From positions 36,666,257-36,730,256 of the forward strand of contig QCXZ01000003.1 of NCBI GenBank assembly GCA_025024175.1: 64,000 nucleotides of DNA. Direction: 5' to 3'. Source of the stretch: Rhyzopertha dominica. Its lineage: Eukaryota; Arthropoda; Insecta; Coleoptera; Bostrichidae. Each line of letters opens with the position of its first letter. The stretch's first letter is position 1. Positions 1 to 64,000 of this stretch are shown one piece after another. The translations under genes and the position numbers were made by a program. The notes under the pieces were generated by a model that saw only the letters and a list, made by a program, of their open reading frames with translations, was not told where the DNA came from and did not search any database.

Positions 1-766
1 GACCAGCAAAAATTATAATCACTAAAACTTTTTGTATTATTTATATAACAAATATTTTTATTTGCCTAAAGAATTGTTTTATTTTGTATATTATTTATAT
101 ATTTTTTTCAAATACAGACTATTGTATGACTGTTTATTTAATACTGTAAAAAAGATTCCTATTTCTATCGTGACGGGATTTTTAACTCTGGAGAGAAATT
201 TTTAGGTATTTGTGCAGGGAGAAATTACGAGAGCATCTGGCAGCACTGTCACAGCCCAATCTTGCCTAAGTTTCCAACACAGACGGTACAACAAGCTGTA
301 GTGCTTACCTGAAATAATCGCAAGCTTTAATTTCCATTATGTGGCGCCACAATTTGTACGATTGTTTAAAAATGAATGTATCCGAGAAATAAAGTAGCAC
401 AAAAATTAAGTATCGTAGAAAATAGCTTAAACGCAACAACATGAGAATCTAACAAAGTTTGCGTTAAACTGAAACTAATAAATTAAATAATCGTAAAAAT
501 TTTAACGCGTTTAAAACAGATTTTATAGCAAGGTTCTTATATATCAAACAATCGTTTAACTCAAAAATTTGAAAAATTCTAAGATGTTTAAATGAAGTAA
601 CTAGTTTATTTTAAAGGAAAGTATGCTTAAAAGTCTTTTAAGCTTAATAATAATTTTATTTATATATTTCATTACGAAAAACGTACTTAATAAAAAAATA
701 TGGCAAACCTAAAATTTTTGTGATACTTTGAATACATTATTTTCATTTTGTATTCCATACGGCAGT
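1..766. other. AT-rich non-coding, probably intron 1 of the Scyl2-like gene
   Basis: Nothing recognisable. If the exon at 2036-2319 belongs to a live gene transcribed leftwards, this stretch lies in its first coding intron or beyond. No kinase-like exon is visible on the minus strand here. Confidence 0.4.
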
Positions 767-1087
767 TTATTTTTGTGGTACAAAAGCGTTCCATAAATTT
801 GCACGCAGAGAGCGAAAACTAGTACCGTTTTCTGACCTTACATTAAGCACTAACGGTAGCAAGTTGGTAGACTGTAGTTTTAATGGTTTAGTAGTTATGT
901 GGATAAAACTAATTAGGGATAACAATCTTGGGAGAGCGATATTAGTAATGGGAATAGATAAATTGCGTTCAATCGATGTAAAATTGTCCCCCGAGTTTAA
1001 TGTAAATCGTTGTCGGTTGTTTTTAGAGACACCGGGTACAATTGCAATAATTGTTAGTTCGCCTGTTGAAACGCGAATAAAACTCAT
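767..1087 (-). other. Unidentified 106-codon ORF, possible terminal exon or element fragment
   Basis: I do not recognise this protein. It is one of the longer uninterrupted minus-strand frames outside the transposons and has varied, protein-like composition, ending in NLWNAFVPQK then a stop. Just inside its 5' end (near 1060-1070) is an acceptor-like pyrimidine-rich run ending in CAG, so it could be a 3' terminal exon beginning at GELTIIAIVPG. It lies left of the Scyl2-like exon on the same strand but resembles no part of a SCY1-like protein that I know. A plus-strand ORF at 864-1112 overlaps it and is probably its shadow. It could equally be chance or an old viral or transposon relic. Confidence 0.25.
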
Positions 1088-1365
1088 AATTCATGTTTTT
1101 TATCGATTGTGACTGTATAGAGAGAGAATTTTCATTGCCTCATCACTACATTTATATATGTAAAAAGCGTTTTATTTTTCTTCTTATTGTTAATAATTTA
1201 ACGTCTGTTCAGGTGCGCTACTGTAAAACAGTTTTGACGCATACACATTGTTTGGATAATTTATATGACAAAATTTGTTTCCTGTCTTGTATATTACGGT
1301 TATTTATTACAGAATGGTAAAGATATTGTAAGACATTGACATATTTCGGTAAATTGGTAAATTGG

Positions 1366-1416
1366 CTCAAAATACCGCCGCTTTTAGGTATGAGCTAAAA
1401 GCGGCGTTATTTTGAG
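1366..1416. repeat. 22-bp stem, 7-nt loop perfect-type hairpin
   Basis: Arms 1366-1387 and 1395-1416 are reverse complements with one mismatch and a GC-rich middle (CCGCCGCTTTTAG). The loop is gtatgag. It may be the tip of a MITE or a structured RNA. The loop is short for a typical microRNA precursor. Confidence 0.6.
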
Positions 1417-2035
1417 TGCTACACCAGGTCTTCAGGTCTAAACAAATGCAGATATCACATGTTTTTAGAAATACTTCTAACCCCATTTTCCTGTTTACAG
1501 CTACACAAAGATACGGGCTACTGTTGTGACGTCATGCGATGCAGTTTCGGGCTCGTAAGATTATCGAAGGTTCCTCTTAAGCCCATTTACAAATAAATTT
1601 CACCTTGTAAATATAGTCAATTATAATTTTCACATTTTAGTGCAGATATAAAAGATATGTTTTTAAAAGAGCCCTTATGCCGGGTTTTGAAGTACGACAC
1701 AATTATTACACAACAGTAATATAGTTTAATAAGACACAATATATTAACATGTTTGCAATTTAAAAGGGAATATAATGTTATAAATCACTTGGCGCCTACA
1801 CTCAAATGAGAATGGAATGAATCGATTTCTTCTAAACAAAATACCAAATTAATTTATGATACTCGTATATCTATTTGTACGATGTAGGAACCAAAGAATC
1901 CAAACTGAAAATGGGGAATGTTGCAAATAATTAATGACTCCACCTTAATCGATGCTCTATAAAGGCTTTTACGTTTGTCCAACAGACATTGCATCCTCAC
2001 ATAAAATCGTTTTTAAGGCACATCCAATTACTTAC

Positions 2036-2203
2036 TTTCCCGTCGCTTTTCCTGTAAGCGTCATGTATTTTCCACACGAGCTCAGGTCCAGCGCTAGCAG
2101 TCTGCTTCCCAATTTCGAAGAATTGACAAATCGGATTGGATTCGAGCGGACTCTGGCCACCGCCGCCACTCTTGAACTTTGAGAACATCGCTGTCGCCGG
2201 CAT
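2036..2203 (-). CDS. Scyl2: SCY1-like pseudokinase (SCYL2-type), first coding exon
   Basis: The exon encodes 56 residues, exactly in phase 0. It starts MPATAMFSKFKSGGGG and then has the N-terminal lobe pattern of SCY1-like proteins: NPICQFFEIGKQ followed by ASAGPELVWKIHDAYRK. In this family that is the degenerate glycine-rich loop before the first beta strands. The family consists of catalytically weak or inactive kinases in clathrin-coated vesicle and trans-Golgi traffic. The reading stops being protein-like at a perfect donor (exon AAA, intron GTAAGT) whose first intron base is 2035. Translation may start at Met1 or at Met6 (2188); Met6 gives a more usual N-terminus. The remaining exons are not seen and must lie to the left. 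No stop or frameshift suggests a pseudogene. The SCYL2 rather than SCYL1/3 assignment is from memory of the family. Confidence 0.72.
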
Positions 2204-2319
2204 ATCACATGTTTAAAGAGGGCTCAATTTTTGTTTCTCAACTGCTTCTTCTAACAGCTGCGATGGTCTTTAAAGCGACCCCAGTTGCGTAGGCGGCGTT
2301 GCCTTCGGATTCATGTTGC
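2204..2319 (-). other. 5' UTR part of the Scyl2-like exon, with acceptor and short uORF
   Basis: On the minus strand a pyrimidine tract ending TTTCTGTTCCAG gives an acceptor with the exon starting at 2319. This implies an upstream non-coding exon to the right. The UTR opens with an ATG a few bases in and a 14-codon upstream ORF ending in TAA before the main start, which could dampen translation. It is more GC-rich than its surroundings. Confidence 0.5.
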
Positions 2320-3169
2320 CTGGAACAGAAAGGGGGTAGTTATAACAATGACAGAAACATGAACCTGCTACTAAATTTTGTCGATAACGATTCAGTGCTT
2401 CGCGGAATAAATTTGGAGAGGCGTCGTATAATCGAACACCAGTTTAATTAAAAGTAGGAATTACGTCATCAATCTTCTTGTGTGTGGGTAGGTAATAATT
2501 TGCAAGGCACCTTTTTGTTTTATTTTTAGCATTTCATCTGATTAAGGGTATATGGTTGTTAGAGAAACAACGATTTAGCTTTTACAGGTATAGAGACGTT
2601 TTCTCTATTTTTATTAGCTTTAAACAATTCATTATTTTCAGAAGTATTATTGTTAGATGTTAAAAATTTTAATATAATGTATATAATAGTTAATGATGTG
2701 TGCCTGGTATCAGTCTGAAACTAGGCGTTTTTTAGTATTGGATCAAAACTCTAACAATTTAACAACATATAGTTTTGTGGAGTTTCTGTTGTTCAAATGT
2801 ACCTGTTTTACGAGGCAGGGATCTTTTAGTGAAAATACTCTGCCCTGCATCGCTTCTTTAACAGGTAAATAATAAAAAAAATGGAAATTATAATTCGGTC
2901 AGAAACATATTGTTTAATTAATTACATAATACAAGAACAGATAACAATTATTATTATCTGTTCTATGTATATCGATAATTAAAATAACGTGCTCTCTTCT
3001 TTAAAAAAGGCTTTGTACATAATACAAATACATCTTTTATTAACTTTATGATTGAGAATTTACCAGATTTTGACGAGCAGTTTTGTTAAAAATTGATAAA
3101 CATTTCTATTAATATATCAATTTTTTACTAGCGCTGATTTAAGATAACACATTTATTTTTTGAATGATA
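2320..3169. other. Non-coding, nothing recognised
   Basis: AT-rich DNA between the Scyl2-like exon and the PLE fossil. An upstream non-coding exon or promoter of the Scyl2-like gene could lie here, but I see no convincing signal. Confidence 0.4.
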
Positions 3170-3640
3170 TTTTGCCTAAATGAGTTGCGCTCTCACAAAT
3201 AACCTCCTTTTAAGACTATTCCTTTAAGGAGATGCGACGTGGCATGTAAATATTTGTCTGTGTGTGCTGATCTTCGGTGAACTTTGTGTCTTAACTATGG
3301 TTTTCTTTGTAAATTAGGTTGCCCAAGAAATATAAACTACCATTGCTTTCTAACTCCATCATAAATTCTTTACCAGGATTTTAGGTATGCAAATGATTTA
3401 GAAATTTACCGAAGTTTAGCATATCATGGGACCAAATAACAAGGGTGTCATCCACATACAGGTACCTACACCAACATTTAGGTTTAAACTAAAACCTATT
3501 AATCGCGCTTCAAGGTTTTCCATAAACAAATTGGCCACTATGAACTCGTTAGGCAAAATGTTGGTAATATGAGACATGAGAAATAAGTAGATTTTACACA
3601 GTGCTCAGATAATTTGGCTTATGAGATATTTGGAAGGCAA
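3170..3640 (-). pseudogene. Penelope-like element, reverse transcriptase fossil
   Basis: Reading leftwards on the minus strand, successive frames give the RT pattern of Penelope-like elements. First comes EFIVANLFMENLEAR, equivalent to the SPVVANLFME block. Then a YVDDTLVIWSHDML-type catalytic block (the YVDD is spelled VDDT near 3450). Then EFMMELESNGSLYFLGNLIY, and finally the HTDKYLHATSH motif near 3230-3260 that in the family reads HTDRYLH. Several frame changes and stops make it non-functional. No GIY-YIG domain is seen downstream. It is distinct in sequence from the PLEs at 15, 29 and 49 kb, so it is another family. PLE identity is fairly secure; the limits are approximate. Confidence 0.6.
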
Positions 3641-5290
3641 TTTTGTAGTTTTTTTTATCAAGTATAGTTGGTGTACACTGTATAGCTAGTAAGCAGGTCC
3701 TTTCTACTTGTCTGGCTTCCTTAACGACTTGTTTATTTCCTTTCAANATTTAGTTTGAACCGGTGTGTTTCAAGTTTTGTTTATTAAAAAAAACGTTAGA
3801 TCGATATTTTTTTCCACTAAAACCTATAGGTAATTTTAGAAATATGGACCGAGTTTGGAGTGACACAAAATGGTCACGTATGGCATCTAGTACCATCATG
3901 AAGAAATAAAGTAATCCTAGTTAAATGTCAACTATTTCTTTGTTAATCAAGTTACTCTCAAATTTTTAGTTTAATTTTGACCGAAGTTTAGAGTAAATGA
4001 TTAAAATTGTTTCCATTTTGTACGTAATGGATGTTGCACCCTATTAAAAAAAAACATATTCCATTATAGTGCCATTCTTAAACCTTTTCTTTTCGTACTC
4101 TATTACAATCAAGTTTATTGCCACAAAGGTATACTTCGTTTGCCGGATCTTTTTCCAATTAAGGTGAAAGAACGTGCAAGTGACATGTTTTCTGTTCTAA
4201 CATCAAATCGTTAACGCATTTACTGAATCACCTGTATGTTACTAATCTTAATCTTTGATATTCGGACAACATCCTTCGAGCCATATATGCATTGCCTACT
4301 TTTTACTTAAGATTACGTTAAAAGCGGGTCTCGTCACTTTTGTTAATTCACAAAATTGGTTGAAAGTAGAACAGCACTGTAAAATAGACCAAGACTCCAG
4401 GTTCAAGTAGGTACAACAAGATTGCTTTACACTCTCTCCTATCCCCACATCTAAACCCGTTTTCTTTTAAAATTGGGGTTTTCTTTAACCTGCTCGGAAA
4501 TCAAGACTTCCAATAGGAGTACGAAATATCTTTCTCTGATTACGAAATAGTTGGTAATCAAAAATGTTTTACTTCAAACGTATTTTTTAATTATTATCAT
4601 TTTTATTTATAATACATTTTTATATATTAAATAAATATAGTTATCCATGCGCATTATATAACCGTTAAGATTGATAGATATAAAAAAAACGTGTTCGTGA
4701 CGAAATTTGTGTGTCCATTTTTTCTGCTTATTNTGTCTCATTCATTCGAATCTTGTATTGTCTTTCAAAACTAGACAAGAAATTTATCGCGATCTTGTCT
4801 TGTTTATTTCTTCAATATTCGAATCTTGTTCTTGTAAGCAAGATTCTTGCATATTCTTGTCTTTCACGTTAGCCTGTTGCTACCATTTCATACTAGCTAC
4901 TCATAGAGGCTTGGTTTTAAGTCCTACCTTTATCACCACGTAGTTAAACGGTGTGAATTTGTGAATGTGAAAGAACGAGAACACTAAGTATCAACTTTTA
5001 AACGTAAACACTGTTTATTTATTTAAAATTTTGCAGATAATAATCCTAACAGTGAGAAAAGTTGCTCCGGTAGTTCAAACAGCCATATATTTTTAAATTA
5101 AATAAATAGCCTATACTCTACTAAATCCTGATAAGGGTTAAACAATTATTGAATTAACATGTTTTGCCCTCTACCGCCCCTGAAAGGGGTGAAAATAATC
5201 TTACATGATATCAAAACAAAAGTATTTTTTATTTTATATAACTATTATCCTTAATATTATGAAAGGTAATTAATTATCGCCTGAATTCAT
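3641..5290. other. Non-coding; includes a CTTG/CAAG-rich patch at 4690-4880
   Basis: No gene seen. Between 4690 and 4880 TCTTGT and CAAGA motifs recur many times in both orientations, as in the subterminal regions of some DNA transposons. A similar patch occurs at 6870-7040. No transposase or matching terminal inverted repeats were found. Confidence 0.35.
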
Positions 5291-5398
5291 TGTAAATGAG
5301 CATATGTGATATTTTCTTGGGATTTGCAGACATAAGATGAAATGAAAAAGTATTTGCCTTGACCGAGATTTGAACTCGGGACCTTTTGAATACCAGCG
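5291..5398 (-). repeat. tRNA-derived SINE-like repeat, left (inverted) copy
   Basis: Read on the minus strand this is a tRNA anticodon arm with loop CTGGTAT-like sequence, a perfect T arm (CCGAG, loop, CTCGG), and then a shared non-tRNA body running to ATATGCTCATTTACA. It is the mirror copy of 5481-5586 with few differences. The D-arm half is missing from this copy. Confidence 0.65.
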
Positions 5399-5450
5399 TT
5401 ACATGTTAACTTTGATGTATATATGCCGCCTTGACCTCGGTCCTGAATAG

Positions 5451-5586
5451 GGCGCTATTAGCTCAGTGATAGAGCGTTTGACTGGTATTCAGAAAGTCCC
5501 GAGTTCAAATCTCGGCCAAGACCAATATTTTTTCGTTTCATCTTATGCCTGCAAATCCCAAGAAAATATNANATATGCTCATTTAC
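5451..5586 (+). repeat. tRNA-derived SINE-like repeat, right copy with full tRNA-like head
   Basis: The head has a D arm (GCTC, loop, GAGC at 5461-5474), an anticodon stem TTTGA/TCAGA with loop CTGGTAT (anticodon position GGT at 5484-5486, Thr-like), and a T arm CCGAG/CTCGG. The acceptor arms do not pair, so it is not a working tRNA gene. It is followed by the same body as the left copy (TTTCATCTTATG, GCAAATCCCAAGAAAATAT). A/B-box-like promoter regions are therefore present. Two Ns fall in the body. Confidence 0.65.
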
Positions 5587-7907
5587 TATTATCCTTATAT
5601 ATTCTATTGAGTTATCACACTGCCAGNAAATTTTACTTTTCNACCTCTAAAAATCATAACATCATCTAAAAAGTTTAGAAACCTCGCCGTAAAATTTGTT
5701 TAATTCATTTCTCGACTTCGTCTGATTTGCAAAAGACGAAAGTCAAAATTAAAATACCTTATATGAAAAAAAATTAATCTACTAGTTCTATCTATGTTCA
5801 GCGAAGGCTCTAAATGATGATAATAACAACTAAAAAAATACAGGAACGAATCCTAGTAATATAATTCTACTAATATAAATATAATAGATAATAATAATAT
5901 AATAATATTGCCTGATAGATGAGCTGCAGCCAAAACAATTGCTGTTTCAAAATATATTAGATTTACTTTGGAGGCTGATAAAGTTAATGTAACAGACAGA
6001 AGTAAAGTACAAAGCGCCAGGATAAATAAAATAAATTCTTTGAAAGGTAGATAAATGGCATATAATTTGACAAGAGGAAAGATACAGCTTAAGTAAAGGT
6101 AACTTTTGATAAAAAAAAACAGTAGAAAAACCGTATTAGGTGAAGACGTATTTTTAATTGAAATGCCAAGGTGCTAATAATTGTTTTATTAATCAAGCAT
6201 TATAATACGTTTATTGAGATGTTGGGAAGTTATAACGTATTTTAGGCATTTTAAAGTAATTAAGCCTACACAAGACAAAAATTGAATATACACTTTCATT
6301 CATGAATATAGTTAATAACCAAAATAACTGGCTATAACTGAGCCTAAGTAATGACTCCTTTCAGTGTAAGAAGGAGAAACAGTGAAACTCCATTTGTCTC
6401 CTCGTTAAGGAGTTTAATACAGGGCAAAATATATAAAAATATAAAAATGCGATTAGTATGTTTAGTCTTTGGTGATATGATCGTGTATTACAACACAAAA
6501 GATAAAGTCACTTCGACCCACAACGCAGAATAATGTACATATGTAGTAAATCTGCATTTAAATCGATTTTTAATTTTACACCAGATTTCAAAACTCCTTT
6601 AGGTGTAAATAGCGGATGGTTCTTTTGCCAGAGGGTTCTTGTGATAAATTATCCAAGTTTTAATATTTAAGTGCAGGTATTGTTGGTTTTCTTAGCTAAC
6701 CGGCTGGCTCCACTGATGAGTTTCTTACAACAGTTTTTTTTTGTATTTCTGTGTGAATTAGTATTTTCCAAATTTAAACGATCTGCATGTTCAAATTTAA
6801 GTTCATAACGGGAAACGAAGTCCCTAAGTATATAAAGTATTACCGACTACTACAGAAATAATTTAAATACGATTGCTTTCATTGCAAGAATGCAAGTTTT
6901 GTAAGAAATATTGCAATATCTTGCATTATCCTTGCAAAAGGGTGTCTTGTCTTGATCCAAAAAAACGAGGTGAGAATTTTTAACCAGTCTTATCTTGCAT
7001 TTATTACATTAGATAAGACAAGACCAAGAGAAATGCAAATAATCTTATGAAACCCTAACATCAAAGTGATTTAAAATGGGGTTGGTCACATTTTTTATCA
7101 TTATTCATCTGGCAGCTGTCCTACTTGTCTATTGCTGTTTTTCTTTCATGTAGATAATATTTTGTTAGTTGTTTTGTTTTTACCTTTAAATTTAACATGT
7201 TATGCGTTCCTATTAAAAAACTAGGTAAACATTACCTTTGTTACCAGTTTGGTGAGCATATCATAACCGTATTGCTGAAATGTTTAAAATTTACTTATTC
7301 CTATGACTAGGTTTGTGGTTCTGCCTGGTACAAAACAGATTTTATTATGTCTCCCCCGCGATGAAGTAGTGGAATCTACTGTAGAGCCTCACAGTACTGC
7401 AGATTCAAAGTTCTAATGAAAACGTTTCTCTTTTCATAAGTATGCCATTGTATAGAAGAATCAATCTCTTCCTTTGTTTAACAGAACTTCTTACCCTCCG
7501 CGTGCGATAAACATCTAAATTAATCCACTCAGTTGTTCTCATTACAATTTATGGCCTGAGCCGTTCTCATTAAGTAGACAACACGATTTAATAGGAATGT
7601 AAATGAGCCCTTAATGTTACTGTTACGGTGCATATGCAGATTTTCTGTTGGTTATCGATCTCCAATGGGGTTGCCCTAGTTTTGTTTTCGATCCCGTCAT
7701 GTACGCGAGGCGCACATCATTAAATTTGACGAGCTATGAAGGACCCTCAAAGCGTCCAATTTACGACTAATGAATATTTTTTAGTTTATTGTTCCGTTTA
7801 CTGATGTGTCGTGTGGAAGGATTGGAACCTCTGATACCCTACTAAAATTATTCGATGATGTGTGAAATGTATGATACTCTAATTCGATATGGTTCCCGAT
7901 TTATAAC
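5587..7907. other. Non-coding; CAAG/CTTG-rich patch at 6870-7040
   Basis: No gene recognised. 6870-7040 is dense in TTGCAAGA, CTTGTCTTG and TAAGACAAGA motifs on both strands, like the 4.7-kb patch. Small ORFs here (for example 6351-6533) have no recognisable content. Confidence 0.35.
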
Positions 7908-9272
7908 ATGTACATAAATATAGGTATAATGTTATTGCACGACGGTTTCATCTACTTTGTGGAAATTATTCAGAGCGCTACAGTCACTTGTTTTCCATTA
8001 AGACAAAAAAAATCACTACAGAACACTCACAAGTTCGACAATTGGTTTAATAGGGATCTACGACAAATGCGAGATATTTTAAGATTATTGTACGATCTTA
8101 AAAAGAACCACTTAATCGAAGACACCCAATATCGTTCTTATAGAAAACTGTATCACCACGCGATTGCAACTGCCAGAAGGAAATGCCATGACGACCACAT
8201 AGCCAACGCATCTAATAAACAAACTGCCATATGGCAGGTGATCAAGTCAAAAAAGAAACAGTACACTCAACCACCTGAGGAACTAACTGCTGATAATTTT
8301 AATGAATACTTCACAAATATAGCATCTAATCTGATAGAAACTCTTCCTGAACCTGTCGTAGTCGCTGACCAATACATACCTACCATAAGCAATCTCCAAT
8401 TTATATTTAAGGTGTCGTATAACGAAGTCAGGGATTCTATTAACAAGTTGAAAAGATCGAAAAGCATGGATGCCTATGGCATGAACTCTGTTATCCTAAA
8501 AACATTAATAAATGTAATTGTCATTCCGTTGACTAAGTTATTTAATAACTGTATTCGTGAGAACACTTTTCCTTCTTCATTAAAAATGTCGAAAGTTATT
8601 CCCGTTTTCAAAAAGGGCGATAATCTAGATGTTAGCAACTATCGACCTATATCCTTAGTACCCACTGTTGCCAAAATATTCGAGTTGCTAATGAAAATTC
8701 AAATCAATGATTACTTCGAAGGCAATGAACTATATTCTAAGCAGCAATTCGGATTTCGCAGTAATTTGTCGACTACACTAGCAACCAATTCATTATGTGG
8801 TGAAATAATATCGGCTTTTGAAGCAAGGAAGTTTTCCTGTGCTTGCTGTCTCGATCTGTCTAAAGCTTTCGACTGTATTTCTTATGATATTTTGCTAAGT
8901 AAGCTACAACAGTATCTTTTTCATGAGAACAGCATTGCACTAATTGATTCTTACTTAAGGGGTAGACATCAGTTTGTATCATTAGGTAGCACAAAATCAG
9001 CAGGGCTTCAAATTCACTACGGTGTACGTCAAGGCTCAGTTCTTGGTCCGATACTGTTCCTAATTTATATTAATGATTTACCCCNTTCCGTTCCCAATAT
9101 AAAAAGTGTCATGTTTGCTGACGACACAACACTTCCGGATGTAAACTCCTCCTTACAGGATCTACAAAATAATATGGATGTTTCCGAATCCAGAGTACAC
9201 GAATGGTACATCAATAACAGGTTGTGTTTAAACAACGACAAAACACAAAAAAATAATATTTTCGTTACGTAA
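7908..9272 (+). CDS. LINE ORF2 part 1: linker and reverse transcriptase
   Basis: Family-like sequence starts around residue 15 (FVEIIQSATVTCFPL), the linker between endonuclease and RT. The RT blocks follow in order: VIPVFKKGDNLDVSNYRPIS (about 235-254), QQFGFRSNLSTT, LDLSKAFDCISYDILL (about 318-333), GVRQGSVLGPILFLIYINDLP, then catalytic VMFADDTT (about 400). An N at 9085 gives one unknown residue. The frame ends in a false stop at 9270-9272, just after an A-rich run at about 9241-9248. The next frame (9283-9900) continues the protein, so a single-base indel in the A-run is likely. It would copy element RNA at the target site. The upstream endonuclease is absent, so this copy is not autonomous. 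Confidence 0.8.
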   Translation: MYINIGIMLLHDGFIYFVEIIQSATVTCFPLRQKKSLQNTHKFDNWFNRDLRQMRDILRLLYDLKKNHLIEDTQYRSYRKLYHHAIATARRKCHDDHIANASNKQTAIWQVIKSKKKQYTQPPEELTADNFNEYFTNIASNLIETLPEPVVVADQYIPTISNLQFIFKVSYNEVRDSINKLKRSKSMDAYGMNSVILKTLINVIVIPLTKLFNNCIRENTFPSSLKMSKVIPVFKKGDNLDVSNYRPISLVPTVAKIFELLMKIQINDYFEGNELYSKQQFGFRSNLSTTLATNSLCGEIISAFEARKFSCACCLDLSKAFDCISYDILLSKLQQYLFHENSIALIDSYLRGRHQFVSLGSTKSAGLQIHYGVRQGSVLGPILFLIYINDLPXSVPNIKSVMFADDTTLPDVNSSLQDLQNNMDVSESRVHEWYINNRLCLNNDKTQKNNIFVT

Positions 9273-9282
9273 GGTCCCCGTT

Positions 9283-9900
9283 GTGTCACCACCGGTTAAA
9301 TTATTGGGTATATATCTAGACCCGGGACTGACTTGGGAAGCCCATGTCAATTATCTTTTAACCAATATATCCAAAAGATTCTTTGCGTTGCGCCAATTGC
9401 GCGAAGTTGTGTCTAAGGAGAACCTGCTAACGGCTTACCGTTCCATGATTCAAAGTGTTCTCTCTTACGCAATTTTGGTATGGGGCCATTCGCCTCATTG
9501 CAACAAGTTATTTAAACTCCAGCGGAAAATCGTTAGATATATTGACGGCATTGGTTATCGAGAAGATTGCCGCAATTCTTTCAAGTCTCTTAAAATATTG
9601 ACTGTGCCTTGCATTTATATTCTGCAATGTCTTTTATATATGCACGCACATGTTAGTAATTATCCCTTTTACGACCATATGTATAACACTAGAAATCGCT
9701 CCCTACTAAAATCAGACTTCACAAGATTGAACAGGACTAGAACAAGCACCAGCTATTATTGTGTCAAGCTTTATAACTCACTACCCGATCATTTTAAATC
9801 GCTTAGCTTTAGTTCCTACAAACAATGTATAAAGAAGGTTCTGTTAGACAATGTCTTCTACTCAATAGATGAATTTCTGTCACTAAAAGATAAGGAATAG
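9283..9900 (+). CDS. LINE ORF2 part 2: thumb and C-terminal domain
   Basis: Continues the LINE protein in another frame. It begins with KLLGIYLDPGLTWEAHVNYL, the block just after the catalytic palm in CR1/Jockey-type RTs. Then come SMIQSVLSYAILVWG, LFKLQRKIVRYIDGIGYREDC, the conserved HMYNTRNRS and VKLYNSLPDHFK. There is no RNase H domain, which argues against the I clade despite the simple-repeat tail. The first ATG is internal and not a true start. The frame is open for 205 codons to a natural-looking stop 50 bases before the tail. Confidence 0.8.
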   Translation: MSPPVKLLGIYLDPGLTWEAHVNYLLTNISKRFFALRQLREVVSKENLLTAYRSMIQSVLSYAILVWGHSPHCNKLFKLQRKIVRYIDGIGYREDCRNSFKSLKILTVPCIYILQCLLYMHAHVSNYPFYDHMYNTRNRSLLKSDFTRLNRTRTSTSYYCVKLYNSLPDHFKSLSFSSYKQCIKKVLLDNVFYSIDEFLSLKDKE

Positions 9901-9950
9901 TTGTATATGTATTTGACGTGTGTAAATTTATGTAATATTAACACAAATAA

Positions 9951-9980
9951 ATATTATTATTATTATTATTATTATTATTA
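9951..9980 (+). repeat. (ATT)n tail of the LINE
   Basis: About ten ATT units directly follow the LINE 3' UTR and mark its 3' end. Confidence 0.85.
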
Positions 9981-9983
9981 AGG

Positions 9984-12284
9984 CTGGCAAATTTGAACTC
10001 TAAATCATCAACACCAAACGACGAGTATTGATTGTTCTTTGTAGTAATGACACCCACCAATGTTAATATCGGAGATATTGTAAAACTGTACAAACATGTG
10101 CAGGCAATCTTTAAAGTGGATAATGTGTAGCTTTCAATTTTTCCACACCTTTAGATTTTTACACTAAGCGCAAACGAGTCGATTGAGACTCCTGTAAACA
10201 ACAGACTGTTTCCTATAATTTTTGCTATATACAGCGTGGTTCAAAATACAACAGCATTAGATAACAAAAGAATTTTATTGATTAAAAATAATACTTTGCT
10301 TTATATTCTTGAAAAGCAACCTTGTAGAAGCCAAAATGGAAACAACTATTTTCAAAACCCTTATATGCAAGCCATAAGCTACCGCCGGGCGAAAATACGA
10401 GGTCAATTCGATGCTTAGGAGCCGAGATCTCACTGTTCATGGATAGACGGACGCCAAATCGATCGTATACGTGCTCCTTCTTTGGTGGGTTTTGCTAAAA
10501 ATGAAGAACAATCCTCGAAGTTATGCACATCGTTACTACAAATTATGATTCATTCTTAAGAACATTTGCGCTGCTACGATGTCCAAAAAGTAGACGAATA
10601 AGAAAAATCTGAAAAAAGATGAGAATATACGTGCAAGGTTTTTGCCGCTGGTAATAACAGTATACTCTATGTGGTAATTTTGAACGCTATCATTAATTTA
10701 TATTGCTGGTACCTTATTAATAAAGCATCCGATTAATCACTACAGTACTGTCTCTCTTTGTTTTGCAAAATTTTACTAACAATCAGTTTTCTAGTTTGCG
10801 GATTAGGTTCTCTAATTGGATTAGTTCTTTCGATGTGATTTTCAAAATGCAACAAAGTAACTTTTACACATGTCTAACAAAATCTTTGGTTGTCTAGTTA
10901 ATAGTATTTCACAAAATAAAAATTGCTATTTGTATGTCATCATGCCCTCTTTTAAAAGTTTAAATTCTATGATTTACAAGTATTTAAGGATGTTTATTCT
11001 TTGCAGTTCTATATTTGTTAGCAAGTTTTTGTTAAGATGCACACCACCTTCTTTAACAAGTAATATGGTTATTGGTTCAATACATAGGTAGTTTCATTAT
11101 CATCGTCATCATACTTAATAATAATCAAACGAATATCCAAAATACTTTCCCATATTAGGGGCACATTAGCAGTATTACATGTCATAATAATAAGTAACCG
11201 ATGATTCAGATAGTATTACTGAAATGAGGAAGTTCTAATAATTAACATTAGACTAAGCAGAGTACCTAAACAAGACAAGAGATCTGCCTTTGACTGTTTC
11301 ACCAGGAAACAAGTTATGCAAATATCATATGGCCACATGGTTTATTAACATTTTGGTGTTAATTTATTCGTGATGTTCGTTAATTGTTGCAATCGATTAA
11401 AAGCATGTTTGATGTAGGAGGGTAGCAAACTGCGACCGCAAATTACGCGAACCATACCAAGTTGCTTAGCAATCTTAGCAGTCATTTACTAAACCTTTCA
11501 TTACGAACTTCTGCAGCGAGTGTAGTTATGATATGACATCCGTTATATTAATTACAATAAAATTTAAATTAATTACTATTTAAATGTTGTCAGCGCATGC
11601 TTTGGCTATCGTTGTTGCATTCAATAATGGACACTACTCTGATCTATGTATATTATAACGTTCTTGTTCGCACTGGACACAAAATGGAGGCGTCAACAAA
11701 CTTGGATACATTGTATAAGACCATCTCTACGACTTACTTAAAAGCTGATTTAAAAGCAAATATGTCAACAGCATGCACCGCGGTTGACACTAATATAATC
11801 GAATAAATCATGGTGTTTTCTGTTGTAGAATAGCGTGCCCTAGACAGTACGTATTTATTTACCTGTGGCGTAGTACCTATGTTTTCGGTAACATCCCTAT
11901 TAAAATGCTACAATTTGACAGGAAATTAATTTATACAAGGTTATAAACCATCTGTGAGTTATTATAGTTATGTATTTATATAAGTAGCAATGGTCATTTT
12001 GGTTTTATTTTAAATACAACTGTTTTATTTAAGGAAGCTATTTTTTAAATACAGGTACATGAAAATTGTCTGCAAAGAAATTAAAAACGAAGTGCTGATC
12101 ATTCCTATGCATTCAATACACCACTTTTATATTATCACCGCTATCATCATCTCTCAAAACTGTTTGAATCTATCTAGCACAGATTTGTCCATAACCCATT
12201 AACTGTAACTAACTTATGTGAATTTATACCGTACATTTCTAACGCTTTAGTGCAAAACAATAGGTATAAGTTGGGTATGCTTAC
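9984..12284. other. Non-coding, nothing recognised
   Basis: AT-rich DNA with short chance ORFs only. No repeat with a second copy in this window was noticed. Confidence 0.4.
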
Positions 12285-12590
12285 ATGACTAAAGTCTTAG
12301 GTGCAGTAAACCACAGAACTTTACTCAGAAATATATCCCTTGCAGGATTGTGTAACAGTTTGTTAAATTTGTTTGCGTCCATGTTGTTTGATTGCAGACA
12401 GTATGTCGAATATAATGGCTATAAATCTAGGTCGTATATAACACATAGTGGTTTAACCCACTACAGACTGTCTTCGTTGCATATAAATATATGTTATCGC
12501 GCTTCCAATTTCATGTTTTCACATATATTGATGATCTGAAAATTGCAAAACCCATCACTGTGAACGACTTGGATAATTTTGCCACAATGA
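12285..12590 (+). pseudogene. Non-LTR reverse transcriptase fossil
   Basis: The frame from 12285 reads VLGAVNHRTLLRNISLAGLC, then RQYVEYNGYKSRSYITHSG, matching the RT block (K)AFDRVNH..LL, the QYV.YN strand and the SGVPQGS block of Jockey/RTE-like elements. The PQGS part is corrupted (GLTHYR). A YIDDLKIAKPI sequence near 12520-12550, in a shifted frame, stands where FADDLKI is expected. Only about 100 residues survive. It is clearly older than the LINE at 8-10 kb and from another family. Confidence 0.6.
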
Positions 12591-13308
12591 CCCCCAGGCA
12601 GGAGCTAATCCTCAAGCAACAATGTAAGTTCCAACAATGTTTGTTTGATTACCTTCGTATTTATTAATGTTTTATTACTTACTTCACAACCTGTTTGTTT
12701 ACAGAATTATTTTTATGTTGTTAATAAATGTTTATGTCAAAACGACCTAAGTCGTATCACTCCTGGCCTTGTCCCATATTCTGTTACAGGTTCTAATCTT
12801 CGGCAACGCAAGCAGCTCGCACTCTAAACCCCAGGGTGCGACAATATGTTAAGAGAAATGAATAACTTACTTAAAGTTAGAAGGGTGTTGGTATGCAACG
12901 TCTTTTTGTATTAATTGCTATATGGATGTATAAATTGCACTGATTTGTTAGAAATGATAGATATTTGTATTGCTCGACAGAATAGTACAAATAGTAATAG
13001 TAGTAGTAGAAAGCTTGTCCTACGAACCAATATTATTTTTCGCCACTCAATATGTCGTCCGTACAACATGCAGACATTTTTAGATTGCATATACGACATT
13101 ATATGTATTTTTTTAGTGCAAGAGGCTGATATCCACGTATCATAATTATTGAATTAATATTTTTTTATACAATGTAACTTTTTATCTCTAGAGACTAATT
13201 AAATTGTTCGTATGTTGCGCCAACTTGATATGCATTATGTTTTATACAGTACGCATTATTTTGGAACGTTTGGATATTCGTTGTAATATATTATGTACTG
13301 TCTTATGT

Positions 13309-13343
<35 letters not shown>

Positions 13344-13345
13344 TA
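12591..13345. other. Non-coding; ends in an (ATA)n microsatellite at about 13310-13343
   Basis: No gene seen. The trinucleotide run abuts the left end of the hammerhead palindrome. Confidence 0.5.
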
Positions 13346-13383
13346 TTCGCTGGTTACATCATACCATTGCTCCATTGCTTTGG

Positions 13384-13391
13384 TATATAAG
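13384..13391 (+). promoter_or_regulatory. TATA-like box upstream of hammerhead (left arm)
   Basis: TATATAAG lies 18-26 bases before the outer hammerhead stem. The mirror copy is at 13764-13771 on the minus strand. A TATATAAG preceding TATGCCGTG also occurs at about 23305 in a diverged relative, so the arrangement recurs. Promoter function is inferred. Confidence 0.3.
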
Positions 13392-13409
13392 CAAAACCAG
13401 TTTTATGCC

Positions 13410-13501
13410 GTGCTGTCTACACTAGACCTAAACTGCACTGATGAGAGCTGTAATGACAGCGAAATAGATCTATCTGCAATTGGTTGAGGTGTAGACAGCA
13501 C
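13410..13501 (+). ncRNA. Type I hammerhead ribozyme, left copy
   Basis: The outer stem I is 13410-13422 with 13489-13501 (13 bp). The inner stem I is 13431-13437 with 13475-13481 (one C/A mismatch). The core CTGATGA is 13438-13444. Stem II is GCTGT/ACAGC (13447-13451, 13456-13460) with loop AATG. GAAA is 13461-13464. Stem III sequence TAGATCTA is palindromic, followed by U-C, with predicted cleavage after C13474. Two extra bases (GA, 13445-13446) sit between core and stem II and would probably weaken activity. Confidence 0.75.
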
Positions 13502-13517
13502 AGCATAGACATGCATT

Positions 13518-13603
<86 letters not shown>

Positions 13604-13655
13604 AATTATTAAAATAATAATAATTATTATTATTATTAAAATGCATGTCTATGCT

Positions 13656-13745
13656 GTGCTGTCTACACCTCAACCAACTGCAGATAGATCTATTTCGCTG
13701 TCATTACAGCTCATCAGTGCAGTTTAGGTCTAGTGTAGACAGCAC
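13656..13745 (-). ncRNA. Type I hammerhead ribozyme, right copy, canonical
   Basis: On the minus strand the order is: outer stem I 13733-13745 with 13656-13668 (13 bp, perfect); inner stem I AACTGCA/TGCAGTT (13718-13724 with 13674-13680, 7 bp); CTGATGA (13711-13717); stem II GCTGT/ACAGC with loop AATG directly joined; GAAA; palindromic TAGATCTA; then UC as the cleavage-site dinucleotide. Every invariant core base is present. The internal loop between the two stem I parts and the AATG loop of stem II could provide the usual tertiary contact. Confidence 0.85.
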
Positions 13746-13809
13746 GGCATAAAACTGGTTTTGCTTATATACCAAAGCAATGGAGCAATGGTATGATGTA
13801 ACCAGCGAA

Positions 13810-14369
13810 CCAAATGGTCCCTATAAGTGGACAATTAAATGTATACAAAAAGCAAAGAACCACATTTCATATTGCATGTAACAAAACTAAATCTAATGAG
13901 CCTTGCCATCAAAACAATTTAACAACTTATTTCTAGTATTCAAACTACAAAAATTCAAATTAAAAATGTCAAAATCAGGATATCTTTTGCTAATCTCATT
14001 GTAAATGCGAACAAGCGATAACATGGACAATTAAGGCAGTGGAAGGTGTTGGGAGTCACGTATGTAAATGTCAAGCAATTTCTGCTACACAGTCTCGGAA
14101 CAATGAAATTTAATTTGGACAGCACGAGTGCTGAATATAACTTGTCATTAACTATTTTTTGCAAAATTATTATACTATATACTTTTCTTCTGGCAAGAAG
14201 CTAATTCATAGAAGTAACTTCCAGCCGATAACTGTGATCAACATGCAGAGGGGGCCAAGAATGATGTTCTTTAAAATAAAGAAATTTAGCAAATTTCCCT
14301 TGCACATTTTCAATACATGTAGTATATAGGTTAATATTTTGATTTGGACATTAAAAGACATGTATGTAT
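13810..14369. other. Non-coding, nothing recognised
   Basis: AT-rich spacer between the hammerhead palindrome and the PLE inverted repeat. The short minus-strand ORF at 13955-14164 has no recognisable content. Confidence 0.4.
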
Positions 14370-14416
14370 CTTTGCCGACGTTTCGAAGTCGTTTACTTCT
14401 TTATCAAGGCTGAAAG
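14370..14416 (-). ncRNA. Decayed hammerhead-like motif at the 3' end of a PLE copy
   Basis: On the minus strand: stem I CTTT, bulge CA, GCC pairing with GGC, AAAG; then TTGATAA where CUGANGA is expected (two core mismatches); stem II GAAGT/ACTTC; GAAA; and CGTC giving a GUC-type cleavage site. Position and fold fit the terminal hammerheads of PLEs. The core changes should inactivate it. Confidence 0.5.
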
Positions 14417-15137
14417 TGTAGCACCAAATTAGCATTCACAATAACATAAAACACTTAACAGATATCCGACATTAAAAACTTTAGCAACATATAATATCAC
14501 AGTCATATTAGTCAATACGTTAGTAAACAATCAATAAAATCGTAACCTACCTCAAATACCACTACACTCAGGAATACATCGATAGTTTATTAATTTCTTT
14601 AAAAACTGAAATCAGACCGCCCATTCATTGGCGTACTCGGCAACACAAGCACTGTATCCAATATTTTTCGATACCGATGTACTCTACAAAGAGTAGTGGT
14701 CACATTGTCAAACTATGATCTCTAATAAACTGTATTAGAACTTAGAACAAACTAATAACAAGCGTAAGAAACTAGTCCACATAAATTAAACATAAAGATT
14801 TTTTAAAATTATTATTATTGTTGTTGTTATTTTTTTTTATAGTTATGTCCATCTTCAAAATGATGTGTAGCTAACGCGGTTTTATCTCTTTTGTCGGAGT
14901 TGATCACATTACAATCATATTTGTGTTGCCTGATTCTATTGCACAAGTATTGTTTTGATTATCCTACGTAGCACTTATCATAATTTATACAGTCAATCTT
15001 GTAAACAACATTAGATGATTATTCATCAGGAACTTTATCTTTAAGTTTGGAATATAGACATTTCTTAATAGAATTATAATTATAAGGTACTAAATTAAAA
15101 TTAGTGTTTTTTATATAAACCTCGTACATATGGAAAC
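14417..15137 (-). pseudogene. Penelope-like element A, inverted copy (GIY-YIG end and 3' UTR)
   Basis: This is the reverse complement of the plus copy at 15188-16825. It covers the end of the GIY-YIG endonuclease (from CTCGTACATATGG at 15121 down to the CATCTTCAAAATGATG region at about 14865) and then 3' UTR to 14524 and beyond. Compared with the plus copy it has lost roughly 220 bases spanning the C-terminal coding end. It runs on to the hammerhead-like motif at 14370, which the other arm lacks. Confidence 0.65.
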
Positions 15138-15187
15138 ATAAACAAATTTCTTCGCTAATACAGAGGAACTATTATCATTATCATTAA

Positions 15188-15659
15188 GTTTCCATATGAA
15201 CGAGGTTTATATCAAAAAATATCACGATGTTTTGCTAACACTAATTGTAATTTAGTACCTTATAATTATAATTCTATTAAGAAATGTCTATATTCCAAAC
15301 TTAAAGATAAAGTACCTGATGAACAATCATCTAATGATGTTTACAAGATTGACTGTATAAATTGTGATAAGTGCTATGTAGGACAAACAAAACAATACTT
15401 GTGCAATAGAGTCAGGCAACTCAAATATGATTGTAATGTGATCAACTCCGACAAAAGAGATAAAACCGCGTTAGCTATACATCATTTTGAAGATGATCAT
15501 AACTTCGATTTTAATAGAGTTACTATTATGGATAGGGAGCCTAATAATTTAAAACGAAATATAAGTGAAATGATTTGTATACGGAAAAACAACACCATCA
15601 ATCTTAGAAATGATACTAAGGATTTAGGTATGGTATACAATAGTTTACTTAATAAATAA
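15188..15659 (+). pseudogene. Penelope-like element A, GIY-YIG endonuclease end
   Basis: The frame is open from about 15222 to the TAA at 15657. It encodes the GIY-YIG nuclease of PLEs: VYKIDCINCDKCYVGQTKQ holds the paired tyrosines (VYKI, CYVGQT), followed by the arginine-bearing LCNRVRQ helix, TALAIHHFEDDHNFDF, and ISEMICIRKNNTINLRNDT with the conserved glutamate and asparagine near the C-terminus. The domain nicks target DNA for PLE insertion. The RT half is absent: the copy starts at the inverted-repeat junction, 50 bp from its mirror image. The ATG at 15399 is internal. It has no stop and is better preserved than the mirror copy. Confidence 0.75.
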
Positions 15660-15838
15660 CAGTTTCAAATTAAAGATTATTCTTTAATAACAATAATAAT
15701 AATAATTAAAAAAAATTATGTTTAATTTATGTTGACTAGTTTTTTTACGCTTGTTATTAGTTTGTTCTAACAGTCTATTAGTGATCATAGTTTGACAATC
15801 TGACCACTACTCTTTGTAAAGTAGTACATCGGTATCGA
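15660..15838 (+). repeat. PLE A 3' UTR, plus arm, first part
   Basis: Matches the mirror arm (reverse complement of about 14668-14830), including the AACTAGTC and AGTAGTGGTC segments. It stops at GGTATCGA where an insertion begins. Confidence 0.6.
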
Positions 15839-16686
15839 GAAACCGCTGCAAATTGAATCAATACTTCCACATCCAATTGTCAAAATGACATTTACGTTTT
15901 TTATTTCTTATACTGTACGATTAGTAATCAGATTTTGAGCATTTTGTCTCTCAACACATTTTTTCTAAGACAAACGGTCCTTGTGATATTAGCAAAAATA
16001 TATTAATTTTAAAATCGATTACAAGAGTGTTTTCTGATCAGAAATTTGACTTTCTATGTAATACCAAAATCTAAAAAAAAATCGTACGAGCAGGGACCAA
16101 AATAGGTTTTTTGCAAATATTTCGAAAATAGCAAAATTTTGAATAAACTTTCTAAGACACTTTTTGTGAGAAATTTTATTTCCTATCTGATGGCATTTTA
16201 ATTTTTTGAATATATTAAATATATTTGGAGATATTTAGGAGAAACCGTTTTCTTTAAGTGTCGCTTATTTGCTAATATCTTCTAAACAGTTTGCTGCACC
16301 GAAAATTTATAAGAGCGAATAATACTCGCAGTTATACTACTAATCACATACTAAAACGAAAAAAATATAAAATAATAAAAATTTGCAAAAAGGGTAGTTA
16401 CCCCCAATTTCGCGCCCTTCCCGATAACCTACTTACCCCACAAACAATAGGGCGCTTTGGGTAGTTGAGATTTATACGTTTGCCAAATTTCAAGTTCATA
16501 TATTAAGTCTTTCGAAAGTTATCGTGTATACAAACAAAACCACAGGCACACAGACAAGAAATTTTTTTTGCTCAAATTTTGTATTTTTCGTTTTCGACCA
16601 TTTTAAAGCGAATGAGCAAATAAAAATTTTTGAAAATTTTTTTCGCGATACAATAATTCCCATCCGTTGGAAGGGGAAGTAAAATG
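15839..16686. other. Unidentified ~848-bp block inserted in the PLE inverted repeat
   Basis: The plus arm is continuous with its mirror up to about 15838 and resumes at TTGGATACAG (16687). The DNA between has no counterpart in the mirror arm. It has no long ORF, no clear terminal inverted repeats and no obvious target duplication. It contains GC-rich GGGTAGTTACCCCC and ACCCCACAAACAATAGGGCGC patches and a stretch (CGAAAGTTATCGTGT near 16510, CACACAGACAAG) that recalls the 3' regions of some transposons. Confidence 0.5.
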
Positions 16687-16825
16687 TTGGATACAGTCCT
16701 TGTGTTGCCGAGTACGCCGATGAATAGGCGGTCTGATTTCAGTTTTTAAAGAAATTAATAAACTATCGATGTATTCCTGAGTGTAGTGGTATTGGAGGTA
16801 GGTTACGATTTTATTGATTGTTTAT
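16687..16825 (+). repeat. PLE A 3' UTR, plus arm, second part
   Basis: Reverse complement of 14524-14660 with few changes. It ends abruptly at GATTGTTTAT, short of the hammerhead-like motif present in the other arm. Confidence 0.65.
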
Positions 16826-18489
16826 TATACGCGTGCTGTACTGCAGATCAAAGAAATACAGTTTACATACAATAATAAACCATAATAATAGAACTACTCA
16901 CAAAGGTAGAAGAATTGGTACAATCTGTACTATAAAAAATACGCGTTCGAGGAAATAATTTTCTATCGCTATATTCAAACACCGACAGCAACTACTTGCA
17001 CTTAAAATATTTTACCTCAACTATTTTACTGAACCACTTTACCACGACAGTGGTAAGTATTATAAAAAAGTAACTTCTACAATAAAGTAACGCATACACT
17101 GTTACACTGGTAGTGCTCAGACACATGCTTGTATTTAAAAAAATTTGAAGTGGATATTCCCTAATATCGACATTATTATTAGGAAGAGAAACCAACCCAA
17201 TATCTACACGACCTTTTTTATAACAATGGGCAGCGGTAATTCTGTCTTGACGGCTCACAACAGGTTTTGCGTTGTATTTATATGCCATCGGAACACCCTG
17301 TATACCAAATTGAGTGGGACTCACGGAGTATTGGGTTGAATAGACGTTAAGAATAATCATGTTAGGGGAAATGTTCAAACTTGGACAATATTTCAGTCAA
17401 GTATGACGCAAATTTGCCGCTTGAACGGTAACGGGGAACAACGATGACGTGAATTGATAGCTTTCATTGTGCACGTTGACAGAAATAATCAATACGGAAT
17501 TTATCTTCCACCATAAGTAGCTACTCTGCCGCAACACGTTGAATAGGTGCTCGTAACTGTTCCATTTACAGCTGAGAGTCGACTTTAAATTATGCAAGCA
17601 CGTGGCGTTACGCGTGTGTCGGAAAAGCAGCCTTTTCTGTACTATACTAGGTATTAAAGATTTACGTTTTGATAATGGATGGATCTTAAAGAGGGTACGC
17701 GAATGAAGTTACTTATACCCTTTGGTGTGTACTATTTATCTATTGAATTACAACAAGGACATCTGAGAAGCATCTTCTCGCTATTTATAATTGCTACTCC
17801 TATTGTGTTCGATCCCAGTATACTTATTTTAAAAATTGTGGAAGGAAATACCATAAAATTCGGAGAGTGAAAATTTATACCATTATACCATTAAAAGAAC
17901 TACATCATACTATACTACATACTTAGTATTTCGGAAGTATTTATTATTAAAAGAAATATTTACATTTTTATGTGTCCCCACTTCATACATTTTAATAAAA
18001 GCATAGATAAACATGAGCAAACTACAAATAGTGTTGCCCCATAGACAATAATTTTTCCGATTTTTCTTGTCCCTTCTCAGCCTCTATTAGCAATATAAAA
18101 ATAAATATAAAATAGATATTCTGTTATCTTAAAGTATTGAACAGTTTGAGTACACTATATAAAAATGAATCTACAAAAAAAAACATTATGCAAAATGATG
18201 TTTACAAATGTAAAAAAGTTAATGATGGCTTATTAAAGCTGATCGGTTTACCTCAAACGATTCCGAATGTTTTCACAAGCCTCTTCAGCTCATTGTTTAA
18301 CCGTTTTCTTATAATTACACCTGCTTTGAAAACAGATTCCAAGGGGACGCTGCTAGCCTGTACGCTAATATACCTCTCGCCATTTTGATGATTAATCCAC
18401 CTTGTTAATAAATCTTCGTCTTTGTCGACTCTTGGTGACATCAGTGATTTGCACCCCTTTTATGAACTTTATGATAATTACTTTTACTT
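16826..18489. other. Non-coding; one trypsin-like ORF fragment candidate at 16992-17378
   Basis: The 128-codon minus-strand ORF at 16992-17378 contains RQDRITAAHCYKKG, which resembles the ITAAHC histidine block of S1 serine proteases, but no other protease motif follows. The ACACCCTGTA at about 17294 resembles a mariner terminal repeat and is read through by the same frame, which argues against a real gene. The rest is featureless. Confidence 0.3.
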
Positions 18490-18495
18490 TTACTT

Positions 18496-18580
18496 AAAAA
18501 ATGCATGCTTATGCTATGCTGTTTGCACCGCAACCGACTACAGATATTATTACATCATTAGAGTTCATCAGTGTAAAGCT
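18496..18580 (-). repeat. Decayed copy of the hammerhead-bearing repeat
   Basis: Shares AAAATGCATG, CTTATGCTATGCTGT and CACCGCAACC with the 13.6-kb and 33.6-kb copies, and keeps CTGATGA (18565-18571, minus). Stem II no longer pairs and GAAA is lost, so it is an inactive relic. Confidence 0.6.
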
Positions 18581-21205
18581 AGGAACTGCTTTATAGCCAT
18601 TTTTCCATATCTCAACCTCAACTATGCGATTCTATTTTGTGTATTTTGTGTTTGCGTTCTAGAACATTATAGGTTTACAGAGTGTACCTAAAAATCTTTC
18701 ACATTATGTTTCAACACTTTGTTTACAGGTTGGTTGCAGCTGTCGTGTCCCGTTCAACTCTTTTATCAAATGATCTTATTTTTTAAATTTTGTCAGCTAT
18801 CATATTGAAGCTGGTAACAACCAATAGAATTTGTATTTTCCACTGAAAAGCAGCAACTATGATTTAGATTGCCTAAAGTAAGTAAAAAACGCATTTCTTT
18901 CAACTTTCCATCTTCCGTCTTCCTCTAATCGCAATGGCATTTTGATTTATTTGTCCACTGTTGTTCCGCAGTACTTATTTTTAGCGCTAATTTGCACTTA
19001 ATTTATGGAAAAAAGGTGCTATTGTTAGCGCTTTGTCCGACTGATGTTACTTAATTGTCTATCACATGGAATGGATCAACGAAACGGGCTTGTTGATGGT
19101 TCCTTAGATAGGTCTTGGCCTAACGACGATCAACATGTAGGTATTTGGTCTCCTGGAACTTTGCCCCCCCTCGGCCCATCATTCAGTTTTCTTTTAATAT
19201 CTCTGTATTTTGCTTGCTACAAGAAATGTTTCTTCTATGCTTATAATAAAATTAAATACATATCGACAATATGTACAAGGAAAATGCGCTTTCTTTCCCT
19301 GTAAAGCCTTTCATACTTGTTGAATCTACCTCATCTTCACCAGTCTTCATAGCTACTGTCAACGCAGTATCCGCTACGAATCCAAAGGACTATAACTAAT
19401 ACTTATCTTTGACTTCAATAGTGGTTTTTAATAAATTTAAAGTGTCTGGACACCGAAGTTATGGGAAGACAGAAAATGATCAATAGAGAGTATTTCTTGT
19501 CAAGCAAAAAATGTAGATCGCTCTTAGGAGGAATCCGTACGTGTCCCTACTACCCCTTACAGCATTATTTCCCCCACTGCAAGAAAACTGACGTCACTGG
19601 CTCTATACACTCAAAGTAGACAGTTTCGGTCGTGCAGCCCGAGCAGTGGAATTTATTGGAACTGTACCGTGCTAATTACAGTTGACAGTTAGCGGAAGTG
19701 GTAGGAGAACGAGAATTTGCCTAAATTCCATGTAATGCTATGCAGGGTTTGATGTCACTCAAATAATAGTTATATAAACATCTTAAAATTTTGCCAAGAG
19801 GTAAATAAAGAATGAAACTCCAGGGACTACTGAATAAAAATTAAAAACGTGGCCTCCTTTCCTTGTAAAAAGCATGCAAACTTGGGTATTCTCTTCATAT
19901 TATTCGTCTTTTAAGTAGATTTGTAATTAAAATAAAGCTATTATTTAAAAATCAGTTCAGCAGACCCAGCAGTTTAAACCCTTTTCTTTATAATGAGCCA
20001 AAGATATAAACAAAATATTGAAAAATAAGGCCAGTACGATTAATTCCGCAGAGCTTGTTTTCGGACCCCCTCTTAAATTGAAATAGTGTTGGAATCAAAG
20101 ATCTTGAATTCTAATAGATACAAACATGCCTATATGAATACATTAACGACTCTGATCCGTGTTCCAACATATACAACGTGCGATTTTCTATCTTACTTAT
20201 TTCACGACACAATATATAATACAAAATAACTGGAAATTATCTGTAAATGAAAAGCTTAGGATTCCACCATTATTTGACAGATGCATGAAGGTCATTTGAG
20301 GGTGCAGGAGACCGATAGAGCAAACACAATTTAATGTCAGAAAAAGAAATAAGACGGTTTTTTCTCGACTTTATATGTTGAAACAGACTAATGCAAGCGT
20401 ATTGGTGTCTATCCAAGTCTATGGTTGGAACAAGTTATGGTGACCTTCAAATGACGTAAGCCAACCAAGTGAGATTGCTTCATTTTAGCTAGCGATGAAC
20501 ATAATTTACATTTCGCAGTTTTTTTATTGTTTGACCCTGTCTGCTTAACAATATGGAACATTAATTTATTCCAGTCTTTCTGGGATTAACAAAAATACAT
20601 TGTAACCAAAATCTATATCATATTTTCACAAATTTAGATCTGTGTAGGCCACCAAGCCAACAGCATCAATGTTGCGGTTTTATGTGCCGTAAAAGAGCGG
20701 TGCTTATCACACATTAATCGGGAGTAAATCGTTCACTTTGTTTCCAGTATGCTCTGTAGTATAAGCAAATATAATTACTCCTAGTTAAGTTTTGCCAGCC
20801 TGGTGCTAGGTGAGTGTATAATCACTAAAGTTACTGCTAAGTTATTACTGGTACTAATATTTTAGGAATCAAGGTGTTAAAACGTACATCTGCAAGTAAC
20901 AGCTTCCAATAAAATCTACTACACAAGACTTCATTTTTTATCATTACACGAATCCCCCAATAACCCCTTAGGTCGAAACGCACACCGTTTCGCTATAACG
21001 TGTAGTAACTAAGCCATTTACAATTTCACAATTTCTCTTTGTTATTACATGTACTCATTTCATGTGTATTTACATCAGCAGTTAATGCACTTTTCCTTAA
21101 TATAAGTCACTGCAGTAGGTGTGTAAATACGTTCAAGTCATTATTGAAGTTTTTGGTACTAGGTAAGTAGGTAGACAAAGAGAAGCGAACGAAATGCATT
21201 ATAAC
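18581..21205. other. Non-coding, nothing recognised
   Basis: Short chance ORFs only (for example 19044-19304). No repeat structure noticed. Confidence 0.4.
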
Positions 21206-21400
21206 TCACAAATCGACTGCTTTTGAGCAGACGAAAAATCTTGATTCTTCTACATTTCGAGTTCGAGATTTTTGAAGGTGAGGTCGAGATTTGCCGTCGA
21301 GAAATTTTCGTGGTCGAGACGAGAATTTAACAAAAGAGATTTTCGAGATGAGAGTACAAATTTGCAGTTGCAACTTCATTTGTAACTTTTCGACCATATT
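21206..21400. repeat. TCGAGA-rich patch
   Basis: TCGAGA/TCTCGA-like hexamers recur at least six times (about 21255-21350) in otherwise AT-rich DNA. This resembles subterminal transposase-binding repeats. No transposase is nearby. Confidence 0.3.
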
Positions 21401-21583
21401 TAGAAAACACTTTTCTCTAGTCTAATGCTAAACTTTCGTTCTTTACTTAGAAATACGAATTAAATCCTAAAACAAAGTCATAAATATGGTTACGTATGGT
21501 GAATGTTAGTGGAAAAGTCGATGGCAATGCCATCTGCCAGCAATTAACTGACATGAAGACAAAGTCACCTAGCTGCCTTATCA

Positions 21584-21750
21584 GGAAGTACTTCCTAAAG
21601 GAAGTGACTTGTATTCTGTCAAGTTGGCATGCATATACATACCTCAACTTGACAGCAGGGCCCTACGTCACTTTTTGCTATCGGGTACAAGCTACTTTGT
21701 AGAATATAGGTTGTGTATCGGGCAAGAACCGACAAGGACCGACTTGACAG
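21584..21750. repeat. Dispersed repeat R1, copy 1
   Basis: Shares ACTTCCTAAAGGAAG, CAAGTT.GCATGCA, CTGACAGCA-type and CGGGCAAGAACCGACA blocks, in the same order, with 33466-33590. It is interspersed and non-coding. Confidence 0.6.
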
Positions 21751-23244
21751 CCGATAAAAGGTGGAAACCTTTTATCCGCTGCCAAATTTTAATAATATGC
21801 TATCAGTTCTCGTACTTACTTGAGCCATTAGGTTTAAAATTATCTGGTGTTCTTTTCTGCTTTAACGCGCTGCAAAAATAAAAAACAGAACATGTACTGT
21901 ATTTTAATGATTGATTTTTAAGTTAGGTAAGTTTCCAATGTAAAATGCCCCAAAAAATTGTGTTATAAACGCGCACGAATCAAGTGTTGTAGGTACACTT
22001 CAATTTATGGTTTGGATATTCCATTAAGGGGGAGTACCAAGCTCGAAAACTTGTTCAATTCAGAAATCCAAGAGGAAACTTCTCGCGAACGTATAAAATG
22101 AGAAAACATGTAGAACTTTTACGAATCTATAGCTAATGAACGTATGCGTTATTCCCGTTTTTTGTAATTTTCACCATAAAACAAAAAAAAATCTTTCTCT
22201 TTTCAGTTTTGGTTCGGGGACATATATGCAATTTCTGAAAACTAAAATTTCATTCAAGTTAGTACAGAAATAACCCTGTAGGAAATCAGCAGCGAAGCGT
22301 CTACATTCGCGAAAATGCACAGCTGCTGCCTAAAGGTCTATTCCCTATTCAAGGCCACGCACAGTTGGCCAGTAGTATATTGCTCGGCATTGTTATCGCG
22401 TGAAACCAGCTTTAGGCGTGTTGGCTATGGTGTTTTTCCTGTTAAGATGGACAGCACTAGTGAAAAGAAGAAAACAAAATACAGTTGAAATGATCGTGTT
22501 AACGATATTTAAAGATAGAGACAAAATCAAACATTTTTAGGTGCCATTAAGTATACTTCCTATTCTTTGACAGTTCCGCAAGTCCATGCAGATGTCTATG
22601 AACTATGTACAAAAAATGAAGTGAAACCGTACGGATGCTTTTATTTTTAAATACAGCGTCAGTTTATAATAAAAATGTCAAATTATCCTTACAAAAATGG
22701 AGATAATGTTTTCATCAGTCTGATGAGAAAGGAAACGGCAGTGGGCCACGCTTCGCGTGTAGGCTAAGATTTCCAGGTCGCCTGAAAGGCCAAATTCCCT
22801 AGCAAAAATGTTCCCAAGGAAACTCAAGTTATGAAGTTTATACTGGCTGCGGCATTCAGAGATTGTGAGAAGGAATTTCGATAGGAAGTCGTAGGCTGCA
22901 CGTCCTTGATTGTTTTCTTACTGGAGTCGAAAAATGGGTTAGGAGTGCACAACAATACAGTGCATAAGAGACGGGATAATAGAAGTGCTATCCAGTCCTT
23001 TTTTTGTGAAATAGATGGATGTAAAAGGAAGAATTATAAAGAATAAGACACTGTAATTTATTTGGGGTAAACATGAAGGTTGGAAACAGAATTGCTTATA
23101 TTTAAGACATTAAAATTTGCAACACTTGCTCCCAGCTCATTAAATGGAACAACAAGGCAAAATTTAATTTGATTTTGTTGACAATTGCAAGTTTTATACT
23201 TATTCTACTTATGGTTTCCTACGTTACGCACTAGCCTCTCTATA
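21751..23244. other. Non-coding, nothing recognised
   Basis: No ORF or repeat of note. Confidence 0.4.
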
Positions 23245-23543
23245 CTAGATGGCATGGTGTCATCCACATTCTAATTCTTGCATACACATCGCCTATCTTG
23301 GCGTATATAAGGGAAGCCAGATCTATGCCGTGTTGTCCGCGTAAGGACCATTGCTGTGCTGTTAGTTGTTAGTATTATGCCTAAGAACTGCACTCTTTGC
23401 AGAAATCGTCGTTGGGAACGTCTGCCGCTTTTTTAAACGCCCACAGCATGGTAGGCTACCGTTCAGATGACGAGATGAGAAGATGATACCGTATTGCCAC
23501 TAGATGACATGGTGTCATCCACATTCTAATTCTCGCATAGATA
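23245..23543. repeat. ~42-bp direct repeats flanking a TATA-containing unit
   Basis: ACTAGATGGCATGGTGTCAT and following bases at 23245-23286 recur at about 23502-23543 with few changes. The 215 bp between contain GTATATAAG followed by TATGCCGTG.TGTC, which matches the promoter-proximal part of the hammerhead repeat. No hammerhead core follows. Confidence 0.5.
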
Positions 23544-26500
23544 AATTCTGTTTATCTAACTAATTAAGAGACAATAGTTATCTGGTTTTGTAAAATGTTC
23601 GTTCTACGTTCTTACGCAATACGCACCCCTAGGAGTAAGGGTCCTACAAGAGTGCTTCTTGCGCGTCGTGCGCAGAGTTACCTAGCTATGTCTCTCTTTT
23701 CGTCTTCGCTCAGTAAGGACTGTCTTTAGTAATTAATAATTTAGCACTGGTTTCACGAGGACCCAGTTTGTTCCAAACTAATGCATATTAATTTCATGCG
23801 AACTTGTACACATAAACTGGGACGAGGTGAGGTTTAATGTAAATAATTGAACAGGCTTCCCGGGTAATGCATTTGGGCAGTCAAGCACATGATCAGTAAT
23901 GAGAATATGCCATAGCCCTGTGTCCATCGGTGGTCGGCACATTATCACGCGCGCTATATTGAACACAAACACAATGTGAAAGGTGGGATGGCGGAGGCAA
24001 AGGGACATAAGCCGGCAACACGTGCACGTCTAGCTTTGGAGTTCCAGCATTTCGGCTAGAAACCCACGCCTAATTATTGCACAACCGGGAGCTTGCAGTT
24101 TGCATACAACTGCCTGGAGCTACAAAGTTATATCCTGAACAACCATAAAACAAAGCAGACTTATTCCACTTTCGGTGCGGCATTTCACAACATACCATGT
24201 GAGTTGGAGTAAACGTACGCCGATTAAAAAGAAGTTGAGATATTTTTTTCGTTATTGTCGTTTTTATTGCCGCGAACTTCACAATTAAATTTAGTTTACA
24301 AATACGTTTACTACCACAACAAAATCTCTGGACTTATATATCAAGCCCGCAAGGTTCTACACTAGCGCTGGTTTATCGCGGGAAACTTTATAGTAAAGTA
24401 TTTTCCGCAGAATTTTACTGTTGCTATAAAGTGTGGAACATAAGGTGGATTTCAAGGAGATGTCACTTGACGGATAGTGTAAAGCTTCTAAGAAGAAATA
24501 GCATATTGGCACCTGCTGAAATTGCATTTGCTACATCTCCTGAGACGTTCGATTTAACGCAAATTTATTTTCAGGAATATTACATTAAATTTTGGATGCT
24601 AACAGGATATCCGTTTCAAAATCGCGTAGTATTTGTTTAAATAAAAATACCTAATTAAAAAAAATAATTTTACAACGAAAGTTTGAGAAAATAAATTGCT
24701 ATTTTTATATCATCGAATGAAACATGCACTATAAAACTGCTTTGATCAATTAATCAACGCAGAGTATGGCGAGTAGTCCTATAAAAGAGAGCCAGTTTTC
24801 ATTGCCTGAGGTTCCCCTAAAGATAAACCTAAGGAATAGTAGATATCCATTAGGTTGCATTTTGTAATTTCACATATTTCCTTTGCTATGCACATTTTGA
24901 TCTGACTATTACGGTTGTTCCTCAAATAATAGGTCTTACATACCATTAAACGTTAGGAATAGATTGTATAGTATAGTATGGTATAATTTTCCAGTTTTAC
25001 TATTAAATATACAGGGCGAGTTTTTTATATGTTTAGCATGCGGATTTCGGAAGCTAGCGGAGCTGGAAGAAGATATTGGGGAAAGATTTGCACTTTTGTT
25101 AGCCTTATTTAGTGCATGTTTTGTTTTGTTTGAAAAAATCATGGCTTACCAAATTTTGGCGATATCTTCTTATTCTTCTAACATCGCTGTTTTTAATTTA
25201 ATTTTTAATTAATCAGTTAATGTTATTCAATTATGCTAGTAATCTGTGATTTTCGAGATATGACAAATTTATCTTTCTTAACTACAAACCATACCTCATA
25301 GATAAAGACAAGACAAACAGACTGGAATCTCTCAGTGGTGGGGGGTGACCATACGGATTAGTTTGGCCTAGTGACACGGCAGAGTCTTGGCGCTAGCATC
25401 TGCTTACAATATAGTGACTTTATAAAGTCACTGTACATGTACTTACAATTGGCGGTTTTGTTATTTGACAGTAGCATCACGACCAGTTTGTCAAAAATGT
25501 ATATCAGCACATAAATATTTCAAATTTAAAATGTAATCATTTGTCGATATTAATAACGATCGCATTTAGCTTGCATAAGATATTCTTCAACTGCTGGAAC
25601 AGTTAGTAATTACAATTCATTTCTACTACAAAGCGAGTTTTGCCAGTTGCGGGTGAGGATGTGAGTTCTACTAGTTTTTGTATAAATATATCTCAATAAC
25701 CCCAAAGAAGTTACTACATAGACTTGTTTCTCGATAAAGTAGTTCACACTTTAAGTGATGTAGGTAAACTTGGTGCTTCAAAAGCTTATTATGAATTCTT
25801 AACATGTATAATGTTCTGCTTCTTTTTCAAGAGTTAAAAAATGTTAATATTCAATAGCGAGCCGATTTGCATTTGTATGGATGAGGAGCAATTTTATTAT
25901 ATTGACAAGCATCATTTAGCCACGAATTTTAGGATATCTAACTGGTCATTGCAAATTCGCATTTCACAGCCATTTACAGCTTTAAGCAATGTAATTTTAT
26001 CGAGCCAGATGCAAATTGCCTCATTTAAATATTTGTAAGGGCAGTAGAGTCCTATTGACATATATTGCTGGGGCCATACAGTAATTTATTATATCTGAGT
26101 GATACCTTTAATCCACATGTATTATACTATCACAGCAGCAGCACTCATGTGAAGATGTTTAATGGTTTTTGTTTATTTCTAGTTAGTGGATAAGGACATA
26201 CACACATCAATCTCGAAAAAACGTCTTATACCAAAATCAACGTTAACTTGACAACAATTCAAGATACTTTAACTTTTATCGAATGGATATATCATACAGT
26301 ATACTAGCGATTTTTATTAATAACAAAACTTAAGGCTTTTAAGAGAAGTCTTTGTTTACCATTAAATTTTAGGGTATAATAAAATACAATGTTGCTTGTA
26401 GTATTAGCCAAATTATCGGTATATTAATTAGGACGTGGCTGGTATCAGCCGATAACGTAGTGCTAAGCATTCTGTTCTTGGCGTTTATTAAAATGTAGTG

Positions 26501-27418
26501 TAGGTACCTAACAAACTGGTCCCTTTGGGAAATCTTGCGTAGGTACCACCCCTTATTTATCACATACTATTATATAATATAATATAGGCCATTTGGAAAT
26601 AATTTTTATTTACAATGAAGGCCTGTTTATAAAACGCATACTTGTTTCAGATGTACCAAATATGACTGAAACACATTAAAAACTACAAAACAGTTTGGAT
26701 AAATAAAAGATAGTTTATCTACGCTAACTGGTTTGTAACAAGCATTTTGATGGATTATTTCGACTACCTGGAGAAAAAAGACTTAAACGAAGTCGTCTAC
26801 CATACTTTTGTTTTATTGATATATTTATAAATTGCACATTGATGATCATTATAATTATTTGTGAATAACAAACGGCTTTTGTTTTGTTTATCATGATTGA
26901 ATTGCAAACGTATTCGTACGTAATCTCTTATTTAATTTGCAGGTAGTTTATTCCATCGCTGTTTAATTATCTGACAAGTAACTTTGAAGAGGTAGCAATG
27001 GAACAAACTAGGTGGAAATTAGACATAAATTAAAAACAAATCTGACTTGCATGTTGTTGCTGCACCATTTAAAGCAGTTTCCTATATTATCGACTTGGCA
27101 TATTCGTGTGTAGTTTAGCCTAGTGACACTGGAGGCGCTTTATATGAACCTACCCCCACCATTGGAGTTTCCCATCTATTTATCTTGCTTTTATCTATGT
27201 CATACCATACGATGTAGCTTCAAAAATGNGCAATTTTTTAAGCTTGCCAACGTTTTAAAACTTAATATGATTGTTTAAAAAATGTAAGNATCATNACCAT
27301 TTTTCGGTTTTCTTCTGATTGTAACTTAGATAGCAATGGACATATGAAAACATTTGAATTAAATGGCAATCTGCGTCAATTTTTTATACTTTTACATTAA
27401 ATAGAAAAGTATTTTTAA
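23544..27418. other. Non-coding; mild GC rise at 23.8-24.2 kb
   Basis: No gene recognised. 23.8-24.2 kb is less AT-rich and holds a 23-codon ORF in good start context at 23988 (MAEAKGHKPATRARLALEF), too short to call. A TACAGGGCGAG at about 25011 resembles a mariner-type terminus. Confidence 0.35.
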
Positions 27419-28245
27419 TGAATTATTCAAGGGCGATATTGTCGAGTGTTACATGCGATGCAATTTAAATGCTGTCCACCCTGCACAAGCATATTTTGAA
27501 CATTACTTTCATCGCTGCCAGCCTTCTTTGCCTACATTTATGGAATTGTATGATAGTTCGGAAATTATGGGTCCTTCAGTAAACCAAAGTACACTCCAAA
27601 ACACATAAATGAAGCTGTAGAAACAAATGTATAAATGTATTGCTTGCCTATTTCAAAATCCATCCATACAAATTATTAGTGTCACAAACTCTGCGTGCTG
27701 ATTACGACAGACACTTTTAATTCTACAGATGGTTTAAGAATATTGTAGAGCCGATCCACAATTTTCATTAAAATTGCTTTGGTATGGTGAAATACGATTC
27801 GCAATCGGCGGTACATTCAACAATCATAACGAACATTTCTGGATACAGGAAAATATCCATCATGTTGAAGACCGTAACCCTACAGAAATTCGGGTTTAAT
27901 GACTGGTGTGGTATCATAGGGTCAACAAGGTCTTAGTGCACATGTTTTCGATGGGTCGTTCATTTAGAACAAATTCTAAGATATGTTGGATGAACTGAGT
28001 TTAGAGACTCGTGCAATCCTTTAATTTAATTTAAAATTAATAAAAACTCATCGATCCTCGATTCGGCTTTTAATTTTTTTATGGGGTACAATTAAAAACA
28101 AAGTTTACACCCAAAGCTATGAAAGAATGGAAAACCTTAGAAAAGTCGTTAGAAAAGCTTTACTCCCTGTTTTGAAACGCATTAATAAATGTATTGATGA
28201 TAATGGTGGTCTTTTGGAAAATTATTTGTATTTAACTATTATGTG
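27419..28245 (+). pseudogene. Tc1/mariner-type transposase fossil (DUF4817 N-terminus)
   Basis: Three pieces of one transposase lie in order but in shifting frames. The N-terminal helix-turn-helix (DUF4817-like) reads ECYMRCNLNAVHPAQAYFEH then QPSLPTFMELYD, at 27445-27560. The middle, near 27785-27960, reads GGTFNNHNEHFWIQENIHH and then WCGIIG, the strand with the first catalytic aspartate (here lost) and the VWCGI block. The C-terminus reads FLWGTIKNKVYTQSYERMEN then NKCIDDNGGLLENYL, 28075-28230. The second catalytic region is missing. Such transposases cut and paste elements with short terminal inverted repeats; none were found. It is long dead. Confidence 0.65.
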
Positions 28246-28536
28246 CCTTGTTTTACTCTTTAAATATGTACATATACTTAATAGTACTTTGTTACATAAA
28301 TAAAATTTAATCAACTCATCGAAATCTCTTCTTTTGTAAAATTTAAGACCAGAATATTTTTCCATGGCTAACTAATCAGAATACAACCAAAAATGGCAAC
28401 AACTCTTAAATATTTTTAAATAATCATATTAAAAATTGAAAACATCTAATTTCTCTAAGCGGATACTTATTGGGTGATCTTTGTTTTTCTTGTATATTAA
28501 AATAGCTTATAGTTTATCCACTTTATTTTTTATAAT

Positions 28537-28579
28537 TGGTAACGTGCTTTCGGCTAGAATGTAGCTATTGTCAGTACCA
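28537..28579 (-). ncRNA. Mutated hammerhead of PLE B, copy 1
   Basis: On the minus strand: stem I TGGTA/TACCA, CTGACAA (one core change from CUGANGA), stem II pairing TAGC-type arms, GAAA, then GCACGT where the intact copy at 50.26 kb has GCGCTT. It lies about 190 nt after the GIY-YIG end, as in the other copy. The stem I pair G-C replaces U-A of the other copy, a compensatory change. Confidence 0.6.
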
Positions 28580-28769
28580 TTTACAATAATAATTATACAA
28601 ATACATTTCAGAAGAAAATCTAACGTCAAATTGAAAACAAACAGACTTGACCTCAAACAAGAAGTAGCCTACATGTCAACAACACAAAGATTTCATTGAT
28701 TGAATAAACAGTTTAGTATAAGGCAACTAATATTAAAAAAAATCATCCAGAATGGTTAAATTTTGGTCA

Positions 28770-29364
28770 TTTATAAATCTGTATATTTCCAAAAATCTAA
28801 ATAATCTAATTTTGGAAATTTGTTACAAATGCGTAAGGAATTTAAGTTGTTTAAGGTCGCAGTGTGCTTGTGTAAAAATAAATCGCTAGCAAACGAAGAA
28901 TTTGCTGTAGATAATATGAGTATTTAAAAAAATTTAAAATCGTTCGATATGTTCAGTTACTCTAATTAAAAGAGATCTTCCGGTTGGTCCGATATAAAGA
29001 GAATAACTGCAATAATTGTTACATGAGAAACTGTATATTTATGAAAGATTCAAAACTCAAATTTGGTCTTTATTCGATAATAATAATAATAATAGATTGT
29101 ACATATACAGAGAGAAAACACACTGCATATGATATATAATGCAATATTCACTTTAAACGAAGAAAATAATTTAGACAAACTTATCGAAACTGGGCCAATA
29201 AACCTAAGAAGGTACCAAATTTTAGCTTCTTTATTATAAATGGTGTTAAAAGAAATATTTTTTATATTTTTCAAATATTGAAAAAACAATTTTTGTATTA
29301 AATTACTTGGAAAACTGTTATTGAAAGCAATTTGGAGAATTACACAGTTCTTTTTTAAAAGCAT
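28770..29364 (-). pseudogene. Penelope-like element B, copy 1 (RT tail and GIY-YIG)
   Basis: Reading leftwards, RFIGPVSISLSKLFSSFKVNIA (29170-29110) parallels KFARQVSVTLSKLFSSHRIN of the 49.7-kb copy. The GIY-YIG block YSLYIGPTGRSLLIRVTEH follows at 29010-28950 in a shifted frame. Then LHKHTATLNNLNSL and NKFPKLDYLDFWKY at 28870-28775 match the KHTATLDNLNSLYLCSK and SKLNLL C-terminus of the other copy. Frame changes and stops make it dead. The order RT, GIY-YIG, 3' hammerhead is the normal PLE layout. Confidence 0.7.
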
Positions 29365-31357
29365 CTAATGAAAGGAGAATTTTAAAGAGTCTGAAAAAGA
29401 TAATGAAAAACAGCTAATTTGTGTTTATAAGGGTGCAAAGAAAAATTAGAAATAATATTGTCTGTTTTGACATCATTATGTAAACGCCGTTTTGTGTCTT
29501 TTTAAAGGAAATCCTTATAATCTAAATAATTTTCTCACACTTTTAAACTCTACATTCTTCTATAAATTTAACTTATGAAATAGAGGAAATCCTGACCGTA
29601 CGCTGCGCTGGTTCAATCAATCAATCAATCAAGTAATAAAACTACAAATACCAATCATTTGAATTTCTCCTCATAAGTAAAATATAATAAAAACAGGTAT
29701 CGTAATATGACAATTAAGAAGCTTATGTACACCTAACCTAATCAATGGTGTAACTGTTCAGAGCTCATTGAAAACTTTTATTAAATATTCCTGTCGTGTT
29801 CTCATATTGCACAATCATTATATGTGTTTCGCTCTTAATACGATGACAAAAGGAGTAAGAAATGTAAAAATCACATCCTTGTACTAGTCACATTTGAAAC
29901 CTTTATCCATTCTCTTTCCTAAAGGGTCATTTCTGTTGAATAACAGATGGCAAAGATCGTTACCCTTAAGTGGAGCTATCTGTAATCTAAAGACACTAAA
30001 TTTATATCATGATGAAATGACAGCTTACTTGCAAAATTGAATGAATTATCTGAATGGGGGCGTACAGTTTTTTGTGTTTACATTTTTTATGTAAAATTAA
30101 AAATAACGACGATATCGCTAAGATTGTTTTAGTAAACCATGATTTTTTTCTATAAGATCCGAAGGATACATTCAATTTGGCCATAAAACTGTAAATGTTT
30201 TTCCATTTAACCTTTCCTATACCTAAGCTAATATCCGAAATCCTCATTCTGATCATCTTTGCTAAATGCAACAAAAATTCATTCATATTCAAAATTTCAG
30301 GCAAAATATTGTTGGTAAAATCAAGCATATCAGGCAGTAATATCTTAATTGTTTTTTAACTTTGTGGCTTTGCCTCAACCATAAGGTAAGGACACGTTTA
30401 CATACATACTAGCACATCAAACTCCACTGCTTCTCGATCATCTGAAGCCGTTGTCTATTACAATTCCAGCTGAAAAATTTACTACTTCAAATCATAGAAC
30501 TCGGTTTAAAAGCCAAATTTAAACTTCATACTGTTTGAAGTAAAATGTGGAACGCTACAAGATAAACAAATTAAGGGATGCCTTTGGTGGTATGTTCGAG
30601 ATAATTCCTAAGTTGTGTTGTAGGCCACCGAAGTTATAGTATGTACCACATGTAGCTAAATTAGGTTGATGGTTGGGAGTAGCGTCACAGCATCGAACTC
30701 CAGTAATAACTCGTACGCCGCAACTTCGCAAACTGTCTTAAAATACTTCAGCTAAAATTGCTCCATCTTGCAGCCTAACTAAAGATTGATTAATCTCTAA
30801 AATATACCACCGTCTGAAGAAAAAAAAAACGTTCTATATTATAGCAGGTTTGTTTGCAGTAACAGACGACCGAGTTGTTTAGGTGTAAATCGGTATGGAA
30901 CTAAAAATAGAACGACCCTTGCGACAGATAGTCAATAGGGGGCAGGATTTCCACAAGTGAGGAGTGACACGATTTTTTGTTTGTTTGTGAATGTTATGTC
31001 GCAGATATATCAAGTAAAACCTCTGGAAATATAATAAGAACGTCTTTACGTCAAAATTATATACTTTTATAGTAAAATATCCCTTCAATTTTGCTACTTA
31101 AGAAAAATATTGATTTTAGCTTCATTCTGGATAATCGCAAGTTCTCGTAGTTTGTACAAATCCTTTTTAAATGGCAAACGACGCTTGAATTATATACTTT
31201 TTTGTTTGTCTTTAAGTGGTGCTACCGAATTTTTATGGTCGTTTATTGCAAGTTAGACATGATTTTCTTTTAAATATCGGTTTGTTGGTTTCTGTTTGTT
31301 ATTGGTTAGAGAGCGCTGTCATTTTCAAAAAATTTAAACGTTTTGCTGTAGTTATAT
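29365..31357. other. Non-coding, nothing recognised
   Basis: The largest ORF (30002-30328, minus) has no recognisable motif. A short (TCAA)n run lies at about 29617-29636. Confidence 0.4.
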
Positions 31358-32603
31358 ACCGGGTGTTCACGCTAATAGTCTACAATAGCTAATTTTTTTA
31401 TTTGAAATTTTAGAGTAGTGGTTTAAATGGGGAAGTTTCTTAATTTTTTGAGAAGAATTTTATGGTGTTTACAAAGAAACAATTGAACGTCAACTGCCAG
31501 AGTTATTGACTACAAGTTTGTTATTCGATTGGGCACATTGAATTAAACAAAAAAGTATTAAGATACCAATACCCTATCTTCATTTGTTTTTGAGATATTC
31601 CGGGTAGAATGATCTGTGTTCACGCTAACAGTCTACAATAGCTAACTTTTTTATTTAAAATTTTAGAGTAGTTGTTTAAATGGGGGAGTTTCTTCATTTT
31701 TTGAGAATAATTTTATGGTGTTTACAAAAAAACAATTGAACGTCAACGGTCATGGATATTGACTACAAGTTGGTTATTTTAAATAGAGCGACCCTATTTT
31801 TTCTAGCGCATTCGATTGGGCACATTGAATTAAACAAAAAAGTACTAAGATACCAATACCCTATCTTCATTTGTTTTTGAGATATTCCGGGTAGAACAGT
31901 TTACAGTAGATAACTTTTTTATTTGAAATCGTAGAATGATGTTCAATTGTTTTTTTTTGTAAACTCCCCCATTTGAATCACTACTCTAAAATTTCAAATA
32001 AAAAAGTTAGCTATTGTAGACTGTTGGCGTGAACACAGATCATTCTACCCGGAATATCTCAAACACAAATGAAGATAGGGTATTGGTATCTTAATACTTT
32101 TTTGTTCAATTCAATGTGCCTAATCGAATGCGCTAGAAGAAATAGGGTCGTTCTATTTAAAATGAGAAACTTGTAGTAAATATCTCTGACAGTTGACGTT
32201 CAATTGTTTTTTGTAGACAGCATAAAATTCTTCTCAAAGAATGAGAAACTTTCCCATTTAATTCAAATCACTACTCTAAAATTTCAAATAAAGTTAGCTA
32301 TTGTAGACTGTTAGCGTGAACACAAATCATTTTACTCGGAATATCTCAAAAACAAATGAAGATAGGGTATTGGTATCTTAGTACTTTTTTGTTTAATTCA
32401 GTGTGCCCAATCGAATGCGCTAGAAAAAATAGGGTCGTTCTATTTAAAATAACAAACTTGTAATTAATAACTCTGACAGTTGACGTTTAATTGTTTCTTT
32501 GTAAACACCATAAAATTCTCGCAAATTAAGAAATTAAGAAACTTCCCAATTTAAACCACTACTAAAAAGTAATGAGCTGTAGTAAACAAACTAACGCTTA
32601 TTG
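31358..32603. repeat. Foldback array: two direct units facing two inverted units
   Basis: A unit of roughly 250-300 bp beginning GTTCACGCTAA.AGTCTACAAT and ending TGAGATATTCCGGGTAGAA occurs at about 31364-31614 and 31617-31896. It then recurs reverse-complemented at about 31950-32240 and 32270-32603. The symmetry axis is near 31945. The left outer end is CCGGGTGTTCACGC. There is no ORF. It could form a 600-bp hairpin. Confidence 0.75.
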
Positions 32604-32788
32604 GAGATATATAATTCTTTTATTATATTCCTCATTAATGTCTCGGCATTCATCTAAAAGAAAACGTATGAACATTCTCGAACAAAATTAGCTTGACTTT
32701 TATTAATGAATTATACCTTTGTTCTCCTCTTCTTCTTCTTCTTTTTCTCCTTCTTTATTCAGTACACGGTCCTGTTTTTAAACTTCGA

Positions 32789-33453
32789 TTATGCGGCACT
32801 CTTGGAATGCTGACGTCCAGCTCTCATACTACCTCTTCGGCGGTCTACCTGTTGCCTTCTTTTGGTTGGCCTGGCTTCTTTGATGATTTTGACTAGCCGG
32901 TCTAGCCGATCGTCAGCCGTTTTGTCGACGTGGTCTCTCCATCCTCTTCTTCTGCCTCTAACCCATATTACCACATCTTCTACTACTCACTATTATCTTA
33001 TATTGTTTCGCTGATGATCGCACAACTTGTAGCCACTTACTGTTCGCAATATTCTCATCTCGGCTGTACGGAGTAGGTGTTTAGTAACTTTTATTTCAGT
33101 TCTCGTTTCCGCAGGTCTTACGCCTGTTTTATATATTCTTGTTTTGCTTTTGATTAACATATGGTTATTCCTCCATATGATGTCTCTTAAAAAGCTCGCT
33201 ATCACAGTGGCCTTTGTCACCTTGCCTTTTACTTCCTATTGCTGGTAATGTTGGCGCCTAGGTATTTAGAGCTCATGACCTGATTAACTGTCTGGTTGTA
33301 GATGGCTATCTTATATCGCATTGGTTCTTTTGGACATGTGAGGGTTTCAGTTTTCTTTACTGATGCAGTCATGTTAAATTTCTTTGCTATAAGCTCAAAT
33401 TTATACAGCATACTCTGCAAATCGTCCATGAATAAGTTAAACGGGATTGCCAC
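32789..33453 (-). pseudogene. RTE-like non-LTR RT C-terminus, fossil
   Basis: Three minus-strand frames in series give the post-catalytic part of an RTE-like polymerase. DDLQSMLYKFELIAKKFNMT and VMSSKYLGANITS (33430-33235) come first, then LRDIIWRNNHM and KSKTRIYKTGVRPAETRTE and LLRTAEMRILRTVSGYKL (33190-33010), then RRGWRDHVDK and DDRLDRL (32950-32890). In the family these are the YLG block, thumb and C-terminal zinc-ribbon-like region. The catalytic FADD is not preserved. At least two frame breaks. It abuts the foldback array. Confidence 0.7.
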
Positions 33454-33465
33454 ATAGCTGCATTA

Positions 33466-33590
33466 AAGGGAACTACTTCCTAAAGGAAGAAACTGTAATC
33501 TAACAAGTTAGCATGCACCTGCACACCTGTACACCAACCTGACAGCATGCCCCCATGGCACTGTTTGCTGACGGGCAAGAACCGACATAA
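33466..33590. repeat. Dispersed repeat R1, copy 2
   Basis: Second copy of the block at 21584-21750, in the same orientation. It ends directly at the next hammerhead repeat copy. Confidence 0.6.
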
Positions 33591-33592
33591 AT

Positions 33593-33690
33593 AAAAATGC
33601 ATGTCTATGTTATGCGGTCTGTACCGCAACCAACTACAGATAGATCTATTTCGCTGTCATTACAGCTCATCAGTATAATATATAATAATA
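33593..33690 (-). repeat. Hammerhead-bearing repeat, truncated copy
   Basis: Shares AAAATGCATGTCTATG, ACCGCAACCAACTACAGATA and the core with the palindrome copies. It is truncated on the upstream side, where (TATTAT)n begins immediately before the core. Confidence 0.75.
33635..33677 (-). ncRNA. Type I hammerhead ribozyme core, dispersed copy
   Basis: On the minus strand: CTGATGA (33667-33673), stem II GCTGT/ACAGC with loop AATG, GAAA, palindromic TAGATCTA, then UC. Stem I is short (TATA/TGTA, one G-U), and the outer 13-bp helix has lost its upstream strand. All core positions are intact. Confidence 0.75.
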
Positions 33691-34570
33691 ATAAGGTAGC
33701 TGTTTCTTTAAAATAAGCTTATGTCTTAAATACCTAGGATGGATTACCGGAGACAAAATAAGGAAGTGGTACTGCACTAATCTGTGCATTTTTTACCAGG
33801 ATATGACACTCTACTTACGTGAGATGTGATCGTACCTTCGTAAGCTGAAAACAAATTTCAGGCAATTGTTTTGAATTCTGTTGGATTCTATTTTTCATAC
33901 GCATGTCTAGGAAGAAATATTACACCATGTTACAGCAATTAAGAATAGGTAAAACAAAGGTTTCGATCAATTTCTTCCCTAATTTAAAGTTTAAAATAAA
34001 TCTGTTACCATACAATATCCTGTGCCTCAAATATGTTTTCTGTAACAAATTTTTAAGGTACCCCGGCTCTGCAGACGTCAGCAGAGAATTTGTCATTATG
34101 AGAAACCAAATACTGTAAGGGAGCGACATCCACCGGCATACCGTGAAAGCCGATGAACGTGTCCCAACAAAATGTCTGGATTGCTAATGCGTCTAGAAGA
34201 GAACTTCAACAAGCACTATCTTGGCGATATACTGCACAGGTTCCGATCTATTAGATATCTTCAGCTCGGCTATAGCCCCAATGCAGACAACACAGCACTA
34301 GATTTGGAGCCTCTCCAATCAAAACAATCGATTGTAACGATTGCTGAAACATCTCGAGAGATTTCTGGTTTTCATTCGAATGGTTCCAAGCAGGCAGTAG
34401 GGAATGCTTCACGCCTCAGCACCATATACTTATTAACAGAATATACCGCTCACATCCACTTCTTTCAATGTGTAAGCTTGGAAGCCCGCATCTCAAGTGA
34501 GAGGAAGAAATATCTTTTGTCCTTATTGATATTCGCCTGCATTAAAGTGCATGAATTATGTGCTCTAAAA
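33691..34570. other. Non-coding; repeat R2 copy 1 at about 34155-34290
   Basis: The segment at 34155-34290 (GTCTGGATTGCTAATGCGTC, CTATCTTGGCGATATACTG, TAGCCCCAATGCAGAC) recurs diverged at 41140-41370, on the far side of the Bel/Pao element. The ORF at 34172-34633 runs through it into the LTR and is not a gene. Confidence 0.5.
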
Positions 34571-34575
34571 CACCT

Positions 34576-34841
34576 TGTTGAGTTCAAAATGTTTATGTTT
34601 ATTTCTGTTACCGTGCGATGGCGCTGTGTATAGTCGTGAACTTTCGTGCAACCTAACCTAACCTGCAACGAAAAAAAGATGATGGACGCAAGCGACAAGT
34701 CCAAGCGCACGCAGTTTCTCGTTTCTCCACGTAACATAAAATTTCACGTTGTAAACGTCTCGGCCATCAATTATACAGTCCACATCCAATAAACCAATAA
34801 ACAATATTGGTTGCATATCATTTCAAAAACCCGAAACAACA
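34576..34841 (+). repeat. 5' LTR of Bel/Pao element
   Basis: TGTTG...CAACA termini. It contains an AATAAACCAATAAACAAT stretch near its 3' end, a plausible polyadenylation signal region, and the CCTAACCTAACC run. Confidence 0.9.
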
Positions 34842-34847
34842 TAAAGT

Positions 34848-34865
34848 TGGTCCAAAACGAACCGG
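34848..34865 (+). promoter_or_regulatory. Putative primer binding site
   Basis: TGGTCCAAAACGAACC lies six bases after the 5' LTR and starts with TGG, complementary to a tRNA CCA end. I could not name the tRNA. Confidence 0.4.
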
Positions 34866-35137
34866 ATTGGCAGCAACACGGCAGATATCGTCAGCTGCAA
34901 GTCCACGTGCAGTGAAGTGAAATCGGAAAAACACGCAACACGAAATCATCACGAAACCACGAAGCATCCACGACGAAACTCCTCGGTGAGTCCTTTCCAA
35001 TTTCATTTTCCCGATTAACAAGCACGTCTCGATCTCGTAAGTTTTCATTGTTTATAATTTATTTCGCGCGTATCGTAATCGCGGGTGCGAGCTTTGTTGA
35101 CTTAACGCGTAAACGTAAAATCACATTCATACGTTTT

Positions 35138-36880
35138 ATGGAACAAACAGATCACGACGAAATCAAAAAACTAAAATTTGATCGCGGCATAATAAAAGCA
35201 AAATTAACCAGACTCGAAACATTTCTAAACATAATCGAAAATCGAGAAAACATTGAGCAAATAAGAACTCGTTTGGAAGCAATTGAACAAGAATTCAAAA
35301 ATTTTGATATTATACAGACCCGTCTGGAATACCTTGATGAGAGCGAAGTGGTTGAAAGGGATTCATTAGAAAACAAATTTTACGAAGTTATCGCGGAAGC
35401 AAAAAGATGCGTTCAAGTATCAGAAGCCAAACTTGGCAGCACAGCGCTCACAGCAACACCGACAACATCGAACGTTCAAACGGTTCCAGTAACGGAAAAC
35501 AAATTCACGAAATTACCCGATATCGAACTACCAAACTTTCACGGTACGTATGAAACATGGATGAGTTTTTTTGACATTTTTAAATCGGTTGTTCACAAAC
35601 GTACGGATCTTTCCGACATCCAAAAATTTCTATATTTAAAAGCGTGTTGTAAAGACGATGCGTTACGATTGATAGATTCGATAAAAGTTACGTCCGAAAA
35701 TTACACAACGGCAGTAGAACTGTTACGAAAACGTTTTGAGAATAAACGAGCGATTATTAACCACCACGTCAACGGTCTGTTATTCAAGTTACCAGATGTT
35801 TCTAAAGAATCGCCGGGTTCTTTGCGAAAATTGGTAGATACAGTAAACCAGCATGTAAAATCGTTAGCAAAGCTAGAGTTACCCACAGATCATTGGGATG
35901 CTTTACTAATTCCTTTAATAGTTAAAAAACTCGATTTATTTACCCGTCGTGAGTGGGAAAGTAAGCAAACGAGCAACGATCTCCCGAAATTATCGCAATT
36001 AATGGAATTTCTAACCAAAAAATGTGTCACGTTAGAAGTTTTGTTCTCGGAAATAAATGTGAAGTCGCATTCTAGTAATGTAAAAGGACATAACGTGTCA
36101 AATAAGCAGTTTAGTAGCAAAATTTCGACGGTTAAATCATTGCAGCAATCATATGCCTTAACGAATACATATATTTGTCCAACCTGTCAGGGAAAACACT
36201 TTATTTATCAATGTCCCGAATTTGAAAAACGACCACTAGACGAAAAATACAAGGAAGTGCGTAAACTTAAGTTATGTAGCAATTGTTTGCGCTCCGGACA
36301 TGGCGTACAAGTATGCAAATCGCGGCATTGTAAGAAATGTAACTTAAAACATAACACGCTGTTACATGAAGACAAAAATCGGTCAACTGATCAGAGCATA
36401 AACAGCGCAAATAACTCTGCATCAACTTCCGAATCTTCAACAGATATCGCTACACATTCGACAAATTTTCATCTTTTAAATACAAAAATTCACGAATCAG
36501 AACAAATCGCATTGTCACACGCCAGTATTCAGCTAAATCAAGTTTTGTTGTCAACAGCCACGATTTTAATCAAAGATCGTGGAGGAAGATATCACGAATG
36601 CACTGCTTTATTAGACGGTGGAAGTCAATCTAATTTGATTTCAAAAAGGTTATGCCAAAAACTCGACTTAGACCTAGAAGATTTCTTGTTACCGTTAGCA
36701 GGAATAAACAAAAACGTAACACACATAACAAACAAAGTTTCAGTAACAATAAAATCTCGTTGTACACCATATCAGGTTCAATTATCGTGTTTAGTATTAC
36801 AGGTCATAACAGAGAACTTACCTCTCATAGGTTTTGACAAAAAAATGCCTTCAATATCCCATAGATATCCCATTAGCTGA
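35138..36880 (+). CDS. Bel/Pao Gag and start of protease
   Basis: I chose the ATG at 35138 (MEQTDHDEIKKLKFD) over the one at 35048, because the upstream part looks like leader. A coiled-coil-like charged N-terminus leads into the DUF1759 Gag domain (KLPDIELPNFHGTYETW, FFDIFKSVVH). Zinc knuckles follow (CPTCQGKHFIYQCP and CSNCLRSGHGVQVC, then CKSRHCKKC), and then an aspartic-protease-type block ALLDGGSQSNLIS (DUF1758), with DGG in the DTG/DSG position. Gag packages element RNA and the protease matures the polyprotein. The frame ends prematurely in the DUF1758 region at 36880. The downstream protein resumes in another frame beginning before that stop, next to a seven-A run at about 36840-36846. 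Confidence 0.85.
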   Translation: MEQTDHDEIKKLKFDRGIIKAKLTRLETFLNIIENRENIEQIRTRLEAIEQEFKNFDIIQTRLEYLDESEVVERDSLENKFYEVIAEAKRCVQVSEAKLGSTALTATPTTSNVQTVPVTENKFTKLPDIELPNFHGTYETWMSFFDIFKSVVHKRTDLSDIQKFLYLKACCKDDALRLIDSIKVTSENYTTAVELLRKRFENKRAIINHHVNGLLFKLPDVSKESPGSLRKLVDTVNQHVKSLAKLELPTDHWDALLIPLIVKKLDLFTRREWESKQTSNDLPKLSQLMEFLTKKCVTLEVLFSEINVKSHSSNVKGHNVSNKQFSSKISTVKSLQQSYALTNTYICPTCQGKHFIYQCPEFEKRPLDEKYKEVRKLKLCSNCLRSGHGVQVCKSRHCKKCNLKHNTLLHEDKNRSTDQSINSANNSASTSESSTDIATHSTNFHLLNTKIHESEQIALSHASIQLNQVLLSTATILIKDRGGRYHECTALLDGGSQSNLISKRLCQKLDLDLEDFLLPLAGINKNVTHITNKVSVTIKSRCTPYQVQLSCLVLQVITENLPLIGFDKKMPSISHRYPIS

Positions 36881-39455
36881 TGACAGTTTTAATGAACCCA
36901 AGTCTATCGACATACTATTAGGTGCTGAAATATTCTATGATCTTTTAGAAGGCGAAAAAATCATTTTAGGAAAAAATAACCCTACTCTACACAAAACAAA
37001 ACTCGGATGGATATTTACAGGAGTTATTAAACTTCACGGTAATTCGCGACACTCTAAAACAGTATGCAACTTAACGACAAAAATTAGCCACGAATCGTTA
37101 AATCAAACTATGCAGCGCTTTTGGCAATTAGAGGAAATCCCTCAAAATCACATACTAAATCAAGAAGAACAATTATGCGAAAATTATTTTCAGCAAACCA
37201 CGACCCGTTCTGAAGATGGTAAATTTGTAGTTCGATTGCCATTCAAAGAAAACTTTCAAGAATTACTCGGAGAATCACAGTCTTGTTGTATCCAAAGATT
37301 TCGCGGTTTAGAAAATCGGTTATCGAACAATGAAAGTTTAAAAAATGATTATCATAACTTCATGCAAGAATACGAAGCTTTACATCACATGTCTTCAAAA
37401 TTTGATTTATACTCGTTTTCACCGGAAGAAAAAGAATCATACTTTTTACCCCATCACGCAGTTATTAAACATAGTAGCATGACCACTAAATGCAGAGTTG
37501 TATTTGATGGTTCAGCCAGAACTTCAACAGGCTATTCATTAAATGATCTTTTAGCAGTAGGCCCTCTCGTACAAGACGACTTATTTTCTATTGTCACGCG
37601 AATGCGATTAAGAAAATATGTATTAAACGCAGACATAAAAATGATGTACAGACAAATATGGCTACATCCAAACGACCGCAAATATCAGTTGATTTTGTGG
37701 AGATTCAATTCAGATCAACCAATTAAAATATACGAACTAAACACAGTAACGTATGGACATTCCAGTTCTCCATATTTAGCCACAAGGTGTCTCAAACATC
37801 TCGCAGAAATTAATGCAAACACGTATCCACAAACCAGTCACATTCTGGAAAAATCATTCTACATGGACGATCTGCTAACTAGTGTAGATTCAATTCCGGA
37901 AGCGTTAGAAGTATACCACGAAATAACAAGCGTACTGAATACCGCAGGTTTTCAATTACGTAAATGGTCTTCAAACAGTCGCGAAATTTTGAATCATATT
38001 GTTAACGACAACGCAAATCTCGAAGGTGAACAAAATCTTATTCTTATTCACGATCGTAAGGAACTAAAAACTTTAGGCCTTATGTGGAATTCGGAAGACG
38101 ATACTTTAAATTACACAATCAAATTCATAGACAATCCTACAGTAATCACGAAACGGACAGTTTTATCGGCAATATCGCAATTATTCGACCCGTTAGGATT
38201 AGTCGGAGCAGCGGTAATAAGAGCGAAAATTCTTATGCAACAAATTTGGAAAAGTTCTCTCGATTGGGACGATCTATTAACAGGAGAATTGTTACTGCAA
38301 TGGGAAACATTTTCTTCTCAGTTACACGCTTTAAATTCAGTAAAAATTCCACGTCACGTAGTATGCGAAAATCCTGTACAAGTAGAATTAGTCGGATTCT
38401 GCGACGCTTCGGAAAAGGCGTACGGAGTATGTATTTATCTCGTATCAACAGACACTAACGGTCAAAAATATAGTAACTTGTTGTGTGCTAAATCCAAAGT
38501 CGCGCCACTCAAAAAAATAACGTTACCTCGTTTAGAATTACTAGCAGCAGTTCTGTTAGCTCGTTTAATGACAACTATTCGAAATACAATTGATATTACC
38601 ATTGATGCAACTAAACTTTATTCAGATTCAACAATTGTTTTATCATGGCTTCGAATAGACCCGAGCACATTAAAAACATTCGTCGCGAATCGTGTTACAT
38701 TAATATTAGAATTAACACATATCGAAGAATGGAATCATGTCAAGAGTGAGTTTAACGCAGCGGATATTATATCACGAGGTATAAATCCTTCAGAATTGTT
38801 TGATTGCAATATCTGGTGGCACGGACCAGAATTTCTGATTCAAATTCACGAAGCAAACGACTTTATCATGGAAGAGTTTTCAACTGAAAGTTTACCAGAA
38901 GTCAAAATTCATAGCGTCTCGTTAGCAACATCCAAAACAGACAATTTTCTAAGCAATCTGATCACAAAGTTCTCGACCTTAAACAAACTACAGCGCGTAG
39001 TAGCTTACGTTTGTCGTTTTACACATCGATTAATTTCCAAACAATCAATTACCTCCGCAATTCTGAATGTAGATGAATTAGAACGAGCACTTTTAGTGTT
39101 AATCAAATTTGTTCAACGCGAAGCTTTTAGCTCCGAAATTTCCGCATTACAACAATCACGTAACATTAAAAATCATAGCAAAATAATTAATCTAAACCCG
39201 TTCATAGACGAATCTGGCATTCTGAGAGTAGGTGGCAGACTTGCAAATTCAGACCTTCCTTATGACCAGAAACATCCCATAATTTTGCCCTATAAACATA
39301 AACTGACTTCATTAATTATACAGCACGAACACTTGAAGCATTTACACGCAGGAGTTCAAAATCTTCTATCTATATTGCGTTTAAGGTATTGGCCAATTAA
39401 GGGAAAAACATGGTCAAATCCGTTACACGTTCTTGCATTAGGTGTTATCGAGTAA
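36834..39455 (+). CDS. Bel/Pao reverse transcriptase, RNase H and integrase zinc domain
   Basis: It begins with the end of the DUF1758 region (IDILLGAEIFYDLL, KTKLGWIFTG). The Pao-type RT follows: HHAVIKHSSMTTKCRVVFDG, LNADIKMMYRQIWLHP, TYGHSSSPYLATRCL and the catalytic FYMDDLLTSV (about residue 343). RNase H follows with VGFCDASEKAYGV, LPRLELLAAVLLARL and KLYSDSTIVLSWL. The frame ends in the integrase N-terminal zinc region, with HEHLKHLHAGVQNLL giving the histidine pair. The ATG is not a true start; the protein is a continuation of Gag-Pro. The frame ends falsely at 39455 just after a five-A run near 39404, and the integrase resumes in another frame. About 870 codons are otherwise clean. 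Confidence 0.9.
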   Translation: MTKKCLQYPIDIPLADDSFNEPKSIDILLGAEIFYDLLEGEKIILGKNNPTLHKTKLGWIFTGVIKLHGNSRHSKTVCNLTTKISHESLNQTMQRFWQLEEIPQNHILNQEEQLCENYFQQTTTRSEDGKFVVRLPFKENFQELLGESQSCCIQRFRGLENRLSNNESLKNDYHNFMQEYEALHHMSSKFDLYSFSPEEKESYFLPHHAVIKHSSMTTKCRVVFDGSARTSTGYSLNDLLAVGPLVQDDLFSIVTRMRLRKYVLNADIKMMYRQIWLHPNDRKYQLILWRFNSDQPIKIYELNTVTYGHSSSPYLATRCLKHLAEINANTYPQTSHILEKSFYMDDLLTSVDSIPEALEVYHEITSVLNTAGFQLRKWSSNSREILNHIVNDNANLEGEQNLILIHDRKELKTLGLMWNSEDDTLNYTIKFIDNPTVITKRTVLSAISQLFDPLGLVGAAVIRAKILMQQIWKSSLDWDDLLTGELLLQWETFSSQLHALNSVKIPRHVVCENPVQVELVGFCDASEKAYGVCIYLVSTDTNGQKYSNLLCAKSKVAPLKKITLPRLELLAAVLLARLMTTIRNTIDITIDATKLYSDSTIVLSWLRIDPSTLKTFVANRVTLILELTHIEEWNHVKSEFNAADIISRGINPSELFDCNIWWHGPEFLIQIHEANDFIMEEFSTESLPEVKIHSVSLATSKTDNFLSNLITKFSTLNKLQRVVAYVCRFTHRLISKQSITSAILNVDELERALLVLIKFVQREAFSSEISALQQSRNIKNHSKIINLNPFIDESGILRVGGRLANSDLPYDQKHPIILPYKHKLTSLIIQHEHLKHLHAGVQNLLSILRLRYWPIKGKTWSNPLHVLALGVIE

Positions 39456-40033
39456 ACCCAAAACCAGCAACCCATATCATGGGAAATTTTCCACGAAATC
39501 GAGTTACCCCGGGTAGACCTTTTTTGAGATGCGGTATCGATTATGCAGGTCCTATTCTAGTGAAAGACGGATCATTAAGAACGAGCAAGGTACGTAAGTC
39601 ATATATATTAATTTTTGTCTGTTTCGCTGTGCGAGCTGTGCATATCGAACTTGTATTAGATTTAACCACAGATGGTTTTTTAAACGCACTCGAAAGGTTC
39701 ATATCCAGACGTGGTAAACCAACTGACATTTTTACCGACAACGGCTTGAATTTCGTCGGAGCCAGTAATCATTTTACTGAATTGTTCAAGTTGCTCTCTG
39801 ATAACAATCACAATCAAATCGTTTCTCAGTTTCTTGCAAAAGATATGATCAAATGGCATTTCATCCCTCCGAAGTCACCCCACATTGGCGATTTGTGGGA
39901 AGCAATGGTTAAGTGGACCAAGTATCATTTACGTCGAACTTTAGGTAATGCAACGGTTACATACGATGAAATGTATACTATCCTTACGCAGATTGAGGCA
40001 TGCTTATTCACGCCCATTAACGGCCTTGTCTGA
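39410..40033 (+). CDS. Bel/Pao integrase, zinc domain end and catalytic core
   Basis: It starts with the CIRCYR cysteine pair completing the HHCC zinc domain. Then comes the rve core: CGIDYAGPILVK (first aspartate), VRAVHIELVLDLTTDGFLNA, FTDNGLNFVGA (second aspartate) and PPKSPHIGDLWEAMVKWTK (glutamate; GD where GG is more usual). The core joins element ends to target DNA and fits the 5-bp duplication seen. The frame ends at 40033 in the QIEACLxSRPL block, where bases are missing relative to the family pattern. The rest continues in another frame. Confidence 0.85.
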   Translation: MVKSVTRSCIRCYRVNPKPATHIMGNFPRNRVTPGRPFLRCGIDYAGPILVKDGSLRTSKVRKSYILIFVCFAVRAVHIELVLDLTTDGFLNALERFISRRGKPTDIFTDNGLNFVGASNHFTELFKLLSDNNHNQIVSQFLAKDMIKWHFIPPKSPHIGDLWEAMVKWTKYHLRRTLGNATVTYDEMYTILTQIEACLFTPINGLV

Positions 40034-40433
40034 CGACCCAAACGATTTCCTACCCTTAACTCCGTCACATTTCCTTATTGGAGACTCTCTAGTTGCGACA
40101 CCCCAAGCTGACGTTGAAGACATGCCATGTAACAGGTTATCCCGATATCAGAGAATGCAACAACTCGTCCAACTGTTTTGGACACGTTGGTCTACGGAAT
40201 ATCTAGGTCAATTGCAGAAACGTTCGAAATGGCATCAGCATCAGATGTCCGATCTACATGTTGGATCTCTAGTCATTCTGATGGAGGATCACATACTTCG
40301 ATGGCCCATGGCACGCATCCTTGAACTTCACCCCGGTGTAGTGTCAGTGAAAACTGCTAATGGTGCGGTAGTGAAACGCTCGTTGCGGAAAATTTGCGCA
40401 CTACCTGAAGATAATGAACCTGACGAAGCCTGA
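39948..40433 (+). CDS. Bel/Pao integrase C-terminal domain (DUF5641)
   Basis: Family-like sequence begins at SRPLTALSDDPNDFLPLTPS (about 40015), so the first 20 or so codons are an artefact of the frame. Then LSRYQRMQQLVQLFWTRWS, GSLVILMEDHILRWPMARI and VVSVKTANGAVVKRS follow, the DUF5641 domain that ends Bel/Pao polyproteins. It stops naturally at 40431-40433, about 140 bp before the 3' LTR. Four Ns lie in and after the non-coding tail and the 3' LTR. Confidence 0.85.
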   Translation: MQRLHTMKCILSLRRLRHAYSRPLTALSDDPNDFLPLTPSHFLIGDSLVATPQADVEDMPCNRLSRYQRMQQLVQLFWTRWSTEYLGQLQKRSKWHQHQMSDLHVGSLVILMEDHILRWPMARILELHPGVVSVKTANGAVVKRSLRKICALPEDNEPDEA

Positions 40434-40554
40434 TTATGACATTNACTTTCAAGTTTAATGCTAATTATTTTCTTCTTTTTTTCATTTTTTGNATGTTGGT
40501 TCCTTTNTCTTTGTTCACTGTTTAGTTTGTAATGCTTTTGAAATGTACACATTT

Positions 40555-40570
40555 CAAGGTGGCCGGCGTA
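40555..40570 (+). promoter_or_regulatory. Polypurine-tract-like sequence before 3' LTR
   Basis: CAAGGTGGCCGGCGTA directly precedes the 3' LTR. It is only partly purine but occupies the plus-strand priming position. Confidence 0.4.
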
Positions 40571-40836
40571 TGTTGAGTTCAAAATGTTTATGTTTATTTC
40601 TGTTACCNTGCGATGGCGCTGTGTATAGTCGTGAACTTTCGTGCAACCTAACCTAACCTGCAACGAAAAAAAGATGATGGACGCAAGCGACAAGTCCAAG
40701 CGCACGCAGTTTCTCGTTTCTCCACGTAACATAAAATTTCACGTTGTAAACGTCTCGGCCATCAATTATACAGTTCACATCCAATAAACCAATAAACAAT
40801 ATTGGTTGCATATCATTTCAAAAACCCGAAACAACA
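40571..40836 (+). repeat. 3' LTR of Bel/Pao element
   Basis: Same length as the 5' LTR, one substitution and one N (40608). Followed directly by CACCT. Confidence 0.9.
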
Positions 40837-40841
40837 CACCT

Positions 40842-43800
40842 TCCTCATCGAAAACTACAAACGAAGAAGCGAGCATCCCCTTATATTTTCGTCTGTACAT
40901 GCGCATTCACGCCAAGAATATACACTTATGTTGGCTTCACTTTGGGCACGATCTGAGCGGTATATTTAGCTAGTAAGTATATGCTCTGCACCAACCGTGG
41001 ACGTGGCGGACAACGGTACTAACACATCGATGTTAGATGATTCTGCCGCTTCTCAAAAAACGAGTTCTCGGTTCACATATCGTTAAGCATCATTCGCTTG
41101 ATTTAGTTATTTCGTGCATCGATCTATTATATTTGTGCCCCAACGAAACGTCTGGATCGCTAATGCGCCTAGAGGAGAAGAACCCCATTGGCAATGTGTT
41201 TTAAACGAACACTACCTTGCCGGCTCTTCCCATGTTCCCATTGNCGCTATACTGAATAGGGGCAGCACCCATGTAAATAAGTAGCAAAGATGTGTGCTAT
41301 ATGTGTGTGTATTAGAACAATCCGACGCCAGCTGTTTCGATCAATTAGATCGCTTCATAGCCCCAATGCAGACACCTGCGTCATACTGGCACTCGGCTGG
41401 ACTATGAGTCCCTTGGCTTCTTATCTGTTTTGCTTTAGTTATGTTGAAATGTTCAAATAGGCCGTAACTGGCTGCCTACATTATTCCCGTTTTAGGACGT
41501 TTGTGCTTGATGTCACGGGCGTCTTAGCAGGAAGTCTAAGCAGTTGGTTGCTGTGTGTGGCCGTCTCGTCGAAGATTTTCTGGGCAGCTTGATCTCATCT
41601 TAAAGCGGTGTTCCTAATGTAGCATGGCGATCTGGTAATTTTGCGCAGTATTTTGCTATGAAAAGGCTTCTAGTTTGTTAAGTCTCGTCTGTGAGGTAAA
41701 GCATCATGGTGAGGGTGCGTACGTCAGGAATGGAAGTATGACTGCTCTGTGGCTTTTGGACTTATTTTTGAAATCTACCATGCTGTTCCTTCCTAGTATT
41801 GGGAGAAGTGCTAGTTACTTGGCATTTGCTTTAATAAAGAGAAGAGAAACTGGCTCGTTGGGTCGGTTTCTCTTCTCTTCTCTTTCTTTAAACTGATGTT
41901 ACCTAAAGTCAACCCAGTAACCCTGACAACACCTTAAAGTAAGGGATGTGATCGGTAAATGTGTAAACCTAAATTTTTCTATAACATTTCAGTTATACAG
42001 ATAGATATTAAGATTGACGGCAATAAAACCTAAGGAAGTCCAAAAATATTTGTTGTAACCAGATTCTGTTTAAATTCTGGCAATCAGCCTCGTAATCGTC
42101 ATTAACCCTTACCAAGTCCTTTAGCTGATCCCTGCTTGTTCACAGGCGCATTCGACTTTTCTTTTTTTAATGTTTCATGTCCTAGTTAAATACAACTAAT
42201 ACATTTAATACAGCTAATTAAGGAACGTACTAAGATACATATCTGAGTAATGGCATATTTCTATAGGTTACAACTTACAACAATCAGCAACTTTGAAGTT
42301 AGGATGAGGTCTACAGAGCTAATCCTGCAAAACTATACTAATCGCTACGTTCTAAGAGATTTATTTACAAATATTGTAGTTTCCAAGGGTTTTAGCTTCC
42401 GTTAATGCAGAGTAATTAAAAGAGAACATAAATGCCTTATATTTCTTTTGGTTGGCGGGTAATAAACGCCGCTTTCTATCGCTAATGGAATCCTTCCTAA
42501 ACGGGATGTAACAAAAACGGGAAGAGTTTTTCGCTCTAACAGACCCGAACTTAATAAAGGACAATAGCAGGCCGTTTCGTCGTGGTGGAATTCTTTACGC
42601 TAACTTTCCGAAATCGTTTGAATATATTATCTTGCTAAAATCTTCGGTAATCCGGATGGAGGCCCAGCAAACCAAAAAGAGCTTATCGAGAAGTTTTGTG
42701 ACGTATTTGCATAAATTATTCAGCGAAAGGTTCGTCTATTACATTATCTTTCGCTGGTTTAGCTAAATGATTCATCGACCTGGATCATTACGAAAAACTT
42801 TGCAGATCTCTTATTTTATAAAGAAGTTCTGCAGCAAGACCAGGTTATTTATGACTAAGAATTTTTTACCGCCTGAAGCAGAGATTTACTACCAAGTCAA
42901 CAGCCGTCCAAAATTAAATATAAATAAATACTAATGATATAGTACAGTGAAAATGATATTATACGAATGATTAGGCTATTTAAGGAAATAAAATTGTAGG
43001 ACAATTATAAGGGGTTGAGAGTATAGTGGTATACAGGGTCCGCCACCTAAAACTCCCCAGGCTCGTATTTTCTTTATTTTTTAGGTACAACCTTATGTGG
43101 AATGTTACAGATCTCTTTAAAATCTTTAATTACCGTAAGTGAAAACAAAGACGTATGACCTTTTATTCTGCGTCATTTACAGTATGATGACAAAAACGTT
43201 TTATTTAGAAAATAATACTAAAACAATTTATTCCTTTTTTCCAGAAATACTCAAAATGTTGCGCAAATTTCGCTCTATCCATTTTTAGGGTTCAATTATT
43301 CAATTTTAAATTATTTTTGCTACAAAATCAATATGACAGTGCATTTCCAGTAAAAAATTTAAATAAAAATTGTTGAGCAAGTCAAGGTGGATTTCTATTT
43401 TATGTCCGATACACGAATCACATTTCTAGCTTACAATGAGATTTTCTTTTAGAATGCACGCCTACTTTCCTTAAAGCAGTGTATTTATACTGCAACGCGC
43501 TTCTCACAACCTGATTTGTTCTTATTTTTCTCTTAAAAGCCCGGGCCGCAATTCATATTGCCCGGGCGGTAGAGACGTAGCTTATTTTGAATTATGTACG
43601 TTTTCCGGTTCTCAGATGGGAAATTTAAAATGCATTTTTCTTTATTAAAATAGCCTATTAAGGGTCTATACGAGCATGTCGTATTACAGTTGAGGGTTTT
43701 TAAATAACTTGTCTACAAGCCAATCAGATATGCATTTTATACTACAGATAATTCTCATAGATAACTGGTAGGTACCATTAGTATTGTTATACTATAATCA

Positions 43801-44584
43801 CAAAAAGTTTTTCCTTTGTTTAAATGTTTCTCTATCTTTAGCAGCGTCGTTAACTGAGGATAATTACGGATAGTTCAACATTACGCTCAGTTTTCGTGTA
43901 CTATTATAAAAATGTTCGTTTTTACAATTGGCTTAGGTACAATAATAAGCAGAATTTTTACAAAATAAAAACACATTTTTACAGAAAAATGCAATGTAAA
44001 TCGGCATCTGCTATGATTATGGGGAAGGTTAAAATAGAGGACGATTTGGAAATAAGGCTAATACAATGTACACACATTATAAAAATGATCAATACGAGAG
44101 GCAGTTCAAAGTTGACTTCAGCATAATTCTTTTACCAAACATCTAACAAATGAATTTATGTGAAGACAAATTTCTTGATAAGTTGTCTTTACTTTTGCAT
44201 TTAATTGCGGCGTGGCAAGCTAGGCCAGATATAGTAGCAAATAATTATTAAATACTTGGTCAAAGAGAAAGTTAGGTTGGTATAAATTCTACGAAGATTG
44301 AAGGTACTGTATGGGAAAAACACCCTTCCAAGTGCGAGTGGGTATGGATCGTGCAAACTGTTTGGAGAAGGTTGCGAAATCATTTTAAATATGCTACTTA
44401 ATCATGTTCAGCCAACATCGGTGATTTTGGAAAACAGGCGAATTAAAGTTCGTCGAATTGCTTTTATCATGTGTATAAGTGTCTGAAGTGTCCATATAAT
44501 TATCCATGGTGGCTTAGGCTTAGAATATCTCAAAGTGTGGTTGATGGGTTTGGCAGCACTTAACTTTTAGTTTTCTGAACGGAT
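40842..44584. other. Non-coding; repeat R2 copy 2 at 41130-41390; small hairpin at 41837-41879
   Basis: Repeat R2 copy 2 is a diverged version of 34155-34290. 41837-41850 and 41866-41879 form a 14-bp purine/pyrimidine hairpin (AAGAGAAGAGAAAC). A TACAGGGTCCGCC at about 43032 resembles a mariner-type terminus. No gene recognised. Confidence 0.4.
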
Positions 44585-44700
44585 GTTGACTTGCGATGAA
44601 ACCTGGGTGCATTAGTTTACAAAATTTCGGCTAAAGAATGGCATCACAAAGATTCACCTCCTACACCTTCTTGTGGATTTTCTGCCGTGTGAAAAACTAT
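44585..44700 (+). pseudogene. mariner transposase fossil
   Basis: TCDETWVH, a stop, then FTK, followed in a shifted frame by KEWHHKDSPPTPS, matches the first catalytic block (DETWVHHFTP) and EWHHK.SP of mariner (DD34D) transposases. Only about 35 residues survive. Confidence 0.45.
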
Positions 44701-47700
44701 AAATGTAGATTATTGCAGTAATTTACTAAAAAGTAGGCTGTTTCTGTAACAGATAATCCTAGAATATTAAGCTCTAAATTGCGTTTTTACCCCCAGCGTA
44801 GTGGAAAGCTTGCTACTTGCGCAGTAAGCTTTGTCTCAACGAAGTGTTATTGTGGGAAAACTAATGGTTGTCGTATATTCTTTTAATATTACCTCCACGT
44901 CTAACGAATGAGGCTAAAAACAAAAATGTTGTTGGAGTTAGTGAAAGTAAATTATAATCTTTACATTTGTTAGAATTTGTGGATAACAAGTGATTAAAAT
45001 TAGATAGATTAGAATTTTATTTGACTGGGCTCTTTTCCCGCTGGTTTTTTTTCCAATTGGTTGAAAAGCCTTTTGGGCAATCGGCAATATACTTAAAGAC
45101 TGTACCAACCTATGTCGTAGTTTGTAATGCTACCACTAGATTCATTACCAATTTTTACAAAATGACCGCCAAAGTGCCGTGGTAAGACGTGTCCACGTCA
45201 AAAATGAAAGGGATGCTGGTGTTAATTAATCAGGTTTCGAAAAAAGTTCTTATTAGACTACATAACAATCGGCTCTCACAAAGATTGAAAACTGCAACTG
45301 CTTTCCATAACTACATGTGCTTATCAAAATAAAAGATACTACCAAACTTTGTGTATTCTTAAAAGTCCTTACTCCAACGGGCGATTATCTTTGCAGTTGG
45401 TTTGCCTTAAATTGTCTCATGAAAAGATGCACAGAATATTTTTAAAGTGTAATCGTAAAATCCAATGTGTAGTTAATTTAGGACTTTTCCACTTATGTAC
45501 TTGCCCTGAGCAATCAATAAACTCCATTAGGAAGTATAAAATATTTCACACGTATGTAAATTTTGGAGGTGAAAGGGTTAACGTGATCCTCGTTTCAAAT
45601 AATTTTTTGTCGTGTGGCATAGGGCGACAAATATTATTAAATCAAACACACAATCGCAACAAGCGAGAATGTTGACTACTCTCTTCAACAACCTTGCATC
45701 TATAAAATATTTGATATTCCTTCTGAACTATTATGTATCTTGAAAGACTTAAATTATTCCTAAACGAACATCCCTCTAACATCTTACGTGTAGCATAAGA
45801 TGAATTACGTACGTATTAAAGTTTTTGTCACCAACCTGAACTCCTTTATGAGAAAATAACAGAAATTAGTGTAGGTAAGCTACGTAGCTTATAATAATTT
45901 TAACGTACTTTATAAAAGACAATGTAGGATTATTTGACTTAAGGTGTAAGTAAGTTGTTTTGAAATGCTAGTGTCAACCATCGCAGAACTTTTTTGTATA
46001 TAAACTCAAATGATTTTAATACAATTACATTAAGTGTATAATTATCTTGTGTAAAGTTCAAAATGCTATTAACCGAATAATTTCATTCCATCGTTTGTGA
46101 ATGACTTGTTTAGGAGGTCATAAATGCTGAAAAGGACAATTTAATGAGTAAAGTATTCAAGTTAACTTCGTTTCTTAACCAGGTGGTCTAATCGATAAAA
46201 CATAATAATAACGAATGGTGTGCTGTTTGCTTAGAGGGTAGACTTAAATTAATCGGTATCTTGCAGAGTTGGATGATTGCATTTGATGTTTGTAATTTTC
46301 GTTCACCCAAAAGTTGTTGTAAAAGTGTCAAAGCAAGAGCATCGAAGGCTCGACTTATTTAGAGAAGCTAATAGTAGTAAAGAAAGCTATGTTACAAGTC
46401 TCCTGACGGCAAATCACAATAAAGTCGACAAAGCCAGGAGTCTCGGGAAATGTAAAAAAGCCTATAGTAATAATTTTTACAATACTAAGAAGCAAGCTAA
46501 ATTTAAACAAGTTAACAAGTCAGGAAACTAGGTTATACGAACTCTAAAAAGAGAACGTGTATGTAAAAAAGATGATATTTGAAGTATACCAGGGAACTAT
46601 TACAAGTAGATGAAATAAAAGCACATTATTGGTTTTCATAATTTGTATAAAATGTTTCATCAAGGACCGCGTACTGAATCAGTGAATTTTATTACAAGCA
46701 ATAAGACAATGTTAGCAGATAATTATTCTACAAAATAAAGTATGGAGTCAAATTTATCAATAAATAGTTTTCGTATTGACTCTCGTTATTAAAAAAATAG
46801 CGCATCCTATTCCTAGCTAGAAAGAGGTTAAGCTTTGTATATAATAATCAGGCATGTAGCGTTTTAACACGAAATCTTCTGCGAAGATGTAAGTTTCTAT
46901 AGAAGCATGGGATGCTAGTACAGGTTAATCAATATAGAATACCAAAACAATTATTATACGCTTCATAGATCAATAAAATGCTATAATAAAATAAATGTCA
47001 TTAGGTAGGAAAATTTTGTACAACATTTTACTTTTTTGCTAAGGAATATAGCTATTTCTACAAGGATAAGTTCAGAGTTCCAAAACAAACTAAGAAAATC
47101 CAATTACAAATACAAATCTATTAATAACTATTAATACGTACATTAGTTAATAGGCAGGTTATATAGCCTATTTTGACATCTGCCTGTTGGAAATCATTTT
47201 ATATAAAAAGCGTTCGTTCTTTATTTTGTACATTACGATATGTCCACACTTATAGTACGAAGGCGTATTCACGAGATATTCGTATTTTAAGAATAACATC
47301 TAAATAATAATAATAATAACAATGATAATAAATAACTTTATAACCTTTACCAAGTGTACAGTGTTAGATAAATATTGTGAATGACCTGATTCTCAAGAAC
47401 GATGAACTTTTGATTGCTTTTGAGATTTAAGCATATTAAAGATAACCCACCGCCCCAAAGAATTATAGACACGACTCGCTGAATATTTAGGGGATATAAT
47501 TTCACGTGTAGCTGACATTGCAACTAAATGACCTGTAGAAAGCAAGTACTATGTAAGGGAAAAGATATCAAGTGATGTTTGGATTTTATCGTGCTAGTAA
47601 CTAGACTTCCTAGTGTGCACCTTTTTAAACAGATACAAAGGATAATGCTCTACGATTATGTCAGCGTAACAGAGTGCGGACTTGGTGTATGTACACATAC

Positions 47701-49349
47701 GCAACATCATCTTTCTAAATATTGCTCCATGATCATTAAAGGTTAGTTTGTTCAGACCCAAAAAATCAAAAATAGCTAACGTCATTTCAATATTCAGCGT
47801 CCGAGAATAATGGTGTTTTGTAAGAGAGGTAAAAAGTCCTTTGTTTGAAAAGATGTAAATATATTTTACATGAATAAAAATAATTTCTTTTTAATTCCAA
47901 CTCAATAATGCAGCATTTTATTCACTGATTATTTTGAGAGATCAGTGATTTGATTCCCTTTCACTTTATTTTGCCAAACTAGTTGGCTTTATATATTGTG
48001 CTTTGTAAATTTGTTATTTGGTAGTGTTCAAGCTTTCATTAAAAAAATATTTAAATTTTATTTTTAATATAAGTGTCAATTAACATTTCTTCTAAAATAT
48101 ATTATAATAATTTATTTGGAAGTTAAAAGAAACATTGAAAAAAGTTACACCTCTAACATTACAATTAATGAAAGAGTCTATTTTTAATGGATATTTAAAC
48201 ACCATTATGAACGTTTAAGTACGTCATTCAAATCTTAAAAAAATAATAATTATTATTATTTCGCCAGTTATTTTAATGATTAGCAATTTTTTTGAACAAT
48301 TGAGTATAAGTTAAGCGTTTGATTTCATTCGAAATTAAAAAAACTTTTTATGAGGAGAATATTAGAAAATTATATAGATATTGTCAGTATCTTCTAGAAT
48401 CAATTCTTCTTCAAAGATTTTATTAGGTTGATCATTTCTGACTTCGTTACCACAAAGGCAACATTTTATCACTTCCTTTCCAGAATGGTATGAATATTGA
48501 AGGTTTGAACTTTCTCTTTAATTCATGTGGGTATTTTTATCACCCCAACATCTTCTCCTTTCTAAATACTGTTTATTTTATTTACTACTACCATAAACGG
48601 ACCCAACCCGCGCAGCAAGATTCCTTTGTGGTTGTAATTCAACTTGAAGGCTTCTAATTTTTAAATTTAAGGACTATATTTTTTTAATATACAAATAACC
48701 CCGGTTGACTAATATTATTGTCTACCGCAAATTGCGTGATTGACGTAGATGAGTTATCCATAATGCTAGTTAATACATCAAGAGCTTGATCTTAATTTGT
48801 ACCCGATTTTGAACGTCCGGACCTTGGGATATCTTTTACATGTCTAGTTTTTTTAATTTTTGTTTACTTAGTTAATCACTGCGGAGTAAACAATAGGATA
48901 TCACTCGGGATAAACGTTATTAAATAAATCACCAATAACTTGGCAATGAACGTTGTCAACTCCATAGTCGTCATTAGGATTTCAATCCTTTAAATTTCAC
49001 TGAGTTTCAGTTTGTACATTAAAATGAAACAGCTGATATTAAACTATTAACTTTTTAACTTATTGAAAGGTAGGTACTACAAACTGGCACGAAAAAAGCA
49101 CAAAGCCAGAGGTCACTATACTTTTTGTAGAATCACTATCAAATGAATAAAAACCAGTGCTGACACCATCAGAACCTTTGTTGATTGCCTGCCCTATTGG
49201 ATACAATGTCTCTTAACTTACTGTTTAAACAAAAAAACTCAATGTAATTCAGTAATGAAGATAACCTAAAGAACTTGAATTTTTAGTAAACGTTTATCAA
49301 GTTCAGCTTCTTGTAATGCGTCTTCACTTTTTTAAGCAAGTGCTTTGGG
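44701..49349. other. Non-coding, nothing recognised
   Basis: Short chance ORFs (45349-45675, 46277-46531, 47594-47785) without motifs; an (ATA)n-type microsatellite at about 47303-47330. Confidence 0.4.
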
Positions 49350-50042
49350 CTGATCTTGTAAAGCTACCTGAACTGCTACACTGTTCGTTAACGGAATTTG
49401 TGTCAAATGAAAATTTTTTCAATAATAAAAATTTTGTGCAAAGGCCGGTGGGTTTAGCAATGGGTTCTTCTCTTAGTCCATTTTAGCTGAACTTTTTATG
49501 AATAATTTAGAAAAAGATATTTTCAAAAACACTTGCTTCACTTCTCACATTAGATTCTGGTACCGTTACGTAGATGATGTTTTGTACCTTTTTCCAGGTT
49601 TTTCAGTTATGAAACAGAAATTAATAATCAAATTTCATTTGTAGATTTATTAATTATATAAAAAGTTAAGGTTTGGTTTCCTCTTAAGTTTGCTCGTCAA
49701 GTCTCAGTTACCCTATCTAAATTATTTTCTTCTCATAGAATAAATATTGCTTTTTCTACAATAGGTCATGTGTTCGCCCGTTTTGTCCGTAATAAAGATC
49801 AAATTTCAGTTTTAAATAATTCAGGCGTTTTTCATGCAATGATTGCAATTCAGTTTATCTTGGACAAACTAACTAGAGGTAAAGAACATTTAAAACAAAT
49901 CAAAAAGTATAAAAATACAGATATTGTAACTAAAACTTCTTCGTTAGCTAAGCATTTATTGTTAAATAAACACACTGCCACGCTAGACAATTTAAATTCA
50001 TTATATTTGTGCAGTAAATCATCAAAATTAAATTTATTGTAA
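49350..50042 (+). pseudogene. Penelope-like element B, copy 2 (RT palm to GIY-YIG)
   Basis: RT blocks: NKNFVQRPVGLAMGSSLSP (about 49425-49480), then in a shifted frame AELFMNNLEKDIF, FWYRYVDDVLYLFPG (catalytic YVDD, about 49555-49600) and QISFVDLL. Then KFARQVSVTLSKLFSSHRIN leads into the last frame (ORF from 49770), which ends with SLAKHLLLNKHTATLDNLNS and SKSSKLNLL, the GIY-YIG C-terminus. The central GIY and YIG tyrosine segment appears deleted. A stop at 49485 and frame changes make it inactive. It belongs to the same family as 28770-29364 and is followed 217 nt later by an intact hammerhead. Confidence 0.7.
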
Positions 50043-50258
50043 ATTCTAGAAATTTATAAAATTATTAGCAAACAAAATTATACTATTCTAAACGATTTTT
50101 GTAATTTTAATTGTCCTATTCTAAATTATTTATTTGATCTAAATTAATATTTCGTTTGTGTTGCTGGCATGTAGGCTGCTTTTCAGTTTGTGGTCTATTT
50201 TTTGACTTTGTCAAACTGTTAAAAAAGAAACTGTAAAAGTTTCTTTTTTCAAATGTTG

Positions 50259-50303
50259 ATTGTACTGACGAAGGCTACTTGTTAGCTGAAAGCGCTTTAC
50301 AAT
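50259..50303 (+). ncRNA. Type I hammerhead ribozyme of PLE B
   Basis: Stem I ATTGTA/TACAAT (50259-50264, 50298-50303, 6 bp); CTGACGA 50265-50271; stem II AGGCTA against TAGCT around loop CTTGT (one bulge or G-U); GAAA 50288-50291; palindromic GCGC loop closed by a single A-U pair; predicted cleavage after U50297 (CUU). A one-base-pair stem III with a palindromic tetraloop is typical of PLE hammerheads. Confidence 0.75.
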
Positions 50304-50929
50304 TTAAAGAATACAGTGGATTTCACTTCAAACATGATTTTCTTAAAAAGAATTAATTGTTGTCAAATTATAATAAATAAACTCCAGATAATTTTAAGGA
50401 TAAAAAACAAAACAAATTAGCAGAAAAATCGTTTGGTACCATTAAAAATAAAAACAAAACAATACGCTGCCAAAATGTAGACCAATGAAATGTAGAAATG
50501 AAGAATAATAAAAAACTTTTGGTATTGATATTTTACTATAGTTCATATTTATTTAAATAAAACAGTCATTGTGTATATTTTCGACTAATCCTGTACCTAC
50601 ATGAATAGCAATATTAAGAATAATTATTATTACCACCAAATAATATATATTATTAAACACAACTTACTTTTTTATGTAATGCACTCATACATACTATTAA
50701 ATTTGATAAGAAACTAACTAGTCAAACGGTTAATTATTCCAAACACATCTCTGCGCCGTTGAAAGCAGGTCAAGGCCACGAGAAATTTTAGACATCAGCT
50801 CCTCACGTTTAGTATTTTTTAAACCCAATTTTAAGTCGCTAATTGGAGTCAACGTCGAATTTTAAAAATAGCAGGTGACATGAAAGACACGGGTTGAGAA
50901 ATCAGACTGACATCGACCTCACCTTCGTC
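50304..50929. other. Non-coding, nothing recognised
   Basis: AT-rich; no gene or repeat noticed. Confidence 0.4.
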
Positions 50930-51250
50930 AACCGTCCGAATGATCACTTTTCACCCCCGTGCGATCGTCCTCTAATAAGCGAGCGGTTCCGTGTGAGCGC
51001 CAGCGGCGTCCGCACCGCGTACCCCGAGCACATGTACGGTCATGGAGCCTTGGATTTACTACCTGTTGCGAAGTTCCGAGGGATAACGGCGTCTCGACGG
51101 CTGGCGGACTGGGTGAGCTGCGCGCTCGCCCTTTCAGCCCCGGCCAGCCGGTACCGGCCGCGCCTGCCTACTCTGCCCTCACCTGGGAGATTGTGTGCCC
51201 GCACAAAATTCTGCCCCGAATCTTCATCAAACGAAATACACATTTATCTA
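50930..51250. other. GC- and CpG-rich island, possible exon or promoter
   Basis: This stands out sharply from AT-rich surroundings, with many CpGs (GCGAGCGG, GCCAGCGGCGTCCGCACCGCG, GGTACCGGCCGCGCC). A plus-strand ORF (50894-51319, 141 codons) and a minus-strand ORF (51040-51243) span it; I recognise neither protein. Good donor-like sites occur on both strands: ACTGGGTGAGC near 51110 (plus) and CAG-GTGAGG at 51182 (minus). It could be a first exon or promoter of an unseen gene, or an acquired fragment. Confidence 0.45.
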
Positions 51251-51348
51251 CACGGGTTTCACGTGTCCGGGTATACAATTAGTGATACTGCTATCACTCA
51301 CGTGAGTGGAATGTTATAGAAGTAATTACATTTTGAATATCGAACATA

Positions 51349-51365
51349 CAGGGTGTCCTCGGAAT
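51349..51365. repeat. Mariner-type terminal repeat candidate
   Basis: TA followed by CAGGGTGTCCTCGGAA matches the usual start of Tc1/mariner-type terminal repeats and lies 200 bp from the transposase fossil's 3' end. The partner end was not found. Confidence 0.4.
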
Positions 51366-51567
51366 TTGCTCCTAAGATGAACAATTTTTTTATTACTAGC
51401 CAAAGTTAACCTCGCTTCGCTCAACCATGTGTATTTAATTAATTAATAAAAACATCAACTCAGCTCTCAATTTCATTTTGTGTTAATCTTATTTTGTAAT
51501 TCAATAACACATCTCATATAATACATTTGTAATTGTGGTAAGTAAATATAAAATTTTTTTGTGTTTC

Positions 51568-52545
51568 CTACACTAGAGTAAGTAACGGGTGCACCACGGG
51601 AACCGGACGTTTTTCAAATAAACGGTACTCCACCATTTTAAGGTTTAAATTTTTTTTGGCAGACATAAGTAGGTCAGAACGTGCTGTTTGAGCTACATGT
51701 GTACGAAAAATAGTATCTTTAAGATATTGTCCATGTTCACGCTGGCAAGTGTGGAGACGCTCCCTGAAGTTAGCTTTTACTTTCTCTAGTAGTAGATGAT
51801 CGATCTGAGCGATGTTTTGCTTTGTGTCTTGTCGCAATTTAGCAGTGTACGAGGTTTGACTTCAAACATACGAGACTTTAGATATCTCCACGAGAAAAAA
51901 ATCACACATTGAAAGGTCTGGAGCGCAGAATTTAGAGATAATGCGATTAGGAAACAGTTGTCTAAGGGCAGACATCGACACTCGGGCAGTATGGGCCGTA
52001 TCTCCATCCTGTTGGAACCAAACATTTCGCAGATTGATTCGTCGTACTCTCAGATCAGTTCTCAAGATGCTGTTAACCATATTTTCCTCAAGAAAGTAGG
52101 GCCCATAACACTGTAACTTTGGGGCTGTGTGGTGTTGTTTCATGTAGAGTTTGTGATTTTCAGAGGCTCAATATCGGAGTTTTTGACGATTAATAACACC
52201 ATTAAGATGAAAATGAGCCTCGTCGCTCATTATCGAAATCGCATTTGGCTCATCTTTCTAAAGATGGAGCATCGCTTCAGCAAAAGCTGCACGTTTTGGA
52301 TAGTCGGCCTCATTCAATTGGTGCACAAATGCTATTCTATAGAACATTCATAGTGCTACAGAATGCAGAAGAGCTGAACGTTCTGGACTATGTAACATAA
52401 CCTGCCTTAAACATACACGTTCTCCGGAGTTCGAACTGTGCCACGTGGTCCAGGTGGTTTCATTTTCATTAAACTGCCTCCACTATGAAGGGAACGTTAA
52501 ATCTCTGACAAAAGAGACGTTGAACTTCCGTGACTGATTAGCCTC
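51568..52545 (-). pseudogene. Tc1/mariner-type transposase fossil
   Basis: Reading leftwards from about 52545: EVQRLFCQRFNVP (N-terminal helix), GPRGTVRTPENV and SPERSALLH (helix-turn-helix linker), HQLNEADYPKRAAFAEAML, SDEAHFHLNGVINRQ (first catalytic aspartate, SDEAHF), GPYFLEENMVNSIL, NVWFQQDGDTAHTARVSM (second aspartate, QQDG), then PDLSMCDFFL (glutamate position, here CD) and the tail VKANFRERLHTCQREHGQYL. Several frame changes and stops. Same broad family as the 27.4-kb fossil, but not the same copy. A plausible terminal repeat survives at 51349 only. Confidence 0.75.
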
Positions 52546-55500
52546 TCCTGAAAAAACTATCATATACGAAAACGCAATGCTCCACAGTCCACAGCGGCAT
52601 GATTGAAACTAAACAATAATGATTCACAAACTGCCAGATCAGGGAAGGGCGCTGACAGCCTTGGTGACTCCTCCCAATTTAGTACTATGTACCAACCTAC
52701 TTATTTGAACAAGCTTGGTCCAAAAATGTTTTAAATGCCATTGAGTGGTAAGGAGGAGCTAGTACCTACTACACAGTATCAGAATGATATTTCGAAACAT
52801 GATGTAATGTCAGGTTTTTAATATAAAATAATACGTGAGTACATATTAAAGCTACAGAAGTACAGAATTATAATCTAATATCATACTAAATATGTCCATT
52901 ACTTCTAATTATCCCTAATTACATCACGTACCCTAGTCAACCATGGAATTAAACTTTGAAGTAGTAACGCCCTTAAAACGGTTGGACGGCGCCTGATGTT
53001 CGTCGGTTTCGGCTACGTGATCCATTTACCACCAATCCGAGGTAATATCATTAGTACTGCGGGCTAATTTTGGGCTTTAGTGTTTCTCCAGACTTGTATT
53101 CTCCGCCAATATCGAACACCGTTAATGGCGATTGATTTGTTCGTGGCCGAAGGAGTTTGTAAATGAATCCAAGATGAGATGTATACCCTTATACAAAAGT
53201 TGGAGGAATAAATATAGTACATAACTGCAAAATCACTGAGAACTATTGTATAATTTATGTATATATACGTCAAATGATGCTCCATTGCTTATTATAAACT
53301 ATTGGCAAAGTTAAATCTGGGTATTTTCGTTAGGTAGGGAAGTAATCTTACAGTAGCACAGACCAAATACGGCGAGTGCCGAGGCGGTGCAGGTACTTAC
53401 CTACGGTCCGGCACATCCGTAAGACAATGTTCTAGTAATGAATAGTGATGTATGGTGCGATTAAGTTACTTTAATATGTCAGGAAGTGAAAACCAAAAAT
53501 TTCTGCCGAGCCAAGCGAGGGAAATAGTATCGTGTTTACAACTATTTTAAAAATGAAAGTACCTTCAGTTATATTGAGTGTTAAACAAATGACATCAGAT
53601 GCAACGAAAATTGCTAGTGCAGTTACTTCTATTGCATCTTAAGTAGCAGCATTTCAGTCTTCAAGTCACCCTGAAAGAAGAGGCCAAGAAAAAGCACTAG
53701 CTAAGTTATGTAAGCTAAACTGAACAACTAAATAAGACTGAATTTGAATGCCATGGTTTGAAAGATATATTAAAAANGGTGGCGTTGAACGCAAAACAAA
53801 CGAAAAGTACTTATGGAGAAACATGATATTATCACTTCGCGTTCGCTATATAAAAAAATCTATACTTTCGAGTTCAAAATATGCCGATTGTCAACCTGGA
53901 CGAGATTTGTGTGCACCCTTCCCAGAAAAACTGGATCGATGGTTCAACGAAAATGTTAGTTGCAATATATTGAAAGTACAGCGGCCTATTATAAGTACAT
54001 GCTCGGTGGGGAAACTTGGATTCCCACAATATTTAAGGCAGGCACTAAAACTGTTGACTATCACTCCTAGAGAAATTCGGAGAATTAAGGAAAATGACTG
54101 AAAGATTAATCCCGTTGATCTAGAAAGAGTGGATTACTGGTAGAGAGTGGTACCCATCTCGGCGTAACGTGGGGTAGGTAGTGGTCGTGGCTTTTACAAG
54201 CTAAGGGCAAAAACGCTGCATGGCATATGGCAGTGCTACACAAATACTGACTGCACTACTTCTATGTCTGCTATAAACTGAGATTCGTTGTTTGTTTTTT
54301 GCAATTTAGTTACTATATTGTCTCATGTTTTTCAAATTGTGAATACAGTTGCTTCAAATCAATACAATGGAATAGAGAAAATATTTTTTAATTTGTTATT
54401 TGGAATAGACAGTTTCAGTAATTTTGTGGCAAATGTCTATAGACTTCAAATGTCAGTGTTCAGAATATAACCTTTAACTTGCTCATTAGAACGTAAACTG
54501 GAAAATTGGATAGTTACTTTTCCAAAGAATGATGTTTTAAAACAAAAATTATCGGGGCCTTCAAAAGCAATAACTTTTACCCATCAGAAGCCTCTGTAAT
54601 TTGCAGTAACCATTTTTTGTATGCTGTGACAAGGACGAGATGTTCTTAACAAGGGATGTTGTGCTTAGGGTTTTCGACTTTCCGCATAAGGACCCAAGAA
54701 AAGAGTGATGTATTTTAAAATGGTTTAACACAAGATTTAGGTTTGTCGTTACAATTACTAGTTTTGATTGTCAAAGAAACAAAGTATTTCAGGAAATTCT
54801 TATGGCGACACTTTTGTTGGTCGTTTCGTTAGGTTTGTACCCAAAGCTCTAATAAAACCCAATGTGGATAGCGCGTTATTTGCTTTGCAAACGATAAACA
54901 GGTAGCCAACGTAAAAGGGATAGCATTTTGTCAACTTGAATAACGTGATTTGAGCAAGAAGCTCGACGCCATCCACTTATTTGCTTTGTAGGCAGAACGG
55001 AGACTTAATTAAATATTGTTACAATTCGTAATTTTTAACGTAACGCGAGATTTTAAAATTTAAGTAAGTTTTTACATTTACCGATCCTGAAAATTAATTA
55101 GTTATTATTATAGTGGCTTAATGCGATATAATGTCTGATAATTAATGCCAATATTAAAGTTATTAAAGAACTCTTTCGTCGTTGAATAAATAATAATATT
55201 TAGGTGGTTACTAATTATTATGCATCCTAGTCTAATATAAACATATTATGCTCTTTAAGATTATGAAATACGAGTATATTGTCGTACCTGATCGATGTTG
55301 CAGAAGCCAAATATACATCACTAATTTTTTATTGCTGTTTTTACTAAAACTTAGCTTCTATACACAGATTTACAAATTTTGGGCGGCTTTGTAAGTCCTC
55401 ATTTATTCCTCCCCGGTAATAGGATAAACAGAAGACGTATTACTGCAAAAACTGCCTAATTAAGACGTATGTTGCTTGTATTTCTTTGCCTTAATATTTC

Positions 55501-58500
55501 GGAATAGATGTTTTTGCTGTCTTACTAAAATACATTCCTAATAAATTTAAAACTATTATTTGTTAAAATATATTTTACCATATGGACACAAAGATTTCAT
55601 AAGTAAATTATAAAAACAGTTACTCTGACTTTAATATCCATATTGAATAAATAAACAATTCCTGTAGTACAAAATAATAGTCCATGTAAATGGGGTTTGC
55701 GCCCATTGAATGGCTTAATAACTACTGTAGTATAAAGCTACAAACCTTTCGTTCAATGCGATAACTCCTTACATCAATGTATTTTGTATTTAATTTAATT
55801 TTGGTTTTTCTTAATGTATTACACAATTATTCCCACGTATGCAGCTTTATTTATGTAGTTCATGCCGTCCCCTTTAAAGTTTTCTAGTAATTATTTCGAT
55901 AATGTTGAAGTCAGAAGAAAAGCTCGTTTACGAACGAGCAGTGACTCTTATGTAGAATATTACAATTCAATGAAAAACAGCGTTTTTTTTATTAATTCCG
56001 TAGTACTGCTGAATAAAAGGTATTTCTTCGACTTCAATAAATAAGCAAAATATGAAAAGCGATGTCAAAGGTACAAAGTACAGGATACCCCTTCGTACAA
56101 AGCAGTTGAAACCCTTTTTTTGATAAAATCGAAAACACATCGCTTTGTAGCAAAAAAATGCGTTCCTTAATTCAGGATATACACTTTTTATATAGTTTCC
56201 CTTGTTAGTTTCCATTATTGTTTATAATCCTCATTAAATAAAATTTTGTTATAATTTGGAGATGACGAGGTTTATTTGCCATATTGTATTGTACATATTA
56301 GTATTTATGTTCTCCCTGAAGCACTTTTCTTATTCGCACTTGGTCCATAATGAGCTAGCGCTGTCCCTGTATAGACACCATGTTTTACGTTACTCCGATA
56401 ATCGGTTATGTGCAGTTGATGTCCTATCATACAAGTAAGCTTAAGCCCTACGCTGAGGTGTTAATTATGCTTAACTACTTAGCTTGTTTACAAATATTGA
56501 TCTAGTGATTTTGTCCAAATCTACATAAATGATCTGCTTTGTTAAAGAAATGTTGAAATAAGTGAAAAAAAATAATTTGCGGTGATGATTGTAGTTTTAG
56601 TGATGAAATGAAAAAAGGTGATCAATCGCATTTCTAAGAAATCTGGACTTTTGTACTACTGGATCCTTTGCAGGACACAAAATTTTGTTGCTTAGTAGTT
56701 AAAAAAGTGCTTTTTGACCCCTCATTAAATTATTGCAAAAATTAGAGTAATACCAAAATTAGTAAAAAAAACCTAACAATGGATACATTTTATTAATTAG
56801 AAAAAAATAAGCCTTTTCAACCATAGCAAAACCAACTATGGTTGGTCTGAGTACCACACTTGATTCAGAATAAAATATCTATAAAAAAGTACAGTTTTTT
56901 TTTGTATCTACATAGCTAATCGAGATACTAAGACCTGAAGAAATGTCACATTTTTCAAAAGTTTGCTATAGCTGTAAAACAAAAGACGTTAGAAAAATGG
57001 CGATGGTACAGCTCACCTCACAACAAAAAAGTAATGCAGTAATGTCGAAAGCGTAACCCTCTAGCATCAATAGTTACCGAGATACCCTACAATTACAACG
57101 AAAATGGGTCACCCTGTACACGCTAGGTGCAGTCTGTCATTTGTGGTGCAGTTTATTAAAAAAAAGCAGTAGGATTTGCAAGTTCTACCCTCAACTACCT
57201 TGTTGTTGTTCGTTTAGAGGATGTGATCCGTGCTCAATACAATAATTTTGATGACCGTTATTACGTTCTTTAAAACCGAAAGTACGTNAAATAGAACATT
57301 ACNCTCCAAGCTGATTTCNGGCAGTGGCAAAAACGGGCTCTGTTNCATTGTGACTTGTGCATTACCGTAGCGTGACATCACCGTCTCGCCTCAGCCTCTT
57401 TGCGCGCCAGTATTAATCGCCTTTAGTTTAACTTCTGTGAAGTTATTTAACAACCAATCGTTGTAAATGAAACATCACTAAGATTGTAATTTTTTTCTCC
57501 ATTTTTTAAGACAATGTTTATACAAGTTTCTAATTGTAGCAATGCTCTTTATATTCAGATAGTGCCTGAGCATATGCGATTTTTTTTCGAGCAGCTATAT
57601 ATTGTAGACAACGTTATTTGGAAGAAATGTAATAAGGTACTGTATATTAAATAATAGTAAGCTTCTACTTTTAATAACATGCGTTGCTGTAATTTGTGGT
57701 AAACTCTTGAGTGGAGTTTAGGCTGTTTTAAGGTGTTTTTGTCCAAAAGCCCAAGACTTCTTTCTCCACGAAGACATCAAATCAAAAAGTGTCCCGCCTG
57801 GCAACTTTAAAAGTTTGCCCGATATACGCCTCACCAGAAAAATAGGTTTACTTCAAATCATACAATGAGGGATGGTTAAAATAGGTGCTAATCAGAGCAA
57901 ACTATATTGTCCTACTGTGCGCAGAACATTGCAAACAGCCAATTTCTTTTTAATTCGGAATGTCAATCTATATCGAAAATAAAGGAACCCGGAACCCGTA
58001 TTTTTGCGTTTTTTAACTAAAGATTAGGAATATACGAGCGTGACGTCAGACTCCGCAGCACCCACAATTCGTGCGCTTTTCACTTATTCACTGCTACTTC
58101 ACGATGATGTGTGTGCCACTTTTATTGTTTACAACTTTACATCTTGTCAGCTTACGTTCTTTACACCTTCTCATAAGGCTCTTTATCGCAATCATCCATT
58201 GTTGAACGCGTGTGACGAAATGGCGGCTTATGAAACTAGATTTTTAATATACTAGTGACGTAGCAAAAATAAGTTATACGAAACCAACTGTTGTGAGGTA
58301 CATGTGGTAAAGATCCGGTATTGTGCGTCGATACACGTTATTTCTATAGTGGGAGTCGAACCCCTTGTAATAAGTAACGAATATTTGTTGTACCATTTTA
58401 CATCATCATCAATTTTCTATTAGTATTTAGTTTATGTAACCAATTATTAAAGAAAATAAATTAATGAGAAAAATAATCAAAGTTGCGGGTGTGTCATTCT

Positions 58501-60480
58501 TTCCAGCAGAATATTAATATACAATTTTAAAGTTTTCATAATCCTTTGTTACATTAAAGTGATATTTAAGATTTTTTTAGGATAGAAGCACCGACCCAAA
58601 CCTATTTTTGCGGAGTAAATTTAATTTATTACTAATTAAATGTTTCAAATAAGTACGCTAGACATGATCAACTTTGTAAAATGGCTAAAGGTAAGATAAT
58701 TGGGTTGATGGTTCTGGTTCCTAAGCCATCGCTTGATATGGCAGCCAAGTTATAAATAAGAAACCACTTGTGTAAGTATAGGTACTGTTAGAACAATAAC
58801 TTGACATTTATATATGTTTATAAATCTAGGTGAATGAAATTAGTTATATTCAACACTTTCTGTTAACAATAGCAAGCTGATGCTTGCAAATTGTACAAAT
58901 TTTTAATGCACATGTAATAAAGGATCATATCATATCATATCATACCTTAAAGACAGGAAAATTAGTGCTCTAAATCAGTCAGCAATGAAAATTTCTGTTA
59001 TGAATTTCTGGCTAATCTTAANTTTATTATTGCTTTATAATTCTAGGAATAAAAATAATTTATGACAGGATGTCGACATCGTGCTTATCTTTTAACACCG
59101 TTGAATATTGCGGTAACACAATCATAAGAGATCTTATCATGCATCTTAAAATATAGGAAATGAGAGATCAGTGGTTCCAGAATATGAATTAGTTTTTCTC
59201 CAATACAAAATCGATGTGTCTCAGTTATTATAAGCTGGAAGTAAGAGAAGCAAAAATGCGTCTGACACTTTCATTAAAGAATTCTTAAGACGCAGTGCGG
59301 CACAGGGTGTTTTTGTCGTTCATATAAACCCGTAAGACCGTGACCAGAATACCCTCAGAAAGTTAATAAAAAAGCAATATTATTGAACTGCGAACTGACA
59401 AACTTTGTTGAGCAGGTGTGGGGTGAATTTTATGTACTATAGACTTATTGTGTTGGGGACAAAGGATAAGGTTCAAAATTTCTTTATAATAGTGAACGGA
59501 GAAGTTCGTAACCTTTCATCGTACGGAGGTTTTCTTGCTCACAGTAATCTGAAATCATTTATGGATGAAGTAGTATAAAAGAATAATGAGATTAAGATAT
59601 CATAAACCATTGCAGTGTTCAGTACAAAAAAAGCTTTTCACTCTAAGCAACTAGAAAAGTATGTTATGTTATATATANTATCGAATAAGTATATTTTTAT
59701 TGTGTATTGTGTAATACTCCACTTTGAAAATCTTGTTAAAAAATAGCTTTGTGTAGACAAACAGAAATCTAGAAATATTTATCATTTTAATGGTGGTCAT
59801 CACAAATACTGCTCAAAACGTATCAAATATCATAATTATTTTGTGTTTTATTATTTTAATTCTGTGTTGGCTGATAAACGAAATACTATTTTGTTTGTTT
59901 TAACTAAAGAAACGCTAAAGCATTTATTTACGCAATCTTATTTGAACATTTATAGCTCTGGTGAACATGAAATGCTTCCCTCGACGATTGTCATCGACAG
60001 CAACGTCGCAGCTGCAGGTTATAATGCGAGTAATTTTGATTTATAGATGCTGTTTAAGAGATAGTTAGTTGTGTTCCACTTAAAGGTTTATTATTAAGCA
60101 ATGTAAACGTTTTCAACAACTATAAAACAAATAAACAAGTGCTTTATGAAGAGGTCGCTTTAGTTCTTATGAAGTACTAAATAACAATAACGCCTATACT
60201 AAGGTTTTACCTACTAAAGCAACATTTATGAAACCATTAGCTTCTGTAAGACTATATCGGAGATCTAAAGGTTATACAGTTTAGTCTCTAATGCACTCAA
60301 CTCAACAATGTATCCATCTTGGAAGAAGCATCACTGAAATTAACTAATGTATCTGTATGCTCATATAAGACTAGTATAAAAATGTGCACTTGCTTCTTAT
60401 ATACTAAATTACATTGTTTATTCCTGGATATTATTATTCAGTATAAAAATTTAAAGAAAGTAGAAGATGCTAAGAAACAT
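52546..60480. other. Non-coding, no gene recognised
   Basis: The ORF at 53748-54101 (117 codons, one N) shows no known motif. Upstream of it, 53.50-53.56 kb reads LPSQAREIVSCVYNYFK, like the N-terminus of some arthropod transposon proteins, but nothing coherent follows. A TCACCCTGTACA at about 57111 and CACAGGGTGTTTTT at 59305 resemble mariner termini. Four Ns cluster at 57287-57345. (CATAT)n-like repeats lie at about 58923-58945. Confidence 0.4.
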
Positions 60481-60570
60481 TGACATGTTGTTTTCCGGAC
60501 TGGTTCCCACGTGTCGAAACGTCAAGGTCTAATAACCAACGTGGGAACCAGCCCGGAAAACAACATGTCA
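60481..60570. repeat. 32-bp-arm hairpin with hammerhead-like GAAACGTC in the loop
   Basis: Arms 60481-60512 and 60539-60570 are reverse complements with one mismatch (a G-U in RNA). The 26-base loop contains TCGAAACGTC, identical to the 3' core part of the PLE A hammerhead-like motif at 14.37 kb. No CUGANGA element is present. Confidence 0.7.
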
Positions 60571-61754
60571 TCGACAACAACCACGGAAGCCTTCAAAGCT
60601 AAGAAAAATTATTTGGTAATGCTTGTTCTCTCGCTTCCGTTTAGCTGTAGTAGGCGAATACAACTTACCCATGAAGTACAAGTCTTACATTTTCTACTCG
60701 AAGTATATACACCATTTAATTATCTACAAGTTCTACAAGTGTAACATTGAAAATTACAATCTACGCGTATAAACCCTTGTTCCAAATCGGTGATCACTAT
60801 TACCTATAATAATTATTATAAGTAGATAAACAATAAAGATAACTTGCTTTTGTTTACAAGATAACATCTATTGGGAAATTATGTTGGTGATAATGGTTCT
60901 CTGAGACAAAAACTAGCTAAAACTGTAACCTATGTTTAAATGTTTAAATTTGGGACCAAAATAACATTGCTAAATATTGTTAGGTTTTTCCATAGGTTTT
61001 TTCTAATTAATTGTAATTAATTTATAATCAGTGTAGTCCATGTAGATTCAGTTGAAGTCTTTATATTATATTTATATTTTCCCTGCACAACACTGTTGCC
61101 TGATTCCGTTGTAATCTCTGGTTATCTCTAATAGAAACATACGCGGCGTTTTCGGATTGGCAAGAGAAAATATAAGAACTATAACTATTATTCCTACCTT
61201 TAAGCTTTTTTGTTGTAGTTAATTTTGTATTTTCTCCAGCATATTCAATTTTATCTATTAAAATATTCCATGGAACAAAATTAGTCATTTAGTATTGACA
61301 TTTGTAGCACAATGAAATTGCAATTACAAAATCATGTTCAAAGAGTATACTGGTAATTCAAAATTTTTGACTTCTAATAGTTTTCTGTTGAAAAGTTATG
61401 CACAACTGTATGAAGTTTCTATATAAAGAGATCGATGTCCCTTGGTGTAAACTTTGAACTACTCGGCATGTGAAAGAGGTGGTGGCAAGCAATGTACTTC
61501 ATTAAGTAGATTTCCTCAGAGAAATCTGTAGTTGCGACGTAGGATGCTTTACATCCATGCCTGAATTAAAATGAAATGTTTGAAACTAAGTTCCCAACAT
61601 CGAACAACAGAATATTCATCATAAAATACCGTGCCTCATGAAAAAACATGCTGATTATATTTTGTTATTCATCGGCTTAAGCTGATTTTTTTTGCTGGAA
61701 GTAGGTGTATTCATAAACAAATAGCTTTGTTCACCACATAGTTATTATTGAGTG
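60571..61754. other. Non-coding, nothing recognised
   Basis: The small ORFs at 60511-60744 and 61061-61288 have no recognisable content; the first starts inside the hairpin loop. Confidence 0.4.
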
Positions 61755-61944
61755 TGTGGCAGCACTGGTTGTAAAGTAATTACTTCACAATTTAACACTT
61801 GGCAACATGAGCAGCCACCTTTCTTACGCACGGCAATAACGATTAGGCTGTCGATGTTGTTATAAGAAATAGTTGTGTTCATGCCAATAAAATGTCAATT
61901 TAATTTCACATAAGCCTCTTATCAATTCACGCAAATAATCCACA
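61755..61944 (+). repeat. Candidate 5' LTR of the Gypsy element
   Basis: 190 bp beginning TGTGGCAGCACTGG and ending AATCCACA (TGTGG/CCACA termini), with CCAATAAAATG inside as a possible polyadenylation signal. It ends four bases before the primer binding site. The 3' LTR lies outside the window, so this rests on position and termini. Confidence 0.6.
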
Positions 61945-61948
61945 GCAG

Positions 61949-61960
61949 TGGTGACCCCGT
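61949..61960 (+). promoter_or_regulatory. Primer binding site, tRNA-Trp type
   Basis: TGGTGACCCCGT matches the tRNA-Trp primer site used by CsRn1-clade Gypsy elements. Confidence 0.6.
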
Positions 61961-61978
61961 CAAAAATGGACACAGTTT

Positions 61979-62650
61979 GTGACAGAGAATACAGTATTTA
62001 TCTCCTTCGAAACCATGTTGAACGAAAATGGGGCCTCAGCTGCACGAGCGCCGGCTGCACCCCTCGGCCCAACCCCATCTTACGTCGACAGTTTCGTGAG
62101 GCATCCGTCCTTCTGGAAGGTTGAACTTACAACTGTACAACTGGAAGCCCAATTTGATCTCGCGCACATAACCGCCGATCAAACAAAATTTGACTACGTA
62201 ATCAGCGCGTGGACACAGAAATCCTAGCGTAAGTTACAGAAATCATAGCATCAAACAAGTATGGTACATTAAAGGTAGATAATTAGCATATTATGTCGAC
62301 ATTAGTGAACAACGTATTCGTCGGCTGTTAGCCGGTCTCGAACTTGGAAACAAAAAACCATCTCATCTGTTAAACCAGATGCAGAGACTTGATGTATCCA
62401 CCGTTGCTCCAGAATTATTGAAGACTTTATGGCTATAACGCCTGCCAACAACAACGACCTGTTACAAGCACTCCGACAACTCACACAGGTCGTCGTTGAA
62501 CTGAAACTTGCTGCAACTGACAACTCTAGGTATAAGCAATACAACAGACCCAGAATTTGCTGGTGCTACAGACGATTTAAGGAATACGTCCACAATTGTT
62601 GTCAACCCCGCAACTACCCCAATATATCCCCAAATAAACAAAATCGCTAA
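61979..62650 (+). pseudogene. Gypsy Gag fossil
   Basis: The frame from 61979 reads RHPSFWKVELTTVQLEAQFDL and HITADQTKFDYVISA, the start of the CsRn1-type capsid (FW...VEAQF pattern). It stops at 62227. Shifted frames continue with RIRRLLAGLELGNKKPSHLL (62318-62375) and the LLQALRQLTQVVVEL region. A zinc-knuckle-like CWCYRRFKEYVHNC near 62560 ends it. It is a nucleocapsid/capsid relic with at least two breaks. Confidence 0.7.
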
Positions 62651-63511
62651 AGACGAGTTTCAATTTATGCTGTCCCAAGGAATATGAATACCATCAAATA
62701 ACCCCAGGACCAATCCCTTACATATGATAAAAAAGAAAGACGGTACGGCGTCCAGTAGGCACTTACCGCGCTTTAAACAAAGTAACCGATCGCTATCCAA
62801 TTCTCCATATTCAGGTTGTGTGTATTCCCTGCATGGAAAACCAATTTTTAGTGCGATAGATTTGATTAAAGCAATCGATCAAGTTAAAGTAGGACCTTCA
62901 TCTATTCCTAAAACCGTAATTACTCCTTTTGGTCTATACGAATTTTCAAAAACGCAATTTGGATTTAGACATGCTGCCCAAACCTTTCAAAGATTTCTGC
63001 ACATTATAATTCGCGATTTGGATTTCTATTTTCCTATGTTGATGACGTGCTTGTCACTTTCTTTAGTTTTGAAGAGCATCACCAACATTTCCAATTACTA
63101 TTTAGTCGCCTTTACAAATATGGTGTTACCAAAAACAAAAAAAAATCAGCTTAACTGTGACAGTTACGAAGTTTTCTCCTCAGAAACTGAACCTCTATCC
63201 GACAAAGTGCACATAATTTTAAATTACCCTAAACCAAAAACCGTTCAGGACTTGCGTCATTTTTTAGGAATGATAGATTTCTATGGAGATATATTCCCAA
63301 CGCCACAATAAATCAGATGTGGAAAATGCATTTGATGATTGTAAACAGGATCTTGCAAACGTCGCCTTGTTAGTGCATCCGTCATCTAAAGCATCCATCT
63401 CTCTCACTGTCGATGCATCAGATCGCGTAATAGGCGCTGTGTTTGACAGCAATTGTGGAAACCTGTTTTTATTCCAAGAAACTGTGCCCAATCCAGCAAA
63501 GATATAGTACA
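62651..63511 (+). pseudogene. Gypsy RT and RNase H fossil
   Basis: HMIKKKDGT (62722-62750) is the KKDG block before RT motif 2. Then VYSLHGKPIFSAIDLIKAID holds the first catalytic aspartate and TPFGLYEFSKTQFGFRHAAQTFQR is present. The YVDD catalytic block (about 63037) is in another frame because of an indel. The motif after DGT (R.CGDYR) is corrupted. NYPKPKTVQDLRHFLGMIDF and DCKQDLANVALLVHPSS then VDASDRVIGAVF (RNase H start) follow, with a gap. Non-functional. Confidence 0.75.
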
Positions 63512-64000
63512 TTTGGTCGTGAACTTTGAACAATTTATTCAGCAATAAAATCATTGCGCCACTTTCTTTTTAAGGTTTTTACAGATAGCAAAAAATGGAT
63601 AAGCATTCTCCCTGTTAGACTCACTATTTTTTATTTTTAGCCAATTTCCGACCAATACCCAACATATTAGCGGCAAGCTTAACATTGTCGCCGACAATCC
63701 ATCTCACCTTGAAAGAGTTCATTGTCCTACTCCTATCAACTGTAATGAATTTTCAGCACTTCAAACGACCGACCCAGAATTACAACAGATCTTACATATA
63801 CCATCATCTTCAGCGTTACAACTACCTCTGTCTGCAAGCATTCCGCCTGTTTATTGCGACATCAGTTCAACAGTAGTTAGACAGACCATTTGCACCCGAA
63901 CCTTTGCGTCTTAAAATTTTTACACAGTACTACAACCTAGCTTATCCAGGTATTAGAACCACTAACAAACTTATTTCATCTAGATTTGTCTGGCCTCTAA
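63512..64000 (+). pseudogene. Gypsy RNase H end and integrase beginning, truncated by window
   Basis: Broken frames give FEQFIQ-like and SLRHFLFKVFTDSKKW (RNase H LRHFL and TD), then PLRLKIFTQYYNLAYPGIRT (integrase zinc region HNLSHPGIRAT-like) and SSRFVWP at 63980-64000. The integrase core lies beyond the window. Confidence 0.55.

Follow-up and report, generated by a model that had tools for sequence, protein, structure and literature searches.

Within a window of 64,000 nucleotides from the genome of Rhyzopertha dominica—the whole stretch of DNA analyzed here—the minus strand at positions 13656 to 13745 can be read as a self-cleaving RNA motif. A first, sequence-only reading had recognized it as a canonical type I hammerhead ribozyme in a short dispersed repeat. 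This raises the question of whether the motif is a genuine hammerhead and, if so, what kind of element carries it. The motif is a real type I hammerhead that was probably once active, and the repeat that hosts it is SINE-like. The first reading had passed over the inverted partner of the repeat with its damaged ribozyme (the left arm), the tails, and two additional copies, as well as the Penelope-like element (PLE) and LINE-like remnants nearby.

Architecture of the hammerhead

The motif contains CUGANGA, GAAA, and UH, and its three stems follow the type I arrangement, in which stem I is the open one. Its limits coincide exactly with the ends of the outer stem I, so that the initial assignment is correct to the base. 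Stem I consists of an outer and an inner part, whose 5′ strands are separated by a loop strand of 8 nt (Table 1). Stem III alone comprises 3 bp and is left open in the centroid structure. It is built on a perfect palindrome of 10 nt, ATAGATCTAT, which is overlapped by the GAAA and could give 10 bp in a dimer. The palindromic stem III and the possible action as a dimer had both been proposed beforehand and are retained here. Cleavage is predicted after C17 (13683), that is, between 13683 and 13682.

Table 1 Features of the hammerhead element and its surroundings in the window.
Feature	Position	Strand	Basis
(TAA)10 and TTA, immediately 5′ of unit L; either a microsatellite at the target or the tail of an earlier unit since lost	13313–13345	+	
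Unit L, inverted partner of unit R	13346–13519	+	alignment with unit R
(TAA)n/(TTA)n junction of units L and R, 118 nt, read as joined 3′ tails	13520–13637		
Unit R, 172 nt, 42% GC: 5′ hairpin (13806–13754), hammerhead, and 3′ end GACATGCATTTT	13638–13809	−	
Intact type I hammerhead of the right arm	13656–13745	−	descriptor, fold, base-by-base mapping; sub-threshold Rfam HH9
Outer stem I, 13 bp	13745–13733 with 13668–13656	−	
Inner stem I, 7 bp	13724–13718 with 13682–13676	−	
CTGATGA	13717–13711	−	
Stem II, 5 bp, with AATG tetraloop	13710–13697	−	
GAAA to UC	13696–13683	−	
Palindrome within stem III	13693–13684		
Minimal-hammerhead–like motif GCCTTGATAAAGAAGTAAACGACTTCGAAACGTC, 5-bp stem II, CGAAACGTC; beyond the left PLE endonuclease piece	14377–14410	−	by eye
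T18, shorter decayed copy: ATGCATTTT, then TTAAGTAAAAGTAAAAG	18496–18581	−	blastn; nhmmer limits
Fragment GTATATAAG...ATGCCGTG with likeness to the 5′ region of the unit, no hammerhead core, then unrelated sequence	23300–23357	+	blastn, nhmmer
T33, shorter copy: complete core, stem II, and stem III; ATGCATTTT, then TATTTATG	33593–33680	−	blastn, descriptor; nhmmer limits

A strict descriptor was defined as CTGANGA, a stem II of at least 4 bp, GAA and next to it the A-U closing pair, a stem III of at least 2 bp, and a stem I of at least 5 bp, with G-U allowed. It matches twice in the 64-kb window, at 13717 and 33673, both on the minus strand, and not once in 100 first-order Markov sequences of window length searched on both strands. 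Hence, the earlier judgment that a chance occurrence is very unlikely is borne out. The 100-nt segment from 13751 to 13652 folds with −47.8 kcal/mol (z −7.15), and none of 200 shuffles is equally stable. The minimum-energy fold keeps stems I and II, but the core is partly paired, and the presumed internal loop of stem I pairs in part as well (GACC with GGUU). When only the helices of the sequence-only reading and stem III are formed, the energy is −34.7 compared with a minimum of −48.6 kcal/mol, both values referring to secondary structure alone. In the fold of the whole unit, stem I gains seven further pairs beyond a C·A mismatch.

The covariance-model check, which had been proposed along with the motif, gives a divided answer. 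At the gathering threshold, no hammerhead family of Rfam matches in the whole window. At relaxed thresholds, Hammerhead_HH9, the one hammerhead family then listed, matches at 13663–13733 with 29 bits against a gathering value of 52, corresponding to an E-value of 3.2e-5 over 551 bases and of 0.0037 over the whole window; the left arm (unit L) reaches 17 bits (E 0.23). Herein, the curated threshold is a criterion of the database and not part of the definition of a type I hammerhead.

That the likeness to a hammerhead is incidental, with the locus being a fold-back or MITE-type DNA element or a microRNA-type hairpin, is highly improbable. The long perfect stem would suit such an origin, as would sub-threshold microRNA models, the best of which is MIR841 (58 bits with a bias of 45.1, gathering 200). 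However, every core position is present together with three correctly placed stems, a combination that occurs in none of the 100 random windows, and the core is also complete in the second, diverged copy T33. The microRNA candidates MIR841, mir-4796, mir-214, mir-987, and mir-592 are rejected since all of them stay under their gathering thresholds, and MIR841 lies mostly over the AT repeat.

Copies, tails, and the inverted pair

Searching the 64 kb with the unit by blastn yields four copies distributed over three loci, which agrees with the description as a short dispersed repeat. This is the independent find, as the nhmmer profile was made from these four copies and matches them by construction. 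At all three loci, the copies end with the same 3′ sequence, ATGCATTTT, and continue into different A/T tails. Their 5′ ends differ: units L and R begin with TTCGC, and T33 and T18 begin within ~6 nt of CTGATGA. The SINE-like combination of a fixed 3′ end, a simple tail, and variable 5′ ends is thus seen across the three loci. Head-to-tail tandem units occur at none of them. Target-site duplications above chance are likewise absent from all three loci, with random pairs scoring as well in 60% (T18), 27% (T33), and 71% (L/R pair) of cases. As with SINEs, the common 3′ end, the simple tails, the varying 5′ ends, and the absence of tandem copies from the window are consistent with a tailed RNA having been copied by target priming.

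No tRNA-like part is found in the element: ARAGORN calls no tRNA in the window, and the sole Rfam tRNA match, at 5459–5515, lies outside the element. This match is a partial tRNA-like sequence on the plus strand (44.6 bits, positions 8–63 of 71) and may be a pseudogene or a SINE head.

Units L and R are arranged tail to tail and are identical in 172 of 175 aligned columns (98%), with the outer 100 nt showing no difference. Unit L differs by a 2-nt insertion at the start of stem II and by one substitution, A for G in the 3′ strand of the inner stem I, which leads to a C·A mismatch. Because both changes fall inside its ribozyme, the hammerhead of unit L is damaged and probably inactive. The 5′ boundary of unit R is set by its inverted partner only, and since L may have arisen from R or R from L, their common start does not prove the 5′ end of the element. 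The 5′ hairpin of the unit contains TATATAAG, to which no claim is attached.

For the inverted pair, it has to be asked whether it represents two insertions at all. An assembly or sequencing artifact such as a fold-back read, or an inverted duplication that arose locally at the DNA level via the TAA/TTA repeat, would leave a single genuine insertion. Both are compatible with the identity of the arms over their outer 100 nt and with the TAA/TTA palindrome in the center. However, the arms differ by the 2-nt indel and the substitution, and the outer flanks are unlike each other, with (TAA)10 beyond L and nonrepeated sequence beyond R. An origin of this kind is considered rather unlikely. Three of the four perfect (TAA/TTA)6+ arrays of the window adjoin or join the pair. 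Two routes to the pair were rejected. Had both sides of a single break served for priming, the tails would lie outward and the 5′ ends in the center, whereas here the tails are central; and a simple nested insertion into the tail of a first unit does not fit, as the far side is without a leftover tail of the right sense. The titles and abstract beginnings searched, which cover the literature in part, contain no inverted tail-to-tail hammerhead units, and such pairs may be published.

The two shorter copies lack the 5′ strand of the outer stem I. The 5′ flank of T33 is (TTA)n-like. In T18, the stretch between stem II and stem III is gone, and with it GAAA is missing. In both copies, the bases preceding CTGATGA pair with a changed 3′ strand, TGTAGT, over 6 (T33) and 5 (T18) contiguous positions with G-U allowed; as a baseline, 1.0% of the 6-mers of the window reach 6 and 2.0% reach at least 5, whereby the pairing was noticed first and tested after. 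This pairing may indicate that the inner stem I was maintained by compensatory change. A G-C pair of the inner stem I in unit R is A-U in T33 and T18, where, however, the 5′ strand may be target flank. Between L and R, the changes are damaging only, and none is compensatory.

The fragment at 23300–23357 resembles the unit over 23303–23337 by blastn (83%, E 5.8e-5) and is also found by nhmmer (E 8.2e-5). Exact-pattern scans of viral and genome contig collections and a blastn search of a phage collection give no match; these are nonanimal collections, in which absence means little.

Neighboring transposable-element remnants

Remnants of transposable elements form a mosaic throughout the window. 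At 7875–9269, a reverse-transcriptase ORF is followed by an ORF reaching to 9900 and by a (TTA)n run at 9954–9980. This run, a (TTA)9 that lies shortly past the ORFs and an AATAAA, is probably the own tail of that LINE. BEL/Pao-type ORFs lie within 34916–40030, and a sub-threshold RVT_1 match is found at 62688–63308.

At a distance of ~1 kb from the ribozyme unit, two inverted pieces around 14839–15656 encode the GIY-YIG endonuclease end of a PLE-like element. A query of 166 aa from this endonuclease has eight relatives at E ≤1e-3 among 13 candidates, the best-scoring one being 52% identical. GIY-YIG was matched by both of the two relatives that were scanned, P0003 lying above and P0001 below the Pfam cut-off. 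The piece itself gives a weak Pfam match below the cut-off, and a PDB sequence search with it returns only two weak matches to unrelated proteins. Within 14521–16827, the two pieces are 5′-truncated and meet head to head near 15170, an arrangement that would result when copying is primed by both strands of a single break. In the right arm, an interruption of ~840 bp (15843–16680) lies ahead of the outer 147-bp repeats (14521–14667 and 16681–16827, 96%).

The motif at 14410–14377 on the minus strand is taken to be a decayed minimal hammerhead by its likeness to PLE hammerheads; a relaxed minimal-hammerhead regular expression run over the window missed it. Two other matches to CGAAACGTC in the window were not taken for hammerheads. 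On the same strand, a reading from 14317 to 13958 with one stop, ending ~150 bp upstream of unit R, is presumably the C-terminal part of a LINE-like reverse transcriptase. Pfam gives no support for it, and a protein search scored neither of two candidates. The earlier statement that the host repeat is not part of any recognizable coding element hence needs qualifying by the PLE remnant and by the putative LINE-like reading.

These neighbors make it necessary to consider that the unit belongs to a larger coding retroelement, either as the 3′ UTR of a LINE or as part of a pseudo-LTR belonging to the PLE nearby. The putative LINE-like reading stands directly upstream of unit R, and the PLE remnant is accompanied by the putative decayed hammerhead. 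However, no LINE reading was recognized by eye before unit L or T18, and the sequence before T33 is, as we assume, a LINE-like fragment apparently of another family. The reading at R is the one left unsupported by protein search and Pfam. In a PLE pseudo-LTR, a minimal hammerhead would adjoin the PLE ORF; PLE hammerheads are described as minimal, whereas the hammerhead of unit R is not, and it lies ~1 kb from the remnant. Altogether, membership in a coding element appears improbable.

Relation to known hammerhead elements and proposed cycle

Metazoan non-LTR retrozymes are described in passages of PMC7229834 as units of 170–400 nt arranged in tandem, from dimers to many, with target-site duplications of >4 bp when present and with circular RNAs thought to be used as templates. 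They are reported from crustaceans, insects, and a tick in the relevant parts of PMC7229834, PMC7761336, and PMC4918200. According to a passage of PMC7761336, they could be regarded as a novel SINE family and seem to be without promoters. The element described here resembles them in its type I hammerhead, its short noncoding unit (172 nt plus tail, within 170–400 nt, and with 42% GC below 50%), its self-paired RNA, and the presence of PLEs in the same genome. In the RNA of unit R, 66% of the bases are paired with the hammerhead stems kept, be it linear or circular, compared with "above 70%" in the corresponding passage of PMC4918200. In contrast to the tandem retrozymes, monomers, shorter copies, and one inverted pair are found here, with a simple-repeat tail and no target-site duplication detected. 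Because the tandem feature is not seen in the window, we do not class the element with the retrozymes, although its mode of action may be the same.

A standard metazoan retrozyme, whose tandem units reside elsewhere in the genome and give rise to circular RNAs, with the copies seen here being single-unit or broken products, comes close to an even chance. This reading overlaps with the preferred one, so that the likelihoods of the two are not exclusive. The canonical hammerhead, the size and GC content within the ranges found in PMC7229834, and the largely self-paired RNA argue for it, and the (TAA)10 before L may be what is left of the tail of an earlier unit, which would be in line with a circle being copied past its own start. 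Against it stand the missing head-to-tail units at the three loci and the fixed 3′ end with its tail, which fits linear target-primed copying equally.

Other hammerhead elements share single features with the unit. By description in part of PMC8490949, the schistosome SMalpha and Sjalpha repeats are SINE-like elements with a type I hammerhead; unlike the element here, in which none is found, they carry tRNA sequence (as given in a passage of PMC4918200). PLE ribozymes are described in passages of PMC7229834, PMC7761336, and PMC11167929 as minimal, being without helix III or loop contacts. With PLE and Terminon hammerheads, the unit shares the weak stem III, the possible action as a dimer, and a PLE remnant nearby, but it differs in its stem I of 13 and 7 bp and its 3-bp stem III. 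The likeness to PLE and retrozyme hammerheads that had been pointed out is reasonable, the hammerhead at 13656–13745 having a fuller form than the published PLE ribozymes. In hammerheads with a palindromic loop III, likened by their description in part of PMC3088659, stem and loop III are fully pairable as well, here as a 10-bp stem in a dimer. The pDo500 repeat of Dolichopoda cave crickets, as presented in part of PMC2837043, is another hammerhead in an arthropod repeat, albeit in satellite DNA, whereas the copies here are dispersed.

Taken together, the element is probably a SINE-like, nonautonomous non-LTR retroelement of ~172 nt plus an A/T-rich tail, which carries a functional-looking type I hammerhead and is mobilized in trans by a PLE or a LINE from a circular or linear template. 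In such a cycle, the unit would be transcribed, and the hammerhead would cleave at the predicted site, alone or as a dimer via the palindromic stem III. The RNA would then be re-ligated, possibly into a circle, or would escape cleavage, and a PLE or LINE reverse transcriptase would copy it via the tail, with target priming at A/T-rich sites of the TAA/TTA type. Copies left behind in this way would be monomeric, fixed at the 3′ end and variable at the 5′ end, and the inverted pair would represent either two near-identical copies joined by their tails or an inverted duplication of local origin. In vitro, a PLE protein cuts both strands of AT-rich DNA with a preference for ATT sites, as reported in part of PMC11167929. 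Because TAA/TTA runs would be suitable insertion sites for such an enzyme, we infer a PLE to be the preferred helper. Hammerhead cleavage is not needed for PLE insertion in vitro (same part of PMC11167929). All four copies span the cleavage site, and thus none of them shows that cleavage took place.

What counts against the SINE-like reading is that the window contains no tandem copy, target-site duplication, tRNA-like part, or Rfam gathering match for it, that its RNA is 66% paired, and that three loci only are at hand. A stricter version, in which a PLE or LINE copies a linear, tailed SINE-like RNA at microsatellites of TAA/TTA with no tandem-to-circle cycle, and in which the ribozyme serves single-unit end processing or ligation and not the cutting of multimers, is regarded as unlikely.

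Hammerheads in animal retroelements are already known. The copies of the present SINE-like element, however, look like single-unit SINE insertions along with one inverted pair and not like the tandem repeats described earlier—a copy structure that is unusual. With one intact and one damaged ribozyme, the inverted pair is a natural wild-type/mutant pair for cleavage. For retrozymes, circular RNAs were shown in coral, mussel, and salamander, with the helper enzyme and the copying step being described as open in the respective part of PMC7229834. If a family combines a fixed 3′ end with simple-repeat tails and single-unit insertions, its insertion structure would by itself separate the models of a circular and of a linear tailed template.
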